NCBI RefSeq assembly: GCF_004322855.1
Contig: NZ_CP036402.1
Coordinates: forward strand, 4,092,001-4,156,000
DNA length: 64,000 nt
Source: Egibacter rhizosphaerae
GTDB taxonomy: Bacteria > Actinomycetota > Nitriliruptoria > Euzebyales > Egibacteraceae
Direction of reading: 5' to 3'
In this document: one piece after another, positions 1-64,000 of the stretch
Layout of the letters: each line of letters starts with the position of its first letter
Position numbering within the stretch: position 1 is the stretch's first letter
Program-made: the position numbers and the translations under genes
The notes under the pieces: generated by a model
Databases searched by the model: none
The model's input: the letters and a program-made list of their open reading frames with translations, nothing else
Told to the model about the DNA's origin: nothing

Positions 1-19
1 TCCGGCGGCCGCGCCCACC

Positions 20-1267
20 GTGACGCCCGCGACGGGGCTGGACGCGCGCACCGTGCGCAAGGACTTCCCGGGGCTCGACCGGGAGGTGCACGGCAAGCCG
101 CTCGTCTACCTGGACTCGGCCGCCACCTCCCAGACCCCGCGCCCGGTGATCGACGCGATGGCGCGGTACTACGAGCATTTCAACTCGAACGTGCACCGCG
201 GCGTCCATGCGCTGGCGGAGGAGAGCACCGAGGCGTTCGAGGGCGCGCGGCACGCCGTCGCGCGCTTCGTGGGTGCGGATCCCCGGGGCGTCGTGTTCAC
301 CAAGAACGCGACGGAGGCGTTCAACCTCGTGGCGTACTCCTGGGCCCGGAAGCGGTTGGGGCCCGGCGACGTGCTGCTGTCGACCCAGATGGAGCACCAC
401 GCGAACCTCGTGCCCTGGCAGCTCGCGGCGCAGGACGCCGGGTTCGAGCTCGCCTACGTGCCCGTGACCGACGAGGGCGAACTGGACCGCGAGCGGTTCG
501 ACGAGATCGTGGCGAGCGGACGCGTGAAGCTCTTCGCGGTCACGGCCATGAGCAACGTGGTCGGCACGATCAACCCGGTGGCGGAGCTCGCGGGCGCGGT
601 CCGCGCGGCGAACGACGAGGCGGTCGTGGTCGTCGACGGCGCCCAGAGCGTGCCGCACCTGCCGACCGACCAATCGGCGCTCGATGCCGACTTCCTCTGC
701 TTCAGCGGTCACAAGATGCTGGGCCCCACCGGGGTGGGCGTGCTGGCGGCACGCCCCGAGGTGCTGGACCCCATGCCGCCGTTCCTCTCGGGCGGCGAGA
801 TGATCACCAACGTCACCCTCGAGGGAGCGGAGTTCAACGAGATCCCGTACCGGTTCGAGGCCGGTACCCCGGTGATCGCCGAGGCCATCGGGCTCGGGGC
901 GGCGGTCGAGTACCTGGAGCGCATCGGCATGTCCGCGGTGCGCGCGCACGAGGTGGCGCTGCTGCAACGCGCCCTGCCGGCGCTCGAGGAGGTCGAGGGC
1001 GTCACCGTCCACGGTCCGCGCGATCCCGAGCGCCGGGGCGCCGCGGTCAGCTTCAGCGTCGCGGGGCTGCATCCGCACGACATCGGTACGCTCGTCGACC
1101 GTGAGGGGGTCGCGGTGCGCGCAGGGCATCATTGCGCCAAACCGTTGGTCCGCTCGCTCGGCTCGGCGGCGACCACGCGGGCGTCGTTCTACCTGTACAA
1201 CACCGAGGACGAGATCGATGCGCTGATCGCCGCGCTCGAGGCCACGAAGCGCTTCTTCGACGTCTAG
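20..1267 (+). CDS. sufS: Cysteine desulfurase SufS (group II, PLP-dependent)
   Basis: A 415-residue protein of normal SufS length. It removes sulfur from L-cysteine as an enzyme-bound persulfide for Fe-S cluster assembly in the cytoplasm. The PLP lysine is in SGHKMLGPTG (about K232) and the persulfide cysteine in RAGHHCAKPL (about C372), the group II arrangement. The GTG start at 20 lies next to a TGA that could end an upstream suf gene outside the window. SufU follows 27 bp downstream, so this is the usual actinobacterial sufS-sufU-sufT order, probably the end of a sufBCD operon. Family assignment is secure; the upstream operon is inferred. Confidence 0.96.
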   Translation: MTPATGLDARTVRKDFPGLDREVHGKPLVYLDSAATSQTPRPVIDAMARYYEHFNSNVHRGVHALAEESTEAFEGARHAVARFVGADPRGVVFTKNATEAFNLVAYSWARKRLGPGDVLLSTQMEHHANLVPWQLAAQDAGFELAYVPVTDEGELDRERFDEIVASGRVKLFAVTAMSNVVGTINPVAELAGAVRAANDEAVVVVDGAQSVPHLPTDQSALDADFLCFSGHKMLGPTGVGVLAARPEVLDPMPPFLSGGEMITNVTLEGAEFNEIPYRFEAGTPVIAEAIGLGAAVEYLERIGMSAVRAHEVALLQRALPALEEVEGVTVHGPRDPERRGAAVSFSVAGLHPHDIGTLVDREGVAVRAGHHCAKPLVRSLGSAATTRASFYLYNTEDEIDALIAALEATKRFFDV

Positions 1268-1294
1268 CGACGTCGGGCGCGAGGGGGAGAGCAG

Positions 1295-1765
1295 ATGGAC
1301 GACCTCTACCACGAGATCATCCTGGATCACTACAAGTCCCCGCGGAACCGGGGACCGGAGCTCGAGGGCTCACAGGTGCACGTGCACCACTCGAACCCGC
1401 TCTGCGGCGACGAGTTGGACCTGCGCCTGCGGGTGCACGACGACGGCGTCGACGGCCTCGCATTCGACGGCGAGGGCTGCTCGATCTCGATGGCCAGCGC
1501 CTCGGCGATGAGCGAGGCGGTGCTCGAACGCGACCTCGCCGACGCGGAGGACCTCGCGGAAGCGTTCCGGCTGATGATGCACGGGGAGGGCCTCAAGCGC
1601 GAGGAGGACCTGGAGGACGGCATCGCCTTCCAGGGAGTGGCCCAGTACCCGGTGCGGGTGAAGTGCGCCTTGCTGGGCTGGATGGCGCTGCGAGACGCCA
1701 TCGAGAGCTACCGCAGCGGGGACGCGCAGGTCCAGGTCACGCACGAGGACGCTCCGCCCGCATGA
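1295..1765 (+). CDS. sufU: Fe-S assembly protein SufU (Zn-dependent sulfurtransferase)
   Basis: A 156-residue IscU-like protein that accepts persulfide sulfur from SufS. It has the three ligand cysteines C37 (NPLCGD), C62 (GEGCSIS) and C124 (VKCALLGW) and Asp39, the SufU zinc-site pattern. The insert between C62 and C124 that distinguishes SufU from IscU is present. It sits directly after sufS with its own GGGGGAGAG ribosome binding site, so the two are co-transcribed. Nothing looks unusual. Confidence 0.95.
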   Translation: MDDLYHEIILDHYKSPRNRGPELEGSQVHVHHSNPLCGDELDLRLRVHDDGVDGLAFDGEGCSISMASASAMSEAVLERDLADAEDLAEAFRLMMHGEGLKREEDLEDGIAFQGVAQYPVRVKCALLGWMALRDAIESYRSGDAQVQVTHEDAPPA

Positions 1766-1841
1766 GCTCCGCCAATATCCGAGCCCGGGGGATGGGACAC
1801 TCACCGTCGAACCCCCGAAACCGATCCGGGAGCGATGGACG

Positions 1842-2243
1842 ATGACCGACGGCTGGCCGACCGAGGACATGGACACCGGCAGCGGCGGCACCACACAGGC
1901 GTTCGCCGATGTCGAGATGGACGAGCACGGCTATCCGACGCCCGACGCCATGCGTGAGATGCTCAAGGCCGTGATGGACCCCGAGATCGGGATCAACATC
2001 GTGGACCTGGGGCTCCTCTACGATGTGTGGGCCGAGGATGGCAGCGCGTACGTGAAGATGACGCTCACGACGATGGGTTGCCCGCTCACGGAGTTGATCC
2101 ACCAGCAGTGCACGTTGGTGCTCACCCGGCTGCCGAACATCGAGGACGCCGACGTCGAGTTCGTTTTCACCCCCCCGTGGTCGACCGACATGATCAGCCC
2201 GGAGGCCAAGGAAGAGCTCCGGGCGATGGGGTTCAACATCTGA
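1842..2243 (+). CDS. sufT: DUF59/MIP18-family Fe-S maturation protein (SufT-like)
   Basis: A 133-residue protein with a DUF59 domain from about residue 25 to 110. It shows the motif DPEIGINIVDLGLLYDV and a conserved cysteine in TTMGCPLTE. SufT-type proteins help mature Fe-S proteins in the cytoplasm. The position 76 bp after sufU, same strand, matches the common actinobacterial suf operon end. The first 20 residues are variable and Gly/Thr-rich. PaaD, a related DUF59 protein of phenylacetate degradation, is unlikely because no paa gene is nearby. Confidence 0.88.
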   Translation: MTDGWPTEDMDTGSGGTTQAFADVEMDEHGYPTPDAMREMLKAVMDPEIGINIVDLGLLYDVWAEDGSAYVKMTLTTMGCPLTELIHQQCTLVLTRLPNIEDADVEFVFTPPWSTDMISPEAKEELRAMGFNI

Positions 2244-2328
2244 CGACCGCGTGCGCTGAGCCCGCGCTCGCGCGGGCCCGGCGTTCCCGGCCTCGTCCGG
2301 CGACGCGAACCGGGCATGCGGGGGGTTG

Positions 2329-2640
2329 GTGCACGCGGAGCTGATCTGGCTGGTCACCGCCCTGCTGCTGTTCGCGGCCGGGTCGGTGGGGCTCGCCGTG
2401 GCGCACAGCCCGATCCGCGCCCTCGTCGCCCTGAACATCGTCGCCGGGTCGGTCACCATCGCGCTGCTCGCGGCATCGGGCGCCGGTGGTGCGGGTGACC
2501 CACGCGCGGCCCGGGCGATGGGGGTCCTGGGCATCCTGGTCGCGTTCGGCGTGACCACCTTCGGGGCGGTCTTGGTGCGCCGTCGTCGGGGCCCACCCGA
2601 GGGCACCGCGGAGGCTCCGGACGACGAGGCGGCCGGGTGA
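2329..2640 (+). CDS. MnhC/NuoK-like small antiporter subunit
   Basis: A roughly 103-residue membrane protein with three predicted helices. The C-terminal half, DPRAARAMGVLGILVAFGVT, resembles MrpC/MnhC (DPLPQAL...FGVTAF) more than NuoK. The two membrane glutamates of NuoK are absent, as in MrpC. The start could be TTG 2326 or GTG 2329; the G-rich stretch just upstream favours GTG. It overlaps the next gene by 4 bp (GTGA), so it is the first gene of a four-gene membrane operon. Role inferred: structural part of a Mrp- or complex I-like ion-translocating membrane arm. Confidence 0.75.
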   Translation: MHAELIWLVTALLLFAAGSVGLAVAHSPIRALVALNIVAGSVTIALLAASGAGGAGDPRAARAMGVLGILVAFGVTTFGAVLVRRRRGPPEGTAEAPDDEAAG

Positions 2641-4169
2641 GCGCGGTCCTCGCGGTGGCGGCGCCGTTGGCGGGGGCGGTGGTGACCGTGCTCGCGCGTG
2701 GCCGCGGTACCCCGCTCGTGGCGATCGCCGCAAGCCTGGTGGGCCTGGGGGCCGCCACCACCCTGGCCGTCGAGGTCGCTGCCGACGAGCCGGTGCGCGT
2801 GGCGTTGTTGCACGGGTTCGGGCTCGAGATCGACCTCTACGCGGACGGTGCGGGCGCGCTCCTGCTGCTGACCAGCAGTGTCGTGAACAGCGTCGCCGCG
2901 CTGTACGCGTGGGGCTCGTACCTCCCGGACCCCGCCCGCGTCGAGTGGGCTGCCCGTCGGGGGCCATTCCGAGGCACTGCTGGGCTCGACCCCGAACCCT
3001 CCCGCTTCTGGGCACGGTGGCTCGGGCTCGTGGCCGCGATGAACGGCGTGTTCCTCCTCGCGCACACGTTCGCCCTGTACGTCGCCTTCGAGGCGGTCGG
3101 GGTCGCCGCGGTGGCGCTGGTCGTGCTCGCGGGGACCCGAGCGGCGCTCGACGCGGGGCTCCGCTATCTGGTGGTCGCCTTCGCCGGTTCGCTCGTGTAC
3201 CTGGCCGGCGCCGTGGTGCTGTGGGCGGAGAGCGGGGTGCTCGACCCCTACCGGATGACCGACGACGTCGCGGGCACCCCGCTGGCGGTGGTGGCCCTCG
3301 CGGTGATGACCGTGGGTCTGCTGCTCACCGCGGCCCTGTTCCCGCTGCACTTCTGGCTCCCGGACGCCCACACGATCGCGCCCTCCCCGGCGAGCCCAAT
3401 CCTGTCGGCGCTCGTGCTCAAGGTGTACTTCTACGCCGTCCTGGTGCTCTGGTTCCAGGCGCTGCCGCACCTCGTCACCCCGACCGCCGCCACGCTGCTG
3501 GCCGTCCTGGGAGCCGGCTCGATCCTCTGGGGCGGCGCCGTCGCGCTGTGGCAGACGAGCCTCAAACGCTTGGTGGCCTACTCGACGCTGTCGCAGATGG
3601 GCTACCTCTGGCTCGTCCCGGCCATGCTCGTGCACGACGCGGCCACCCCCGCCCCGGAGACCGCGGCGTGGTACGGCTGGTACGGCGGGGTCTACTACGC
3701 GATCGCGCACTCCGCGGCGAAGGCCGCGATGCTGATGGCCGTCGGGGCGCTCGTGCGAGCGGCCGGCTCCGATCGGGTCGACGCGCTGCGGGGCGCGGCG
3801 GCCGGTGCGCCCTGGTCGGTGGCGGCGTTCGCGCTCGCGGGCGTGAGCCTCGTCGGGTTGCCGCCCAGCGGGGGCTTTGTCGGCAAGTGGTACCTGCTGA
3901 CGGCCGCGCTGGCGAGCGGCCAGTGGTGGATCGCGGTGATCGTGCTCCTCGGGGGAGGGCTGACCGCGGCCTACCTCGTCCGCGTGCTCGTCCTCGCCTT
4001 CGAGCGTCGCGAGCCCTCCTTCGCCCCGCTGCCCCACGTCCTCGCGGTGGCGCCGCTGCTGCTCGCGCTGCTCACCGTCGGGCTCGGCTTCCGTGCGGTC
4101 GAGGTGCTCTCGCTCCTCGAGGTGGGCGCTCCGCCGTTCCTGGGCACCGGCCCCGGGGCCGTGCGATGA
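2637..4169 (+). CDS. MnhD/NuoN-like proton-antiporter subunit 1
   Basis: A 510-residue polytopic membrane protein of the proton-conducting NuoL/M/N and MrpA/D family (about 14 helices). Signature motifs visible are FPLHFWLPDAH (helix 7), QTSLKRLVAYSTLSQMGY (helix 8) and a helix-12 Lys in GFVGKWYLL. The helix-5 Glu is kept (YVAFEAVG). The helix-7 Lys normally before the FPLHFWLP motif (KAALFPLH in MrpD) is Thr (LLTAALFPLH). This may weaken or alter one half-channel. GTGA overlap with the gene before, ATGA overlap with the next. Closest in character to MnhD. Confidence 0.88.
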   Translation: MSAVLAVAAPLAGAVVTVLARGRGTPLVAIAASLVGLGAATTLAVEVAADEPVRVALLHGFGLEIDLYADGAGALLLLTSSVVNSVAALYAWGSYLPDPARVEWAARRGPFRGTAGLDPEPSRFWARWLGLVAAMNGVFLLAHTFALYVAFEAVGVAAVALVVLAGTRAALDAGLRYLVVAFAGSLVYLAGAVVLWAESGVLDPYRMTDDVAGTPLAVVALAVMTVGLLLTAALFPLHFWLPDAHTIAPSPASPILSALVLKVYFYAVLVLWFQALPHLVTPTAATLLAVLGAGSILWGGAVALWQTSLKRLVAYSTLSQMGYLWLVPAMLVHDAATPAPETAAWYGWYGGVYYAIAHSAAKAAMLMAVGALVRAAGSDRVDALRGAAAGAPWSVAAFALAGVSLVGLPPSGGFVGKWYLLTAALASGQWWIAVIVLLGGGLTAAYLVRVLVLAFERREPSFAPLPHVLAVAPLLLALLTVGLGFRAVEVLSLLEVGAPPFLGTGPGAVR

Positions 4170-5677
4170 CCGCGCGGGAGGCGTTGCCGCTGCTGCTCGT
4201 CGCGACCTCCCTCGTGCCCGCGCTCGTGGTGTTCGCCCTGCCCGAGCGCGCGCGGGTGGCGCGTGACACGGTCACGCTGCTCGGGGCGGGCGTGAAGCTG
4301 GTGCTCGTCCTCGTGCTGCTCCTCGGGGTCTTCCGCGGTGCGACCTACGAGGTCCGGTGGGCGGTGCTGCCCGATCTCGCGTTCGTGTTGCGGGTGGAGG
4401 AGGTGCCGCTGCTCTTCCTCACCCTGTCGGTGCTCCTGTGGTTCGCGACGACCGTCTACACCATCGGCTACCTCGCCGGCGACGCGCACCTCACGCGGTT
4501 CTTCGGGTACTTCAACCTCTGCGTCGCCGCGACCATGGGCATCGGGCTGGCCGGCAACCTCTTCACGTTCCTGATCTTCTACGAGCTGCTGACCGTCTCG
4601 ACCTTTCCGCTCGTCGTCCACGAGGGCACCGCGGACGCGCGCGCGGGCGGCCGCGCGTACCTCGCCTACGCGGTCGGTGGCGGCAGCGTGCTGTTCGTGG
4701 CCATGGTCTGGCTCGCGCTCGTCGCCGACACGATCGAGTTCTCCACCGGCGGGGTGCTGGCCGATGCCGCTGCCGCGGAACCGGGCGCCCTGACGGCGAT
4801 CTTCGCGCTCCTGGTCATCGGCCTCGGTGTCAAGGCCGCCCTCGTGCCGCTCCACGGGTGGCTGCCGCAGGCGATGGTCGCGCCGACCCCGGTGAGCGCC
4901 CTGCTCCACGCCGTCGCCGTGGTGAAGGCGGGCGCGTACGGGCTCGTGCGGGTCGTCCTCGACCTCTACGGGCCGGCCACGGCGGCGGCGCTCGGCGTCC
5001 TCACCCCGCTGGCCGTCGTCGCGGCGGTGACCCTGCTCTGGGGCTCGGTGCGCGCGATCGGGCAGGACGGCCTCAAGGCCCGTCTCGCGTACTCGACGGT
5101 CGCCCAGCTCGCGTTCGTCGCGTTCGGCGTGGCCGTGGGCGGGCCGGGGGCGACGGCCGCGGGCCTCGTCCACCTCGTCCACCAAGGCTTGATGAAGGTG
5201 ACGCTCTTCTACTGCGTGGGGGCGCTCGGCAAGGAGCTCGGGGTTCACCGCGCCAGCGAGCTCGACGGCACGGCGCGGCGGATGCCGGTGACGATGAGCG
5301 CCTTCGCGCTGGCTGCGCTCGCCATGGTTGGGGTTCCGCCGCTCGCCGGGTTCGTGACGAAGTGGCACCTCGGGGTCGGGGCGGTCGCGGTGGGCGCGTG
5401 GTGGGTCCCGGTGGTGCTCGCGGCCTCGACGCTGTTGACGGCGGCCTACGTGCTGCCGCTGGTCCACGCCGCGTGGTTCCGTCCGCCGCGCACACAGTGG
5501 CCACCACGCCACGCTCGATTCGAGACCCGGGTCTCGCTGCTCGCCCCGATCGTGGCGGTCGCCGCCTCCGTCGCGCTCGTCGGGACGCTCGCCGGTGCGC
5601 CCTTCAGCCCCTTCGGCTGGAGCGAGCTGATCGTCGAGCAGGTGTTCGGCCTCGAGCAGGGGGATGCCCGTGAGTGA
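4166..5677 (+). CDS. NuoM/MnhD-like proton-antiporter subunit 2
   Basis: A 503-residue polytopic membrane protein of the antiporter-like family. ATG 4166 overlaps the stop of the previous gene (ATGA), which fixes the start although the reading frame is open far upstream. All family ion-path residues can be seen: helix-5 Glu in LIFYELLTVS, helix-7 Lys in LGVKAALVPLHGWLPQAM, helix-8 Lys in QDGLKARLAYST and a distal Lys in GFVTKWHLG. The PTPVSALLHA motif is typical of complex I. It is the only one of the three paralogues with the full set, so it is the best candidate for a working pump. Confidence 0.88.
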   Translation: MTAREALPLLLVATSLVPALVVFALPERARVARDTVTLLGAGVKLVLVLVLLLGVFRGATYEVRWAVLPDLAFVLRVEEVPLLFLTLSVLLWFATTVYTIGYLAGDAHLTRFFGYFNLCVAATMGIGLAGNLFTFLIFYELLTVSTFPLVVHEGTADARAGGRAYLAYAVGGGSVLFVAMVWLALVADTIEFSTGGVLADAAAAEPGALTAIFALLVIGLGVKAALVPLHGWLPQAMVAPTPVSALLHAVAVVKAGAYGLVRVVLDLYGPATAAALGVLTPLAVVAAVTLLWGSVRAIGQDGLKARLAYSTVAQLAFVAFGVAVGGPGATAAGLVHLVHQGLMKVTLFYCVGALGKELGVHRASELDGTARRMPVTMSAFALAALAMVGVPPLAGFVTKWHLGVGAVAVGAWWVPVVLAASTLLTAAYVLPLVHAAWFRPPRTQWPPRHARFETRVSLLAPIVAVAASVALVGTLAGAPFSPFGWSELIVEQVFGLEQGDARE

Positions 5678-7427
5678 CGGCGGGCCGATGGGCCTCCTCG
5701 CGCTCCTGGCCGTCGCGTTCCCCCTGGCGGGAGCGCTGGCGGCGGCGCTGCGAGCGGTGCCCGAACGGGTGCTCCTGCGCGCGTCGTGGGTGGCCCCACT
5801 CCCGGCCCTCGTGCTCGCGGTGTCCGCGCCCGGACCCGACGTGGTGGCCCGGGTCGAGGTCGCGTGGCTGCTGCTCGGCCTCGAGATGGCCGTCGACCCC
5901 TGGGCGCGCGTTCTGCTGGTCCTGGCGGGCTCGCTGTGGCTGGCTGCCGGGGTCGCCCTCCCGACGCTGCTGCGGGACGATCGGCGCTCCTCGCGGTTCG
6001 CGAGCGCCTTCCAGGCTGCTCTGGCCGGAATGCTCCTGCTCGTGCTCGCCGCGGACGTCGTGACCTTCTACACGGGGTTCGCGCTGGTGACCTACGCCTC
6101 GTACGTGCTGGTGGTCCACAACGCGACGGAGCGGGCGGTGCGTGCCGGGCGCATCTACCTCGTGTTCGGGGTCGTGGGCGAGGCGCTCCTGCTGGCCGGG
6201 CTCGCCGTGGCGGTGGGCGTGGCCGGTACCACCGCCTTGGGGGACGTGGCGGCCGCCGCAGGGGAGGGGGCCGCAGCCGGCGTGCCCGTGCTCCTGCTCG
6301 TGGGCTTCGGGATCAAGGCGGGGATGCTCGGGGTGCACTCGTGGCTGCCCCTCGCGCACCCGGCCGCACCGGTTCCCGCCAGCGCGATCCTGTCCGGAGC
6401 GATTATCACCGCAGGAGTGCTGGGGTGGTTGCGGCTCCTGCCGCTCGGGGACTCGCCGCTGCCCGCGTTCGGTCCGGTCGTGGTGGGCATCGGCGTGGCC
6501 GGATTCCTCGCGGGGGCCGTGCTGGGGGCGCTCCAGGACGATCCGAAGACCGTGCTCGCCTACTCGAGCGTGAGCCAGATCGGCCTCGTGCTCGTCCCCG
6601 TGGGGATCGGGCTCGCAGCGCCCGAGCTCGCCACCCCCGCGGGCAGCGTGGCGATCGTCTTCGCCCTGCACCACGGGCTCGCGAAGGGGGCGCTCTTCCT
6701 CGGGGTCGGCGTGGCGCAGGCGGAGAGCCGCTCGCGACCCCGCCGCGCCGTCTTGCTCGGTCAGACGGCCGCAGCGGCCGCCATCGCGGGATTGCCGCTC
6801 ACGTCGGGCATGGTTGCGAAGGGGTTGCTCAAGGACCTCGCCGAGGGGGTGACCCAGCCCTGGGGTGGTGCCCTCTACCTCGCCCTGCTGCTGTCGGGGA
6901 CCGCGAGCACCGTGCTGCTCGGGCGCATGCTGTGGCTGCTCACCGCGCAGGGCGGACACGAGCCCCCGCCCGGGGCGGCCGCCCCGTGGTCCTCGGTTCT
7001 CGCGTGGCTGCTCGCCCTCGGCTGCTCGTTCGCGGTGACGTGGCCGGTCGTGGGCGGCTGGTTGCCGGGGGTCGCACCTCCGGCGGTGACCGATGTCGGG
7101 CTCTGGTGGGACCAGTCCTGGCCGGTCGCCGTGGGCGTCGGGATGCTATGGGGGCTCTCGCGCGTCGGTCCCGCCCCGAGCGTTCCGGCGGGTGACCTCG
7201 TTCTCGCGGCGGAGGCGGCCGCGACCCGGCTCCGCGGGACCGCGGCGCTCGGGGGTGCGGTGATCGGGTTGCCGCCCCTTCGTCGCGCGCTCGCGGGCTC
7301 GGTGGAACGCGCGCGAGCGGCCCAGGCCCGTACGGAGTCACTGTTCGCTCGACCGATGGTCACCGCGCTCCTGGTCCTGCTCCTGCTGGTCGGCGTGCTC
7401 GCGGCGCTCGGCGTGACGTGGCCGTAG
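5670..7427 (+). CDS. HyfB/NuoL-like proton-antiporter subunit 3
   Basis: A roughly 585-residue polytopic membrane protein of the same family, longer at the C terminus, with a cytoplasmic segment and a final helix near residues 565-583. The helix-7 Lys (GIKAGMLGVHSWLPLAH), helix-8 Lys (DDPKTVLAYSSVSQ) and distal Lys (GMVAKGLL) are present. The helix-5 position that is normally Glu (FWEL in relatives) is Ala (YTGFALVTYAS). GTG 5670 fits the GGGGG ribosome binding site better than ATG 5664. Either start overlaps the preceding gene. It converges with a small membrane gene on the other strand. Confidence 0.85.
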   Translation: MSDGGPMGLLALLAVAFPLAGALAAALRAVPERVLLRASWVAPLPALVLAVSAPGPDVVARVEVAWLLLGLEMAVDPWARVLLVLAGSLWLAAGVALPTLLRDDRRSSRFASAFQAALAGMLLLVLAADVVTFYTGFALVTYASYVLVVHNATERAVRAGRIYLVFGVVGEALLLAGLAVAVGVAGTTALGDVAAAAGEGAAAGVPVLLLVGFGIKAGMLGVHSWLPLAHPAAPVPASAILSGAIITAGVLGWLRLLPLGDSPLPAFGPVVVGIGVAGFLAGAVLGALQDDPKTVLAYSSVSQIGLVLVPVGIGLAAPELATPAGSVAIVFALHHGLAKGALFLGVGVAQAESRSRPRRAVLLGQTAAAAAIAGLPLTSGMVAKGLLKDLAEGVTQPWGGALYLALLLSGTASTVLLGRMLWLLTAQGGHEPPPGAAAPWSSVLAWLLALGCSFAVTWPVVGGWLPGVAPPAVTDVGLWWDQSWPVAVGVGMLWGLSRVGPAPSVPAGDLVLAAEAAATRLRGTAALGGAVIGLPPLRRALAGSVERARAAQARTESLFARPMVTALLVLLLLVGVLAALGVTWP

Positions 7428-7685
7428 TGGCCGGGGTGGCCCGCCGCCGGTGCGCGCCGCCCACCACAGGATCGCGGCCGTCGCCAGGACACCCACCAGG
7501 AGCTCGGCGGTCGCGACCCCGAGCGCTCCCAGCGCCGCCGAGGCCACGGCGAGCCCGAGCCCGAACGCCGCGTACCGCTTGATCGCGGTCGCCTCCGATC
7601 GGGCGAGGAGCGCGCCGAGCGCGGCGCTCGCGACCACGATCGCCAACAGCGCGTGACCGATGAGGGCGGGGGTCATGGCGTCCAT
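7338..7685 (-). CDS. Small membrane protein, possibly DUF4040/MbhD-like
   Basis: A 115-residue reading frame with three hydrophobic helices in residues 1-75 and a hydrophilic tail rich in His, Glu and Gln. The helical part has the strong G/C third-base bias of real genes here. The tail is antisense to the last 90 bp of the antiporter-like gene, so the 3' end overlaps it convergently. The pattern is similar to the small MbhD/DUF4040 domain that accompanies Mrp and Mbh complexes, but the match is weak. The alternative is an unrelated small membrane protein. Confidence 0.5.
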   Translation of the reverse strand: MDAMTPALIGHALLAIVVASAALGALLARSEATAIKRYAAFGLGLAVASAALGALGVATAELLVGVLATAAILWWAARTGGGPPRPLRPRHAERREHADQQEQDQERGDHRSSEQ

Positions 7686-7725
7686 CGCACGGTTCCCACC
7701 ACGGCAGGCCAGGCAGGCAGGTCGC

Positions 7726-7731
7726 TATCCT
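7726..7731 (+). promoter_or_regulatory. Putative -10 element for moeZ
   Basis: TATCCT matches the actinobacterial TANNNT -10 consensus and lies about 65 bp before the moeZ ATG. No convincing -35 hexamer is visible. Confidence 0.4.
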
Positions 7732-7796
7732 CCGGGCACCGCTCGGACCACGGCCCGCCGGGAATAGTCGACCCCCAATGATTGGTTGACCCGAAT

Positions 7797-8963
7797 ATGG
7801 AACCGCTCATTGCTGAACCAGCCACGCTGACCAAGGACGAGATCGCTCGCTACAGCCGCCATCTCATCATGCCCAACATCGGCGTCGAGGGGCAGGGTCG
7901 GCTGAAGAACGCGAAGATCCTGCTCGTCGGGACCGGCGGCCTGGGCAGCCCGTTGGCCATGTACCTGGCCGCCGCGGGGGTCGGCACCCTCGGCCTCGTC
8001 GACTTCGACACCGTCGACGAGTCCAACCTGCAGCGCCAGGTCATCCACGGCACGAAGGACATCGGCAAGCGCAAGGTCCTGTCCGCGCAGGAGACGATCA
8101 ACGACCTGAATCCCGATACCGAGGTGCGGATCCACGAGACCAGCCTGCGCAGCGACAACGCGCTCGGGATCATCGAGGACTACGACATCGTGATCGACGG
8201 GACCGACAACTTCCCGACGCGCTACCTCGTCAACGACGCCTGCGTGCTGCTCGGCAAGCCGAACGTGTACGGCTCGATCTTCCGCTTCGACGGGCAGCTC
8301 AGCGTCTTCTACGCCGACGAGGGCCCGTGCTACCGGTGCATGTTCCCGGAACCGCCGCCCCCCGGGATGGTGCCGAGCTGCGCCGAGGGCGGGGTCTTCG
8401 GCGTGATCCCCGGGACGATCGGCGCGGGGCAGGCCACCGAGGCGATCAAGCTGATCACCGGCAACGGGGACCCGCTGATCGGGCGGATGCAGCTGTACGA
8501 CGCCCTCGAGGCCCGTTGGCAGACCATCAAGGTCAACAAGGACCCCGAGTGCCCGGTGTGCGGCAAGAACCCGACCGTCACCGAGCTGATCGACTACGAG
8601 GCCTTCTGCGGGATGCCCGCCAACGACCACGAGGCCGCGGACGCGCTCGACGGCGAGGTGCAGATCACCCCGCGCGAGCTCGAGGAGGTCCGCGACCGGG
8701 TGCGGGTCATCGACGTCCGCGAGCCGCACGAGTACCAGATCAGCAGCATCCCCGGCGCCGAGCTCATCCCCCTGGGCGAGCTGCCCCAGCGGATGCAGGA
8801 GCTCGACTCGAGTGAGGACATCGTCCTGCACTGCAAGTCCGGTGCACGCTCGATGGAGGCGCTCGAGTTGCTGCAGGGGGCGGGGTTCCGCAAGCTCAAG
8901 AACCTGCAGGGCGGCATCAACGCGTACGCCAAGCAGGTCGACGACTCGATCCCCGTCTACTGA
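7797..8963 (+). CDS. moeZ: Adenylyltransferase/sulfurtransferase MoeZ (ThiF + rhodanese)
   Basis: A 388-residue two-domain protein. Residues about 10-245 form a ThiF/MoeB E1-like adenylation domain with GTGGLGSP and a zinc site from CYRC and CPVC. Residues about 285-388 form a rhodanese domain with active-site C346 in LHCKSGARS. MoeZ activates the C-terminal glycine of ThiS-like carrier proteins (MoaD, CysO) and charges them with sulfur for molybdopterin, cysteine or other sulfur-containing products. ATG 7797 is preferred over TTG 7782. No carrier protein gene is adjacent. A working molybdopterin pathway suits the Mo hydroxylase at 18.8-22.6 kb, but the link is inferred. Confidence 0.93.
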   Translation: MEPLIAEPATLTKDEIARYSRHLIMPNIGVEGQGRLKNAKILLVGTGGLGSPLAMYLAAAGVGTLGLVDFDTVDESNLQRQVIHGTKDIGKRKVLSAQETINDLNPDTEVRIHETSLRSDNALGIIEDYDIVIDGTDNFPTRYLVNDACVLLGKPNVYGSIFRFDGQLSVFYADEGPCYRCMFPEPPPPGMVPSCAEGGVFGVIPGTIGAGQATEAIKLITGNGDPLIGRMQLYDALEARWQTIKVNKDPECPVCGKNPTVTELIDYEAFCGMPANDHEAADALDGEVQITPRELEEVRDRVRVIDVREPHEYQISSIPGAELIPLGELPQRMQELDSSEDIVLHCKSGARSMEALELLQGAGFRKLKNLQGGINAYAKQVDDSIPVY

Positions 8964-8982
8964 TCACGGTCCCATCGACCCG

Positions 8983-9008
8983 ATGCCCCGCCAGCCACGG
9001 CGGGGCAT
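8983..9008 (+). terminator. Hairpin terminator after moeZ
   Basis: A perfect 10-bp stem (8983-8992 with 8999-9008) and a 6-nt loop lie 20 bp after the moeZ stop. There is no U-tract, which is common in high-GC actinobacteria. Confidence 0.75.
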
Positions 9009-9077
9009 TCGCCTTCCGGGACAGGGGGCTCGCGGCTTCTTGGGGACGGTGCTTGGAATCGCGGATGCTGATACGGC

Positions 9078-10439
9078 ATGATCCGCGCCGACATGCACCC
9101 CCCAAGCCCCCACGAGCGACACACACTTCCCGGTTCGGCCTCGGCGCGCCCCCAGGCCGGGAGTCGATCCGTGCTCGCCGGCGCGGCGGGTGCGCTGGTG
9201 CTGGGTCTCGCGGTGGCCCTCAGCGCACCGGTCGCATTGGCCGACCCGGCCACGCTCGATGAGATCGACGAGCAGCGCGAAGAGCTCGAGGCCGAGCGCG
9301 AGGCGCGCGAGGCCGAGCGCGACGAGCTCGACCGCGAGCGCACCGAGGCCGAGGAGCGGCTGGCGGAGCTCGACGAAGCGGCGAGCCGCGAGGTCGAGGC
9401 CTACCGCGCCGCCCAGGCCGAGCGCGACGAGCTCGAGAGCCGCGTCGCCGAGGCCCAGGAGTCGGTGCGTCAAGCACGAGCCGCGGTGACGGCGCAGCAG
9501 GACCGCGCCGCGGAGATCGTCCGCGCCCGCTACAAGGGAGAACAGGCGGCCTCGTTCGCTTCGTTGCTCGGCAGCGACCCCCGTGACGTCGCCCGCCAGA
9601 GCGGTTATCTGTCCGGGTTGCAGCGCGGCCGCCGAGCCGACATCGAGGAGCTCGCGGCCACCCAGGCGGTGCTGGAGGCCGAGCGGGAGCGGCTCGTGGC
9701 CGCCGAGGCTGCCGCGGACGAGGCCGTAGCTCAGGTCGAGGCGCGGCGTGAGGCCGTGGAGGAGCGGTTCGCGGCGCAGGAGGAGGAACTCGAGGAACTG
9801 CGCGCCGCGGTCGCGGGAGCCGAGGACCAGCTCGCCGCGACCGAGGAGGATCTGCAGGCTGCCGAGGCGCGGCGCGAGGAGGCCGAGCGTGCCGCCGAGG
9901 AAGCTCGGCAGGCCGAGATGGCCGAGACGGCTGCCCAGGTGGAGGCCGAGGACGAGGACGGCGGCGGTGCACCGGCCGAACCCGATGGGCCCGACGAGGC
10001 CGATGAGTCCGAGGCCGCGGGATCCGGGGACTCCGACGGCTCCGGGGGCGACCAGGCCCAGGACGGGGCCGGGGAACCCGCCGGATCGGGTGCGGCGCAG
10101 GTCGCGGTCGACACGGCGCTGGCCCAGCAGGGCACCCCGTATCAGTGGGGTGGCAACGGCCCTGACACCTTCGACTGCTCGGGCCTGACGTCGTACGCGT
10201 GGCGGGCTGCCGGTGTGGAGATCCCGCGCACCTCCCAGGCGCAGCACGACGGCCTGCCGAACGTGTCACGCGATCAGCTGCGGCCGGGCGACCTGGTGTT
10301 CTTCGGCAACCCGATCCACCACGTGGGCCTGTACATCGGTGGTGGGCAGATGGTGGAGGCGCCCTACTCCGGCCAGGTCGTCCGCACTCGCTCGATCGAC
10401 CGGTCGGACTACGTCGGTGCGGCACGCCCCGGGGGCTAA
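9078..10439 (+). CDS. Secreted NlpC/P60 peptidoglycan endopeptidase with coiled coil (RipA-like)
   Basis: A 453-residue exported protein. A hydrophobic signal segment lies at about residues 32-55. A long Glu/Ala/Arg coiled coil spans about 60-285, then a Gly/Asp/Glu-rich linker to about 340, then a C-terminal NlpC/P60 domain. The catalytic Cys is in FDCSGLTSYAW and the His in HHVGLYIGGG. Such enzymes cut peptide stems of peptidoglycan during division, and the coiled coil usually restrains or recruits the catalytic domain. The start may be ATG 9078 or ATG 9093. It is monocistronic. Confidence 0.92.
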   Translation: MIRADMHPPSPHERHTLPGSASARPQAGSRSVLAGAAGALVLGLAVALSAPVALADPATLDEIDEQREELEAEREAREAERDELDRERTEAEERLAELDEAASREVEAYRAAQAERDELESRVAEAQESVRQARAAVTAQQDRAAEIVRARYKGEQAASFASLLGSDPRDVARQSGYLSGLQRGRRADIEELAATQAVLEAERERLVAAEAAADEAVAQVEARREAVEERFAAQEEELEELRAAVAGAEDQLAATEEDLQAAEARREEAERAAEEARQAEMAETAAQVEAEDEDGGGAPAEPDGPDEADESEAAGSGDSDGSGGDQAQDGAGEPAGSGAAQVAVDTALAQQGTPYQWGGNGPDTFDCSGLTSYAWRAAGVEIPRTSQAQHDGLPNVSRDQLRPGDLVFFGNPIHHVGLYIGGGQMVEAPYSGQVVRTRSIDRSDYVGAARPGG

Positions 10440-10758
10440 GAGCGCGCGACCGGGCGTCCAGGGGTGACGGGCTGATCCCCGGGGTTGAGGGCTGACCCTC
10501 CCCTGGGTGTAACCGAACACCCTGACGAGCGCATCCGAGGCGCCTGAGATCCTCGAGTTCTCAGGTGTCTGTCGAGAGCCCAACCAGGTAGGCCAGAACC
10601 GGTTCGAGGTACCTGCGCTTCGTCATGTGGGCGCGGACAGACTCGACGATGATTCCGGGACTCGGAACAAGCTGGCGCACAATCCTGAAATGTGGAAAGC
10701 TGTTCGCGGTCGGCTCGACGGCCGGCGGTCGGCCCTCGAGAAGGAGCGGAGGTCGCGC
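10440..10758. promoter_or_regulatory. Intergenic region before the semialdehyde dehydrogenase operon
   Basis: A 319-bp gap. It holds a weak hairpin GGGTGT/ACACCC (10505-10510 with 10517-10522) that could end the NlpC/P60 transcript, and the palindrome at 10653-10667. The next frame is open upstream to GTG 10627, but the palindrome and a strong GGAGGT site (10748-10753) place the true start at GTG 10759. No clear -35/-10 pair was found downstream of the palindrome. Confidence 0.6.
10653..10667. promoter_or_regulatory. Predicted IclR-type operator, copy 1
   Basis: The 15-bp site TTCCGGGACTCGGAA has 5-bp perfect arms and a 5-bp spacer. The same arms and spacing occur at 16760-16774, and with one mismatch at 22719-22733, each before a catabolic operon on the opposite strand. 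It is about 90 bp before the GTG of the first gene here. IclR regulators often bind short TTCC/GGAA palindromes, and two iclR genes lie in the region. Confidence 0.65.
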
Positions 10759-11685
10759 GTGGAGGACGTCGGAGACACAGTCGCTGCGCTCGGCCTGCCC
10801 GTCGGGGATCCCGCGGCCGCGGGAACCTCGCCACGAACGTTCGACGACGGTGCTCAGTACCGTGTCGAGATCCCCTCCGTGGAGGGGCCGGAAGCCCTCC
10901 AGGCCGTCATCGATACGGCCGACGAGTACCGCGTCCCCGTGCATCGCGTCAGTCAGGGCAGCGGGATCATGCTGCAGACCGATGCCGAGATCGACCGGAT
11001 GGTCGCACTCGGACGACAGAACGGGATCGAGGTCTGCCTCTTCGTGGGCCCCCGGGCCTCGTGGGACGTGGGCGCACAGGCCCGAGCGGACACTGGGATG
11101 GTGGTGGGAGGTTCGCTCCGTGGTGCGGATCAGCTGGCCTTCGGCGTCGAGGATGTCCGCCGAGGTTGCGAGCTCGGGCTGCGGAGCGTGCTCGTCGGTG
11201 ACCTCGGCCAGCTGTGGGTGTTGAACGAACTCAGGTCACGAGGTGCCCTGCCGGCGGATCTGGTCCTCAAGACCTCGGTGACCCTGCCGGCGGCCAACCC
11301 GGCAACGGCACGGGTCCTCGAAGGGCTTGGCGCGACCACGATCAACCTGCCGGTTGACCTCTCGGTCGCGCAGATCGCGGCGATCCGTGAGGCCGTGACC
11401 GTCCCGCTCGATATGTACATCGAAGCCGCGGACGACTTCGGCGGATCCGTGCGCTACTACGAGCTCCCCGAGATCGTGCGGGTAGCCGCCCCCGTGTACC
11501 TCAAGTTCACGGTTCGGAACGCTCCCGGGCTGTATCCGGCCGGGGGCCACCTTCGCGAACTCGTGCTCTCGACTGCACGTGAACGTGTCCGCCGTGCCGC
11601 GATCGGACTGGGGACGTTGGAACGCGCGGCCGCGCGGCCGTTCCCGCGGCAGGACGGCACGCCCCCGACCGAGAGGTCCGCATGA
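10759..11685 (+). CDS. Peptidase U32-like TIM-barrel protein, function unknown
   Basis: About 308 residues with alternating beta strands and helices typical of a TIM barrel. A strand ending KTSVTLPAANPATARVLEGL and the late segment KFTVRNAPGLYPAGGHL resemble proteins annotated as U32 family peptidase in sugar-acid clusters, but I could not identify catalytic residues. GTG 10759 is chosen because GGAGGT precedes it by 5 bp. The stop is 1 bp before the next ATG, so it is translationally coupled to the dehydrogenase. Role unknown; its place as first gene of the operon suggests a substrate-related step. Confidence 0.7.
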   Translation: MEDVGDTVAALGLPVGDPAAAGTSPRTFDDGAQYRVEIPSVEGPEALQAVIDTADEYRVPVHRVSQGSGIMLQTDAEIDRMVALGRQNGIEVCLFVGPRASWDVGAQARADTGMVVGGSLRGADQLAFGVEDVRRGCELGLRSVLVGDLGQLWVLNELRSRGALPADLVLKTSVTLPAANPATARVLEGLGATTINLPVDLSVAQIAAIREAVTVPLDMYIEAADDFGGSVRYYELPEIVRVAAPVYLKFTVRNAPGLYPAGGHLRELVLSTARERVRRAAIGLGTLERAAARPFPRQDGTPPTERSA

Positions 11686-11686
11686 C

Positions 11687-13327
11687 ATGACACCCCCTCA
11701 CGACACCGAGACGCTGGTCGGCGGTCAGCTCATCGCCGGCGAATGGATCCGGCCCGACGGGGGCGACGTGCAGGCCATCGATCCCCGAACGGGCGAGCCC
11801 GTTCTCCCCGTGTTCGCCGAGGCGACCACTGTGGAGGTGGACTCCGCCGCTGGCGCAGCCGGCTCGGCCGCGCCCGCGCTCGCGCGTTGGGACGGGCATC
11901 GGATCGCGGGACTGCTCAGGGCGATCGCAGCTCAGCTCGAGGAACGGGACGAGCCGATCGTGGCGCGAGCGGACCTGGAGACCGCCTTGGGTCTGGGCCG
12001 TCTGCGGAACGAGCTGGCGCGCACCACCGCACAGTTCCGCATGTTCGCCGACCTCGTGGAGACGGGTGCGCACTACGAGGCGATCATCGATGGCCCCGAC
12101 CCGGCCACGACGCCACCGCGTCCGGATCTTCGGCGACTGCTGCTGCCGCTGGGTCCGGTGGCGGTGTTCGGGGCGAGCAACTTCCCCCTCGCGTTCAGCG
12201 TTCCGGGGGGTGACACCGCGTCGGCTCTCGCGGCCGGCTGTCCGGTGGTCGCGAAGGCGCATCCGGCGCATCCCGGCACGTCCGAGCTCTGTGCCGCTGC
12301 GATCGCCGACGCGATGCGAGACGCGGGCGCGCCTGCGGGGACGTTCTCCCTGGTTCAGGGTGCGGGACCTGAAGTGGGCACGATGCTGGTTGGCCACGAG
12401 GCCGTGGCCGCGGTCGGGTTCACCGGCTCCTTGAGCGCGGGGCGTGCGCTTCACGACGTGGCGGCTTCCCGTCCCGCGCCGATCCCTGTCTACGCGGAGA
12501 TGGGCAGTCTGAACCCGGTGTTCGTGACCGCGGCGGCCCTCGCGGAGCGCGGAGAGGAGGTCGCCAGTGCGTTCGCGGGATCGATGACGCTCGGCACGGG
12601 GCAGTTCTGCACCAAGCCCGGCGTCGTCTTCGTACCTGACGACGAGCAGGGTCAGGCGTTCGCCGAGGCAGTGGTGGCGCGACTCGCGGCGCACGACCCG
12701 GGCCCACTGCTCACGCCCCGCATCCGTGACAGCCTCGCGACACAGCTCGACGAGACCCTGCAGCTGCCCGGGGTGGAGACCCTCGTGGAGGGGCAGCTCC
12801 CAGGCGGTCAGGCTCCGATAGCCGGGCCCACGCTTCTGCGTACCGACTTCGACACGTTCCTCGCGACGTCAGCACTCGCCCGTGAGCACTTCGGACCGGT
12901 CGGTCTGCTCGTACGCGTGGGATCGTCCCGGCTGGTGGAGGCGGCCGGGCACATGGACGGGAGCCTCACCGCCACGGTGCATGGGACGGAGGGGGAGGCC
13001 TCGCGACTGGAGGCGCTGTTCGAGGAACTGACCCGTCGCGCCGGTCGCGTGATCTGGAACGGGTTCCCCACCGGCGTCGCGGTGACCGCCGCCCAGCACC
13101 ACGGGGGCCCGTACCCAGCGACGACGGCGCCGGGCCACACCTCAGTCGGCACGACGGCCGTTCGTCGCTTCCAACGTCCGGTGGCCTACCAGGGTACCCC
13201 GGAATCTTTGCTCCCCGCGGCACTGCGCGATGACAACCCGCTCGGGATCCCTCGCACCGTCGACGGGGTCCTCACTCGCGAGTCCGTGGAGTCGGTGCGC
13301 CCGTTCACTGGGAAGGGCTCGTCATGA
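11687..13327 (+). CDS. Alpha-ketoglutaric semialdehyde dehydrogenase (type III, NADP)
   Basis: A 546-residue aldehyde dehydrogenase, longer than typical ALDH and matching the type III KGSADH group. The catalytic Cys is about C308 in GQFCTKPGV and the general-base Glu about E271 in YAEMGSLNPVF. The Rossmann segment FGASNFPLAFSVPGGDTASA is distinctive of this group. It oxidises 2,5-dioxopentanoate to alpha-ketoglutarate, the last step of oxidative pentose, hydroxyproline and glucarate pathways. The start ATG 11687 follows a GAGAGG site. It overlaps the next gene by 4 bp (ATGA). A dehydratase that can make its substrate is two genes downstream. Confidence 0.9.
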   Translation: MTPPHDTETLVGGQLIAGEWIRPDGGDVQAIDPRTGEPVLPVFAEATTVEVDSAAGAAGSAAPALARWDGHRIAGLLRAIAAQLEERDEPIVARADLETALGLGRLRNELARTTAQFRMFADLVETGAHYEAIIDGPDPATTPPRPDLRRLLLPLGPVAVFGASNFPLAFSVPGGDTASALAAGCPVVAKAHPAHPGTSELCAAAIADAMRDAGAPAGTFSLVQGAGPEVGTMLVGHEAVAAVGFTGSLSAGRALHDVAASRPAPIPVYAEMGSLNPVFVTAAALAERGEEVASAFAGSMTLGTGQFCTKPGVVFVPDDEQGQAFAEAVVARLAAHDPGPLLTPRIRDSLATQLDETLQLPGVETLVEGQLPGGQAPIAGPTLLRTDFDTFLATSALAREHFGPVGLLVRVGSSRLVEAAGHMDGSLTATVHGTEGEASRLEALFEELTRRAGRVIWNGFPTGVAVTAAQHHGGPYPATTAPGHTSVGTTAVRRFQRPVAYQGTPESLLPAALRDDNPLGIPRTVDGVLTRESVESVRPFTGKGSS

Positions 13328-14184
13328 AACTCGTGCGGGTCGGCCCCCCGGGCCGGGAACGTCCCGGTGTGCTGGGAGCCGGGGGAGAGGTGCTCGACGC
13401 CACCAGCGTGACCGCGGACTACGGTCCGGAGTTCTTCGCGTCCGACGGGCTCTCACGCCTCCGAGAACGGGTGGACGCTGTCGACGGGCTCCCGCGGATG
13501 CGAACCGACGGGGAACGCGTGGGTGCACCCGTGGGCCGCCCGTACGAGGTACTGTGCCTGGGCCTCAACTACGCGGATCACGCGGCCGAGTCGGGCATGA
13601 CCTTGCCCGAGGAACCCGTGGTGTTCAACAAGCTCTCGAACACGATTGTCGGGCCCTTCGACGACATCGTGCGTCCTCCCCACAGCGAGCGAGTCGACTA
13701 CGAGGTCGAGTTGGCCGTCGTGCTCGGTGCGCCTGCCCAGTACCTCCCCGACCTCGAGGCTGCGGCGGCGACGATCGCCGGCTATGCCATCACCAACGAC
13801 GTCTCCGAGCGCGACTACCAGCTGAACCGGGGCGGGCAGTGGGTGAAGGGGAAATCGTGCGCCACGTTCAACCCATTGGGGCCGTGGCTGGTCACCGCGG
13901 ACGAGGTCCCCGACCCCCACGCCCTTGCCATCGAGCTGTCGGTGAACGGCGAAACCCGTCAGGCCAGCCAAACCGCGGAGATGGTGTTCGCGGTGCCGTA
14001 CGTGGTCTGGTACCTCAGCCAGTTCTTCGCGCTGGAGCCGGGAGACCTGATCAACACTGGCACGCCTCCTGGGGTTGGGATGGGTTGGGAGCCTCCTCGG
14101 TACCTGAAGGCCGGGGACACGGTCGAAGCGACGATCGAGGGGCTCGGGACCCAACGGCAGCGTGTGGTCGATCTCATCCCTTGA
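13324..14184 (+). CDS. Fumarylacetoacetate hydrolase-family enzyme (diketo-acid hydrolase or lyase)
   Basis: A 286-residue FAH-fold protein. The fold signature GLNYADHAAESGM and the metal-binding segment ERVDYEVELAVVLG are clear. It is followed by NDVSERDYQ and NTGTPPGVGMG. Family members hydrolyse or decarboxylate beta-diketo acids: fumarylpyruvate, ureidoglycolate, or 2,4-diketo-3-deoxy-L-fuconate/rhamnonate. The sequence character is nearest the last group. The sugar-acid neighbours and the KDF dehydrogenase-like SDR at 38.4 kb fit that reading, but the substrate is inferred. ATGA overlap with the dehydrogenase gene. Confidence 0.85.
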   Translation: MKLVRVGPPGRERPGVLGAGGEVLDATSVTADYGPEFFASDGLSRLRERVDAVDGLPRMRTDGERVGAPVGRPYEVLCLGLNYADHAAESGMTLPEEPVVFNKLSNTIVGPFDDIVRPPHSERVDYEVELAVVLGAPAQYLPDLEAAAATIAGYAITNDVSERDYQLNRGGQWVKGKSCATFNPLGPWLVTADEVPDPHALAIELSVNGETRQASQTAEMVFAVPYVVWYLSQFFALEPGDLINTGTPPGVGMGWEPPRYLKAGDTVEATIEGLGTQRQRVVDLIP

Positions 14185-14222
14185 GGGTCCACGCGCGGGG
14201 CGTCGCCAGCGAGGAGGAGGCC

Positions 14223-15077
14223 ATGGGGCTCTGGCAGCTCGAGTTCGAGGGGTCGTGCCGGCTCGCGCGCGGTGATCCCGAGGATGGACCCCGGGAGGTC
14301 CTGCGGGAGGAGGTGGGCCTCGACGAGGTGGTGCGGGCTGGTGCGGATGCTCTGCAGGCAGTGCTCGCCTCTGCTTCGGACGGCCCTGTGCCCCCCGGTG
14401 CTCGTGTCACTGCGCCGGTGGGTCAGCAGGAGGTCTGGGCGGCCGGTGTGACCTATGGACGCAGCCGGGACGCCCGTGTCGAGGAGTCCGGGGTCCCCGA
14501 CAGCTACGACCTCGTGTACGCGGCCCCTCGGCCGGAGCTGTTCATGAAGGCCGCCCCGGGGCGGGTCCGTGGTCCCGGAGAAACCGTGGGTGTGCGCGCG
14601 GACTCGGGCTGGGACGTCCCGGAACCGGAGTTGGCGCTCATTGCCGACCCACGGGGCGAGCTCATCGCCTATACGCTCGGCAATGACGTCTCCTCACGAC
14701 GCATCGAGGGCGAGAACCCGCTTTACCTGCCGCAAGCGAAGATGTACCGGCACAGCTGTGCGCTGGGACCGTGCCTCGTGCCCGTCGACCGGGCGCCCGA
14801 GCGCCGGGATCTCCGCATCTCGCTCGAGGTCCACCGCGAAGGGCAGGTGTGCTACGCGGATCGAGTGGATGTCGCCGACATGCGGCGCACCCCCGAAGAG
14901 CTGCTCGAGTGGCTCTACCGTGCTCAGGACTACCCGAACGGGGTGGTGCTGCTCACGGGCACCGCGATCGTCCCGGATGACGAGTTCACGCTTCGTCCGG
15001 GGGACGAGGTCGTAGTGCGTGTACCGGGGCTCGGCGAGCTTCGCAACGCCGTCGAACGGGTCGGGAGGTCCGCCTAG
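14223..15077 (+). CDS. FAH-fold 2-keto-3-deoxy-pentonate dehydratase-like protein
   Basis: A 284-residue protein of the XylX/KdaD branch of the FAH superfamily. Its core PELFMKAAPGRVRGPGE, DSGWDVPEPELALI, GNDVSSRRIEGENPLYLPQA and SCALGP is characteristic of 2-keto-3-deoxy-xylonate/arabinonate dehydratases. These make alpha-ketoglutarate semialdehyde, the substrate of the dehydrogenase two genes upstream. The Glu ligands of the divalent metal are in PEPELAL. ATG 14223 has a GGAGGAGG site. The pairing with KGSADH indicates a Weimberg-type ending; which pentonate or analogue is used is open. Confidence 0.85.
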   Translation: MGLWQLEFEGSCRLARGDPEDGPREVLREEVGLDEVVRAGADALQAVLASASDGPVPPGARVTAPVGQQEVWAAGVTYGRSRDARVEESGVPDSYDLVYAAPRPELFMKAAPGRVRGPGETVGVRADSGWDVPEPELALIADPRGELIAYTLGNDVSSRRIEGENPLYLPQAKMYRHSCALGPCLVPVDRAPERRDLRISLEVHREGQVCYADRVDVADMRRTPEELLEWLYRAQDYPNGVVLLTGTAIVPDDEFTLRPGDEVVVRVPGLGELRNAVERVGRSA

Positions 15078-15095
15078 GACGTCCGTGACGGGTGT

Positions 15096-15701
15096 CTACG
15101 AGAGCGCGTCGCGGAGCTCGCGGGTCAGCATGACGGTCGCGACGTTCTGGATGGCGAACTCCGTGGAGGCGTGCTGCCACTCGTCGTCGAAGGTGGCGGT
15201 CGCGTCGCTCGGCAGCACCACCCGGAACCCGGCATCGGCGGCATGACGCGCCGTGTGCTCCACCGCCATGTTCGTGAGGGCCCCTGCACTGATCAGCGTG
15301 TCGACGCCGAGGGCGCGGAGGAGGGGCTCGAGACGGCTCGAGACGAACGGGTTCATGCGGTTCTTCTCGACCACGTGCTCGTCGTCCCTGGGGACCAGGT
15401 TCTCCACCGGCGCGGCCCCCCAGGTCCCCCGGACCATCGCCCCGGAGTCGATCAAGCCCTGGAAGAGGGGAGCGCACGCTCGCTGGTCAGCGGCACCGGG
15501 CGCCACCACGTACCACACGTGCACGACGTGCCCACCGGCTTGCTTGAGATCGTCGGCGAGAGCGCGGAGGTTCTCCACGGTGCCCTGCTTGGCGGCATGT
15601 GTCGCGGGACCGGCGTCCGCGAAGGCGCCGCCCTCGGTGACCACGTCGTTCTGCATGTCCTGCACGATCAAGGCGGTGCGCGGGGCGTCGAATCGCGACA
15701 T
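15096..15701 (-). CDS. Isochorismatase-like hydrolase lacking the catalytic cysteine
   Basis: A 201-residue protein with the isochorismatase/cysteine hydrolase fold. The Asp (D15 in IVQDMQND) and Lys (VVEKNRMNPF) of the Asp-Lys-Cys triad remain. The cysteine is replaced by Ala146 (GALTNMAVEHTAR, where amidases have NxCVExTAR). Amidases of this fold need that Cys. True isochorismatases do not, so it may be a Cys-independent hydrolase or an inactive homologue. It lies 25 bp after the SMP-30 gene on the same strand, probably in its transcript. It is convergent with the dehydratase gene. Confidence 0.85.
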   Translation of the reverse strand: MSRFDAPRTALIVQDMQNDVVTEGGAFADAGPATHAAKQGTVENLRALADDLKQAGGHVVHVWYVVAPGAADQRACAPLFQGLIDSGAMVRGTWGAAPVENLVPRDDEHVVEKNRMNPFVSSRLEPLLRALGVDTLISAGALTNMAVEHTARHAADAGFRVVLPSDATATFDDEWQHASTEFAIQNVATVMLTRELRDALS

Positions 15702-15726
15702 CGCTGCTGCTCCCGTTCGTTCGTGG

Positions 15727-16638
15727 TCAGGCGGCTCGCATGTAGCCGAGGGGGTTGCCGGCGACGCGCATGCGGAGGCGGTACAGCGAGGTCGAGGCGG
15801 TGATGAACAGGCTACGCCACCCCCCCTCGCCCCAATTGAGGTTCGCGACGTTCTCGGGGACGTGGATCACGCCGAGGCGTTCGGCATCCGGGCTGATCAC
15901 CCAGATGCCACCGGGCCCCGTCACGTAGACGTTGCCTCGCTCGTCGCACTTCATCCCGTCCGGGACCCCCTCCTCGATGACACCTCGCCCGATGCGGTCG
16001 AAGAACACGCGGTCGTTCGTGAGACTGCCGTCGGCCTCGACATCGAAGGCGCGGATGTGGGCCCGTGTGGTGTCGTTGACGTAGAGGACGGACTCGTCGG
16101 CGGAGAAGCACAGCCCGTTAGGCTGATCGAAGTCGTCGGCGAGCAGCTGCAGCGGTCCCCCTCGCGGGGGGACACGGAAGACGCCCTGGAAGTCGAGTTC
16201 CTGGGGGCGCTCCTCGCCCACCCCCGGCATCCGGCCGAAGGTGGGATCGGTGAAGAGGATTCCCCCGTCGTCGGCGACGATGACGTCATTCGGCGAGTTG
16301 AGCTCTCGACCGTCCCAGTGGCTCGCGAGCGTCTCGTGTGTGCCGTCCGAGCGCTCCCGGACGAGCGCACTCGTCACGTGCTCGCAGACGATGAGGCTGT
16401 GGTCGGGCTCGTACGTCATCCCGTTGCACTTGTTGCTGGGATGCTTCACCACCGTCACGCCGCCCGCAGGTTCCCACCGACGACGGGTGTCGTCCGGCAT
16501 GTCGCTGAACAGCAGGTAGCCACCGGGGCCGTTCCACAGGGGCCCTTCCGTGAACTGGAAACCGGTCGCCACTTGCTCCACGTCCGCCTCTTCGCCGACC
16601 AGATCGTGGAACTCTGGGGCGTCGATCTCAGCGCTCAT
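15727..16638 (-). CDS. SMP-30/gluconolactonase-family lactonase
   Basis: A 303-residue six-bladed propeller protein that hydrolyses sugar or other lactones with a divalent metal. The ligands expected in the family are visible: Glu in FTEGPLWNG, Asn in LNSPNDVIVADD, Asn in QPNGLCFS and Asp in VPDGMKCDERGN. ATG 16638 is chosen for its GGTGGGG site; the open frame extends 15 codons further. A good promoter and the palindrome at 16760-16774 lie directly upstream. It probably opens a lactone intermediate before the FAH-fold steps of the divergent cluster. Confidence 0.9.
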   Translation of the reverse strand: MSAEIDAPEFHDLVGEEADVEQVATGFQFTEGPLWNGPGGYLLFSDMPDDTRRRWEPAGGVTVVKHPSNKCNGMTYEPDHSLIVCEHVTSALVRERSDGTHETLASHWDGRELNSPNDVIVADDGGILFTDPTFGRMPGVGEERPQELDFQGVFRVPPRGGPLQLLADDFDQPNGLCFSADESVLYVNDTTRAHIRAFDVEADGSLTNDRVFFDRIGRGVIEEGVPDGMKCDERGNVYVTGPGGIWVISPDAERLGVIHVPENVANLNWGEGGWRSLFITASTSLYRLRMRVAGNPLGYMRAA

Positions 16639-16713
16639 GATCCCCACCACCTCAACCGGCCGAATGCGACGGACCACGCACATGCCCGAACGAGCCTCTG
16701 TGTGTGTGCAGTG

Positions 16714-16742
16714 ACCCTAAAGGGGGCTCGCGCCAGGATCAA
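16714..16742 (-). promoter_or_regulatory. Promoter of the SMP-30 operon
   Basis: Reading the minus strand, -35 TTGATC (16742-16737), a 17-bp spacer and -10 TAGGGT (16719-16714). Predicted start near 16707, about 70 bp before the ATG. The palindrome begins 17 bp upstream of the -35. Confidence 0.7.
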
Positions 16743-16759
16743 GGGTTTCAGCGCGACGA

Positions 16760-16774
16760 TTCCGAGATACGGAA
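16760..16774. promoter_or_regulatory. Predicted IclR-type operator, copy 2
   Basis: TTCCGAGATACGGAA, with the same 5-5-5 architecture as the site at 10653-10667. It sits upstream of the -35 of the SMP-30 promoter and only 2 bp beyond the 3' end of the iclR gene. This is an activator-type position. Confidence 0.7.
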
Positions 16775-16776
16775 CA

Positions 16777-17562
16777 CTATGCAGGGATCACCGCTCGCAG
16801 AGGTTCGGAGGGGGCGCTCAGGTCATGGCCCGAGAGCCGGCTGGTCGCCTCGCTGAGCCGCCGCACGAGCGGGCCGTCCGGCCGGCCATCGAAGCGGCTC
16901 TCCTCGATGCAGATCGCTACGGCGCCGATCACCGCACCGGCATGGTCGCGAACGGCGCATGCCACGCCGGAGACGCCCCGCCGCCAGCTCTCGCGGTTGA
17001 TCGCGTAGCCCCGCTCGCGTGTCCGCGACAGTTCCTCGCGGAGCCGGTCCGCGTCCGTGATCGTGTGGTCGGTGTACGCGGGTAGCCGTCGCCCGAGCAC
17101 CCGATCGACCTCGTGAGACGGTTGATGCGCAAGGAGCATGCGGCCCGGCGAGACACAGAAGGCGGGCGCTCGCAGGTTGGCGAGACGCTCCCGGCCGGGT
17201 CCCAGTGTCCTGGGATGGGCCTCCGCGAGGTACAGGAGATCTCCCTGGTCGTACAAGCCGAGCTGTACTGAGGTGTCGAGAGCGCGGCTCAGCGCAACCA
17301 ACTCGGGCCAAGTGTGGACGCGCAACGCCTCGGCGCCGCGAGCCCTGATGCCGAGACCCACGGCGCGGTGCCCGAGGCGCAGGTATCCCGTCGATGGGTC
17401 TCGACGCAGGAAACCGCGCTGCTCGAGCTCGAGCACGAGGTCCCGGGCGTCCGGCTCCTCGAGACCCAGCAGGGTGGCCGCGGCGGTATCGCTCATGGGA
17501 CGCGAAGCCGTGGCGAGTGCCTCGAGCAGTCGAAACGTCGAGTGGACCGGCTCTTCGTTCAC
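16777..17562 (-). CDS. IclR-family transcriptional regulator 1
   Basis: A 261-residue regulator with an N-terminal winged helix (about 1-65) and a C-terminal IclR effector domain (about 80-250). Features include VHSTFRLLEALATA at the N terminus and the effector-domain stretches SPGRMLLAHQPS and RGYAINRESWRRGVSGVACA. GTG 17562 is selected by an ideal GGAGGAG site; the frame is open 19 codons upstream. It is flanked by two predicted target promoters. It is the best candidate to bind the TTCCG-N5-CGGAA sites, as activator or repressor. The effector is unknown. Confidence 0.9.
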   Translation of the reverse strand: MNEEPVHSTFRLLEALATASRPMSDTAAATLLGLEEPDARDLVLELEQRGFLRRDPSTGYLRLGHRAVGLGIRARGAEALRVHTWPELVALSRALDTSVQLGLYDQGDLLYLAEAHPRTLGPGRERLANLRAPAFCVSPGRMLLAHQPSHEVDRVLGRRLPAYTDHTITDADRLREELSRTRERGYAINRESWRRGVSGVACAVRDHAGAVIGAVAICIEESRFDGRPDGPLVRRLSEATSRLSGHDLSAPSEPLRAVIPA

Positions 17563-17688
17563 GGCTCCTCCGCTCCGCAGGAAATCGTCCGGACCCCCGG
17601 CCACCGCCGGGTCGTGCATTTTCGATTATGCGTGGGTTGAGAATGGCAAGCAAGACCCTGGAAGGCACGCCGCACCTTCCGAGACGCG

Positions 17689-17718
17689 CGAAGGTCCGGC
17701 CAGACGGCCGGACCTTCG
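17689..17718 (-). terminator. Terminator of the Mo-hydroxylase operon
   Basis: A perfect 13-bp stem (17689-17701 with 17706-17718) and AGAC loop, 24 bp after the stop of the last minus-strand gene of the operon. It also separates that operon from the IclR regulator. Confidence 0.85.
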
Positions 17719-17741
17719 GGGCGCCTCAGTTCGAGGGCGTG

Positions 17742-18050
17742 TCAGAACACGCGGCGCTCTTCGGTGATGAGCCGTGTGCGCGCCGAGGTGTGCGCGGCCA
17801 CGTCCTCCCCGGCGGCTCGTCCCGCCTCGGTCGCGAACGCGGCGGTCCGTGCCTCGTCGTCATCGAACCAGAGCTCGCTCACCGCGTCGTAGGGATGGTT
17901 CGGATCGTCCTCGATCACCACGCTCATGCGGTACTCCCGCAGCCCGGGGAGGCGCTTGCCGTGCTCGACGTGCTCCTGGAGGGCCCAGGCGCGGAAGTCC
18001 TCGAGGGAGAGGTCCTCTCGGCGCTTCATGAGCGAGACGATCTTGATCAC
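17742..18050 (-). CDS. EthD-domain protein
   Basis: A 102-residue ferredoxin-like alpha/beta barrel protein of the EthD family, starting VIKIVSLMKRREDLS and containing a conserved HxxxxKxLPGxxxY-type segment (HGKRLPGLREYRM). EthD proteins accompany ring- or ether-degrading oxygenases and cyclases; several are small dimeric cofactor-free enzymes. GTG 18050 has an AAGGAA site. It is the last gene of the minus-strand operon, 41 bp after the cyclase gene. The real reaction is not known. Confidence 0.8.
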   Translation of the reverse strand: MIKIVSLMKRREDLSLEDFRAWALQEHVEHGKRLPGLREYRMSVVIEDDPNHPYDAVSELWFDDDEARTAAFATEAGRAAGEDVAAHTSARTRLITEERRVF

Positions 18051-18091
18051 GATGGGTTCCTTTCCCTCGTTCAGCTCCGGCGGGTAGCTCG

Positions 18092-18760
18092 TCAGTGATC
18101 CAGCAGGGCGAAGAAGCGCGCGGGTGCGCCCTCCGCCTCCGCCATCTTCGGCCACGTGCAGTAGAAGGGGACGCGCACGCCCTGCGGCAACGCGGACAAG
18201 TTCGTGAGGTGTTGCATGAGGATCGCCCCCGGTTCGAGGACGATCTTGTGGATGATGAACTCCTCGGAGGTGAAGTCCGGCCGTCGGGCAGCCACCTCGC
18301 TGAAGCAGTCGAAGCCGACGGCCTTCGCCCCACGATCGAGCAGCCATTGCGCGGCATCGGGTTCGCAGTACGGCGACTCGAGGAAGTAGCGGGGGAAGTC
18401 TCCCCAGGCCTGGTCGCTCCAGTCGGTGCGGATCAGGGCGATGTCCCCCTCCCGCAATGGGGGAGCCGCGAGCTCCAGGTCCTGCGGGCTGATCCCGTGA
18501 TCGGGGCCGACGTGGCTCAGGTCGATCACGAGTGCTTCGCCGCTCGCACGGTCCAGCGCGACGTCGGCGGCGGTTTCACCGTTTCGGACGCAGTGCCGGG
18601 CAAAGTCCACGTGGGAGCCGGTGTGGAGGAGCATCTCGACCTTCGAGGCCTGCCAGAACCCCGGGCCCTTGTGGAAGCTCTCCATCTTCACGTCGATGCC
18701 GGCCGACGGGGGCGAGGGAGTCCCCGGGCCGAACGGCAGGGTGAGGTCAACGATCCGCAC
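18092..18760 (-). CDS. Cyclase-family metal-dependent hydrolase (kynurenine formamidase-like)
   Basis: A 222-residue protein of the cyclase family (PF04199 type). It has the metal motif HTGSHVDFARH (consensus HxGTHxDxPxH) and GHxxLL-like segments replaced by FDCFSEVAARRP. Relatives hydrolyse N-formylkynurenine, isatin and similar amides or lactams. GTG 18760 is preceded by GGAGA. It is 43 bp after the Mo-hydroxylase large-subunit gene, so it probably acts on the hydroxylated product, for example opening a lactam made by adding a carbonyl oxygen next to a ring nitrogen. That reaction is inference. Confidence 0.85.
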   Translation of the reverse strand: MRIVDLTLPFGPGTPSPPSAGIDVKMESFHKGPGFWQASKVEMLLHTGSHVDFARHCVRNGETAADVALDRASGEALVIDLSHVGPDHGISPQDLELAAPPLREGDIALIRTDWSDQAWGDFPRYFLESPYCEPDAAQWLLDRGAKAVGFDCFSEVAARRPDFTSEEFIIHKIVLEPGAILMQHLTNLSALPQGVRVPFYCTWPKMAEAEGAPARFFALLDH

Positions 18761-18803
18761 GCGTGTCTCCTCGGTGTGAGGGTCCGGAGCGGGCCGGACC
18801 GCG

Positions 18804-19898
18804 TCAGGCGACGCGGATGAAGCCCTCGCCACCTGTGCTCGAGACGGTGGCGAGTGAGTCATCCTCGTCGAACACGATCCATTTGCCCTCGCGCCGGGGT
18901 TCCCGAGGCTGCTGTTCGTCCAGGGCCCGCAGGACTCGCTCGGGGCTGGCCGGCATCTGATTGATCCACACGCCGAGGGCGTCGTGTATCGCGGCAGCGA
19001 TCGCGGGGGGTTGGGCGTTGTTCGCCATCTCTCCGATGGCCTTGGCGCCGTAGGGGCCATCGACGGAGGGGTTCTCGATGATGAGGTTCTCGTAGACCGG
19101 GGTGTCCTTCATCGCCGGCGGGAAGTAGTGCCCGAAGCGATCGCCGCGGTGCTCGGTGCTCGGGTAGTACGGATAGGCTTCCTCGAGGAGCCCGAGGCCG
19201 ATCCCCATGGCGCCGCCGCCCTCGATCTGGCCCTCGACCATGGTCGGGTTGATCGCGCGGCCGACGTCGTAGGCCTGGATGAGTCGCAGTACGCGCACGT
19301 CGCCGGTTTCGTCGTCGGCCTCGACCTCCGCGACGCACGCGGCGTACGAGATCGCCGCGTGGGGGTCGCACTCACCGGTCTCGGGATCCGGTTCGGACGC
19401 CGGCTTCATCCACCCGCCCGACCCGGTGATGAGTGTCCCGTGGGCGTACGTTGCGGAACCCGCGACCTCGTCGACGCCGAGCGACTGGCTGGGCGAACCG
19501 CGGACCTGTACGCGGCCGTCGACGACCTCGAGGTCCTCGGCATCGACCTCCAGCTCCTTGGATGCGACCGCCAGGAGCGCGTCCCGTGTCTGCTCCGCGG
19601 CCACGCGCACCGCGTTCCCGCCGATGAACGTGCCACGGGACGCGAACGTGCCCATGCACACCGGCGAGGAGTCGGTGTTGGAGACGTCCATCTTGACCCA
19701 CTCGTACGGCACGCCCAACGTGTCGGCGACGATCTGGGTATGGATCGTCCGCGACCCCTGACCGATGTCGACGGTGCCCGCGAACACGTCGACCCGGCCG
19801 TCGGGTTTGATCTTGATCCACGCCTGGCTGGGGTCGCCCCCCAAGTTCATGCCGGTCGGGTACTCGATCGCCGCGAGTCCTCGTCCCCAGTGCTTCAT
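18804..19898 (-). CDS. Mo hydroxylase large subunit, C-terminal half (separate polypeptide)
   Basis: A 364-residue protein corresponding to the second molybdopterin-binding half of xanthine dehydrogenase-family large subunits. The MoCo segments GTVDIGQGSRTIHTQ and YGAKAIGEMANN can be seen; the Glu in GEM matches the catalytic glutamate of the family. It starts with an ATG overlapping the stop of the N-terminal half (ATGA) and has its own GGAGGG site. So the split looks real and translationally coupled. A 458 + 364 division resembles NdhL/NdhM of Eubacterium barkeri nicotinate dehydrogenase. Confidence 0.88.
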   Translation of the reverse strand: MKHWGRGLAAIEYPTGMNLGGDPSQAWIKIKPDGRVDVFAGTVDIGQGSRTIHTQIVADTLGVPYEWVKMDVSNTDSSPVCMGTFASRGTFIGGNAVRVAAEQTRDALLAVASKELEVDAEDLEVVDGRVQVRGSPSQSLGVDEVAGSATYAHGTLITGSGGWMKPASEPDPETGECDPHAAISYAACVAEVEADDETGDVRVLRLIQAYDVGRAINPTMVEGQIEGGGAMGIGLGLLEEAYPYYPSTEHRGDRFGHYFPPAMKDTPVYENLIIENPSVDGPYGAKAIGEMANNAQPPAIAAAIHDALGVWINQMPASPERVLRALDEQQPREPRREGKWIVFDEDDSLATVSSTGGEGFIRVA

Positions 19899-21271
19899 AC
19901 CCGTTCCCTCCAGGCGTCGGCCTTGCCGATCTGGTCACGTAGATGTTCGGGCAGGAGGTCGCCCGACCGCTCCTCGCGGGTCATCGCCGCGTACTCGGGC
20001 GCCAGCTCCACGCCCGCGGCGTCGGCGCAGGCGAGGATCGTGGGCAGCGTTGACGGATCGTCCAGTTTCACCCGTGTGGGGGTGAGGTCCCCGATCCGGT
20101 TGCCGTTCTTCAGGCGGATCTCCCACGGGTCCAGTCCGAGCTCGTCCGCGATGCGGGTGAGGTGCGTCTCGGTCGCGAAGGAGACCGAGGTCACTCCGAA
20201 CCCGCGCATCGCCGAGGTCGGCACCCGGTTCGTGTAGACGACGTAGGAGTTCATGAACACGTTCGGGATGGTGTAGGCGCCGGCCGAGTGGTGGAGGTGC
20301 TTCATCGCGCCGTACCCGGAGAAGCCCGTATAGGCCCCGGCGTCGTGCAAGGTGAGGGTCCGGCGGCCCAGGATCCATCCGTCGTGTGTGACGGCGTCGG
20401 CGATCTCGATGTGCCACGGCGCTCGGGTCCAGAGCGCGGTGAACTCCTCCTCTCGGGTCGCCCGGTACTTCACCGGCCGCCCTGTCTTGCGGGCGAGCAG
20501 GGCCGCGACCGGTTCGCAATGGGTGTCCACCTTCCCACCGAAGCCACCGCCCACCGTTCCACCGACGAACTTGAGCTGGTCGAAGGCCACGCCCAGGTAT
20601 TTCGCGACGATGTTCATGGAAAAGTACATCGCCTGCGTCGTCGAGTGCACGGTGATCCGCCCGTCCGCCTCGGGCACGGCGAGGGCAACCTGGGGTTCGA
20701 TCGGTGCCTGCTCGATGGCTTGGGGCCGATACACACCAGTGACGATCGTGTCGGCCTGTTCGAACGCCCAGTCGACGTCGCCCTTGCGCACGCGGCAGTG
20801 GTGGAACGGGTCGTAGAAGAAGAGGTTGCCGTCCGGAGCGACCTTGGGCGACTCCGGGTCGAGGGCCTTGCGCACGTCGAAGAGGGCTTCGCGCTCCTCG
20901 TACTGAACGTCGATTCGTTCGACCGCCTGTTGTGCGAGTTCCTGGGTGTCGGCCGCGACGGCGGCGACGAGCTGACCCTTGTAGCGGACCTCGTCCTCGG
21001 CGAGCAGCGGGAGATCCGGGGGGACGCCCACGTCCTCGAGGTGCCCCACCACGTTCCGGGCGGGGTCGGCGTGCGTGATCACCGCGTGCACGCCGTCCAT
21101 CGCCTCCGCTGCCGAGGTGTCGATGCGGCGGACCCACGCCGAGTCGTAGGGGGAGCGCAGGGTCTTGCACCACAGTATTCCGGGGACTCGGACGTCGTCC
21201 ACGTACGTGGTTCGCCCGGTGACGTGCGCGAGACCGTCATAGCGGGGGAGTCGTGCACCGATGGCCTTCAT
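19895..21271 (-). CDS. Mo hydroxylase large subunit, N-terminal half
   Basis: A 458-residue protein with the a/b hammerhead domain (about 15-125, starting VTGRTTYVDDVRVPGILWCK) and the first MoCo-binding domain (about 145-380). Key segments are IEQAPIEPQVALAVPE, FVGGTVGGGFGGKVDTH and SAMRGFGVTSVSFA. The CO dehydrogenase loop AYRCSFR is absent, so it is an aldehyde/purine/N-heterocycle hydroxylase type, not CODH. It ends where intact homologues continue into the second half. Gene order FAD, 2Fe-2S, Mo-N, Mo-C with ATGA junctions marks one enzyme complex. Confidence 0.9.
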   Translation of the reverse strand: MKAIGARLPRYDGLAHVTGRTTYVDDVRVPGILWCKTLRSPYDSAWVRRIDTSAAEAMDGVHAVITHADPARNVVGHLEDVGVPPDLPLLAEDEVRYKGQLVAAVAADTQELAQQAVERIDVQYEEREALFDVRKALDPESPKVAPDGNLFFYDPFHHCRVRKGDVDWAFEQADTIVTGVYRPQAIEQAPIEPQVALAVPEADGRITVHSTTQAMYFSMNIVAKYLGVAFDQLKFVGGTVGGGFGGKVDTHCEPVAALLARKTGRPVKYRATREEEFTALWTRAPWHIEIADAVTHDGWILGRRTLTLHDAGAYTGFSGYGAMKHLHHSAGAYTIPNVFMNSYVVYTNRVPTSAMRGFGVTSVSFATETHLTRIADELGLDPWEIRLKNGNRIGDLTPTRVKLDDPSTLPTILACADAAGVELAPEYAAMTREERSGDLLPEHLRDQIGKADAWRERV

Positions 21272-21801
21272 GCCTGGCCCTCCACGGTCCGGACGGGGGT
21301 GTCACCGTTGCGCGCGAGGCCGTGTTGGAGTTCCTCGAGATCGAACTGCTCGCCGCGCGCGGCGGCCTTCACGGCATCGAGAATCTTCACGTAGCCGGTG
21401 CAGCGGCACAGGTGCCCGCCCATGGCCTCCTCGATGTCCTCGTCGTCGAGCGCGCTGCCGTGCTCGGCGATCAGCCGGGTGGCGGCGAGGATCATGCCGG
21501 AGGTGCAGAAGCCGCACTGGGCGCCGTACTTGGCGTAGAAGGCCTTCTGGACGGCCGTGAGCTCGCCGTCCGAGGGCAGGCCCTCCACCGTCGTGACGCT
21601 GCCACCATCGGTCAACGCCACGGGGGTGAGACACGACCGACGAGGCTCCCCGTCGATGAGCACGGTACAGGCCCCGCAGCCACCCTGTTCACAACCTGCC
21701 TTGGCGCTCGTGATGCTCAGCTCCTCCCGCAGGACGTGGAGGAGCGAGTGCAACCCGCTGCTGCGGATCTCGTGCTCGACCCCGTTCACGCTCAGTTTCA
21801 T
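21268..21801 (-). CDS. Mo hydroxylase [2Fe-2S] subunit (CoxS/XdhC type)
   Basis: A 177-residue subunit with both cluster-binding domains. The plant-type ferredoxin site is CEQGGCGACTVLIDG plus a distal Cys (RRSC), and the helical site is CGFCTSGM with CRCTGY. All eight cysteines are present. It carries electrons from the Mo site to FAD. ATG 21801 is set by a GGAGGGAG site. A 4-bp overlap with the Mo subunit gene shows coupling. Confidence 0.94.
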   Translation of the reverse strand: MKLSVNGVEHEIRSSGLHSLLHVLREELSITSAKAGCEQGGCGACTVLIDGEPRRSCLTPVALTDGGSVTTVEGLPSDGELTAVQKAFYAKYGAQCGFCTSGMILAATRLIAEHGSALDDEDIEEAMGGHLCRCTGYVKILDAVKAAARGEQFDLEELQHGLARNGDTPVRTVEGQA

Positions 21802-21821
21802 TTCGGTGCTCCCTCCGTTGC

Positions 21822-22607
21822 TCAGAGCTCGGTCAGGGCCTGGGTGACGAGCTGTGGGAGTCGCCGTCGGCGGTACCACGCCGAAGCGAGCGCATCGTCG
21901 TACGGATCCGCATCCGCCACCGCTTCCGCTGCCGCCTCCTCAGGGCTCGCTCCCGCGGAGAGGGCGGTTTCGACCGAGGGGAGACGGCCGCTCTGCGGCG
22001 CTGCCCCTTTGGCGGCAACACGTGTGACGCCGTCGCTCCGAACCGCGGTCACCGCGAGTGGCGTGTACGGGATGGTGTGGAATCGGTCCATCACCGCATA
22101 GCCAGCGGCCTCCGGTACGGTGAACTCGGCCTCGAGGAGCAAGCGCTCCTCGTCTCCGCCGAACCGGCGCAGGAACGCGTCGACGCCCTCGGTCCGCTCC
22201 CCGGACGGTCCGACGGTTCGGACCGAGGCCTCGAGAGCCAGAAGGACGGCCTGCAAGTCGCCCTCACCGACGGCGCTCACGTTTCCACCGAGCGTGGCCT
22301 GCCGGCGGATCTCCGGATCGCCGATGTGGCCGGCAGCCCTCGCGAGCGGCTCGACGCCCGAGGCAGCGATGGTTTCGAGGGTCGTCGTTGCGCCCACCCG
22401 CACACGGTCGCCGTCGTGGCGCAGCTCGTCCAGGCCGGCGCGATGCAGAAAGAGGGCGCGTCCGGGCCGCACACGCCCGGCCGTGATCTCGGGCTGCAGG
22501 ATCGTGGCGCCGCCGACGACGACGTCCACCCCGTCACCGAAGGCGTCGATCGCCTCCTGCCGCGAAGCAGGCACGACGACCCGGGCGTCGTCCAGCGAAA
22601 CCACCAT
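21822..22607 (-). CDS. Mo hydroxylase FAD subunit (CoxM type)
   Basis: A 261-residue FAD-binding subunit, a little short for CoxM. The pyrophosphate-binding segment VVVGGATILQPEITAG and the second signature GHIGDPEIRRQATLGGNV are intact. It passes electrons from the Fe-S subunit to an external acceptor. ATG 22607 has a GGTGG site; longer in-frame starts run into the promoter region and are rejected. It is the first gene of the operon 22607-17742. Confidence 0.9.
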   Translation of the reverse strand: MVVSLDDARVVVPASRQEAIDAFGDGVDVVVGGATILQPEITAGRVRPGRALFLHRAGLDELRHDGDRVRVGATTTLETIAASGVEPLARAAGHIGDPEIRRQATLGGNVSAVGEGDLQAVLLALEASVRTVGPSGERTEGVDAFLRRFGGDEERLLLEAEFTVPEAAGYAVMDRFHTIPYTPLAVTAVRSDGVTRVAAKGAAPQSGRLPSVETALSAGASPEEAAAEAVADADPYDDALASAWYRRRRLPQLVTQALTEL

Positions 22608-22681
22608 CTCGATCCACCTCGCGTCGCTGCGGGCAGGTACCGGCGCGCACCGTGTCGTCGCCTCTGGCCGGTGCGGGCGGC

Positions 22682-22711
22682 ACGCTACGGCGGGCGCGGG
22701 CGCGGCGTCAA
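22682..22711 (-). promoter_or_regulatory. Promoter of the Mo-hydroxylase operon
   Basis: On the minus strand, -35 TTGACG (22711-22706), an 18-bp spacer and -10 TAGCGT (22687-22682). Start predicted near 22675, about 70 bp before the FAD-subunit ATG. Confidence 0.7.
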
Positions 22712-22718
22712 GATTTTT

Positions 22719-22733
22719 TTCCATGCAACGGAA
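22719..22733. promoter_or_regulatory. Predicted IclR-type operator, copy 3
   Basis: TTCCATGCAACGGAA matches TTCCG-N5-CGGAA with one changed arm base. It ends 7 bp upstream of the -35 of the Mo-hydroxylase promoter, again an activator-like position. Confidence 0.6.
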
Positions 22734-22821
22734 TAGTGGGTGGGCGCGGCGATCAGTTGGCCCCTTCGTGCTGCCGTTCTTGGTGAGGTCCACCCACCGT
22801 TCGGTGCCTATTGCGGGTATC

Positions 22822-22848
22822 CGTTCCGTCTAGTAGAAAACCGGAACG
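22822..22848. promoter_or_regulatory. Inverted repeat CGTTCCG-N13-CGGAACG
   Basis: Perfect 7-bp arms at 22822-22828 and 22842-22848, centres 20 bp apart (two helical turns), about 120 bp before livH. The arms contain the TTCCG/CGGAA core of the other operators but with a longer spacer. It may be two half-sites or the target of the second IclR protein. Confidence 0.55.
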
Positions 22849-22968
22849 CCGAGCGGCGGGCGGGTACACGGCTCGCCCCGACCTGGCGTGTCGCGAACGC
22901 CCAACGCCCGCTTACAACGCCGCGCTCGGCCCAGGGCCGGAGCGCCCCGAGTGGAGGAGCGCGCAGGG

Positions 22969-23829
22969 ATGACGCAGTTCGTCACCGTGACGCTCAATGC
23001 GCTCACCCTCGCGGCGCTCTACTTCCTCGTCGCCAGCGGTCTCACCCTGATCTTCGGGCTGATGCGGGTGGTGAATCTGGCGCACGGCACCCTCTACCTG
23101 TTGGGCGGCTACGTGGCCTGGCTGGTCGTCGACGCCTACGGGTTCATCCCCGGCCTCATCGTGGCGGCGGTGACGATGGGCGTGCTCGGTGTCGTGCTCC
23201 AGCAAGGGCTGTTGCGCTGGATCGAGGGCAACGACATGCGTGTCGCCCTCGTGACGATCGGGCTCTCCCTGATCGGGGCCGACCAGATGCTCGCCTACTT
23301 CGGTGGAACGGCGCACAGCATCCCGTCCCCGGAAGTCCTCCGGACCGCTTGGCCCATCGGCGTCGCCGGCGTCAGCTATCCCGCGTACCGACTGACGATC
23401 CTCTTCATCGCGGTGGCGACCGGCGTGCTGTTGTGGCTGTTGCTGCAGCGGACGCGCTTCGGGCTGATCATCCGTGCAGGGGTCGACGACCGGGACATGG
23501 TGTCAGCAACCGGGATCAACATCCGGGTCGTCTTCCTCGGGATCTTCTTCCTCGGTTCCGCACTCGCCGGATTCTCCGGCGCGATCGGCGGGGCGACCTT
23601 CTCGCTCGCGCCGGGAGTCGACATCGAGTTCCTGCTGTTCTCGCTCGTCGTCATCATCGTGGGCGGGATGGGCAGCATCCCCGGCGCGGCCATCGGCGCT
23701 GTCCTGGTCGGTCTCGTATCCCAGTACGCGCTCGCCTGGGCCACCCCGTTCTCCGCCATCCTCACGTTCGGGCTGATGATCCTGGTCCTCGCGGTGCGAC
23801 CGCAGGGGCTTCTGGGGAGGGCCGCATGA
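22969..23829 (+). CDS. livH: Liv-type ABC transporter permease 1 (LivH family)
   Basis: A 286-residue inner-membrane permease with about eight helices and the family motifs LTLIFGLMRVVNLAHG near the N terminus and IIVGGMGSIPGAAIGA near the C terminus. It forms the translocation channel with LivM. Clusters like this import branched-chain amino acids but also aromatic and organic acids, which fits the metabolic genes in the same operon. ATG 22969 is placed by a GGAGGAG site. First gene of a ten-gene operon. Confidence 0.92.
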   Translation: MTQFVTVTLNALTLAALYFLVASGLTLIFGLMRVVNLAHGTLYLLGGYVAWLVVDAYGFIPGLIVAAVTMGVLGVVLQQGLLRWIEGNDMRVALVTIGLSLIGADQMLAYFGGTAHSIPSPEVLRTAWPIGVAGVSYPAYRLTILFIAVATGVLLWLLLQRTRFGLIIRAGVDDRDMVSATGINIRVVFLGIFFLGSALAGFSGAIGGATFSLAPGVDIEFLLFSLVVIIVGGMGSIPGAAIGAVLVGLVSQYALAWATPFSAILTFGLMILVLAVRPQGLLGRAA

Positions 23830-24881
23830 GGCGGGTGCTCAAGCTCGTCGGGATCCTGGCCCTCGGGGTGGGGCTGGTGGTGTACCCGTTCGTGGTCCCC
23901 CAGCCCCAGTTCTGGGTTCTCAACGTGGGGGTGAAGGCGATCTGGCTCGGGACGACCGCCCTGAGCCTCACGTTCCTGCAGAAGTTCACGGGGCTGTTGT
24001 CGTTGGGGCAGCTGGCGTTCTACGGCATGGCGGGCTACGCCATCGCCTACCTCACCTCCGAGAACGGGTGGAGCTACGCCGCGTCGATCCCGCTGGCGAT
24101 CGCCTTCGGCACCTTGCTGGGCCTGCTCGTCGCGCTCTTCGCGGTCCGATCGAGCGGCGTGTACTTCCTCATGTTGACGCTGGCGGTGTCCCAGCTGATG
24201 TTCTTCGCGGCCCTGCAGGCCTATCCGGTCACCGGCGGCCACTCCGGCATCACCGGGGTGCAGCCGCCCACGATTGCGGGCCTGGATCTTGCGACGCCCC
24301 TTGGTCTCTACTGGTTCGCCCTCCTCGTCGCGGCGCTGCTCTACGCGCTCTGCCGCTACCTCTCGCGCACACCCTTCGGGCTGGCGATGGAGGGAGTACG
24401 CGACAGCGAGGAGCGGATGCGGGCCCTGGGCTACAACGTGTACGCCCTCAAGGTCGCGGCGTTCACGGTGGCGGCCTTCGTGGCTTCGACCTCCGGGGTA
24501 GTCGCGCTCTTCTACCACCGGCAGATCACGCCCGACGGTGTGGGTCTCATCTCCTCGATCGACGTGCTCGTGGCCGCCGTGCTCGGGGGTGCGGCCAGCC
24601 TCCCCGGTGCCTACCTCGGCGCCGCCGCACTCACCTTCGTCCAGAACTTCGCACAGTTCTTCACGCCGCGCCATCTCACCTTGACGGGAGCGGTGTTCGT
24701 GATCGTGGTCATGTTCTTCCCGGGCGGCATCGCAGGGCTCGGGCGGCAGTTCAAGGGCTATGCACTCCGGTACCGGAGCCACAGGGCCCGGCACCGCGCC
24801 GCCGTTGCGCCCCCAGCGCCTGACGGCGGCCAACGCGAGGTCAAGGCGCTTCGAAGCGAGGGGGGGTCATCTCACGAGTAG
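23826..24881 (+). CDS. livM: Liv-type ABC transporter permease 2 (LivM family)
   Basis: A 351-residue permease with about nine helices. LivM signatures include FTGLLSLGQLAFYGMAGYA, GITGVQPP, EERMRALGYNVYALKV and AVLGGAASLPGAYLGA. ATG 23826 overlaps the livH stop (ATGA). The last about 40 residues form a basic cytoplasmic tail. Confidence 0.92.
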   Translation: MRRVLKLVGILALGVGLVVYPFVVPQPQFWVLNVGVKAIWLGTTALSLTFLQKFTGLLSLGQLAFYGMAGYAIAYLTSENGWSYAASIPLAIAFGTLLGLLVALFAVRSSGVYFLMLTLAVSQLMFFAALQAYPVTGGHSGITGVQPPTIAGLDLATPLGLYWFALLVAALLYALCRYLSRTPFGLAMEGVRDSEERMRALGYNVYALKVAAFTVAAFVASTSGVVALFYHRQITPDGVGLISSIDVLVAAVLGGAASLPGAYLGAAALTFVQNFAQFFTPRHLTLTGAVFVIVVMFFPGGIAGLGRQFKGYALRYRSHRARHRAAVAPPAPDGGQREVKALRSEGGSSHE

Positions 24882-24953
24882 CAGCAACCCATCGCCTGCG
24901 GCCGTGTGCGCCGCACCGAACCGGCGATCCACCCCAACACGAGGAGGGGAGCA

Positions 24954-26369
24954 ATGCAGGGACACGCGAACGGACACAGGAGACGGCGTCGTCACGCCGT
25001 CGCGCGTCCGTGGATCTGGCTCGCTGCGCTGGCCGCGTTGATGCTGCTGGCCGCGGCGTGCGAGGCGGACCCGGATGACGAGCTCGTCGAGGACCCCGAA
25101 GCCGAGGCCGACGAGTCGGACGAGGACGATCCCGAGGACGATCCCGACGACGATCCCGACGACGAGCCGGACGACGAGGACGACGAGGACGACGAGCCCG
25201 ATGAGGAGGACGAGCCCGACCCCGACGACGACGCCATCACCATCGGCGTGGTGAGCGCCCTGGAGGGACCATTCGCGGACGGCGCGGAGGACGGTGGCCG
25301 CGCGATCGAGATGGCCATCGACGACTTCGACGGTGAGGTGGCAGGTCGGCCCATCGAGACCTCGATCGAGAGCTCCGACACGAGCGCTGATACCGCGGTC
25401 GAACGCTCACGTCAGCTCGTGGAGCAGGAGGAAGTCGACCTCATGTTCGGCCCCTTGTCCGGCACCGAGGGCGTCGCGATCAGCGAGTACGCGGAGACCG
25501 TGCCCGACATGACGTTCATCGACGCGGCCTCCGGCGGGATCCCTTCGACGCTCGAGGGCCCGGACAACTACTTCCGCTTCACCGCCGAGGGCTCCCAGCA
25601 GGGCGGGAACATCGGCACCTACGCGTACGAGGAGTTGGGCTACGAGCGCATGGCCACGCTCGGGGAGGACTACGACTTCCCTCACGCGCTCGTCGGCAGC
25701 TTCATCGAGGACTTCTGCACTGCCGGGGGCGAGGTCGTCGAGGCGTTCTGGGTGCCGCTCGGAGAGTCGGACTACAGCTCGGTGATTGCCTCCATCCCGG
25801 AGGACGTCGACGCGATCTACGGGGGGATCGGTGGCTCGGATGCCGTGAACTTCCTCGAGCAGTCCATTGAGTTCGGCATCGACGTACCCATCGTCGGTGG
25901 GTCGATCCTCGTCGACGAGACGGTCCTCGCCGCGGAGGGCGCCGACCTCCGGGAGGCCGTCACCGACATCGTGGCGAGTGCTCCCGTGCATCCCAACCCC
26001 GACGACGAGCTCTGGGTGGAGTGGTCGGAGCGCTATCACGACATGTTCCCGGACGAGGGATTCGACGAGCCCTCGCTGTTCGCGGCGCTCTACTACAACA
26101 ACTTCCGTTCGCTGCTCGAGGCGGTCGAGAGCGTCGACGGCGACCTCGACGACCGTGACGCCCTCCATGAGGCCCTCCGGGACCTGGAATGGGAGGGCCC
26201 GATCGGCCCGGTCGGTCCTCTCAACGAGAACAACCAGGGGTCGGTCCGGAACTTCATCTTCGAGATCGCCGAGGGTGAGGGCGAGGAGCTCGACACCGAG
26301 CTCCGTCAGGTGGACGACGGCATCGAGCCGGCGGAGGAGGTCTACGAGCGCATGGACGGTTGCCCGTAG
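24954..26369 (+). CDS. Liv-type substrate-binding lipoprotein with acidic linker
   Basis: A 471-residue extracellular binding protein. A basic N terminus and hydrophobic stretch lead to a lipobox (LLAAAC). Directly after it comes a roughly 55-residue run almost entirely of Asp, Glu and Pro (about 37-95), then the periplasmic-binding fold beginning ITIGVVSALEGPFADGAEDG. Such binding proteins deliver ligand to LivHM. The acidic linker probably acts as a charged tether away from the membrane. ATG 24954 follows a GGAGGGGAG site. Ligand unknown; the operon suggests an organic or aromatic acid rather than leucine. Confidence 0.9.
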   Translation: MQGHANGHRRRRRHAVARPWIWLAALAALMLLAAACEADPDDELVEDPEAEADESDEDDPEDDPDDDPDDEPDDEDDEDDEPDEEDEPDPDDDAITIGVVSALEGPFADGAEDGGRAIEMAIDDFDGEVAGRPIETSIESSDTSADTAVERSRQLVEQEEVDLMFGPLSGTEGVAISEYAETVPDMTFIDAASGGIPSTLEGPDNYFRFTAEGSQQGGNIGTYAYEELGYERMATLGEDYDFPHALVGSFIEDFCTAGGEVVEAFWVPLGESDYSSVIASIPEDVDAIYGGIGGSDAVNFLEQSIEFGIDVPIVGGSILVDETVLAAEGADLREAVTDIVASAPVHPNPDDELWVEWSERYHDMFPDEGFDEPSLFAALYYNNFRSLLEAVESVDGDLDDRDALHEALRDLEWEGPIGPVGPLNENNQGSVRNFIFEIAEGEGEELDTELRQVDDGIEPAEEVYERMDGCP

Positions 26370-27154
26370 TGACGGCCGATGATCAGGGAGCTGCCGACGG
26401 TGAGGCCCCGGCCCTGCGAGTGCGGGGCCTCACCAAGGACTTCGGCGGCATCCGCGCCGTGGCCGACGTCGATCTCGTCGTCGGCCACGGCGAGCGGGTC
26501 TCGGTAATCGGCCCGAACGGGGCGGGCAAGAGCACGTTGTTCAATCTCGTCGCCGGTGCGCACTCTCCGACGCACGGGCAGATCGAACTTTTCGGGGAGG
26601 ACGTCACCCGACTTCCCAGCCGCCGCCGTGCCCACCGAGGATTGGGGCGGACCTTCCAGACCTCGCGCCTGTTTACCGAGATGTCCGTCGCCGACAACAT
26701 CTACCTGTCCCTCGTGGGTCGGCCGCGGGCGGTGAACCGCCTCCGCCCGGTGATCACCGACAGGGTGCGCGAGCAGCGGGTGCACGAGCTCGCCGACTTG
26801 GTCGGCCTCGACGGGACGCTTGCGACCCGCGTTGGCGAGCTCTCGCACGGGGAGCAGCGGCAGCTCGAGGTCGCCATGGCGCTCGGGAGCGATCCGCGGC
26901 TACTGATGCTCGACGAGCCGGCGGCCGGTCTGTCCCCCTCGGAGCGGAGCCAGCTCACGGAGCTGCTCCTCGGGCTCGACACCTCGGTCACGGTTCTGCT
27001 CATCGAACACGACATGGAGATCGCGCTGGTCGTGGGTGAGCGCGTCGTCGTGATGCACGAAGGCGAGAAGCTCTTGGAGGGGCCGCCCGGCGAGGTCCGT
27101 GGCAGTCACCGGGTGCAGGAGATCTACCTCGGAGCCAGCTATGCCGGAGACTGA
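26369..27154 (+). CDS. livG: Liv-type ABC transporter ATPase (LivG family)
   Basis: A 261-residue ABC ATPase. Walker A is GPNGAGKST, the signature LSHGEQRQLE and Walker B LLMLDEPAAG. The LivG-type motif GLGRTFQTSRLF is present. GTG 26369 shares a base with the stop of the binding-protein gene. It powers the permease pair with LivF. Confidence 0.93.
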   Translation: MTADDQGAADGEAPALRVRGLTKDFGGIRAVADVDLVVGHGERVSVIGPNGAGKSTLFNLVAGAHSPTHGQIELFGEDVTRLPSRRRAHRGLGRTFQTSRLFTEMSVADNIYLSLVGRPRAVNRLRPVITDRVREQRVHELADLVGLDGTLATRVGELSHGEQRQLEVAMALGSDPRLLMLDEPAAGLSPSERSQLTELLLGLDTSVTVLLIEHDMEIALVVGERVVVMHEGEKLLEGPPGEVRGSHRVQEIYLGASYAGD

Positions 27155-27884
27155 TGTCACCACGGCGACATCCGAGGACAGCGCGGTGACCCGGTTCGTC
27201 GTCGAAGGGCTGAACGTCTACTACGGCCAGGTCCACATCCTTCAGGACGTGACCTTTCGCGTCTACGACGAGCCCGTCGCCATGGTCGGGCGCAACGGGA
27301 TGGGGAAGACCACGCTCGCCAAGACCATCGTCGGACTGCTGTCACCCGAGTCGGGCTCGATTCGCTTCGAGGGCAAGGAGCTCGCGCGGCAACCGCCCTA
27401 CAAGGTGGTTCGCTCCGGTATCGGCTACGTCCCGCAGGGTCGCCGCATCTTCCCGACGCTGAGCGTGCACGAGCATCTCCGGATGGTCGGCGCGCCGGCT
27501 GGTGCACGGTGGACCGCCGAGGCGGTGTACGAACTGTTCCCCCGGCTCGCCGATCGCCGGAACCAAGGGGCGTCGAATCTCTCCGGGGGCGAGCAGCAGA
27601 TGCTCGCGATCGCCCGGGCGTTGCTGACGCAACCGAGGCTGCTGGTGATGGACGAACCCTCGGAGGGCCTCGCGCCGGCGATCGTCGACCTCCTCGCGCA
27701 GACGTTGCGTGATCTCGCGACCGAAGGGCAGCAGACGTTCGTAATCGAGCAGAACCTGCGCTTTGCGAGCGAGCTCAGCGATCACCTGCTGGTCATGGTC
27801 AATGGGCGGGTCGCCACCGAGGTCGCCGCGAGCGATCTACTCACCGATCCTGAGCTGCAGAGCCGCTACCTGGGAGTGGGTTGA
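27141..27884 (+). CDS. livF: Liv-type ABC transporter ATPase (LivF family)
   Basis: A 247-residue ABC ATPase with Walker A GRNGMGKTT, LivF-type GYVPQGRRIFPTLSV, signature LSGGEQQML and Walker B LLVMDEPSEGLAP. ATG 27141 lies 14 bp inside the end of livG. Its stop overlaps the start of the aldehyde dehydrogenase gene, so transport and catabolism are translationally linked. Confidence 0.93.
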   Translation: MPETDVTTATSEDSAVTRFVVEGLNVYYGQVHILQDVTFRVYDEPVAMVGRNGMGKTTLAKTIVGLLSPESGSIRFEGKELARQPPYKVVRSGIGYVPQGRRIFPTLSVHEHLRMVGAPAGARWTAEAVYELFPRLADRRNQGASNLSGGEQQMLAIARALLTQPRLLVMDEPSEGLAPAIVDLLAQTLRDLATEGQQTFVIEQNLRFASELSDHLLVMVNGRVATEVAASDLLTDPELQSRYLGVG

Positions 27885-29371
27885 TGACGGCAGGAGGCAG
27901 TGTGACGAGTGGACTCCGAGAGGCCGGGTTGCTCCACTCCGCGGCGCTCATCGGGGGACGATGGGTCGATGCTGACGACGGTGGATCGTTCGGGGTCGTC
28001 GATCCAGCGAACGGTCAGGAGCTCGGTCGAGTGGCGCGCTGCGGTCCAGCCGAGACCCGTCGGGCGATCGAGGCGGCCGAGGCCGCGCAGCCGGCATGGC
28101 GGGCCCGAACCGCGAAGGAGCGGGCGCGCATCCTTCGGGCATGGGCGGACCTCCTGTCGGCCCACGAGGATGATCTCGCTCGATTGCTCACGCTCGAACA
28201 AGGAAAGCCCCTCGCCGAGTCCCGCGCGGAGATCGCCTACGGGGCCGCGTTCTTCGAGTGGTTCGGGGAACAGGCCAAGCGTTTGGACGGCGAAGTCGTC
28301 CCGCCCCATCACGCCGACAAACGGGTGCTTGTCACGCGGGAGCCGGTGGGCGTCACGGGCGGCATCACGCCATGGAACTTCCCAGTGGCGATGCCCGCCC
28401 GGAAGGCCGCGCCGGCACTGGCGGCTGGATGCGCGATGGTGCTCAAGCCGGCCGAGCAGACCCCCTTGAGCGCGCTGGCCGTCGCGGAGCTCGGAGTTCG
28501 GGCGGGCCTGCCCCCGGGGGTGTTCAACGTCGTCACCGGTGATGCCGAGGACGCCCCGCTGATCGGGGAGGAGCTCACCGGCAACCCGACCGTGCGCAAG
28601 GTCGGGTTCACCGGCTCGACGGCGGTCGGCAAGCTGCTCATGGCGCAGTGTGCCCCGCAGGTCACACGAATCTCGCTGGAGTTGGGAGGCAACGCGCCGT
28701 TCATCGTCTTCGACGACGCCGACCTCGAGGCTGCGATCGCCGGGGCGTTGATCTGCAAGTTCCGCAACAGCGGTCAGACGTGCATCTCCGCCAACCGGAT
28801 CCTGGTCCAGGACCGCATCCACGACGACTTCGTGGACGGGCTCGTGAAGGCGGCGTCCGAGCTCCCGGTGGGCAACGGACTCGATCCCGACACGCGCGTC
28901 GGGCCTCTGATCGACAGGCAGGGCTACGAGAAGGTCGCTGACCACGTCGCCGACGCGCGGGAGCGCGGCGCGGACGTGCTCCTCGGGGGCGAATCGCACG
29001 CGCTCGGCGGGACCTTCTGGCAGCCGACGGTGCTCAGCGGCGTCGACGAAACCATGGCGATGTCGCACGACGAGACGTTCGGTCCGGTCGCGGGCGTGCG
29101 ACGGTTCCGGACCGAGGACGAGGCGATCACCGTGGCCAACAGCACCCGTTATGGGCTGGCGTCCTACTTCTACGCCCGCGATGTCGCCCGGGTGTGGCGG
29201 GTCTCCGAGGCGCTCGAGTTCGGGATCGTGGGCGTCAACACCGGTCTCATCTCCACCGAGATCGCGCCGTTCGGGGGGTACAAGGAATCGGGCCTCGGGC
29301 GGGAGGGCTCGCAGCACGGAATCGACGACTGGGTCGAGCTCAAATACCACTGCCTCGGGGAGATCGAGTAG
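27884..29371 (+). CDS. Succinate-semialdehyde dehydrogenase-like aldehyde dehydrogenase (GabD family)
   Basis: A roughly 495-residue ALDH with PWNFPVAMPARKAAPALAAG, general-base Glu in SLELGGNAPF and catalytic Cys in NSGQTCISANR, typical of NAD(P)-dependent GabD. This group oxidises succinate semialdehyde and, in some members, alpha-ketoglutarate semialdehyde or glutarate semialdehyde. Start may be ATG 27884 (overlapping livF) or GTG 27902 behind AGGAGG. A second semialdehyde dehydrogenase in the region suggests either two branches or two intermediates. Confidence 0.9.
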   Translation: MTAGGSVTSGLREAGLLHSAALIGGRWVDADDGGSFGVVDPANGQELGRVARCGPAETRRAIEAAEAAQPAWRARTAKERARILRAWADLLSAHEDDLARLLTLEQGKPLAESRAEIAYGAAFFEWFGEQAKRLDGEVVPPHHADKRVLVTREPVGVTGGITPWNFPVAMPARKAAPALAAGCAMVLKPAEQTPLSALAVAELGVRAGLPPGVFNVVTGDAEDAPLIGEELTGNPTVRKVGFTGSTAVGKLLMAQCAPQVTRISLELGGNAPFIVFDDADLEAAIAGALICKFRNSGQTCISANRILVQDRIHDDFVDGLVKAASELPVGNGLDPDTRVGPLIDRQGYEKVADHVADARERGADVLLGGESHALGGTFWQPTVLSGVDETMAMSHDETFGPVAGVRRFRTEDEAITVANSTRYGLASYFYARDVARVWRVSEALEFGIVGVNTGLISTEIAPFGGYKESGLGREGSQHGIDDWVELKYHCLGEIE

Positions 29372-29407
29372 CTCCCGTGCGCGGAGCTCCGGAAAGGATC
29401 AGCAGAC

Positions 29408-30163
29408 ATGAGATTGGACGGTAAGACCGCGATCGTCACCGGCGGGGCCATGGGCATCGGCCAGGCGATCGCGCGCGGATACGCCGCCGAAGGTGCCTCC
29501 GTTGTGATCGCCGACCTGAAGGGAGCGGAGGGGGCGGCAGGTGAGCTGACTCGTGGTGGGGCGACCGCGCTCGGGGTGGACGCCGACGTGACGTCGGAGC
29601 GTGATATGCACGCCATGGTCGAGGCGGCGGTCGACGCGTTCGGGGGCGTGGACGTGCTGGTGAACAATGCGGGCATCTACGCGTCACTCACGCCCGGCCC
29701 GTTCGAGGACATCGACGCCGAGGAGTGGCGTCAGGTCATGGACGCCAATGTGCTCGGCCCCTTCCTCGCCGCACGCGCCGTCGTTCCCGCCATGCGGCGC
29801 GCGGGTGGGGGGCGCATCATCAACATGGCCTCCGGAACGCCGTTCAAGGGTGTCCCGTACCTCCTGCACTACACGAGCAGCAAGGGTGCCGTGGTGGCGT
29901 TCACCCGAGCACTCGCGAAGGAACTCGGCGGCGACGATGTGCTGGTCAACGCGATCGCTCCGGGGTTCACGCTGTCCGATGGAGTGGAGGCCAACCCCGT
30001 GCAGATCGAGAAGCTTCGCGATATCTCGCGCTCGGCTCGGACACTGCAGCGCGACCAGTTCCCCGAGGACATCGTCGGGGCCGCGATCTTCTTCGCCAGC
30101 GACGACTCGACGTTCATCACCGGCCAGAGCCTGCTGGTCGACGGAGGTGCCTACTTCAACTAA
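29408..30163 (+). CDS. SDR-family oxidoreductase 1
   Basis: A 251-residue classical short-chain dehydrogenase. It has the cofactor motif TGGAMGIGQ, NNAG, and the catalytic Tyr-Lys in HYTSSKGAVVAF. The Asp at the end of strand 2 (VIADLKG) predicts NAD(H) use. It follows the aldehyde dehydrogenase by 36 bp with AAAGGA upstream. Probable role: oxidation of an alcohol intermediate; substrate unknown. Confidence 0.88.
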   Translation: MRLDGKTAIVTGGAMGIGQAIARGYAAEGASVVIADLKGAEGAAGELTRGGATALGVDADVTSERDMHAMVEAAVDAFGGVDVLVNNAGIYASLTPGPFEDIDAEEWRQVMDANVLGPFLAARAVVPAMRRAGGGRIINMASGTPFKGVPYLLHYTSSKGAVVAFTRALAKELGGDDVLVNAIAPGFTLSDGVEANPVQIEKLRDISRSARTLQRDQFPEDIVGAAIFFASDDSTFITGQSLLVDGGAYFN

Positions 30164-30209
30164 TGCCTTCGCGTCCGGGCTGCCGGTCGCAGTGACGGTA
30201 GGAGGGAAC

Positions 30210-30524
30210 ATGATCGTGGAGCAGCGCACCTACACGCTTGAGGTCGGTGCGGTGGCCGAGTATCTCCGCCTCTACGAGGCGGAGGGTCTCCCGATCCAGG
30301 AGCCGATTCTGGGTCATCTCGTGGGCTACTTCTCGACCGAGGTGGGGCCGCTCAACCGAGTCGTGCACATGTGGGCGTACGAGAGCTTCGCTGAGCGGTC
30401 GGAGCGCCGGGCGAGGCTGGCGGCGGACGAGCGGTGGCGAGCCTTCGTTCCGAAGCTCCGGGAGCTCGTGCAGGCGCAAGAAACCGTGATTCTCTCTCCG
30501 GCCCCGTTCTCCCCGATCCGCTGA
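30210..30524 (+). CDS. NIPSNAP-family protein
   Basis: A 104-residue ferredoxin-like alpha/beta barrel protein beginning MIVEQRTYTLEVGAVAEYL and containing VGYFSTEVGPLNRVVHMWAY, the NIPSNAP signature. These small dimeric proteins often accompany catabolic operons, but their activity is mostly unknown. ATG 30210 has a GGAGGGAAC site. The stop overlaps the start of the cupin gene. With EthD it is the second dimeric barrel protein of this region. Confidence 0.85.
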   Translation: MIVEQRTYTLEVGAVAEYLRLYEAEGLPIQEPILGHLVGYFSTEVGPLNRVVHMWAYESFAERSERRARLAADERWRAFVPKLRELVQAQETVILSPAPFSPIR

Positions 30525-31162
30525 TGGCCAGTACACGCCGACTCAGCCTGTTCCACGATCGCATCGCTGCGACCGCGCGTGCGTTCCCGCCCGCCAGACG
30601 TGTCCTGTACGTGGCCGAGGGCGGGCTCGAGCTCGACCTTCCGGACCGGCCAGGTTCTGTGCTCGACCAGGGGGAGGCACATCACGACACCCGCCCCTTC
30701 TCGGCGGCCGCACACGAGGGCAGCGCCCTCGTCCTGCGGTGGGAACTGGGTGCCCCCGGACAACCCCCGCTCGAAGGCGAGGTCCTGGGCGCTGACATCG
30801 AGGTGGGCGACGATGGCGACCACCTCGTCCGCTGTGACCGCGTCGACTTTCCTCCGGGTGGGGTCGCCTACCTGCACACCCATCAAGGCCCCGGGATTCG
30901 CTGCCTCCTGCAGGGGTCGCTGCGCGTGGAGGTCGACGGGGGCGTGGCGACGCACGACCCGCTCGATGCCTGGTTCGAGGCGGGTCCTGACCCCGTGTAC
31001 GCAGCGGCGAGTGCCGACGAGCCCACTGCTTTCGCACGGGTGATGGTCCTGCCACGCACACTGCTCGGACAACCCTCGATCCGCTATGTGCGCGAAGAGG
31101 ACCGGGACAAGCCCAAGCCACAGCGCTACACGATGCTCGTCGACGAGCCGATGGCCCTGTGA
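30524..31162 (+). CDS. Cupin-domain protein
   Basis: A 212-residue protein with a cupin barrel in the C-terminal half: VAYLHTHQGPGIRCLLQGSL. His-x-His is present, but the usual Glu after it is Gly-rich here, so a metal site is uncertain. The N-terminal half looks like a degenerate second barrel (VLYVAEGGLELDLPDRPG). TGATG overlap with the genes on both sides. It could be a dioxygenase, an isomerase or a ligand-binding protein. Confidence 0.8.
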   Translation: MASTRRLSLFHDRIAATARAFPPARRVLYVAEGGLELDLPDRPGSVLDQGEAHHDTRPFSAAAHEGSALVLRWELGAPGQPPLEGEVLGADIEVGDDGDHLVRCDRVDFPPGGVAYLHTHQGPGIRCLLQGSLRVEVDGGVATHDPLDAWFEAGPDPVYAAASADEPTAFARVMVLPRTLLGQPSIRYVREEDRDKPKPQRYTMLVDEPMAL

Positions 31163-32865
31163 TGGACGCCTCAACCCCTGACTCCGCTGCCATCCCGGCC
31201 GCACGTTCCGGCGGCCGTGTGGTCGTGGATCAGCTGCTGCGGCAAGGTGTCGACCGGGTGTTCTCGGTCCCGGGTGAGAGCTTTCTTCCGGTACTCGACG
31301 GGCTGTACGACGTCGCCGACCGGATCTCCCTCGTCGTGTGCCGCCACGAGGGCTCCGCCGCGAACATGGCTGATGCGCACGGGAAGCTCACGGGTCGACC
31401 CGGTGTCTGCCTCGTGACGAGGGGGCCGGGCGCGACTCATGCGAGCGTGGGCCTGCACACCGCGCACCAGGACTCCACCCCGCTGGTCGCGCTCGTGGGA
31501 CTGATCCCGCGGGGCCATCGTGAGCGAGAGGCGTTCCAGGAGATCGACCTCCCGGGGGCGCTCGGCTGGACCACGAAGTGGGTGGCAGAGGTCGACGAGG
31601 CAGCGAGGCTCCCCGAACTTCTCGCTCGCGCGTTCCACGTCGCGAGCTCCGGCCGGCCGGGACCGGTGGCGCTGGGGCTCCCGGAGGACGTGCTCACCGA
31701 GTTCGTGGTCGTCGACGACGCGCCCCCGGCACGGAGCACCACGACTCATCCCGCGCCCGAATCGGTGGACGAAACCGCGGAGTCGCTCGAGAGAGCACGG
31801 CGACCGCTCCTGCTGGTGGGCGGCGGGGGCTGGACCCCCCAGGCGAGCGATGAGCTCGCCGGTCTGGCCGCCGATACCGATCTGCCCGTCGTGGCTGCGT
31901 TCAGGCGTCAGGACGTTCTCGACAACGACGATCCCCGTTACGTGGGGGTCGCCGGGCTCGGGATCGACCCCGCCCTTGCCCAGCGCCTCCACGATGCGGA
32001 TCTCGTGGTCGCGATCGGGCCGCGCTTGGGGGACGCGACCACGGGCGGCTACACGCATCTTCTCGTGCCACGGCCCCGCCAACAGCTCGTGCACGTGCAC
32101 CCGGATCCCGACGAGCTCGGACGCGTCTACCAGCCGCATCTCGCGATCGCCTCGAACCCGGAGCCGTTCCTCGCCGCACTACGAGCGCGCAGGCGGATCA
32201 GTGCCCCCCCGTGGGCGGCGTGGCGCGCGGATGCGCGTGCCGACTACGAACGCTTCCAGGAGGGGAACCCGGAGCACGGTGACGTCGTGTTGTCCGCGGT
32301 GATGGCCACGCTGCGGGATCGCCTCCCCCGGGACGCGATCGTGACGAACGGCGCGGGGAACTACACGGTGTGGGTGCACCGCTATCTCCGCTGGCATGTC
32401 TATCGCACACAGCTCGCCCCGACCAGCGGTGCGATGGGTTACGGGGTCCCCGCGGCGATCGCCGCCAAGCTGCACGATCCCGAGCGCGTCGTGGTGGCCT
32501 TCGCTGGCGACGGGTGCTTCCTCATGAGCGCGGGCGAGTTCGCCACGGCGGTGCAGTACGGGCTCGGCGTCGTCTTCATCGTCGTGAACAACCGTCGCTA
32601 TGCGACGATCCGCATGCACCAGGAGCGACAGTTCCCGGGGCGACCGTTCGGCACGGACGTGGGCCCCGTGGATTTCGCGGCGCTGGCTCGCGCCCATGGC
32701 GCCCACGGTGAACGGGTCACCCACACCGACGAGTTCGCCCCCGCGTTCGATCGGGCCAGGAGTGCCGGAGGCCCGGTGCTCCTGGATGTCGTCGTCGAGC
32801 CCGACCAACTCCTGCCGCATGCGACGGTCACGAGCATCCGTGCGGTCGAGCGGGGAGGGGCATGA
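31162..32865 (+). CDS. ThDP-dependent enzyme of the acetolactate synthase/decarboxylase family
   Basis: A 567-residue protein with the three-domain plan of the family. The catalytic Glu is in CRHEGSAANMAD of the PYR domain. The ThDP/Mg motif is GDGCFLMSAGEF to VVNNRRY in the PP domain. The FAD-binding residues of true acetolactate synthase are not evident. Enzymes of this fold decarboxylate 2-keto acids or cleave and join carbon bonds (oxalyl-CoA, benzoylformate, IolD-type). Last gene of the Liv operon, one-base overlap with the cupin gene. The reaction is not predictable from sequence. Confidence 0.85.
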   Translation: MDASTPDSAAIPAARSGGRVVVDQLLRQGVDRVFSVPGESFLPVLDGLYDVADRISLVVCRHEGSAANMADAHGKLTGRPGVCLVTRGPGATHASVGLHTAHQDSTPLVALVGLIPRGHREREAFQEIDLPGALGWTTKWVAEVDEAARLPELLARAFHVASSGRPGPVALGLPEDVLTEFVVVDDAPPARSTTTHPAPESVDETAESLERARRPLLLVGGGGWTPQASDELAGLAADTDLPVVAAFRRQDVLDNDDPRYVGVAGLGIDPALAQRLHDADLVVAIGPRLGDATTGGYTHLLVPRPRQQLVHVHPDPDELGRVYQPHLAIASNPEPFLAALRARRRISAPPWAAWRADARADYERFQEGNPEHGDVVLSAVMATLRDRLPRDAIVTNGAGNYTVWVHRYLRWHVYRTQLAPTSGAMGYGVPAAIAAKLHDPERVVVAFAGDGCFLMSAGEFATAVQYGLGVVFIVVNNRRYATIRMHQERQFPGRPFGTDVGPVDFAALARAHGAHGERVTHTDEFAPAFDRARSAGGPVLLDVVVEPDQLLPHATVTSIRAVERGGA

Positions 32866-32999
32866 TGCGTGTGATCGATTGCAAGGGGCATCTATCGTGG
32901 CAGCACGACGGCGCGACGGGAGGCACGCGGAGGGGTGCTGGTGCCGCGCTTCCCGGGTGCGCGTTCGGACCGCTGACCACGTGGTAGGAGCTCGCCGAG

Positions 33000-33863
33000 G
33001 TGACATCTGAGGCACGGGTAGAGGACGAGACGGTGGACGAGGGGTCGCGGGCCGGTGACGGGAGCGTCCAGTCAGTCGCGCGAGCGCTCACCTTGCTCGA
33101 GCTCCTCGCGACCGCACGGGAACCTCTGGGGATCAGCGACCTCTGTAAGGCCACCAACTTGCCGGCCGCCACGATCCACCGGCTACTGGCCACCCTTGTG
33201 AGCTACGGCTACGCCCGTCGGGACCCCGAGACCCGGAAGTACGCCTCCGGAGTGGGGCTGGTCCGGCTCGACGCCACGGCGGGACACCAGTTCGGAGCCT
33301 GGACGGAGCCGTACCTGCTCGAGCTCGTGGACCACAGTGGGGAGACCACCAGCATCGCGGTCCTCCAAGCCGACGAGGTCGTGTACATCCGCCAGGTGCC
33401 CTCCCCACACGCCATGCGGATGAGCACCGAGGTGGGGCGCCGATCGGCATGTCATGCCACCGGGGCGGGCAAGGTGCTCCTCGCCTTTCAGCCCCGCGAG
33501 GTCCTGCGAAGGCTCACCGGGGCCGGGGCACTCCTCCCCTATACGGACCGGACCATCACGGACCCCGAGGAGTTGGCCGAGGAGCTCGAGCAGGTTGGTG
33601 CGGCCGGTTACGCATTCGGGGACGAGGAGGAGGAGCGTGGGGTCCTGTCCGTCGCCGTTCCCGTCTTCGCCTCCGGCCGCCCCGTCGCCGCACTCAACAT
33701 CGCGGGGCCCACCAGCCGGTTCACCCGCGCGGACGCCGAGGCGATCGTCCCGGCGATGCATCGGGTTTCGGCGCAACTCAGCGCCACCCTTATGGCGGAG
33801 GAGCACGGGGCCCCGGAACCGGGACACGGGGCGGGTTCCACCCGCAGGCCCTCCGCGCCGTGA
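33000..33863 (+). CDS. IclR-family transcriptional regulator 2
   Basis: A 287-residue IclR protein: winged helix about 20-85 (SVQSVARALTLLELLA, LPAATIHRLLATL) and effector domain about 100-265 (GRRSACHATGAGKVLLAF, EEERGVLSVAVPVF). GTG 33000 has an AGGAG site. It lies after the Liv operon and before the CoxD/E pair, 134 bp from the former. Likely regulates this half of the region. No TTCCG-N5-CGGAA site was found in its own upstream sequence. Confidence 0.9.
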   Translation: MTSEARVEDETVDEGSRAGDGSVQSVARALTLLELLATAREPLGISDLCKATNLPAATIHRLLATLVSYGYARRDPETRKYASGVGLVRLDATAGHQFGAWTEPYLLELVDHSGETTSIAVLQADEVVYIRQVPSPHAMRMSTEVGRRSACHATGAGKVLLAFQPREVLRRLTGAGALLPYTDRTITDPEELAEELEQVGAAGYAFGDEEEERGVLSVAVPVFASGRPVAALNIAGPTSRFTRADAEAIVPAMHRVSAQLSATLMAEEHGAPEPGHGAGSTRRPSAP

Positions 33864-33960
33864 TCGCGCTGGTGTCGAGGCGGACAACCCACGAACACCC
33901 GGGAGGCGCGGGACCCGCCGAGCCGTAATCGTTCCGTCCGCAACGTGAGGGGCTGTCTCC

Positions 33961-34893
33961 ATGGAAGACGATGCACTTCCTCCGCTCATCGAGCCTGAAG
34001 TGGGGCCCGAGGGCGTGCGGGACGCCCTCGCCCGCGAGGGCTACCTGGCCGACGACGGCCTGGCCACCGCTTGCTTCCTGGCGATCCAGCTGCACCGGCC
34101 TTTGTTCCTCGAGGGCGCACCCGGTGTCGGCAAGACGGAGATCAGCAAGGCGCTGGCCGCATGGCTCGGGGCCCCGCTCATCCGACTACAGTGCTACGAG
34201 GGCATCGACGCCGCGCAAGCGCTCTACGACTGGGATTTCCCCCGTCAGCTCCTGCATCTTCGCTCAGTCGAGGCATGGTCGTCGGTGAGTGGAACGTCGC
34301 CGGAACCGGAGGACCTCGAGCGGCGCCTCTACGATCGGCGCTTCCTCGTCGCGCGCCCGTTGCTCCAGGCGCTGGAGATCTCGCCCAGCGTCCTGCTCAT
34401 CGACGAGCTCGATCGCGCCGACGACGACTTCGAAGCCTTCCTCCTCGAGGTACTGAGCGACTTCTCCGTGACCGTCCCCGAGGTGGGCACCATCCGTGCC
34501 GCCCAGCCACCCCTCGTCGTCATTACCTCGAACCGGACCAGAGAGGTCCACGACGCACTCAAGCGGCGCTGCTACTACTACTGGCTCACCTACCCGACCT
34601 TCGAACGTGAAGTCGAGATCCTGCGCACGCGCCTCCCCCGTGCGAGTCGACGACTCGCCGAGCAAGTGACGGCCGCTGTGCAGCAGCTTCGGCGCTCGGA
34701 TCTGACCAAACCCCCGGGCGTGGCGGAAACGCTCGACTGGGCTCAGGCGGTCCTCACACTCGGCTGCGAGGAGCTGGATCCTGACGTTGCAGCTCGCACG
34801 CTCGGCTCGGTACTCAAGTACCAGGAGGATCAGGAGCGAGTCGCCGGCATCGATTACGAGCAGCTGATCGGCGTACCGGTGGAGCCCGGGTGA
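33961..34893 (+). CDS. coxD: MoxR-type AAA+ ATPase (CoxD family)
   Basis: A 310-residue AAA+ protein with Walker A GAPGVGKTE, Walker B VLLIDELDRADD, and the CoxD-like segment RLQCYEGIDAAQALYDWDF. CoxD is a chaperone needed to mature the active site of Mo hydroxylases of the CODH/XDH family. The GTGA overlap with coxE is typical. A client is present in this window: the hydroxylase at 18.8-22.6 kb. The gene symbol reflects the family, not a CO dehydrogenase. Confidence 0.88.
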   Translation: MEDDALPPLIEPEVGPEGVRDALAREGYLADDGLATACFLAIQLHRPLFLEGAPGVGKTEISKALAAWLGAPLIRLQCYEGIDAAQALYDWDFPRQLLHLRSVEAWSSVSGTSPEPEDLERRLYDRRFLVARPLLQALEISPSVLLIDELDRADDDFEAFLLEVLSDFSVTVPEVGTIRAAQPPLVVITSNRTREVHDALKRRCYYYWLTYPTFEREVEILRTRLPRASRRLAEQVTAAVQQLRRSDLTKPPGVAETLDWAQAVLTLGCEELDPDVAARTLGSVLKYQEDQERVAGIDYEQLIGVPVEPG

Positions 34894-36041
34894 GCGACGC
34901 CCGCGTCGACCCGATCCCCACACTCGTCGGCTTCGGGCGGGTGTTGCGCGCTGCGGGTCTCGATGCGGGTCCCGACCGCCTGCTCGCGTTCGAGCGAGCC
35001 CTCGAACGATTGGACGTGACGTCCCGAACCCACGTCTACTGGGCCGGGAGGGTGACGCTGTGCCGGACGCCGGAGGACCTTCCCCGCTACGACCTCGCTT
35101 TCGACGCATGGTTCGGGGGTGCCGTTCCGCTTCCGCCCGAACGCGAACGGGTCGCGAAGGTGGCCCGCGATGTGAGCGCGGCCGGAGACCCGGCCCCCGG
35201 GCGTGAGGGCACGGCCCAGGCGGAGACCGTGGAAGCGGAGGCCAGCCGGCTCGAGCTCCTGCGGCACCGAGACGTCACCACCCTGACCCCATCGGAGCGT
35301 CGAGAGCTGCAACGGCTGCTCGAGGCCTTCTGGCTCCCCGGGGAGCAGCGGCGCAGCCGACGCTGGGGATCCCCGAGGCAGCGCCGGCGGCTCGACCCGC
35401 ACGAGACGGTGCGCGAACTGTTGCGCCACGGAGGGGAGCCGACACGGCTCCGCTATCGATCGCGCCGGCAGCGCCCCAGACCCGTGGTACTGCTGATCGA
35501 CGTCAGCGGCTCCATGGGCGCCTACGCGGACGCGTTGCTCCGTTTCGCCCATGCCGCGCGCCGGCGGGGTCCGGTGTCCACCGAGGTGTTCACGCTCGGC
35601 ACACGGCTCACGCGGGTGACGCGCCAGATGGCGTACCACGACCCGGATCTCGCACTCGCGGCGGTCGCCCACGCGGTGCCGGACTGGGAGGGGGGGACCC
35701 GTCTCGGGGTGATGCTCAAGAGCTTCCTCGACCGATGGGGGCAGCAGGGGGCCGCCCGGGGGGCCGTGGTGGTCGTCCTGTCCGACGGGCTGGAGCGCGG
35801 GGACGTCGCGCCCCTGGCTGCGCAGATGGCCCGTCTCTCGAGACTGGCGCACCGGGTCATCTGGTCGAACCCGCGCAAGGGCCATCCCGGCTACGAGCCT
35901 CAAGCGCGGGGGATGGTCGCGGCGCTACCCCATGTGGACGCCTTCCTGGAAGGTCACAGCCTCGCGGCCCTGCAGCGACTGGCCGCTGCCGTCCTGGGCG
36001 CCGCGGGAGACGATGTCCGTGAGTGGCCCGCGGTGCGCTGA
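34890..36041 (+). CDS. coxE: VWA-domain maturation protein (CoxE family)
   Basis: A 383-residue protein with a von Willebrand A domain (about 195-380) carrying the metal motif DVSGSMGAYADALLRFAHAA, preceded by a helical region with Arg-rich RRWGSPRQRRRLDPHETV. CoxE acts with CoxD in inserting or sulfurating the metal centre of Mo hydroxylases. Overlaps coxD by 4 bp. No coxF (XdhC-like) or coxG is present in the window. Confidence 0.88.
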   Translation: MSDARVDPIPTLVGFGRVLRAAGLDAGPDRLLAFERALERLDVTSRTHVYWAGRVTLCRTPEDLPRYDLAFDAWFGGAVPLPPERERVAKVARDVSAAGDPAPGREGTAQAETVEAEASRLELLRHRDVTTLTPSERRELQRLLEAFWLPGEQRRSRRWGSPRQRRRLDPHETVRELLRHGGEPTRLRYRSRRQRPRPVVLLIDVSGSMGAYADALLRFAHAARRRGPVSTEVFTLGTRLTRVTRQMAYHDPDLALAAVAHAVPDWEGGTRLGVMLKSFLDRWGQQGAARGAVVVVLSDGLERGDVAPLAAQMARLSRLAHRVIWSNPRKGHPGYEPQARGMVAALPHVDAFLEGHSLAALQRLAAAVLGAAGDDVREWPAVR

Positions 36042-36066
36042 ACATCGATCACACGCCCTGCGGTGC

Positions 36067-36813
36067 TCAGTACACGGCGCGACCGCCGGACAAGTCGAAC
36101 GTGAAGCCGGTGGTGAAGCTCGTGGCCGGCGACACGATCCACCTGATCGCTTCCGCAGCTTCTTCGAGGGTGCCGCAGCGTCCCATCGGGATCCGATCGG
36201 TCATGTAGCGCACCTGCTGCTCGGGCATCGCCGCCACCATCGCCGTCTCGATCACTGCAGGCGCGAGCGCGTTGATCGTGACCCCCGTGTCCGCGTACTC
36301 CTTTCCCTGGGCTTTGACCATGCCGATCAGTCCGGCCTTGGTGGCCGAATACGCGGTCATGCCGGCGTTGCCCTCCTTTCCGGCGATAGACGCCACATGC
36401 AGCACCCGCCCGTATCCCCGCGCGACCATGCCGGGGACGACCGCGCGGGATAGTAGGAAGGCACCGAACAGGTTGACCCGGTAGACCGCGTCGAAGTCGG
36501 CAGGGTCGACCTCGTGGCTCTTGAGGCCGGTCCGGCCCGTCGTTCCGGCGCAGTTGACGAGCGCATCGATCCGACCCTGCTGTCGTTCGAGACCGTCTAT
36601 GACACTGACCACTGCGTCGACATCCGTGACGTCGAGCCGGGCTCCGACGGCGCGGTCGCCGAGCTCTGCGGCTGCGACGTGTGCCCCCTCCTCGTTCCGG
36701 TCGAGACAAGCCACGGTCGCGCCGTCCGCAGCGAGCGCGGAGGCGGCGGCCCGGCCGATACCTTCCGCCGCACCCACGATGGCAACCACGTGTCCCGCCA
36801 ACGCTCCCACCAT
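36067..36813 (-). CDS. SDR-family oxidoreductase 2
   Basis: A 248-residue classical SDR: AIVGAAEGIGRAA (first Gly of TGxxxGIG preceded by Val-Gly instead of Thr-Gly), NCAG, catalytic Tyr-Lys in AYSATKAGLIG and an FG-like C terminus. CLDRNEE suggests NAD. ATG 36813 is fixed by a perfect GGAGG site. Convergent with coxE, with 25 bp between stops. It sits divergently from the propeller gene. Substrate unknown. Confidence 0.88.
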   Translation of the reverse strand: MVGALAGHVVAIVGAAEGIGRAAASALAADGATVACLDRNEEGAHVAAAELGDRAVGARLDVTDVDAVVSVIDGLERQQGRIDALVNCAGTTGRTGLKSHEVDPADFDAVYRVNLFGAFLLSRAVVPGMVARGYGRVLHVASIAGKEGNAGMTAYSATKAGLIGMVKAQGKEYADTGVTINALAPAVIETAMVAAMPEQQVRYMTDRIPMGRCGTLEEAAEAIRWIVSPATSFTTGFTFDLSGGRAVY

Positions 36814-36957
36814 GTTCGTCCTCCTCGCAGACGTGGCCGCCCTCGCGAGGCCGCCGGGGTGCATCGTCTCCAATTCGTGGTCCTCGTGCCAGTCCCGAGC
36901 CTCCCGTGACGGGAGATCATCCTGGCCTCGCTCGGCAAGACGGGGCACGATGTCGGC

Positions 36958-38268
36958 GTGCTCAGTCATCGCCTCCGCCTCCTCAGCGTCGTCGGGCTGG
37001 GCCTTGCTGTCGTCGGTGCCCTGCTCGTCGTCGTGCTGACCGGCCGAGACGCGCCACGATCCGACGTGTACGCCCAGGACGAGGCTGCGCGGTCGATGAC
37101 CAGCGATCCGGACCGTCGTGCGCCCGCGTGGTGGCAAGCCGAGGACGTGCCGCCCCCACCCGAGCCGCAAGGTGACGCGGCGGAGCTCCCCTGGTTGCGT
37201 GAGGGCAACAGCTCCCATGTGGTCGATGAGGGCGCCGACGTGGTGGGCTGGTTCGCGGATCTCGTCCTCGGAGCGGACGGACGGCCCGTTGTCGCATACC
37301 ACGATCGCAACACGGATGCATTGCGGATCGCCCGCTGCGCGTCGCTCACCTGCGAGGCCGCAGACGTGGTGGCGGTCGACGAAGGGGACCGCGCCGGCTG
37401 GTATCCCTCCATCGACATCGGCGTGGACGGACGACCAATCGTCGCGTATTACCACGCTGGAGAGGGGCAGCTGCGGTTCGCGCGGTGTGACAGCCCTCGG
37501 TGCGAGGCTACGGACGTGACCGTTGTGGACGAGGGGAGTGAGGACGTCGGGGCGTTCCCCTCCCTGGCGATCGGCGCCGACGGGCTGCCGGTGATCAGCT
37601 ATCACGACTACGCACGAGGGACGCTCCGGGTCGCGCGCTGCCGTGATGCCGACTGCCAGGCGGCCGACACGGTGGTCGTCGACGATGGCGACGTCGGGGG
37701 CTTCACGTCGCTGGCGGTCGGAAACCGTGGGATGCCGCTCATTGCCTACTACGACTTCGCGAGCACGTCGCTGAAGCTCGCCCAGTGCGGGCATCCGGGA
37801 TGCGAGGAGGCCGACACCGCGACGATCGACGATGGCGACGACGTGGGGCGGTTCGCGTCCCTCGAGGTGCCCCCGGAGGGGCTCCCCGCGGTCGCCTACT
37901 ACGACGACGGTGAGGGCGTGCTGCGCTTCGCGCGTTGTCGTGACACTGCCTGTGAACGGGTGGCCAGCACGGTGGTCGACGACGACACGCACGTCGGCCG
38001 CTTCGCCTCACTGGCCGTCGATGGGGCAGGGCGTCCCGTGATCGCCTACCGCTACAGCAACGAGGCCGAGCTCCGTCTCGCGCGGTGTGCCACCGACGAC
38101 TGCACGGACGCCAGTATCGTGACCGTCGACGGTCGTGGCGACGTCGGCGCGCACGCCTCACTAGCCCTCGACCAGCGCGAGCGGCCGATCATCGCCCACC
38201 ACGGACGCCGGGCGCTCATGGTCACGCGTTGTGGGAGCGAGACCTGCGTGCCGTTCCAGTCGCCGTAA
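36958..38268 (+). CDS. Membrane-anchored seven-repeat protein, predicted beta-propeller
   Basis: A 436-residue protein. Residues about 8-28 form a signal-anchor helix without a lipobox. From about 80 there are seven repeats of about 45-50 residues, each with GxxGxPxxAYxD and LRxARCxxxxC, so all seven have a C-x4-C pair (RCASLTC, RCDSPRC, RCRDADC, QCGHPGC, RCRDTAC, RCATDDC, RCGSETC). The last repeat lacks the final VVDEG strand. An isolated SSHVVDEGA strand before repeat 1 could close the ring. The fold is inferred; no catalytic residue is seen. Confidence 0.8.
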   Translation: MLSHRLRLLSVVGLGLAVVGALLVVVLTGRDAPRSDVYAQDEAARSMTSDPDRRAPAWWQAEDVPPPPEPQGDAAELPWLREGNSSHVVDEGADVVGWFADLVLGADGRPVVAYHDRNTDALRIARCASLTCEAADVVAVDEGDRAGWYPSIDIGVDGRPIVAYYHAGEGQLRFARCDSPRCEATDVTVVDEGSEDVGAFPSLAIGADGLPVISYHDYARGTLRVARCRDADCQAADTVVVDDGDVGGFTSLAVGNRGMPLIAYYDFASTSLKLAQCGHPGCEEADTATIDDGDDVGRFASLEVPPEGLPAVAYYDDGEGVLRFARCRDTACERVASTVVDDDTHVGRFASLAVDGAGRPVIAYRYSNEAELRLARCATDDCTDASIVTVDGRGDVGAHASLALDQRERPIIAHHGRRALMVTRCGSETCVPFQSP

Positions 38269-38324
38269 GGGCCTCCCCCTTGCGCAGCCGGTGCTCGATG
38301 CGGCCGATGCTGCTCGATCGATCT

Positions 38325-38335
38325 GATAAATTGCA
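38325..38335 (+). promoter_or_regulatory. GATAAATTGCA motif before SDR 3
   Basis: This 11-bp AT-rich element, 34 bp before the SDR start, recurs as GATAAAATGCA in the same orientation relative to the GntR gene (39898-39908). It could be a -10 region or a shared GntR operator. Confidence 0.4.
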
Positions 38336-38368
38336 CCGCAGGCGGCAGCCGGCAGGAGGCGAGGCGGA

Positions 38369-39106
38369 ATGCGAGGCGGGCACGCGGTCCTGACGGGGGC
38401 CGCCTCGGGCATCGGACGGGCAGCCGCGCTCCGCCTCGCTCGCGAAGGATTCGACCTGAGCCTCCTGGACCGGGACGAGGAGGGTCTGCGAAAGGTGGCG
38501 ACGGCGTGTGATGCGGCGCCGTATGTGGTGGATCTCGCCGACGAGACGTCGTTGGGTGACGTGATCGGCCAGGTTCTCCGGGTGCGCTCCTGTGATGCGC
38601 TCGTCAACGTGGCCGGCATCGGTGTGGCGGCGACGGTGGTCGAGACCGCGCCGCAGGCCTGGGATGAGATCCTCGCGGTCAACCTTCGCGCGCCGTTCCT
38701 GCTCTCGAGGGCGGTGCTACCCACGATGCTCGAAGGCGATGGGGGGACGATCGTGAACGTGGCGTCCGTCTCGGGCCTCGTCGGGGTGGCCTCGCGGGCA
38801 GCGTACTGCGCTTCCAAGGCGGGTCTTATCGGCCTCACCAAGGCCATCGCGGTTGACCATGGGCGAGAGGGCGTCCGGGCGGTGGCGGTTTGCCCCGGCA
38901 CCGTTGCCACGGAGTGGATCGACAAGATCCTCGCCGATGCGGAGGATCCGGTTGCCGCGCGCGCGACGATGGCCGACCGACAACTCGATGGCCGAATGGG
39001 AACGCCGGAGGAGGTTGCGGCCGCCATCGCCTTCGTTGCGAGCCCGGAGGCGCGTTTCGTCAACGGCTCGGAACTCGTCGTCGACGGTGGATTCACCGCC
39101 AGGTGA
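38369..39106 (+). CDS. SDR-family oxidoreductase 3 (2-keto-3-deoxy-fuconate dehydrogenase-like)
   Basis: A 245-residue classical SDR with TGAASGIGRAA, NVAG, SVSG with catalytic Tyr-Lys AYCASKAGLIGLTKAIA and the C-terminal VDGGF. The length and ASRAAYCASKAG region resemble 2-keto-3-deoxy-L-fuconate/rhamnonate 4-dehydrogenases. Those enzymes make the 2,4-diketo acid cleaved by the FAH-type hydrolase found here at 13.3 kb. SDR substrate calls are weak. It converges on the GntR gene and shares a promoter motif with it. Confidence 0.85.
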   Translation: MRGGHAVLTGAASGIGRAAALRLAREGFDLSLLDRDEEGLRKVATACDAAPYVVDLADETSLGDVIGQVLRVRSCDALVNVAGIGVAATVVETAPQAWDEILAVNLRAPFLLSRAVLPTMLEGDGGTIVNVASVSGLVGVASRAAYCASKAGLIGLTKAIAVDHGREGVRAVAVCPGTVATEWIDKILADAEDPVAARATMADRQLDGRMGTPEEVAAAIAFVASPEARFVNGSELVVDGGFTAR

Positions 39107-39135
39107 GCGGCCTGAGCATGCTGGCCGGACCCGCG

Positions 39136-39843
39136 TCAGGCGGGTCGTGCGAGCGGGTCGGGGATCCCGAGTCGACCGGTCGCCTGCAGGAGGTGCTGCT
39201 CGGTGATGCGGGCGGCTTCCTCCGGGTCCCGTGCCTGGAAGGCGTCCAGGAGCCGGCGATGGTCCTCGATACCCTGCACGATCTCCTCGGGGTCCTGATG
39301 CAGGCCGAGACCCACGTACGCTGCGGCTGCGTCCTGGAGATTGTGCAGGGTCGTGCGCAGTCGCGCGTTCCGGCACGCATCGGTGAGATGGCCGTGGAAC
39401 CGGCGGTTGAGCTCGACCCACGAGCCCACGTCGGCACCGCTCGCCATCTCTGCGTGGAAAGCCTCGGCCTGTTCGAGTTCGTCGGGCGTGATGTGCTCTG
39501 CGGCCCGCCGCATACAGTACGGCTCCAGGACGAGCCGGAGCTCGTAGATCTCGCGCATCTCGTCGAGGTCGAGTTCGGCGACGATCGCTCCGCGATGGGG
39601 GTCGACCTGGACGAGTCCCTCGGATGCGAGCTCGCGCAGTGCTTCGCGGACCGGGGTGGTGCTCACGTCGAGCTGGGCGGCGATGTCGGCCTGGACCAGA
39701 CGCGAGCCCGCGGGGATGGACCGTCCGAGGATCGCCCGGCGCAGGGTTTCGCGCACGTACTGGTGTGCGGTCCGACGCCCTTGTGCCGGCGTACCGTCCG
39801 CCACGAGGGCGTCGTAGGTGAGGAGGGGGGTGGAGCGGGCCAT
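39136..39843 (-). CDS. GntR-family (FCD/FadR-type) transcriptional regulator
   Basis: A 235-residue regulator: winged helix about 25-90 (YVRETLRRAILGRSIPAGSR, DVSTTPVREALRELASEGLV) and FCD effector domain about 100-225, with metal or ligand His residues in NRRFHGHLTDAC and EDHRRLLDAF. ATG 39843 has a GAGGAA site and is preferred over a start 17 codons upstream. FCD regulators respond to organic acids. Probable targets are the converging SDR gene and the divergent MFS gene. Confidence 0.9.
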   Translation of the reverse strand: MARSTPLLTYDALVADGTPAQGRRTAHQYVRETLRRAILGRSIPAGSRLVQADIAAQLDVSTTPVREALRELASEGLVQVDPHRGAIVAELDLDEMREIYELRLVLEPYCMRRAAEHITPDELEQAEAFHAEMASGADVGSWVELNRRFHGHLTDACRNARLRTTLHNLQDAAAAYVGLGLHQDPEEIVQGIEDHRRLLDAFQARDPEEAARITEQHLLQATGRLGIPDPLARPA

Positions 39844-39897
39844 GGATTCCTCGATGTGGCCGCCGGGGGCGGGATCGCGCCGGGATTGGATCACGAT

Positions 39898-39908
39898 TGC
39901 ATTTTATC
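39898..39908 (-). promoter_or_regulatory. GATAAAATGCA motif before the GntR gene
   Basis: The minus strand reads GATAAAATGCA, 55 bp upstream of the GntR start; see 38325-38335. Next to it TCTG-ATGTCG-CAGA (39907-39920 region) is a small inverted repeat between the divergent gntR and MFS genes. Confidence 0.4.
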
Positions 39909-39956
39909 TGATGTCGCAGACATGGCCATGAACCAACGGATGCGGACGCTCAGTCG

Positions 39957-41153
39957 ATGACCCGGCGGCGTCCGGTCTCGTGGCCTCTGGGTCGCCCAGC
40001 GAGCGTCCGGGCGTCGGGATGGCTGCTCGCGGCCGTGGTGTTGTGCGCGATGGCACTCCGACCCCAACTCGTCGGCGTCGGACCTCTCATCCCGTCCATC
40101 CAGGACGATCTCACCCTGAGCTACCCCGTCGCCGGGCTCCTGGGCTCGCTGCCGATCGCCTGCATGGGACTGTTCGCCTTCGCGGCTCCCCCCGTGGTCT
40201 CCCGCCTGGGAACGAGCCGCGCCATGGTGGCCGCGATGGTCATCCTCGGTGCGGGCGGCGTGGCGCGCTCGCTGGTGGTCGGGGCGCCAGACCTGATCGC
40301 CCTCACCCTCGTCGTCGGGCTCGGCATGGGACTCGCCGGCGCGCTCCTCCCCACCGCGGTACGGGCGTGGTTTCCCGGAACGGAGCGTCTCGCGACGGGC
40401 CTCTACGGCGGCGGCATTCAGGTGGGGGCCGCGCTCTCGGCTGCTATCGGCGTGCCGATCGCTCAGGCTGCGGGTTCGTGGCGATGGTCCCTTCTCGCGT
40501 TCTCCGTGGTCCCGTTCGTCGCCCTCGCACTCTGGGTCGCCGGTCGGGGAGCCCGGTCTTCGTCGCCCCCCGTCGCCGCGAGCGCGGGGGCGGCGCGGCC
40601 GCGAGGCACGGGGCTGCTGTTGATCGTGGTGTTCGCAGCCGCCGGCACGGTCTACTACGGCATCAACGCGTGGCTGCCTTCGGCCTACCTGGAGTTCGGT
40701 TGGGGCCCGGGCCCAACAGGGGCGCTCCTCGGGGTCCTCAACGTGACCCAGATCCCCGCTGCCCTTTCCGCGGGGTACTTGGCAACACGCATCGGCCTGG
40801 GTCGGCTGATCGGCGCCTACGCCGCGCTCGTGCTCGTCGCTGTGTGCGGACTCGTGCTCGCGCCCGGGCTGGGGTTCCTGTTCGTCGTGCTCTACGGGCT
40901 CGGGAACGGGTCGATTTTCACCCTCATGCTGGCGGTTCCGCTCGAACTCGGACGCGTCGCCTCGGAGGTCACGCGCGCGACGGCAATGATGCTCGGATGG
41001 GGCTACCTGATCACCGCCGCGAGTCCCGTGGTGCTCGGCATCGTGCGGGATCAACTCGGTGAATTCTCTATCGCCCTGTGGCTGTTGGTGGCGGTGGCTG
41101 CCCTGCAGCTCGTGGTGGCGGTCGAAGTTGCCCGTCGCCTGCGCGGATCGTGA
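39957..41153 (+). CDS. MFS transporter, CynX/NimT family
   Basis: A 398-residue 12-helix transporter. The N-terminal MALRPQLVGVGPLIPSIQDD is typical of CynX/NimT carriers, which move small anions and nitroimidazole-like compounds. A basic loop divides the two six-helix halves near residues 195-215 (RGARSSSPPVAASAGAARPR). Divergent from the GntR gene, which likely controls it. It may be an alternative importer or exporter for a pathway acid. Confidence 0.88.
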   Translation: MTRRRPVSWPLGRPASVRASGWLLAAVVLCAMALRPQLVGVGPLIPSIQDDLTLSYPVAGLLGSLPIACMGLFAFAAPPVVSRLGTSRAMVAAMVILGAGGVARSLVVGAPDLIALTLVVGLGMGLAGALLPTAVRAWFPGTERLATGLYGGGIQVGAALSAAIGVPIAQAAGSWRWSLLAFSVVPFVALALWVAGRGARSSSPPVAASAGAARPRGTGLLLIVVFAAAGTVYYGINAWLPSAYLEFGWGPGPTGALLGVLNVTQIPAALSAGYLATRIGLGRLIGAYAALVLVAVCGLVLAPGLGFLFVVLYGLGNGSIFTLMLAVPLELGRVASEVTRATAMMLGWGYLITAASPVVLGIVRDQLGEFSIALWLLVAVAALQLVVAVEVARRLRGS

Positions 41154-41253
41154 GCGCCGTGGCTGTTGCGATCGCCCGCAGCAGCGTTCGTGTCGATCGG
41201 GCCCCGCCACCGAGACCCGGCGGGCTGTCGCAGCCGGTTCCAGGGCACCACAC

Positions 41254-42543
41254 CTAGTCGGCCGGTGGGCTGACCGCCACTTGGACGACGCGGTGGCCGT
41301 CGACGACGGCGGCCTCCAGCCGTGTCCCCTCGTGCTCGACGCCGTCCCCGGTCTGGGGCAAGCGCCCGAGCGAGGCCATGAGGTAGCCCGCCACGGTCTC
41401 CCACTCACCGGGGGGCAGCTGCAGGCCCGTCTGGGCCGCGAGTTCGTCGGGTCGCAGCGTCCCCGGGACGAGCCACACGCCGTCCGCGCGCCGGTGGATG
41501 CGTTCCCGGCGGTCCGACTCGTCGTAGAACTCGCCGATGAGCTCCTCCAGCACGTCCTCGAGTGTCACGAGCCCCGTGACACTGCCGAACTCGTCGACCA
41601 CGAACACGAGGTGGCGCCGCTGGTCACGCATGTCGACGAGCAGGTCCTCGAGGGGCCGGCTCTCGGGCGCGTACAGGGTCTGGCGGGCGAGCGATTGGGC
41701 GGTCCGGTGCGAGCGCTCGTCGTCGGTAAGGGTGAGGGCGTCCTTCACGTGCACGACACCGACCGGCTGATCGAGCCCGCCGTCCATGACCGGCAGCCGG
41801 GACCGTCCCGACCGGCGGGCGACCTCCTCGATCGTTTCGGGGTCCGCGGCCGCGTCCACGGCCCAGATGTCGGTGCGGGGGACCATCGCCGCCTCGGCGT
41901 CGAGCCCGGAGAGGTCGATGGCCCGGGACAGGAGTGTCTCCTGGTCCCGGGGGAGCGTGCCCTGGCGGGCGGACTCCTCGAGGAGCAGGGCGAGGTCGCC
42001 GGGGGCGTGCGCCATCGCGAGCTCGTCCTGCGGCTCGACCCCGAACGAGCGGACCACCGCGTTCGAGGCGGCGTTGAGCAGCCGGATGAACGGACCCAGC
42101 ACCCACACGAAGCCGCGGAACGGAACGGCCAGCAGCAGGATCGCCCGCTCGGGCGCGCTGATCGCCCAGGACTTGGGGGCCATCTCGCCCACCACCAGGT
42201 GCAGGAAGATCACGAGCCCCAGGGCGAGCACGAGCGACGCGGTGGCGGACACGGGCCGGGGGATCGCCGTCTCGGCGAGGATCCCGTCGAGCCAGGCGTG
42301 TACGGCCGGTTCGGCGACGGCCCCGAGGCCGAGCGAGGCCATGGTGATGCCGAGTTGGGCGCCGGCGAGCATCATCGACAGCTGCTGCAAGCCGGCCAGG
42401 GCGGAACGGGCCGCGAACGAGCCGTCCTCGGCGAGCTGTTCGATCCGTGCGCGGCGCGCGGCGAGCAGCGCGAACTCGGCCGCGACGAACAGGCCGTTCG
42501 CGAGCAGCAGGCCGATTCCCAGGGCGATGGCGGAGAGGCTCAC
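41254..42543 (-). CDS. CNNM/HlyC-CorC-type CBS-domain transporter 1
   Basis: A 429-residue membrane protein: DUF21/CNNM transmembrane domain about 1-180 (NGLFVAAEFALLAARRAR, GEMAPKSWAIS), two CBS domains about 200-340 (AAMVPRTDIWAVD, VFVVDEFGSVTGLVTLEDVLEELIG) and a C-terminal CorC-HlyC domain. Members transport Mg2+ or Co2+, often exporting Mg2+. ATGA overlap with the paralogue upstream, so they form an operon and perhaps a heterodimer. Confidence 0.92.
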   Translation of the reverse strand: MSLSAIALGIGLLLANGLFVAAEFALLAARRARIEQLAEDGSFAARSALAGLQQLSMMLAGAQLGITMASLGLGAVAEPAVHAWLDGILAETAIPRPVSATASLVLALGLVIFLHLVVGEMAPKSWAISAPERAILLLAVPFRGFVWVLGPFIRLLNAASNAVVRSFGVEPQDELAMAHAPGDLALLLEESARQGTLPRDQETLLSRAIDLSGLDAEAAMVPRTDIWAVDAAADPETIEEVARRSGRSRLPVMDGGLDQPVGVVHVKDALTLTDDERSHRTAQSLARQTLYAPESRPLEDLLVDMRDQRRHLVFVVDEFGSVTGLVTLEDVLEELIGEFYDESDRRERIHRRADGVWLVPGTLRPDELAAQTGLQLPPGEWETVAGYLMASLGRLPQTGDGVEHEGTRLEAAVVDGHRVVQVAVSPPAD

Positions 42544-43952
42544 GGCGCGTTCTCCGTGTCCTCGGGGCCGCCCGTGTTCTTGGGACCACCCGTGTCCTCG
42601 GGACCACCCGCGTTCTCGGGGCCTTCCGGCGGCGTCGCCGTGAGCCGGACGCTGCCGACCGCGTGGCCGTCCACCCGCTCGACGAACAATCGCGCTCCTG
42701 CGACGTCGATGACGTCACCGGGCTGCGGGATGCGATCGAGCTGTGCCATCACGAGCCCGCTGACGGTGTCGTAGTCGCCCACGGGGAGGGTGAGGCCTGC
42801 GGCTCGCTCGGCCTCGTCGACGCGCCAGGAGCCCGGGAGCGACATCGAGCCGTCGGGCCATTGCCGAGGCGGCGCTTCGGTGGGGTCGTGCTCGTCGCGG
42901 ATGTCGCCGACCAGTTCCTCCACGATGTCCTCGAGCGTGACGACGCCCGCCGTGCCGCCGTGTTCGTCGACCACGACGGCTAGCTGGGTGTGCGCCGCGC
43001 GCAGTTGGCCGAGCAGCGTCGGCAGGGGGGCGGTCTCGGGCACCACGACGGGATCGGCGGCCAGGTGGGCGACGGGGGTCGTCGCGCGCTCCTCGGGCCG
43101 AACGCGCAGAAGGTCCTTGACCTGCACCACCCCGCGGACGTTGTCGAGGCCCCCGTCGGTCACGAGGAGCCGGGAATGCCCGCTGGAGCGGACGGCCTCG
43201 AGCAGGTCGGCTCCACTCGCGTCGTACTGGATCGCGGAGACGTGCGGTCGCGGGACCATCGCCGCTTCGGCGTCGAGTTCCTGGAAGTCGAGGGCGCGGT
43301 CGAGAAGGGCGGTCTGGGTCTGCGTGAGGCTGCCCTGTTCACCGCTGGTCGCGATGATCCGCTCCAGCTCCTCGCTGGAGACGGCGACGTGGAGCTCCTG
43401 AGCCGGTTCGACCCGCACGAGCCGCAGGAACAGGTTGCTGGCCCCGTCGAAGACGCGGATCACCGGACCCGCGACCGTCAAGAACACGAGTGTGATCCCC
43501 GACAGGCCCCGGGCCAGGGGTTCCGGACGAGCGATCGCGAGGTTCTTCGGGGCCAGCTCGCCGAGCACCATCTGCACCCCGGTGGCGACGATGAGCCCGA
43601 CGCCGAGGGACACGGCGATGCTGGTCTGCTGCGGCAGGCCGACCGCGTCCAGCAGTGGCCGCACCGCCCGACCCAGCGTCGGTTCCGCGATGAAACCGAC
43701 GAGCAGGGAGGTCGCCGTGATGCCCAACTGGGCACCGGAGAGCATGAAGGAGAGTCGGCCGAGGACCCGCAGGGCGCGCTCGGCGACTCGATCGCCCGCG
43801 CTCGCGGCCTCCGCGAGACGTGTGCGTCGGACGGCCACGTAGGCGAACTCGGCCGCCACGAAGTAGCCGTTCAGCAGGATGAGCACGGCGACGGCGCCGA
43901 GCCCCAGGCCGAGTTCGGCGGCGGCGCCGAGCTGCATAGCTGCCGTCTCCAT
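42540..43952 (-). CDS. CNNM/HlyC-CorC-type CBS-domain transporter 2
   Basis: A roughly 470-residue paralogue of the gene downstream: transmembrane domain (NGYFVAAEFAYVAVRRTR, GELAPKNLAIARPE), two CBS domains (AAMVPRPHVSAI, VVVDEHGGTAGVVTLEDIVE) and CorC-HlyC domain. The last 25 residues are a repeat of the type GGPEDT, coded by an 18-bp tandem repeat, which the paralogue lacks. ATG 43952 is used, GTG 43970 or ATG 43937 are alternatives. Confidence 0.9.
   Translation of the reverse strand: METAAMQLGAAAELGLGLGAVAVLILLNGYFVAAEFAYVAVRRTRLAEAASAGDRVAERALRVLGRLSFMLSGAQLGITATSLLVGFIAEPTLGRAVRPLLDAVGLPQQTSIAVSLGVGLIVATGVQMVLGELAPKNLAIARPEPLARGLSGITLVFLTVAGPVIRVFDGASNLFLRLVRVEPAQELHVAVSSEELERIIATSGEQGSLTQTQTALLDRALDFQELDAEAAMVPRPHVSAIQYDASGADLLEAVRSSGHSRLLVTDGGLDNVRGVVQVKDLLRVRPEERATTPVAHLAADPVVVPETAPLPTLLGQLRAAHTQLAVVVDEHGGTAGVVTLEDIVEELVGDIRDEHDPTEAPPRQWPDGSMSLPGSWRVDEAERAAGLTLPVGDYDTVSGLVMAQLDRIPQPGDVIDVAGARLFVERVDGHAVGSVRLTATPPEGPENAGGPEDTGGPKNTGGPEDTENAP
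42556..42627. repeat. 18-bp tandem repeat, four copies, in the CNNM gene tail
   Basis: Four imperfect 18-bp units beginning GTGTCC, GTGTTC, GTGTCC and GCGTTC encode six-residue GPEDTG-like repeats at the C terminus. The unit is a multiple of three, so copy number can change without frameshift. Confidence 0.85.
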
Positions 43953-44020
43953 CTCGCCGGCGGCGCACACGGGTCCTCGTCGAACGGCCCGACGATATCG
44001 CCGCGGGGGCTGCGCCGAGG

Positions 44021-45997
44021 CTAGTCCTCGCCGTCCCCCTCCGGGTTGGCGCCGTCGTCGCCGTCCCCGTTGTCCCCGCCGTCGTCGTCCCCTTCGTCGT
44101 CCCCTTCGTCGTCCCCGCCGTCGTCGTCCCCGCCGTCGTCGTCCCCGCCGTCGGGCTCGTCGGGCTCGGGATCGGCGCTGTTGCGCTCGATGATTCGGGG
44201 CTCGGGCCGGTAGCGGTGGTTGTAGCTCTCTTCGTCGTCGCCGCCGTCGTGGTAGTCGAGGCGTCGGTGGTAGCTGATGTTGAATCCCTCACGCCCGGAC
44301 TGGACGATCTCCTCGGTGCCGGGTGTGAGGCCGGGATTCTCCTCGTACTCCACGTCCGGTTGCGTCACGTTGGTGCGTCCCGAGGTCCAGGACTCCACAG
44401 CGACCCACTCGCTCCCCCAGAACGTCACCGTGATGGAGGTGCCCGTGTAGCTCGTGGTGATGTACAGGCCGTGGGGCGAGTCGTTGCGGAGCCGGACGTC
44501 GAGGACGCCGTAGTTGAGCGTGGCCTCGTGACCCGCGGGGTAGCGGCCGATGTAGTAGCTGTGGGGTTGGTGCTCGAGCAGCTCGTAGCCCCCGTACCAC
44601 GCGGCGTTCATGAACGTCGTGGCGAACTGGCTCGTCCCACCTCCGACGGCCTCCTCGAACTCGCCAGCGATGATGATCCCCCCGTCGGTGAACCCGGCCT
44701 CCCGGGTCCGGGGGCCGACGTGGTCGTTGATGGAGAACTCCTCCCCGGGCTCGACGAGGGTCCCGTTCACGATGTCGGCCATGCGCTGGATGTTCTGCAC
44801 GCGGCCCTGACAGCACGCGTGCTCGGTCGTGAACGACGACACGGCCTCGGTGACCTGCAGGTCCTCCGCGTCGGCCGTCGTGCGATCCGGTTCGACGACC
44901 TCGACCTCGAGCTCGGCGGTGCGCGGATCGTCCTCGCTGCCCTCCTCGGCGACCGCGAGCTCGGCGACTTGCTCGGCGGCCCGCTCGGCGTCGAACGCGA
45001 AGCCGTCCTGCGACTCCTCGACCTGGGGCTGGCCGTCCGCCACCACGATGTCGGCGTCGACCGGATCGGTCTCGACGGAGGTCCGCTCCTCGTCGTCGAC
45101 CGCCTCGTCGAGGTCCTCGGGGTCGATGCCGAACACACTGTCCTCGGGAGGATCGATGTCGTCCCCCGCGGCGAACAGTTCACCCAGCTGTTCACGGCTG
45201 AACGTGACGGCGCCCTCGTCACGCGTCAGGTGAACGGGGCCGCTCACGGCTCGCTCGGCGGCTTCGGCGAGCTCGGAGGTCTCCTCGGGTCCCGGGTCGG
45301 GCTCGACGGTCTCGGGATCGGCCTCGAGGACCTGATCGCCCCCGAGTCGCGCGAGCCGGGCCCCGTCCGCGAGGAGCCCCTCGGGGTCGATCTCGCGGCC
45401 CTCGCGGGGCTCGGTCACGTCGACGGTCGCCCCGTCGAAGGTCACCTCGCCGTCGACGACCTCGATGCGCAACTCGTCGGCCACGGACTCGGACCATTCC
45501 GTGGCGGCAGCGGGATCCACCCGGTCCGTGGGCGCGATGACGGTCTGCCCGTAGAGGGACCGGACATGGTCGCCGAAGGCTCGGATGAGGTTCGCTTGAC
45601 GCCCACGTCGCCACACGTCCTCGACGGTGGCCTCGACATCGAGGCGTAGCCCGACCTCCTCCGCCGTGGTCGACACACGGTCATCACTGTCCGTGACCCG
45701 TACCTCGACCTCGTCCGTGGCACGGCGCTCCGCGTACGCGGCGACGGCCTCCTCGAGCTCGGCGCGGGGCAGGTCGCCCACCTCCAGGAGCTCCGCGTCG
45801 GTGTCGGTCTCGTCCAGCTCCAGGGCGTCGGGATTGGCGACGATCGTGCCGGGCAGGACGCCCGGGTTGGCCAGGCGGAACCCGCCGTAGATCAAGCCGA
45901 ACATGAGCAGCAGACCACCGAGGATGGCGGCGGTCGCGACGACCCAGGGAGGGGCCCAAGCGAAGCGGCGTGGCGAGCTGATATCGACGTGTGACAT
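44021..45997 (-). CDS. VanW-family wall protein with acidic repeat tail
   Basis: A 658-residue membrane-anchored extracellular protein. After a transmembrane helix (about 18-38) come one or two putative peptidoglycan-binding (PG_binding_4-like) domains (about 80-400). A VanW domain follows (about 425-560) with RMADIVNGTLVEPGEEFSIN, GGIIIAGEFEEAVGGGTSQF and NDSPHGLYI. The tail is low-complexity (GGDDD)n, nearly all Asp/Gly. ATG 45997 with GGTGGG. VanW proteins occur in wall-related clusters; function is unclear. The whole extracellular part is strongly acidic. Confidence 0.9.
   Translation of the reverse strand: MSHVDISSPRRFAWAPPWVVATAAILGGLLLMFGLIYGGFRLANPGVLPGTIVANPDALELDETDTDAELLEVGDLPRAELEEAVAAYAERRATDEVEVRVTDSDDRVSTTAEEVGLRLDVEATVEDVWRRGRQANLIRAFGDHVRSLYGQTVIAPTDRVDPAAATEWSESVADELRIEVVDGEVTFDGATVDVTEPREGREIDPEGLLADGARLARLGGDQVLEADPETVEPDPGPEETSELAEAAERAVSGPVHLTRDEGAVTFSREQLGELFAAGDDIDPPEDSVFGIDPEDLDEAVDDEERTSVETDPVDADIVVADGQPQVEESQDGFAFDAERAAEQVAELAVAEEGSEDDPRTAELEVEVVEPDRTTADAEDLQVTEAVSSFTTEHACCQGRVQNIQRMADIVNGTLVEPGEEFSINDHVGPRTREAGFTDGGIIIAGEFEEAVGGGTSQFATTFMNAAWYGGYELLEHQPHSYYIGRYPAGHEATLNYGVLDVRLRNDSPHGLYITTSYTGTSITVTFWGSEWVAVESWTSGRTNVTQPDVEYEENPGLTPGTEEIVQSGREGFNISYHRRLDYHDGGDDEESYNHRYRPEPRIIERNSADPEPDEPDGGDDDGGDDDGGDDEGDDEGDDDGGDNGDGDDGANPEGDGED
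44051..44154. repeat. GTC/CCC low-complexity repeat coding the Asp/Gly tail
   Basis: Imperfect tandem units of about 15 bp (GTCGTCGTCCCCGCC and variants) encode GGDDD/GGDDE in the VanW protein tail. It stays in frame. Confidence 0.85.
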
Positions 45998-46006
45998 CCC
46001 ACCGAC

Positions 46007-46012
46007 ATCGTA
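46007..46012 (-). promoter_or_regulatory. -10 element of the VanW gene
   Basis: Minus-strand TACGAT lies 9 bp before ATG 45997, predicting an almost leaderless transcript. The 298-bp divergent gap 45998-46295 also holds the promoter at 46158-46187. Confidence 0.5.
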
Positions 46013-46157
46013 GCTCGGTGACGGCTCGAGAGGCTCGTGGCGGCCCCGCGGGCGGGACGTCGTCGGGACAGTCGCCCGCCCGTCCTCCGCCACCCCACCG
46101 CCGGACCCGGTCGTCGGCGGGTTGCCCTTCCGGACGGGTCGCGTCCACAGGCCCGGA

Positions 46158-46187
46158 TTGCTCGCCAGGGGCCGCTGTTCGTAGGAT
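46158..46187 (+). promoter_or_regulatory. Promoter of the M23 peptidase gene
   Basis: -35 TTGCTC (46158-46163), 18-bp spacer, -10 TAGGAT (46182-46187). Start expected near 46194, giving a leader of about 100 nt. Confidence 0.65.
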
Positions 46188-46295
46188 CCCGCGTTGGTCG
46201 GCGCGGGTCATTGCGGGACGAGGAGTGACCCCGCCGAATCCGCCGAGCCCCATCTCGGCGGCGCAGTCCAACGGGACCCCCACCCCGGAGGGACG

Positions 46296-47582
46296 ATGAT
46301 CGACCCACCGCGTCGGCGCGCGCGTACCCGGCGTCGCGTGATCGCCCCCAGGGTCGTCGCCGTGCTCCTGCCCGCCCTCGCCGTGGCGATCTCGGTCGGT
46401 CCGGCCACGGCCGATTCGGACCTCGCCGCGGAGGAGGAGCGGCTCGAGGAGACCGAGAACGAGCTCTCCGAGATCAGGGACGAGCTCGAGGGGGCTCGTG
46501 ATTCGGTCGACGAGGAGGAGGCCGCGCTCGAGGTCGCCGAAGCGCGTGTCGATCGGGTGGTGGGCGCGGTCGAGGAGGTCCGCCACGCGGTCGAGCGCCA
46601 GCAGGAAACCGTCCAGAGCGCGCGCGAGGAGTTCGCCGAGCTCGAGGAGGAGGTCGACCGACACGAGGCGCGGCTGCAGGATCGCATCGCCGAGATGTAC
46701 CGGGACGGTTCCAACGGGGCGCTCGGTCCGGTGATGGACAGCGAGGATCCGGGCGCGGCCCTCGCGACCTCAGCGTTGCTGGACGCCGTCAACCGTAGTG
46801 ATCGGCTCGTGTTCGAGGATCTCGAGTCCACGCGGGCGCTGGCGGAGGAACAGGCGCAGCGGCTCGAGGAGGAGGAGGAGATCCTCGAGGCGGTGGTCGA
46901 CCGCAAGGAGCGGCTGCTCGCCGACGTCGAGGAGCTGCGCGAGGATCGGGCGATGCAGCTCGCCGAGGTGGAGGAGCGCATCGCGGAGCTGGAGTCGCAC
47001 GAGGAGTACCTGGAGGGGGATCAGGCCGCGATCGCCGCCGAGATCGAGCGGATCGAGGAGGAGGCCGCGGAGCCCGAACCCGAGCCCGAGCCCGAGCCCG
47101 ATGCCGGGGACGAGGGGGCCGGCGCCGACGGGGCCGCGGGTGCCGGCAGTGCGGCCTCCGACTCCGGGGACGAGGAGTCCGACACCGAGGCGACCACCGC
47201 CGAAGCACCGTCCGGCGAGGGCTGGACGTGGCCGGCCAGCGGTCCCATAACCAGTGGGTTCGGTCAGCGCTGGGGACGGCTTCACGCCGGGATCGACATC
47301 GCGAACTCCGCCGGCTCGCCGGTTATGGCCGCCCGCTCGGGCACCGTCGCGTTCGCCGGGTCGCAGGGGGGGTACGGGCAGACCGTCATCGTCAATCATC
47401 CTGGCCCGTACCAGACCCTCTACGCGCACCTCAGCTCGATCGAGACGAGCGTCGGTGCCTCGGTGAGCGCCGGGCAACGGATCGGCGGGATGGGCTGCAC
47501 CGGTAGCTGCACCGGCACGCACCTGCACTTCGAGATCCACGTCGAGGGACAGCCCCGCAACCCACTGGGCTTCCTGCCCTAA
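46296..47582 (+). CDS. Secreted M23 peptidase with coiled coil (EnvC-like)
   Basis: A 428-residue exported protein: signal segment about 17-40, long acidic coiled coil about 45-260, a (EP)n hinge and Gly/Ala/Asp-rich linker, then a C-terminal LytM/M23 domain (about 310-428). Zn ligands are visible in RLHAGIDIAN and HLHFEIH, and YGQTVIVNH is conserved, so it is likely active rather than a degenerate activator. It cuts peptidoglycan cross-bridges or regulates amidases at division. ATG 46296 follows GGAGGGAC. Confidence 0.92.
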   Translation: MIDPPRRRARTRRRVIAPRVVAVLLPALAVAISVGPATADSDLAAEEERLEETENELSEIRDELEGARDSVDEEEAALEVAEARVDRVVGAVEEVRHAVERQQETVQSAREEFAELEEEVDRHEARLQDRIAEMYRDGSNGALGPVMDSEDPGAALATSALLDAVNRSDRLVFEDLESTRALAEEQAQRLEEEEEILEAVVDRKERLLADVEELREDRAMQLAEVEERIAELESHEEYLEGDQAAIAAEIERIEEEAAEPEPEPEPEPDAGDEGAGADGAAGAGSAASDSGDEESDTEATTAEAPSGEGWTWPASGPITSGFGQRWGRLHAGIDIANSAGSPVMAARSGTVAFAGSQGGYGQTVIVNHPGPYQTLYAHLSSIETSVGASVSAGQRIGGMGCTGSCTGTHLHFEIHVEGQPRNPLGFLP

Positions 47583-47622
47583 CCCGTACGCGCCTAACCC
47601 GTCCGCGCCTAACCCGTACGCG
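47578..47622. repeat. 15-bp tandem triplet carrying the stop codon
   Basis: CCTAACCCGTACGCG occurs three times in a row (second copy with one change). The first copy contains the TAA stop of the M23 gene, and the 15-bp period repeats TAA in the same frame two more times. Confidence 0.9.
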
Positions 47623-47670
47623 CGCGCTGCGCTGGGCGGCAGCTGCCTGCCGGGGCAGCGCGCCGCCGCG

Positions 47671-48756
47671 CTACCCGCCGTCGATCGGGTCGCTGTCCGG
47701 TGCCTCCTCGAGCGCGGCGCCGGATCGGAAGCGCTCGAACACCTGCGCGGCCTCCCCGCTCGGTTCGAGCACCGCCGCCCCGCCGATCGTCGCGGGATTC
47801 GCCGGTACGACCTCGGTGGTGGCGCCTCCACTCAGCGAGCGCACACCCCACCCGATCCGCGCCATCGCGAGTGGACCGACCGAGTCGCTGGCCGTCACCG
47901 CCTGGGGTCCGGAGTGCGCGAGCCGGGTGAGCCGGATGGGATTGACCAGCGTGCTGGGGCTCGCCACCCGGCCGGCCAACGCCCCCAGGAAGCGCTGCTG
48001 GCGCTCCATGCGACCGAAGTCGTCGTCGATCGCTCGGACGCGCACGTAGCCCAGCGCGTCGGCGCCGTCGAGGACCTGGCACCCCTCGGGCAGGTCGAGG
48101 CCGGCGCGGCGATCGGCGATCGGTTGGTCGAGGCACAGCTCGACCCCGCCGACGGCATCGACGATGTCGACGAAGCCGAGGAAGCGGGTCTCCAGGTAGT
48201 GGTGGACCGGGAGCCCGGACAACGCGGAGACGGTCTCGACGAGGCACGAGGGGCCGCGGATGTTCACCGACGCGTTGATGCGCCCGGTGCTGCCGTCGCA
48301 GCGCTCGACGTAGAGGTCGCGCGGGAACGCGAGCAGCGCGGCGTCGTTGCCCCGCATCGACAGCAGGATGATCGTGTCGGCGAGGTCTCCGCCCTCGGAG
48401 CCCGTGGACAGCTCAAGTTGCTCTTCTCGGGTCATGTCCTGGCGGCTGTCGGAGCCCACGATGAGCACGTTGGTCGGCTCCCCGAACCGCGTGGAGGCGA
48501 GCCCGTCCACCGACTCGGTGTCGAGCTGCAGCGTGGCCCAGCCCGCGAGCCCGGCGAGGAAGACCGCGACCACGACGAGTGCCGTCCCGAGCCACCGTGC
48601 CGGACGCGCATGGCGTCGCGTGCGGCTCGGCCGCGCGCGGGCCGGACTCTTGGTCGCCGGACCGCCCCCCGTGCCCTTGCGGAGTGGACGCACCGCGCCG
48701 CCTCCACGGCGTGGGCGGCCCCCGCGCATCGCGGGGCCGAAGCTGTCGCCGCTCAT
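47671..48756 (-). CDS. LytR-CpsA-Psr (LCP) family glycopolymer ligase
   Basis: A 361-residue protein: basic N-terminal cytoplasmic part, one transmembrane helix (about 55-75), then an LCP domain with VLIVGSDSR, GDLADTIILLSMRG, FPRDLYV, GRINASVNIRGPSC and RVRAIDDDFGRMERQQRFL. The Arg/Asp residues that bind the pyrophosphate-lipid substrate are present. LCP enzymes attach wall glycopolymers to peptidoglycan outside the cell. ATG 48756 has a GGAG site directly below a strong leader hairpin. Confidence 0.93.
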   Translation of the reverse strand: MSGDSFGPAMRGGRPRRGGGAVRPLRKGTGGGPATKSPARARPSRTRRHARPARWLGTALVVVAVFLAGLAGWATLQLDTESVDGLASTRFGEPTNVLIVGSDSRQDMTREEQLELSTGSEGGDLADTIILLSMRGNDAALLAFPRDLYVERCDGSTGRINASVNIRGPSCLVETVSALSGLPVHHYLETRFLGFVDIVDAVGGVELCLDQPIADRRAGLDLPEGCQVLDGADALGYVRVRAIDDDFGRMERQQRFLGALAGRVASPSTLVNPIRLTRLAHSGPQAVTASDSVGPLAMARIGWGVRSLSGGATTEVVPANPATIGGAAVLEPSGEAAQVFERFRSGAALEEAPDSDPIDGG

Positions 48757-48767
48757 CGTTGGCTCCT

Positions 48768-48793
48768 CAGACCGCGCGGTCGGGCGCGGTCTG
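48768..48793 (-). promoter_or_regulatory. Leader hairpin against the LCP ribosome binding site
   Basis: A perfect 10-bp GC-rich stem (48768-48777 with 48784-48793) with a 6-nt loop. On the transcript it ends immediately before the AGGAG site of the LCP gene. It could limit ribosome access or be a terminator-like attenuator. Confidence 0.6.
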
Positions 48794-48896
48794 ACGTCCG
48801 AGACACCAGCGCACTCGATTCTGACAAGGCCGGGTGGACGGGGCGAACCGGCCCGCCCGCGGGCAGTCGGCCCTCCCGGTCCCCGGCCGGGGTGGG

Positions 48897-48902
48897 TACC
48901 CT
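48897..48902 (+). promoter_or_regulatory. -10 element of a leaderless transcript
   Basis: TACCCT ends 6 bp before GTG 48909, the spacing of leaderless actinobacterial genes; there is no ribosome binding site. Confidence 0.6.
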
Positions 48903-48908
48903 TGCGGC

Positions 48909-49664
48909 GTGGGTGCCGCACCGGATCCCGAAGGACACGAGGCCTTCGACGGGATGGCCGTGGAACACGTGCTCGGCAACCTCTCCGAGGACGACGCCCG
49001 CCGGTTCCGAGCGCACCTGCTCCAGTGCCCACATTGTCGCGCGCGCGTCGGCGAATTGCGGTCCATCGCGCACGACCTCGCCAGCGTCGAGCAGCGGGCC
49101 GCCAGGGAGCGCACGGACACCACGGTGGAGACCAAGCCGCGTGCGGACGATGCCGAGCCCGCACCGTCGCGCCCGGCGACGCGCCGACGGACCTCGCCGT
49201 GGATCCTGATCCTGCTGGTGATCGTGGTCGGGATCGCCAGTTGGAGCGTGCTCCTGCGGGGCGAGGTCGAGGAGGCCGAGCGGGAGCTCGATGCGCGCGA
49301 GGGGGCGGCCGAGGTGCTCGCCTTCGGGCAGGCGTGGCAGGTGGCTCCCGGCGCCGAGGAGGATGGCGACGGAGGGACCGAGTCCGGTGACGGGGTCGCC
49401 GGACCCTCGTCCACGGACGTGCGGGCACGGGTCCATGAGGACGACGGGGCACTGGCCGTCCTGGTCGAGGGGCTCGTCCCCGGGGCCCACGAGGGTCACG
49501 AGCTCCGGGTCCTCGACGGCGAGGGCGAGACGATCGCGAGCCGTGATGCGACCGAGCGCGACGGGACGATGCTGGTGTTGCTCCCGCAGCTGCCGGGGCG
49601 CGCGGAGCAGGTCGAGCTGCTCGTCGACGGTGAGGCGTGGCTGCGCGCCGACCGTGACGAGTGA
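48909..49664 (+). CDS. Putative zinc-finger anti-sigma factor, membrane-anchored
   Basis: A 251-residue protein. An N-terminal anti-sigma-like domain carries H-x3-C-x2-C (HLLQCPHC). An acidic/basic linker and one transmembrane helix (about 97-115, WILILLVIVVGIASWSVLL) lead to an extracellular domain like the C-terminal part of RskA (about 140-250). No sigma factor gene is next to it, which is unusual because anti-sigma genes normally follow their sigma gene. GTG 48909 is predicted to be leaderless. Divergent from LCP. Confidence 0.78.
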   Translation: MGAAPDPEGHEAFDGMAVEHVLGNLSEDDARRFRAHLLQCPHCRARVGELRSIAHDLASVEQRAARERTDTTVETKPRADDAEPAPSRPATRRRTSPWILILLVIVVGIASWSVLLRGEVEEAERELDAREGAAEVLAFGQAWQVAPGAEEDGDGGTESGDGVAGPSSTDVRARVHEDDGALAVLVEGLVPGAHEGHELRVLDGEGETIASRDATERDGTMLVLLPQLPGRAEQVELLVDGEAWLRADRDE

Positions 49665-49720
49665 GCCCATGGGATCACGGTTGGTGGGCGGCGACCGCCG
49701 CCGCTATCCTTCGCGTGCTC

Positions 49721-49792
49721 GGGCTCGTAGCTCAGTGGGAGAGCGCTCGCCTCACACGCGAGAGGTCGCTGGTTCGAAACCAGCCGAGCCCA
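49721..49792 (+). tRNA. tRNA-Val (anticodon CAC)
   Basis: The full cloverleaf can be folded: acceptor GGGCTCG/CGAGCCC, D arm GCTC/GAGC, anticodon stem CTCGC/GCGAG with loop CTCACAC (anticodon CAC), T arm GCTGG-TTCGAAA-CCAGC. The discriminator is A49792; the terminal CCA is not fully encoded (ACCG follows). A -10-like TATCCT lies at 49705-49710. Confidence 0.96.
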
Positions 49793-49805
49793 CCGTCGTT
49801 CCTGC

Positions 49806-49829
49806 CGCGCGGGGTGCTGGCCCCGCGCG
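49806..49829 (+). terminator. Terminator between tRNA-Val and rpe
   Basis: A perfect 9-bp stem CGCGCGGGG/CCCCGCGCG with a 6-nt loop, between convergent tRNA-Val and rpe. It can serve both directions. Confidence 0.75.
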
Positions 49830-49845
49830 TCCGCGGGGTTCCGGC

Positions 49846-50520
49846 TCATCGGGCGGTCCGCGCCGCCTCAGCCCTCGCGCGCAGGTCCTCGATTCCCTCG
49901 GCCAGCGAGGCCGCTCGCCACAGCGACGTCCCGGCCACGAAGACGTCGGCCCCGGCGGCCGCCGCGCCCGCGATCGTGTCCGGACCGATGCCCCCGTCCA
50001 CCTCCAGCGCGATCTCTCGACCCGACCCGTCGATGAGCTCGCGGGTCCGGGCGACCTTGGCCTCCATGGACACGAGGTAGGGCTGGCCCCCGAAGCCGGG
50101 GTTCACGGTCATCACCAGCACGAGGTCGAGCAGGTCGAGGACCGGCTCCGCGAAGGCCACGGGGGTACCCGGCGACAGCGCGAGGCCCGCCCCGGCGCCG
50201 AGCTCGCGGATCTGCCGCAGGGCGGCGTGCGGCTGGCGCAAGGACTCGGGGTGCACGATGATCAGCTCGCAGCCGGCGTCGACGTAGCGCTCGAACAGCT
50301 CCTCGGGGCGCTCGCACATCAGGTGCGCCTCGAACCCGCACCCGGCATGCGGCCGCGCGGCCGCGATGACGTCGGGCCCGAAGGTCAGGTTCGGGACGAA
50401 CTGGCCATCCATCGCGTCCCATTGCAGGCGGTCCGCGCCGGCGGCGTCGAGCCGAGCGACCGCCTCGCCGAGGTGCGCGAAGTCGACCGGCAACACTGAC
50501 GGGACGATACGCACAGCCAC
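49846..50520 (-). CDS. rpe: Ribulose-phosphate 3-epimerase
   Basis: A 224-residue TIM-barrel enzyme that interconverts ribulose-5-P and xylulose-5-P. Metal and catalytic segments are QWDAMDGQFVPNLTFG, FEAHLMCERPE, MTVNPGFGGQ and LEVDGGIG. The first metal ligand, His in most Rpe (HxDxMDG), is Gln here; the two Asp and second His remain. GTG 50520 has a perfect GGAGG site. Single gene convergent with tRNA-Val. Confidence 0.92.
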   Translation of the reverse strand: MAVRIVPSVLPVDFAHLGEAVARLDAAGADRLQWDAMDGQFVPNLTFGPDVIAAARPHAGCGFEAHLMCERPEELFERYVDAGCELIIVHPESLRQPHAALRQIRELGAGAGLALSPGTPVAFAEPVLDLLDLVLVMTVNPGFGGQPYLVSMEAKVARTRELIDGSGREIALEVDGGIGPDTIAGAAAAGADVFVAGTSLWRAASLAEGIEDLRARAEAARTAR

Positions 50521-50613
50521 ACCGAACCTCCTCGCCGGGGCAGGACCGCGGAGCAGCCTACTGGCGTGCGGACGCGATCGTGCGGATGCGGGCGACCGAA
50601 CGGGCCGACCCGC

Positions 50614-50619
50614 TACCGT
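50614..50619 (+). promoter_or_regulatory. -10 element of a leaderless transcript
   Basis: TACCGT ends 6 bp before ATG 50626, the same spacing as at 48897-48909, and no ribosome binding site is present. Confidence 0.6.
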
Positions 50620-50625
50620 GGCGGC

Positions 50626-50862
50626 ATGGAGGAGGTCGAGGTCACCGAGCTGCCCCATCCGCTCGCCCGTATCGTGCAGGGTGCGCTGGAGGCCGAGGGC
50701 ATCCCGTCGCGGCTGCAGCGTGACGCGCTGTCCGGCATCTACGGGCTGGAGACGGGCATCTTCGCCACGCGGCTCCTGGTGCCGGCCGATCGCGCCGACG
50801 AGGCGCGCGCGCTCATCGCCGCGGTCGAGGCGGAGGAGGCCGCCGAGCAGGACGAGGCCTGA
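50626..50862 (+). CDS. Small DUF2007-like protein
   Basis: A 78-residue cytoplasmic protein. Its order of strands and helices and the segments ALEAEGIPSRLQRDAL and RLLVPADRADEARALIA are typical of DUF2007 (putative signal-transducing protein, PII-like ferredoxin fold). The C terminus is acidic. Probably leaderless. Function unknown. Confidence 0.8.
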   Translation: MEEVEVTELPHPLARIVQGALEAEGIPSRLQRDALSGIYGLETGIFATRLLVPADRADEARALIAAVEAEEAAEQDEA

Positions 50863-50939
50863 GCGGGCCGGGCCCAGCCGCCCCGCGGCACGCGCAACCC
50901 GCCACAGACGACGAACCCCTGGGCAGAGAGGAGAACCCC

Positions 50940-52928
50940 GTGGGAGAGGAAGCGATCCGCGTCACCGGACCCGACGGCCGAGCCGCCGAGGTGACGACGG
51001 GTGCGACCGCCGGAGAGGCCCTGGGGGCGCTCGATCTGCGCCGGGGCCAGGTCGTGGTCGCCAAGCTCGACGGCGAACTCGCCGACCTCGACGTGCCGGT
51101 CGCGGACGGCCAGACGGTCGAGCCGGTGCCCGCTGACAGCGACCAGGGCCGCCACGTGCTGCGGCACTCGGTCGCCCACGTGATGGCCCAGGCGGTGACC
51201 GACCTGTTCCCGGAGGCCAAGTTCGCGATCGGTCCGCCGGTCGCCGACGGCTTCTACTACGACTTCGACGTCGAGCGTCCCTTCACGCCGGACGATCTCG
51301 AGGCGATCTCCTCGCGCATGCACGAGATCATCCGCGAGGACCAGGCGTTCCGCCGGCGCGAGCTCGATCCCGACGAGGCGCTCGAGGTGTTCGCCGACCA
51401 GCCGTACAAGCGGGAGATCATCGATCGGGCGACCCGGCAGGGGGCGGTCAGCGGCGAGGAGGCCGGCGACGTCGACCCCGACGCGGGCGGCGCGATCACC
51501 GTCTACGAGAACGTCCGCGCCGACGGCAGCGTGTGGCCCGACCTCTGCCGCGGTCCGCACCTGCCGACCACCCGCTGGATCCCCGCGTTCAGCCTCCAGC
51601 GGGTCGCCGGGGCCTACTGGCGGGGCGACGAGTCGCAGCCCATGTTGCAGCGCATCTACGGGACCGCATGGGAATCACGGAAGGCGCTCAAGCAGCACCT
51701 CGAGCTCCTGGAGGAGGCGCGCAAGCGCGACCACCGCAAGCTCGGGCGCGAGCTGGAGCTCGTGCACTTCCCCGAGGAGCTCGGCCCGGGCATGGCCATC
51801 TTCCTGCCCAAGGGCGCGATCGTGCGAAAGGAGATGGAGGACTGGATCCGCGCCGAAACCCTGCGGCGGGGCTACGAGCCGGTCTACACCCCGCACGTCG
51901 CCCGCGAGGAGTTGTGGGAGACCTCCGGGCACCTGGAGAACTACGCCGAGCTCATGTTCCCCGGCATGGAGCTGGAGGCCGCGAACTACCGGCTCAAGCC
52001 CATGAACTGCCCCTTCCACATCATGGCGTTCACGTCGCGGACCCGGAGCTACCGGGAGCTCCCGCTGCGCATCTCCGAACTCGGCACCGTCTACCGCAAC
52101 GAGCGCTCGGGCGTGGTCAACGGGATGCTGCGCGCCCGCGGGTTCACCCAGGACGACAGCCACATCTTCTGCCGTGACGACCAGATCGTCGACGAGGTGG
52201 CCGGCTGCATCGACTTCGCCCGCGACGTGTTCGCGACGTTCGGCCTCGGTGAGGCGTCCCGCATCGCGGTGTCGACCCGGCCGGCGAAGGCCTTCGGCAC
52301 CGACGAGCAGTGGGCCACCGCCGAGCAGCAGGTCATCGAGGCGGTGCAGCGCACCGGGCTCGAGTACGAGACCGACCCCGGCGAGGGCGCGTTCTACGGG
52401 CCGAAGGTCGACGTGCACGCGCGCGACGCCCTCGGCCGCGAGTGGCAGCTCTCGACCATCCAGGTCGACTTCAACCTGCCGGAGCGGTTCGACATCACCT
52501 ACGCCGGGGAGGACGGAGCCGAGCACCGGCCGTTCATGGTGCACCGCGCGCTCTTCGGCTCGATCGAGCGCTTCTTCGCGGTGCTGCTGGAGTCCACCGC
52601 CGGCGCGTTCCCCACCTGGCTCGCGCCCGTGCAGGCCGTGGTGGTGCCCATCGCCGACCGGCACCACGAGGGCGCGGAGAAGGTCGCCCGGACGTTCCTG
52701 GCGAGGGGCCTGCGGGCCGAGGTCGACACGACCGACGACACGATGGGCGCGAAGATCCGGAAACACCAGCTCGCGAAGGTGCCGTACCAGCTGATCGTGG
52801 GTGACGAGGAGCTCGAGGCCGGGACGGTGTCCGTGCGCCCGCGTCGCGGGGAGCAGCGCAAGGGGGTCGAGGTCGAGGCGTTCGCGGAGGAGCTCGCCCG
52901 CGAGGTCGGGGACCGGGTCACCGAATGA
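50940..52928 (+). CDS. thrS: Threonyl-tRNA synthetase
   Basis: A 662-residue class II synthetase of normal length: TGS domain about 1-65, SAD editing domain about 70-225 (HSVAHVMAQAVTDLFP), catalytic core about 265-540 (NYRLKPMNCPFHI, FTQDDSHIFC), anticodon domain about 545-655. Zn-binding Cys and His are visible. GTG 50940 with GAGGAG. No T-box leader is seen in the 77 bp upstream. Overlaps the HIT gene by 4 bp (ATGA). Confidence 0.97.
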   Translation: MGEEAIRVTGPDGRAAEVTTGATAGEALGALDLRRGQVVVAKLDGELADLDVPVADGQTVEPVPADSDQGRHVLRHSVAHVMAQAVTDLFPEAKFAIGPPVADGFYYDFDVERPFTPDDLEAISSRMHEIIREDQAFRRRELDPDEALEVFADQPYKREIIDRATRQGAVSGEEAGDVDPDAGGAITVYENVRADGSVWPDLCRGPHLPTTRWIPAFSLQRVAGAYWRGDESQPMLQRIYGTAWESRKALKQHLELLEEARKRDHRKLGRELELVHFPEELGPGMAIFLPKGAIVRKEMEDWIRAETLRRGYEPVYTPHVAREELWETSGHLENYAELMFPGMELEAANYRLKPMNCPFHIMAFTSRTRSYRELPLRISELGTVYRNERSGVVNGMLRARGFTQDDSHIFCRDDQIVDEVAGCIDFARDVFATFGLGEASRIAVSTRPAKAFGTDEQWATAEQQVIEAVQRTGLEYETDPGEGAFYGPKVDVHARDALGREWQLSTIQVDFNLPERFDITYAGEDGAEHRPFMVHRALFGSIERFFAVLLESTAGAFPTWLAPVQAVVVPIADRHHEGAEKVARTFLARGLRAEVDTTDDTMGAKIRKHQLAKVPYQLIVGDEELEAGTVSVRPRRGEQRKGVEVEAFAEELAREVGDRVTE

Positions 52929-53482
52929 GCTCGAACGCCGCGACGCCCGATGAGGGTCCGGTCGCCGGCGGCGGGGCCGGTGGGCGACTCGACGACCTGC
53001 AGCGGCTGTGGACCCCGTGGCGCATGGCCTACGTCGCCGACCCCGATCGGGAGTCGACGGGCTGTCCGTTCTGCGAGCTGCCCGGTTGGGGTCCCGATCG
53101 GGACGCGGATGCGCTGATCCTGCACCGGGGAGAGCGCGTCTTCACGATCCTCAATGCCTTTCCATACAATCCCGGTCACCTCATGATCGTCCCGTATCGC
53201 CACGTGCCCGATCTCGCGGATCTGGACGAGGGGGAGCTCGCCGAGCTCGGCCGGGAGACCCAGCGTGCGGTCGGGGCGTTGCGGGCGGCGAGCGGGCCGC
53301 ACGGCTTCAACCTGGGGATGAACCTCGGCGGGATCGCCGGGGCGGGCATCGCCGAGCACGTGCATCAGCACGTCGTGCCCCGGTGGGGCGGCGACACGAA
53401 CTTCATGCCGGTGATCGGCCAGACGAAGGTGCTCCCCCAGATGCTGGAGGAGACCTACGAGCGGCTCGCACCGCAGTTCTGA
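52925..53482 (+). CDS. HIT-family hydrolase/AP4A phosphorylase-like
   Basis: A 185-residue protein with a zinc-type CPFCELP segment, YNPGHLMIVPYRHV and the histidine triad EHVHQHVVPRWGGDTNF. This branch is common in actinobacteria, next to thrS and the PIM genes, and some act as AP4A phosphorylases. ATGA overlap with thrS. The first 25 residues are a flexible Gly-rich extension. Confidence 0.93.
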   Translation: MSSNAATPDEGPVAGGGAGGRLDDLQRLWTPWRMAYVADPDRESTGCPFCELPGWGPDRDADALILHRGERVFTILNAFPYNPGHLMIVPYRHVPDLADLDEGELAELGRETQRAVGALRAASGPHGFNLGMNLGGIAGAGIAEHVHQHVVPRWGGDTNFMPVIGQTKVLPQMLEETYERLAPQF

Positions 53483-53633
53483 GCCCAGCGGCTTCGCACC
53501 TCGGTGCTCGAGCCGAGCGGCTCGCGACCGCGGTGCTGACCGTCGTCGGCTCGTGCGCGCCGACTCGGGCCCGTAACCTACGATCGGTATGGTTCGTTCC
53601 GCTGATGCTCGAGCCAGCGATCGTCTGGGGGTC

Positions 53634-54521
53634 ATGATGCGAGTGCGTGTGTGGTGGTTGGCTGCGGTCATGGGGCTGCTGGCCGTGATGTTGGCCGCGT
53701 GCGACGACGACGCGGCCGACGAGGAGGCCGAGGACGCGCCCGACGAGGAGGCCGAGGACGAGGAAGACGAGGAGGACCAGAACGCGCCCGACGAGGAGGC
53801 CGAGGTCGACACGGGCGACCTCGAGCTCGCCGAGGACGGTGAGATGTTGGTCGGCAGCGATCTGGAGTTCCCGCCGTTCGAGTTCATCGACGACGACGGG
53901 GAGCCGGACGGCTTCGACATCGACCTCATGAACGAGATCGCGGACCGGCTCGGCGTGGAGGTGGAGTTCCAGGACGCGAGCTTCGACACGATCTTCACGC
54001 AGTTGGCGTCCGACGAGTTCGACACGATCATCTCGGCGATCACGATCACCGAGGAGCGGATGGAGACCATCGACTTCACCGACCCGTACTTCGCGGCGAA
54101 TCAGGCGCTCGTGGTGGTCGAGGACTCGGACATCGCCGGGGTCGACGACCTCGACGGCGCCGATGTCGGCGCGCAGGCCGGTACCACCGGCCTGGACTAC
54201 GCGACCGAGAACTTCACCGAGTCCGAGATCGTCGAGTACGACTCGTACCCCGCGGCGTTCAGTGCCCTGGAGGGCGATCAGATCGACGCCGTCCTCGGGG
54301 ACCTGCCGGTGGCCAGCGAGGCGGCGGAGGACTCCGACGCCCTCGACCTCGTCGAGGAGGTCGACACCGGCGAGGAGTACGGCATCGGCGTCCAGCAGGG
54401 GGCGGACAACCTGCGCGCAGCGATCAGCGACGCGATCGCCGAGATCATCGAGGACGGGACCTACGAGGAGATCTACACCGAGTGGTTCGAGGGCGAGGTG
54501 CCCGAGCAGTTCCGGAACTGA
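53634..54521 (+). CDS. Polar amino acid ABC transporter binding lipoprotein with acidic linker
   Basis: A 295-residue SBP family 3 lipoprotein. Signal peptide and lipobox (VMLAAC) are followed by about 35 Asp/Glu/Ala residues, then the binding fold GEMLVGSDLEFPPFEFID, QDASFDTIFTQLAS and EYGIGVQQGADN. It binds an amino acid outside the cell. ATG 53634 or 53637 is preferred over 53589. A -10-like TAACCT lies at 53574-53579. Ligand (Gln, Arg, Glu) not determined; the neighbouring ornithine aminotransferase suggests a basic amino acid. Confidence 0.92.
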   Translation: MMRVRVWWLAAVMGLLAVMLAACDDDAADEEAEDAPDEEAEDEEDEEDQNAPDEEAEVDTGDLELAEDGEMLVGSDLEFPPFEFIDDDGEPDGFDIDLMNEIADRLGVEVEFQDASFDTIFTQLASDEFDTIISAITITEERMETIDFTDPYFAANQALVVVEDSDIAGVDDLDGADVGAQAGTTGLDYATENFTESEIVEYDSYPAAFSALEGDQIDAVLGDLPVASEAAEDSDALDLVEEVDTGEEYGIGVQQGADNLRAAISDAIAEIIEDGTYEEIYTEWFEGEVPEQFRN

Positions 54522-54635
54522 CTCGCGGGCCTCGCGCATGACGGGGGGCCGGGGCGCCGCCTCGCCCCGGCCCCCATCGCGCCACGCCCGATCCCGCGAC
54601 CGGCCGCCGCAAGCCGCGCCGTGTGAGGAGCCGCG

Positions 54636-55409
54636 ATGGAGGAGACCGCCCTCGAGCGGGTCGTCCGCCTGCTGTTCAACCCGGAGGTCTTCGCGCGGGT
54701 CCTGCCGGATCTGCTCACCGAGGGCCTGCGCAACACGATCCTCATCTCGTTCTCGGCGATGGCCCTCGGCTTGGTGTTCGGGATGGTGCTCGCGCTGATG
54801 CGCATCTCCCGGCGGTGGTGGTTGAAGGCCCCCGCCCAGGTCTACATCGACATCTTCCGCGGCCTGCCGGCGATCCTCGTCATCTTCTTCGTGGGCATCG
54901 GCATGCCGATCGCGGGTTTCCGCCCGTTCGGTCGCGAGCAGCTGCTCGCGGCCATCGCGGCGCTCACGCTCGTGGCGACTGCCTACATCACCGAGATCTT
55001 CCGCGCGGGCATCCAGTCGGTGGACAAGGGCCAGATGGAGGCCGCACGCTCGGTCGGGATGGGGTACCTGCAGGCGATGTGGCTGGTCATCATCCCGCAG
55101 GGCGTGCGGCGGGTGCTCCCTCCGCTCACGAACGAGTTCATCGCGTTGATCAAGGACTCGAGCCTCGTGTTCATCATCGGCACGACCGTCGGCAGCCGCG
55201 AGCTGTACCGCATCGGACAGTCGGTGACCCAGGACACCGGCAACGCGTCGGCGATCGTCGCCGCCGGGCTCTGCTACCTCATCATCACGGTGCCGCTGAC
55301 CTACCTCGTGAACTGGTGGGACAAGCGGCTGCGCGAAGGCAAACCGCAGTCGTCGGTCCCGGTGTCGGCCGGCTCGGTCGGTCGTGGCGGGGGAGTGGCC
55401 CGCTCATGA
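54636..55409 (+). CDS. Polar amino acid ABC transporter permease
   Basis: A 257-residue HisM/GlnP-type permease with about five helices, motif [21 protein letters not shown] (EAA loop) and N-terminal [17 protein letters not shown]. 114 bp after the binding-protein gene. Overlaps the ATPase gene by 4 bp. Confidence 0.92.
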
Positions 55410-56155
55410 GCGCGGGGTCCGGCGGTGTCCCGCGTGTGGCCCTGCGCAACCTGCACAAGTCGTTCGGCCACCTCGAGGTGCTGCGCGACATCGACCTGGA
55501 GATCTATCCGGGTGAGGTCGTGTGCGTCATCGGCCCGTCGGGTTCGGGCAAGTCGACCATGTTGCGCTGCATCAACCGGCTGGAGGAGCCGACCGGCGGC
55601 TCGGTCGAGATCGACGGCGAGGACCTCATGGGCCGCGGGGCCGACATCGACTCGATCCGCCAGCGCGTGGGCATGGTGTTCCAGCAGTTCAACCTCTTCC
55701 CGCACATGACGGCACTCGCCAACGTGGCGCTCGCGCTGCGGCGCGTGAAGGGCGTCAGCAAGGGGGAGGCCGACCGCCTCGGTCGCGAGCGGCTCGCCGA
55801 GGTCGGCCTCGCCGACAAGGCCGAGAGCCGGCCCGCGCAGCTGTCGGGCGGTCAGCAGCAGCGGGTCGCGATCGCGCGGGCGCTCGCGATGGATCCCGAG
55901 GTCATGCTGTTCGACGAGGTCACGAGCGCGCTCGACCCGGAACTGGTGAAGGGCGTGCTCGACGTGATGCGCGGGCTGGCCGACCGAGGCATGACCATGG
56001 TCATCGTCACCCACGAGATGGGCTTCGCCCGTGAGGTCGCCGACCGCCTCGTCTTCATGGACGAGGGCCGCATCATCGAGGACGGGCCGCCCGCGCAGTT
56101 GTTCGACGCGCCATCGAGCGAGCGGCTGCGCGACTTCCTGGCCAAGATCCTGTAG
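55406..56155 (+). CDS. Polar amino acid ABC transporter ATPase
   Basis: A 249-residue GlnQ/HisP-type ATPase: Walker [25 protein letters not shown], signature LSGGQQQRV, Walker [15 protein letters not shown] and switch His in [11 protein letters not shown]. The Walker B region has FDEVTSALD in place of FDEPTSALD, which is common in this group. Only 4 bp separate its stop from the stop of the convergent rocD. Confidence 0.93.
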
Positions 56156-56159
56156 CAGT

Positions 56160-57368
56160 TCAGGCCAGCGCTCGACCGATCCGCTCCAGCGCGAGGTCGA
56201 GGTCCTCCTCGTCGATCGTCAACGGCGGCGCGAAGCGCAGGGTGCGCTCGTGGGTGTCCTTCGCGAGAACGCCCTCGCTCAGCAGACGGCGGCAGCGCTC
56301 CTTGCCCGGGGGCGTACCGGGAGCGAGGTCGACCCCCGCCCACAGCCCGCGTCCGCGCACGCCGACGACGTCGGGCGCGTCGAGCGCCCGCAGGCCCTCG
56401 ACGAATCGTGGCCCGAGCTTGGCCGAGCGGGCCTGCGGCTCGCCGGAGCGCAGCATGGCGAGCACCTCGCGACCGACCGCGACGGCGAGGGGGTTGCCCC
56501 CGAACGTCGAGCCGTGCGAGCCCGGGGTGATCGGGGCCATCACCTCCGCGGTCGCCACCACCGCGGACAGGGGCATGATCCCGCCTCCCAGTGCCTTCCC
56601 GAGGATGTAGACGTCGGGCTGCACGCCTTCGTGCTCACAGGCGAACGTGTACCCGGCCCGTCCGAGGCCCGACTGGATCTCGTCCGCGATGAGCAGGACC
56701 CCGTGCCGATCGCACGCCTCGCGGGCGCGGCGCAGGAACCCGTCGGGCGGGGTCACGACGCCGGCCTCCCCCTGCACGGGCTCGAAGAGGAACCCGGCCA
56801 CGTCGGGGGAGGCGAGCGCCTCGTCCAGAGCGTCCGCGTCCCCGTAGGGCACCACCTCGAAGCCGGGGGTGAAGGGACCGAAGCCGCGACGCGCCTCGCC
56901 GTCGGTCGAGAAGGAGACGATCGTCGTCGTCCGCCCGTGGAAGTTGCCGTCACACGCCACGATCACCGCGCGGTCGGAGGCGATGCCCTTCTGCTCGTAG
57001 CCCCAGCGCCGAGCGATCTTGATCGCGGTCTCGACCCCTTCCGCGCCCGTGTTCATCGGGAGCACGGAGTCGAGGCCGCACAGCTCGGCGAGGTCCCGGC
57101 AGAACTCGCCGAGCCCTTCGGCGTGGAAGGCCCGGCTCGTCAGCGTGAGACGGTCGAGCTGCCGGCGGGCGGCGTCGACCAACCGTGGGTGGCGGTGCCC
57201 GAAGTTCAAGGCGCTGTAGGCGGCCAGCAGGTCGAGGTAGCGCCGGCCTTCGACGTCGGTGACCCATGAGCCCTCGCCCTCGGCGAGCACGACCGGCAGC
57301 GGCGCGTAGTTGTGGGCGCCCCAGCGCTCGGCGGCGGTGATCTGCTCGTCGGTGGTCTCGGCGGCCAT
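56160..57368 (-). CDS. rocD: Ornithine aminotransferase
   Basis: A roughly 402-residue class III PLP aminotransferase. RocD-type segments are TGAEGVETAIKIARRWGY, FEPVQGEAGV, ADEIQSGLGRAGY, with the PLP lysine in ILGKALGGGIMPLSAV. It transfers the delta-amino group of ornithine to 2-ketoglutarate, giving glutamate semialdehyde in arginine use or proline synthesis. ATG 57368 chosen, GTG 57374 possible. Converges with the amino acid importer. Confidence 0.92.
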   Translation of the reverse strand: MAAETTDEQITAAERWGAHNYAPLPVVLAEGEGSWVTDVEGRRYLDLLAAYSALNFGHRHPRLVDAARRQLDRLTLTSRAFHAEGLGEFCRDLAELCGLDSVLPMNTGAEGVETAIKIARRWGYEQKGIASDRAVIVACDGNFHGRTTTIVSFSTDGEARRGFGPFTPGFEVVPYGDADALDEALASPDVAGFLFEPVQGEAGVVTPPDGFLRRAREACDRHGVLLIADEIQSGLGRAGYTFACEHEGVQPDVYILGKALGGGIMPLSAVVATAEVMAPITPGSHGSTFGGNPLAVAVGREVLAMLRSGEPQARSAKLGPRFVEGLRALDAPDVVGVRGRGLWAGVDLAPGTPPGKERCRRLLSEGVLAKDTHERTLRFAPPLTIDEEDLDLALERIGRALA

Positions 57369-57457
57369 CTGCACCTCGCTGTCTCATGGTTGTTGGCCGG
57401 TATTCTCGCGCAGTCGGGGTGCTTTACTGCTCCCGTTCGGTGGGGCGGAGGCATTGC

Positions 57458-57463
57458 TACCCT
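57458..57463 (+). promoter_or_regulatory. -10 element of the PIM operon
   Basis: TACCCT, 58 bp before GTG 57522, matches TANNNT; no firm -35. Confidence 0.45.
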
Positions 57464-57521
57464 CCAACGGTCTCACGCACCCGGCGCGGATGCGTACGGT
57501 GCCCGCACCCGAGGAGTCAGC

Positions 57522-58247
57522 GTGCTGAACGCTCATGGTCGGAGGGTGACCGAGCGGTTGACCGTTCCGGTCGCCCGGGCCTGCGTGCGTGTGGGCGTGA
57601 CCGCGAACGCGCTCACGGCCCTCGGTCTCGTCGTGACGCTCATCGGAGTCGGGGTGGTGGTTGCCGGAGCCCCCGTCATTGGCGGCCTCGTCATGGCCAC
57701 CGGGCTCCTGACCGACGCGGTCGACGGTGCGGTGGCCCGGGAGCAGGGGCGACCCACACGCTTCGGCTCGTTCTTCGACAGTGTCGCCGACCGGGTGGGG
57801 GACGCGGCGGTGTTCGGGCTGCTCGTCTGGCTCGTGGCCGATCGCCCCGTGCTGCTCGCGATCGCGTTGGTGGCGTTCGCCGCTGCGCTCATCACCTCGT
57901 ACGTCAGGGCCAAGGCCGAGTCGCTCGGTTGGCGGGCGAGCGTCGGACTGCTGGAGCGGCCCGAGCGCATGGTCATCCTCGTCGTGGGTGTCGTCTTCGA
58001 CCTCGTCCCCGTCGCCGTCGTGGTGTTGGCGGTCGGTGGCGTCGCCACGGTGCTGCAGCGCGTGATCGCGGTGCGCGAGCAGGCGCAGCGACCCGCGGCC
58101 GCCGTCCACGGCCCGCCCACTCCCGTCGCGGCCCGCCGAAGCGCGCGCCGGCGGGCACGCCGGGCTGCTCGTCACGCGGCGGACGATGCGCGGGCGTCCC
58201 GTCGCGACGGCGCGCGTGCGCGCCGCGCGCGCAGGAGCGCCCGATGA
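57522..58247 (+). CDS. pgsA: CDP-alcohol phosphatidyltransferase (phosphatidylinositol phosphate synthase type)
   Basis: A 241-residue membrane enzyme with about six helices and the CDP-OH-P motif D-x2-D-G-x2-A-R-x8-G-x3-D-x3-D, seen as DAVDGAVAREQ...FGSFFDSVADR. In mycobacteria the enzyme at this position joins CDP-diacylglycerol and inositol phosphate to start PI and PIM synthesis. A 45-residue Arg-rich tail follows the last helix. GTG 57522 has GAGGAG. Overlaps the acyltransferase (ATGA). Confidence 0.9.
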   Translation: MLNAHGRRVTERLTVPVARACVRVGVTANALTALGLVVTLIGVGVVVAGAPVIGGLVMATGLLTDAVDGAVAREQGRPTRFGSFFDSVADRVGDAAVFGLLVWLVADRPVLLAIALVAFAAALITSYVRAKAESLGWRASVGLLERPERMVILVVGVVFDLVPVAVVVLAVGGVATVLQRVIAVREQAQRPAAAVHGPPTPVAARRSARRRARRAARHAADDARASRRDGARARRARRSAR

Positions 58248-59338
58248 CCGATGTCGCGCGCGGCCACGGGCCGCGGCGGCACGATCGCGAGCGGTACCGC
58301 GGGTCGGGATGGCGGTACACGCCGGTCGACCGCCGCCCGGGGGCGATCGATCGGGTGCCTGCCGGGGGCGGCCGCCGGGACCGAGTCGGCGAGCGGCTCA
58401 TGGGACGTTTGTGGCTGGCCGCGTGGACGATGTTGCGGGTGATGCCGGAGTCCATCGCGTTCGGACTGGCCGAGGGGGCGGGCGCGCTCCTGCGACACCT
58501 GTCGCCGCCGTTGCGCCGGCGCGTCACGGCGAATCTCGGCCGCGTCGTCGCACCCGAGCAGCGCGAGGAGGTCGTCGCGCGCGCCTTCCGGTCCTACGGG
58601 CGGTACTGGGCGGAGTCGTTCCGCGCTGCGGACCTCGACCCCGGCGAGCTGGATCGGCGGACCACGACCGCGGGCTTCGAACACCTCGATGCCGCACTCG
58701 ACCGTGGCCGGGGCGTGATCGTGCTGCTCGCCCACCACGGCTCCTGGGACATCGCGGCGCGATGGGCCGAGAGCCATCGCTACCACCTCGCGGTGGTGGC
58801 CGAGGTGGTCCGCCCCCGTGCGCTCTTCGCGCGCTTCGTGGCGTTGCGGGAGGCCATGGGGCTCGAGGTTGTGCCCCTGCGTCCCCGGGCACCGGGTGGC
58901 CGGGCGGGGGTCACGGAGCGGCTGCTCGAGGCGCTCGAGGCGAACCATCTGGTGGGGCTGCTCGCCGACCGCGACCTGTCGGGGCGGGCCCCACGGGTCC
59001 GGCTGTTCGGGGAACCGGCGCCCCTGCCCCCGGGCCCCGCGGCCCTCGCCCGCCAATCCGGCGCACCGATCGTGCCGATCACGATGCTGCAGCGCCCGGG
59101 GCGCTCTTGGCACCTGCAGGTCTTGCCCGCCATCGACGTCGCCCACCTTGGGGTCACGGAAGGCCAGCGGGCGGTGGCTGTCGGACTCGAGGCGCTCGTC
59201 GGCCTCGATCCCGACCAGTGGCACGCGTTCCAGCCGATCTGGGACCAGCCGGACCACCGGGACGGTGGGCGCGCTCGAGCGGGCGGCAGCGGCGCGCGGA
59301 CGTCAGCGGTTCGGGCCGACAGGTCGGCGCGCCCATGA
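58244..59338 (+). CDS. PIM acyltransferase (PatA-like, LpxL family)
   Basis: A 364-residue lysophospholipid-type acyltransferase with the His-x4-Asp catalytic motif HHGSWD and downstream GLLADRDLSGR. It is preceded by an unusual 45-residue Arg/Gly-rich N-terminal extension. In the PIM operon this enzyme acylates the mannose of PIM1/PIM2 at the inner membrane face. ATGA overlaps on both sides, as in mycobacterial pgsA-patA-pimA. Confidence 0.9.
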   Translation: MTDVARGHGPRRHDRERYRGSGWRYTPVDRRPGAIDRVPAGGGRRDRVGERLMGRLWLAAWTMLRVMPESIAFGLAEGAGALLRHLSPPLRRRVTANLGRVVAPEQREEVVARAFRSYGRYWAESFRAADLDPGELDRRTTTAGFEHLDAALDRGRGVIVLLAHHGSWDIAARWAESHRYHLAVVAEVVRPRALFARFVALREAMGLEVVPLRPRAPGGRAGVTERLLEALEANHLVGLLADRDLSGRAPRVRLFGEPAPLPPGPAALARQSGAPIVPITMLQRPGRSWHLQVLPAIDVAHLGVTEGQRAVAVGLEALVGLDPDQWHAFQPIWDQPDHRDGGRARAGGSGARTSAVRADRSARP

Positions 59339-60456
59339 GGGTCGCGCTGGTGTGCCCCTACGACTGGTCCTCGCACGGCGGGGTGCGTGCGCACGTCGCC
59401 GCGCTGGGCGCTGCCCTGCAGGAGGACCACGATGTTCGCATCATCGCGCCCGCCTCCCGACCGCTCGGGGCGAGCGGCGTCGATGCGCTGGTGCGGCCGG
59501 TGGGTCGGGCGGTGGGCATCCCGTTCAACGACTCGGTCGCCCGGGTCGCGCTCAGCCCCGCGGCCGCGCGGCGGACCGTCCGTGCCCTCAGGGCGTGGCG
59601 TCCGGACGTCGTGCACGTCCACGAGCCGCTCGTGCCCTCGGTCGCGCTCGCGGCGGCCGCACGCAGCCCCAGCCCGGTCGTGGGCACGTTTCACGCCTGG
59701 TCAGACCGGGAGGCGGCCTACCGGGCGATCGCGCCGCTCGGCCGCCGAGTGGTGCGCGGGCTCGACGCTCGCCTCGCCGTGTCCCCGGTCGCCGAGAGGT
59801 ACGCGGCGCGGACGCTCGGGCTCGACGCGGACGAGCTCACCGTGATCCCGAACGGGGTGTCGGCCGATCGGCTGGGACGCGCACTGCCGCGCCCCGAGCT
59901 GTTGGACCCGAGCGAACCGTTGATCGTGTTCGTCGGCCGCCTGGAGGCGCGCAAAGGCGCCGAGGTGCTCCTGCGGGCGTTCCGGTTGCTGCATCGCACC
60001 CATCCCCACGCGCGCCTGCTGGTCGTCGGCGACGGTCCGGAGCGTCGGCGCGCCGAACGCCTCGTCGGGGATCTCCCGGGGGGCCGGGCGCGGTTCGCGG
60101 GCGCCGTGGACGACGAGGAGAAGGCCCGGCTGCTGGCGAGCGCGGACCTCTTCGCGGCGCCGAACCTTGGTGGCGAGTCGTTCGGGATCGTGTTGTTGGA
60201 GGCCATGGCGGCCGGGCTGCCGGTCGTGGCGAGCGACATCCCCGGATTCCGGGCGGTCTGCCGGCACCAGCATGAAGGCGTGCTCGTCCCGGCCGGCCAT
60301 GCCGCGGCGCTCGCCGAGGCGATGGGCGCGCTGCTCGACGACCCCGCGGCACGGAAGCGCCTCGGGACCGCCGGCCGGGAGCGCGCCGCCGAGTACAGCT
60401 GGCCGCGCATCGCCGAGCGGGTCGTGGCGGTCTACCGCGAGGCCGGTGCCGGCTGA
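59335..60456 (+). CDS. pimA: Phosphatidylinositol mannosyltransferase (PimA-like GT4)
   Basis: A 373-residue GT-B glycosyltransferase. N-terminal VCPYDWSSHGGVRAHV is the PimA signature. GTFHAWSDREAAY and the donor site ESFGIVLLEAMAAGLPVV with EX7E follow. It adds the first mannose from GDP-mannose to phosphatidylinositol. ATG 59335 overlaps the acyltransferase stop. It supports PIM-containing membranes in this organism. Confidence 0.92.
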   Translation: MRVALVCPYDWSSHGGVRAHVAALGAALQEDHDVRIIAPASRPLGASGVDALVRPVGRAVGIPFNDSVARVALSPAAARRTVRALRAWRPDVVHVHEPLVPSVALAAAARSPSPVVGTFHAWSDREAAYRAIAPLGRRVVRGLDARLAVSPVAERYAARTLGLDADELTVIPNGVSADRLGRALPRPELLDPSEPLIVFVGRLEARKGAEVLLRAFRLLHRTHPHARLLVVGDGPERRRAERLVGDLPGGRARFAGAVDDEEKARLLASADLFAAPNLGGESFGIVLLEAMAAGLPVVASDIPGFRAVCRHQHEGVLVPAGHAAALAEAMGALLDDPAARKRLGTAGRERAAEYSWPRIAERVVAVYREAGAG

Positions 60457-60501
60457 GGGCCGAACCTTCACCGGGTGCCGCGCTACCGGTCGCGCGGTGC
60501 G

Positions 60502-60507
60502 TACACT
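60502..60507 (+). promoter_or_regulatory. -10 element of lemA
   Basis: TACACT, 64 bp before GTG 60571, fits TANNNT. Confidence 0.45.
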
Positions 60508-60570
60508 CTGGCCAGGTGCGTCGGCGCATGTCGGCGGGCCGGGCCGTTTCCGTCGCGCGAAGGAGGGACC

Positions 60571-61119
60571 GTGGAGCTCGTGATCGTTGCCGTCATCGCC
60601 GTTGTCGTCATCGGCGTCTTCGTGCTCGGCTACAACGGCCTCGTGAAGCTCCGCAACCGGGTCGAGAACGCCTGGGCGGGGATCGACGTGCAGCTGAAGC
60701 GCCGCTACGACCTGATCCCGAACCTGGTCGAGACGGTGAAGGGCTACGCGTCCCACGAGAGCGAGACGCTCGAGGCGGTCACGCAGGCCCGTTCACAGGC
60801 CATGGCGGCCGAGGGGGCCGCGGACAAGGCGCAGGCGGAGTCCGACCTCTCGCAGGCGCTCTTCAATCTGCGCGCGGTCGCCGAGCAGTATCCGGACCTC
60901 AAGGCGAGCCAGAACTTCTCACAGCTCCAGGAGGAGCTCAGCAACACCGAGGACCGGATCGCGAACGCGCGCCAGGCCTACAACCAGGCGGTCCGCAAGT
61001 ACGACACCCGGCGGCAGTCCATCCCCACCAACATCATCGCGGGAATGGGCAACTTCCCGTCGTTCGACTACTTCGAGGCCGACCCCGACAGCCGCTCGCC
61101 GGTCGAGGTCGAGTTCTAG
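60571..61119 (+). CDS. lemA: LemA family membrane protein
   Basis: A 182-residue protein: N-terminal helix (residues 2-22) facing out, then an alpha-helical LemA domain with GLVKLRNRVENAWAGIDVQL, KRRYDLIPNLVETVKGY and RQAYNQAVRKYDT. The C terminus SFDYFEADPDSRSPVEVEF is typical. Function unresolved in bacteria. GTG 60571 follows AGGAGGGAC. Single gene. Confidence 0.92.
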   Translation: MELVIVAVIAVVVIGVFVLGYNGLVKLRNRVENAWAGIDVQLKRRYDLIPNLVETVKGYASHESETLEAVTQARSQAMAAEGAADKAQAESDLSQALFNLRAVAEQYPDLKASQNFSQLQEELSNTEDRIANARQAYNQAVRKYDTRRQSIPTNIIAGMGNFPSFDYFEADPDSRSPVEVEF

Positions 61120-61137
61120 GACGCGCCGGGCGGGCGC

Positions 61138-61731
61138 TCACCGGACGACGGCGCCCGCCTCGCGAGCGGCCTCGAGCGCGCGATCGCCGTCACCGGGCTG
61201 CAGGTCCACCGGCCGCGTCGCGTCGGCCACCAGCTCGGTCTCGTAGCCGAGGCGTCGCGCGTCGAGCGTCGTGTCCTTCACGCAGACGTCCTGGGCGAGA
61301 CCGAGGACGACCGTGCGCCGCACCCCGCGATCCCGCAGGATCCGGTCCAGTTCGGTCGCGTCGCTGTCCCCGCTCTCGGGGTCCCGCACGCTGAACGCGC
61401 TGTAGCCGTCCTCGCCGCCCGTGCCCTTGCGGATCACTGGGTCGTCCTCGCGCGGCGACGTCAGGTCCGGGTGCAACTCGGCGCCCCAGGTGCCGTCCAC
61501 GCAGTGCACCGGCCAGCTGCCGCCGTCCTTCGCGAAGTGCGGTGTCGCTTCCGGGTGGGCGTCCTGGGTGTAGACGACCGTCGAACCGGCCCGGCGCGCG
61601 GCCTCGATCTCCTCGTTGATCCGCTCGATGATCGCGTCGCCGCCCGGGACGTACAGGTTGCCCTCGGGGTGCGCGAAGTCGTTCTGGACATCGACCACGA
61701 GCAGTGCGGTGGTCTCGTCGTATCGACTCAT
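61138..61731 (-). CDS. Nicotinamidase/isochorismatase-family amidase (PncA-like)
   Basis: A 197-residue cysteine hydrolase with the complete triad: Asp in LLVVDVQNDFAHPEGNLYVP, Lys in IRKGTGGEDGYSAF and Cys in GLAQDVCVKDTTLDARR. The metal-binding region DAHPEATPHF is characteristic of nicotinamidases that recycle NAD. ATG 61731 with GAGGAG. It is a useful contrast to the Cys-less homologue at 15.1 kb. Confidence 0.9.
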   Translation of the reverse strand: MSRYDETTALLVVDVQNDFAHPEGNLYVPGGDAIIERINEEIEAARRAGSTVVYTQDAHPEATPHFAKDGGSWPVHCVDGTWGAELHPDLTSPREDDPVIRKGTGGEDGYSAFSVRDPESGDSDATELDRILRDRGVRRTVVLGLAQDVCVKDTTLDARRLGYETELVADATRPVDLQPGDGDRALEAAREAGAVVR

Positions 61732-62000
61732 GGGGTTCTCCTCCGTTGTGGCGCTTTCCGTGTTTTCGGTGCATGCGTGGAGTAGTGTCGGGAGCTGCAC
61801 GACCCGTGAGCCCCCCGGTCGCGCCTCACCGGGCAAACGAGCCGGAGTCCCTAGACTGCTCGGCGACGCCGCTGCCCGGCGTCGCCCGGGGATGGACGGA
61901 GCCTCCGATCCGCCCGCGAGCGGGCCGGGTGGCTGATGACCCGGCGCCAATGAACCTCCCCACACGAAACGTGCCGACAACCTGATTGGGAGCCCTACCC

Positions 62001-63188
62001 GTGCGGACGTTGCCCCTCCTTCTTGCCCTGGCCGTCCTCGCCGCCTCCTGCAGCGTCCTTGGCGGCGATGCCGAAGCCGACGACGTCGACGCCGATGCGG
62101 CGGAAGTCGACGAGGCCGACGGATCGCAGGACCAGGACGAACCCGAGGACGACGGTGAGGTCGAACAGGGCGACGAGGACGAGGAGGAGGAAGAAGAGGC
62201 CGGGGCGGACGAGCCACCGCCCGAGCCCGTGGACGTGGCGCCGCTGACCGGCGAGCCGGTCGCCGACGACGTGGATCTCGACCGGCCGGTGGCCGCGGTG
62301 AAGCTGGACAACCATCCCAACGCCCAGCCACCGGTGGGGCTCGATGACGCGGACATCGTGCTCACCGCGGTGATCGAGGGGGGACAGACGCGCCTGGTCG
62401 CGTTCTACCACGGCGCGGCCCCCGAGCGGGTGGGCCCGGTGCGTTCCGCTCGCGAGGCGGATGCGGACCTGCTGCCCGCCTTCGACCCGGTCGTGGGGAT
62501 CTCCGGCGGCGAGCGGTCGGTCCTGAACGCGCTGCATCAGGCGGGGATCACCGCGTACGCCGAGGGCACGGTCGAGGGCTTCGAGCGCGACCCGAACCGT
62601 CCGGCCCCGCACGACCTGTTCGTGTCGGTCCCCGCCCTCTGGGCGGCGGCGGAGGAGTTGCCGAGTGCCGAGCGCCCCTGGGAGATCGACGACCGCGACA
62701 TCCCCGACGCCGATCCCGCCGATCCGCCGGAGGGCGGTGACGAGATCGACGGGGTCGAGATCGCCTTCTCGGACAGCATGCGCGCGGTCTGGGACTGGGT
62801 GGACGACCGCGACGGCGGGCATTGGGAGCGCACCCAGGAATGGGTCGAGTGGGAGCGTCGTGACGAGGAGCCCGCGGACGCGCGGAACGTCGTGATCGCG
62901 CGCGTGCCGGTGACCCCGGGCACGCGGACCGACGCCTCCGGGGCGCAGACCCAGGAGCTCGGTGTGCTGGGCGAGGGCGAGGCGCTGGTACTCCGCGACG
63001 GCCGGGCCTACGAGGCCCGCTGGCAGAAGCCCGGTCCCGGCGACCACTTCTCCTTCACCACCCCCGACGGTGACCCGCTGCCCCTCGCGGCAGGGCGCAC
63101 CTGGGTGGAGCTCGTCCCCCTCGGGGGTATCGCCGAGCTGCAGGGTGGTGACGCGGTCGAGGACGACGAGGACGACCTGGGGACCTGA
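62001..63188 (+). CDS. DUF3048 (YerB-like) lipoprotein with acidic linker
   Basis: A roughly 395-residue lipoprotein: lipobox (VLAASC), about 55 Asp/Glu-rich residues, then a DUF3048 domain beginning RPVAAVKLDNHPNAQPPVGL and containing YHGAAPERVGPVRSAREAD, and its C-terminal partner domain. Function unknown; YerB-like proteins are extracellular. GTG 62001 fits GGGAG. In the 269 bp upstream I see no decisive promoter. Confidence 0.88.
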   Translation: MRTLPLLLALAVLAASCSVLGGDAEADDVDADAAEVDEADGSQDQDEPEDDGEVEQGDEDEEEEEEAGADEPPPEPVDVAPLTGEPVADDVDLDRPVAAVKLDNHPNAQPPVGLDDADIVLTAVIEGGQTRLVAFYHGAAPERVGPVRSAREADADLLPAFDPVVGISGGERSVLNALHQAGITAYAEGTVEGFERDPNRPAPHDLFVSVPALWAAAEELPSAERPWEIDDRDIPDADPADPPEGGDEIDGVEIAFSDSMRAVWDWVDDRDGGHWERTQEWVEWERRDEEPADARNVVIARVPVTPGTRTDASGAQTQELGVLGEGEALVLRDGRAYEARWQKPGPGDHFSFTTPDGDPLPLAAGRTWVELVPLGGIAELQGGDAVEDDEDDLGT

Positions 63189-63231
63189 TCGCCGGGCGGG
63201 CCGACCGATGGTCCGCCGCCGGGCAGGGCGG

Positions 63232-63237
63232 TACCCT
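63232..63237 (+). promoter_or_regulatory. -10 element of pdxS
   Basis: TACCCT, 47 bp before GTG 63285, fits TANNNT. Confidence 0.45.
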
Positions 63238-63284
63238 GCGGGGAGCGCATCAACGTCCGTGCACGACCCTTGGAGTCGCTCGCC

Positions 63285-64000
63285 GTGTCCGATCCTCGCT
63301 CACTCGAACCGTCCGATCCGCCGCACGCCACCGGCACCGACCGTGTCAAGCGCGGCCTCGCCGACATGCTCAAGGGCGGGGTGATCATGGACGTCGTCAC
63401 CGCCGAGCAGGCCCGCGTGGCCGAGGCCGCGGGCGCGGTCGCGGTGATGGCGCTCGAACGGGTCCCGGCGGACATCCGGGCCGACGGTGGCGTCGCCCGG
63501 ATGAGCGATCCCGAGGTCATAAACGCGATCCAGGACGCCGTCTCGATCCCCGTCATGGCGAAGGTGCGGATCGGCCACCTCGTGGAGGCCCAGGTCGTTC
63601 AGGCCCTCGACGTCGACTACATCGACGAGTCCGAGGTGCTGACGCCCGCCGACGAGGCGCACCACATCGACAAGCACGCCTTCGAGGTGCCGTTCGTCTG
63701 CGGCGCCACCGACCTGGGCGAGGCGCTCCGGCGCATTCGCGAGGGCGCCGCGATGGTGCGCTCGAAGGGCGAGGCCGGGACCGGCAACGTCGTCGAGGCG
63801 ACGCGGCACATGCGCGCGATCGGCGACGGCATCCGCTGGCTCGCGGGCCTGCCGCGGGAGGAGCGCTACGCGGCCGCGAAGCAGTTGGGCGCGCCGGTCG
63901 ACCTCGTCGAGGAGGTCGCCGAGACCGGCCGCCTGCCGGTGGTGCTCTTCACGGCCGGCGGGATCGCGACTCCTGCCGACGCGGCGTTCATGATGCAACT
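63285..64000 (+). CDS. pdxS: Pyridoxal 5'-phosphate synthase PdxS (partial, runs off window)
   Basis: The frame stays open to the window end, giving 238 of the expected about 300 residues. PdxS signatures are [18 protein letters not shown], catalytic Lys in [31 protein letters not shown] and [10 protein letters not shown]. It is the lyase subunit that makes PLP from ribose-5-P, glyceraldehyde-3-P and ammonia supplied by PdxT, usually the next gene. GTG 63285 has a GGAG site 11 bp upstream. The first 20 residues are variable. Confidence 0.95.

Follow-up and report, generated by a model that had tools for sequence, protein, structure and literature searches.

A probable four-subunit molybdenum hydroxylase with a two-gene molybdopterin subunit in Egibacter rhizosphaerae

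Known molybdenum hydroxylases and the F-S-L-M operon

In quinoline 2-oxidoreductase, 4-hydroxybenzoyl-CoA reductase, CO dehydrogenase and xanthine dehydrogenase, the molybdopterin chain is a single, fused polypeptide. The nicotinate dehydrogenase (NDH) of Eubacterium barkeri, NdhFSLM, whose structure is 3HRD, has its molybdopterin chain cut between the two MoCo domains. NDH consists of four subunits of 23, 33, 37 and 50 kDa, designated S, F, M and L (review PMC10331938). Two of the Sphingomonas genes ndrB1B2B3B4 also resemble a large subunit (PMC5239795), and they may represent another split enzyme. Our literature search found no paper on the clade to which the enzyme described here belongs.

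The window, a stretch of 64,000 nucleotides of the E. rhizosphaerae contig NZ_CP036402.1, contains one operon with the same F-S-L-M order, S and F lying upstream of L and M:

~21822..22607, minus strand: F, FAD subunit, start codon uncertain
21268..21801, minus strand: S, [2Fe-2S] subunit, 177 aa, with an ATGA overlap with L
19895..21271, minus strand: L, N-terminal half of the molybdopterin subunit (hammerhead and MoCoBD_1), 458 aa
19906..19911, minus strand: GGAGGG ribosome-binding site of M, kept in relatives
19895..19898, minus strand: ATGA start/stop overlap of L with M, 4 nt
18804..19898, minus strand: M, C-terminal half of the molybdopterin subunit (MoCoBD_2, catalytic Glu290), 364 aa

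The sizes of L and M, the ATGA junction and the separate GGAGGG are exactly as a first-pass annotation of this DNA had described them; 8 nt separate the end of the GGAGG in that site from the start codon of M. The overlap is that expected of coupled translation, as judged from its sequence. In Pfam searches, L matches Ald_Xan_dh_C (residues 18-128, E 1e-27) and MoCoBD_1 (residues 158-389, E 5e-69), and M matches MoCoBD_2 (residues 4-267, E 6e-70). Since L ends after MoCoBD_1 and M carries MoCoBD_2, the molybdopterin subunit is cut into two genes between the two MoCo domains, the boundary at which the split had first been placed.

The active-site motifs are intact in both halves, as had also been claimed: Gln213, GGGFGGK (241) and AMRGFG (354-359) in L, DIGQGS (44) and Glu290 in M. 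Gln213 aligns with NdhL Gln208, AMRGFG aligns with AFRGFG 349-354 of NdhL, and Glu290 aligns with NdhM Glu289 and KdhL Glu748 (for KdhL Glu748 and the NdhL loop numbering, see PMC8305194). The cofactor-side Gln and AxRGFG in L, and DIGQGS and the catalytic Glu in M, are thus distributed as in NdhFSLM, while the domains and catalytic residues are likewise those of the fused large subunits named above. Together, the three domains, the aligned catalytic Glu and Gln, and the [2Fe-2S] and FAD subunits within the same operon point to a four-subunit hydroxylase of the xanthine oxidase family whose molybdopterin chain comes as two separate proteins, a reading to which we give a probability of roughly nine in ten. 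Among the NCBIfam equivalogs (pucD, XdhA, CoxL, 4-hydroxybenzoyl-CoA reductase and Se-dependent xanthine dehydrogenase), the best score was 325 bits, for pucD, against a cut-off of 784, although these cut-offs presuppose a full-length fused chain and lie almost out of reach of a half chain. Six further large subunits were found in the window genome, and every one of them is fused.

Coupled translation would supply L and M in similar amounts, and the two chains would then dock to rebuild one cofactor site, with L contributing Gln213 and the GGGFGGK and AMRGFG loops and M contributing DIGQGS and the catalytic base Glu290. Because the active-site residues are distributed over both chains, L and M must presumably associate to work, and neither alone should be active. 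The molybdenum center would take oxygen from water to hydroxylate a small organic molecule that the cell imports, and two 2Fe-2S clusters would relay the electrons to FAD. The predicted models of L and M are of low confidence (mean pLDDT 66 and 60, respectively), and no complex was obtained from them.

Relation to nicotinate dehydrogenase and the question of selenium

With M as query against a collection of bacterial and archaeal genomes, ten related loci were found. The nearest relative, L008 from Nitriliruptorales, has the same split at 80–83% identity, and L009–L012 have it at about 60–65%; it recurs in L019, Nonomuraea (L049), Shinella (L051), Yoonia (L052) and the haloarchaeon Salinigranum rubrum (L050), in whose record two proteins are annotated. 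Many further split pairs came from profile searches in two sets of genomes, 299 from the phylum to which L013 (Peptococcaceae) belongs and 249 from the class of L012 (Thermoleophilia). The record of L011 is titled Bifidobacterium breve, but the genome groups with the class of the Thermoleophilia genome G400 and is probably mislabelled.

Is the window enzyme, then, an orthologue of E. barkeri NDH, the selenium-containing nicotinate 6-hydroxylase? The four-subunit plan would fit, as would the top solved-structure matches, which are 3HRD chain A (NdhL) for L (E 1.3e-61) and chain B (NdhM) for M (E 5e-56); the predicted model of M, though weak, also has 3HRD_B as its best PDB fold match. The resemblance to NdhL and NdhM pointed out in the first-pass annotation is therefore sound. 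However, identity of the window L and M to the NDH-type proteins L013 and L015 is only 32–37%, both window chains have C-terminal extensions of about 30–40 residues relative to their NDH counterparts, and the neighboring genes are different.

Trees of the concatenated L and M regions (a quick one of 95 rows and careful ones of 51 and 27 rows) point the same way. The window enzyme groups with split enzymes of Actinomycetota, Alphaproteobacteria, one Firmicute (L134) and a haloarchaeon, in a clade supported at 98* in the 95-row tree, 100/97 in the 51-row tree and 97/95 in the 27-row tree. E. barkeri NDH belongs to a second group, mostly Firmicutes, in which split and fused forms are mixed; the window clade stands beside this group, not within it, and the 51-row tree unites the two at 99/99. 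The closest company of the window enzyme is instead a set of uncharacterised split hydroxylases from Thermoleophilia, Nitriliruptorales, Nonomuraea, Rhizobiaceae, Yoonia and Salinigranum (L008–L012, L019, L049–L052 and L112–L124), with which it shares the clade, the split and a junction with a ribosome-binding site.

The yqeB gene (TIGR03309) has been proposed as a marker of selenium-dependent molybdenum hydroxylases (PMC2276186). It is present in seven of eight Firmicutes hosts of the split enzyme but absent from the window genome, and none of 15 actinobacterial hosts has a match above the cut-off. Taken with the separate clade and the low identity, this makes orthology to NDH quite unlikely. 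The marker is indirect, so its absence argues against selenium without disproving it; selenium in the window enzyme is not supported by these genomic data, and the hint of it in the first-pass annotation has lost ground. The window genome does contain selD, with an in-frame TGA; since selD looks like a Sec protein itself, it says nothing on the window enzyme. The enzyme probably follows the already known NDH-type four-subunit plan, in an uncharacterised clade.

Conservation of the junction and origin of the split

The junction was compared across 67 split junctions, a few of them from one genome twice; neighboring-locus genes were called with a simple script, and many of the relatives are metagenome-assembled genomes. 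In 47 junctions the genes overlap, in 19 there is a gap of at most 30 nt, and in one the gap is 31 nt. A ribosome-binding site is recognisable before M in 62 of the 67. Compared with L, M is read in the -1 frame at 45 junctions, in the other frame at 16, and in the same frame behind a stop at 6.

Three explanations would make the split an accident or an appearance. The first is recent gene fission and decay, with L and M as pseudogene pieces of an enzyme being lost. Nothing beyond the split itself speaks for it, whereas both halves are conserved across phyla with active-site residues intact, and both are conserved coding genes under purifying selection: G+C bias by codon position is strong in each (0.88–0.89 at the third position), and in comparison with L008 dN and dS are 0.127 and 0.97 for L and 0.107 and 0.85 for M, a dN/dS of about 0.13 in either case. 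Decay is accordingly very improbable. Equally slim is the chance that programmed -1 ribosomal frameshifting joins L and M, so that the split would be only apparent. The prevalence of the -1 frame is what this would require, but that relation is given anyway by ATGA and TGATG overlaps, the 22 junctions in the other frame or behind a stop do not have it, and M has a ribosome-binding site. Finally, a one-base sequencing or assembly error could have broken an ordinary fused gene, the L and M frames being one step apart so that a single indel could join them, but it is refuted to the point of a negligible probability by the sharing of the split among relatives, in independent assemblies of many genomes whose overlaps and gaps differ (-1, -4, -8, up to about 30 nt), with the ribosome-binding site before M conserved and dN at the start of M very low (0.039).

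The split is therefore real, and dozens of bacterial relatives and one archaeal relative have it too. The first-pass annotation had set a one-base error against its own claim, and the shared junctions rule this out; the other possibility that it had weighed, that close homologues all have a fused gene, is excluded by L008 and the others. That homologues share the split is seen in L008, many Thermoleophilia, Nonomuraea, Alphaproteobacteria, a haloarchaeon and many Firmicutes, and the split is an established design, no novelty of the window genome.

Two records depart from the usual form of L. On a plasmid of Sinorhizobium BG8 (L048, 6616–8999), the L half before M is seemingly short (377 aa), possibly because of a frameshift in the record. 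In Shinella (L051) and Yoonia (L052), the C-terminus of L is a long Pro/Ala-rich tail ending in Arg residues.

As to origin, the starred branches of the trees require at least 5 to 7 changes of split/fused state, and placing all split rows in a single clade is rejected in a constrained-tree test (p-AU 8.9e-35). On these trees, split and fused forms appear to interconvert repeatedly. The change counts carry no direction, and both a single old split with subsequent fusions and several separate splits at this linker would fit them; with split and fused forms interleaved on the tree, the split may be held in common with NDH or may have arisen on its own. In the Firmicutes loci L140, L142 and L143, a split and a fused molybdenum hydroxylase are separated by a few kilobases of one genome, and these pairs are useful material for how the split is gained or lost.

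Neighboring genes and a possible pathway

The genes around the operon include the following:

13324..14184, plus strand: FAH-family hydrolase, resembling 2,4-didehydro-3-deoxy-L-rhamnonate hydrolase, below cut-off
15096..15701, minus strand: isochorismatase-family protein without the nucleophilic Cys
15727..16683, minus strand: SMP-30/gluconolactonase-like protein, found near split Mo hydroxylases in eight loci
16777..17619, minus strand: IclR-type regulator
17742..18050, minus strand: EthD-domain protein, kept in L008
18092..18760, minus strand: cyclase-family metal hydrolase (arylformamidase / isatin hydrolase-like), adjoining M also in L008 and archaeal L050
22969..27884, plus strand: genes of a Liv-type ABC importer, transcribed away from the Mo operon and kept in part in L008 (Liv name by sequence inspection, no family search)
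33961..36041, plus strand: MoxR-type AAA ATPase and CoxE-like VWA protein, a possible maturation pair

There are two FAH-family enzymes in all, together with aldehyde dehydrogenases, and the cyclase-family hydrolase is weakly like isatin hydrolase and kynurenine formamidase. L008 retains much of this neighbor set, but pathway neighbors vary between relatives. The SMP-30, isochorismatase and MoxR/CoxE neighbors are common to the window and part of the related split loci; those of Thermoleophilia differ in having a B12 diol dehydratase and cupins nearby, and those of Alphaproteobacteria in having an SRPBCC/CoxG-like protein and an amidohydrolase. A B12-dependent diol/glycerol dehydratase, with large and medium subunits fused and the small subunit upstream, stands beside the split hydroxylase in nine loci (L112, 65–2762, and other Thermoleophilia).

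MoxR and CoxE were considered as dedicated partners of the enzyme, but the case is weak, as paralogues elsewhere in the genome score nearly as high. The genome contains four CoxE genes, this one included. A 436-aa open reading frame adjoining the pair (36958–38268, plus strand) has no Pfam match.

In all eight isochorismatase homologues compared (window 15096–15701, L008, L114, L115, L129, L130, L051 and L052), the nucleophilic Cys is replaced by Ala or Ser; they are therefore probably no thiol amidases, and an amidase role is weakened. SMP-30 and isochorismatase domains are fused in a single open reading frame in Shinella (L051, 11915–13480) and Yoonia (L052, 12802–14409, Yoonia by alignment), and this fusion points to a joint function.

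An N-heterocyclic substrate, which the first-pass annotation had raised as a possibility, does not follow from the kinship with NDH, since the window clade is separate from that of nicotinate dehydrogenase; on this point, as on selenium, that annotation went too far. The neighbors point to catabolism in which a ring or lactone is opened, without singling out an N-heterocycle. Metal-dependent and lactonase-type hydrolases would open the oxidised product, aldehyde dehydrogenases would act at later steps, and we would give this outline of hydroxylation, opening and aldehyde oxidation about one chance in three of being right. It is tempting, if somewhat less than an even bet, to propose that the window enzyme belongs to a selenium-free subfamily of split molybdenum hydroxylases in Actinomycetota, Alphaproteobacteria and haloarchaea, with a substrate new for the enzyme family and a pathway that includes SMP-30 and the Cys-less isochorismatase homologue.

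A split known from one crystallised enzyme thus becomes a widespread architecture, apparently gained or lost repeatedly. It would be a mistake to annotate such L/M pairs as xanthine dehydrogenases that are truncated or frameshifted, and the pairs form a natural series for testing how a composite molybdenum site copes with assembly from two chains.
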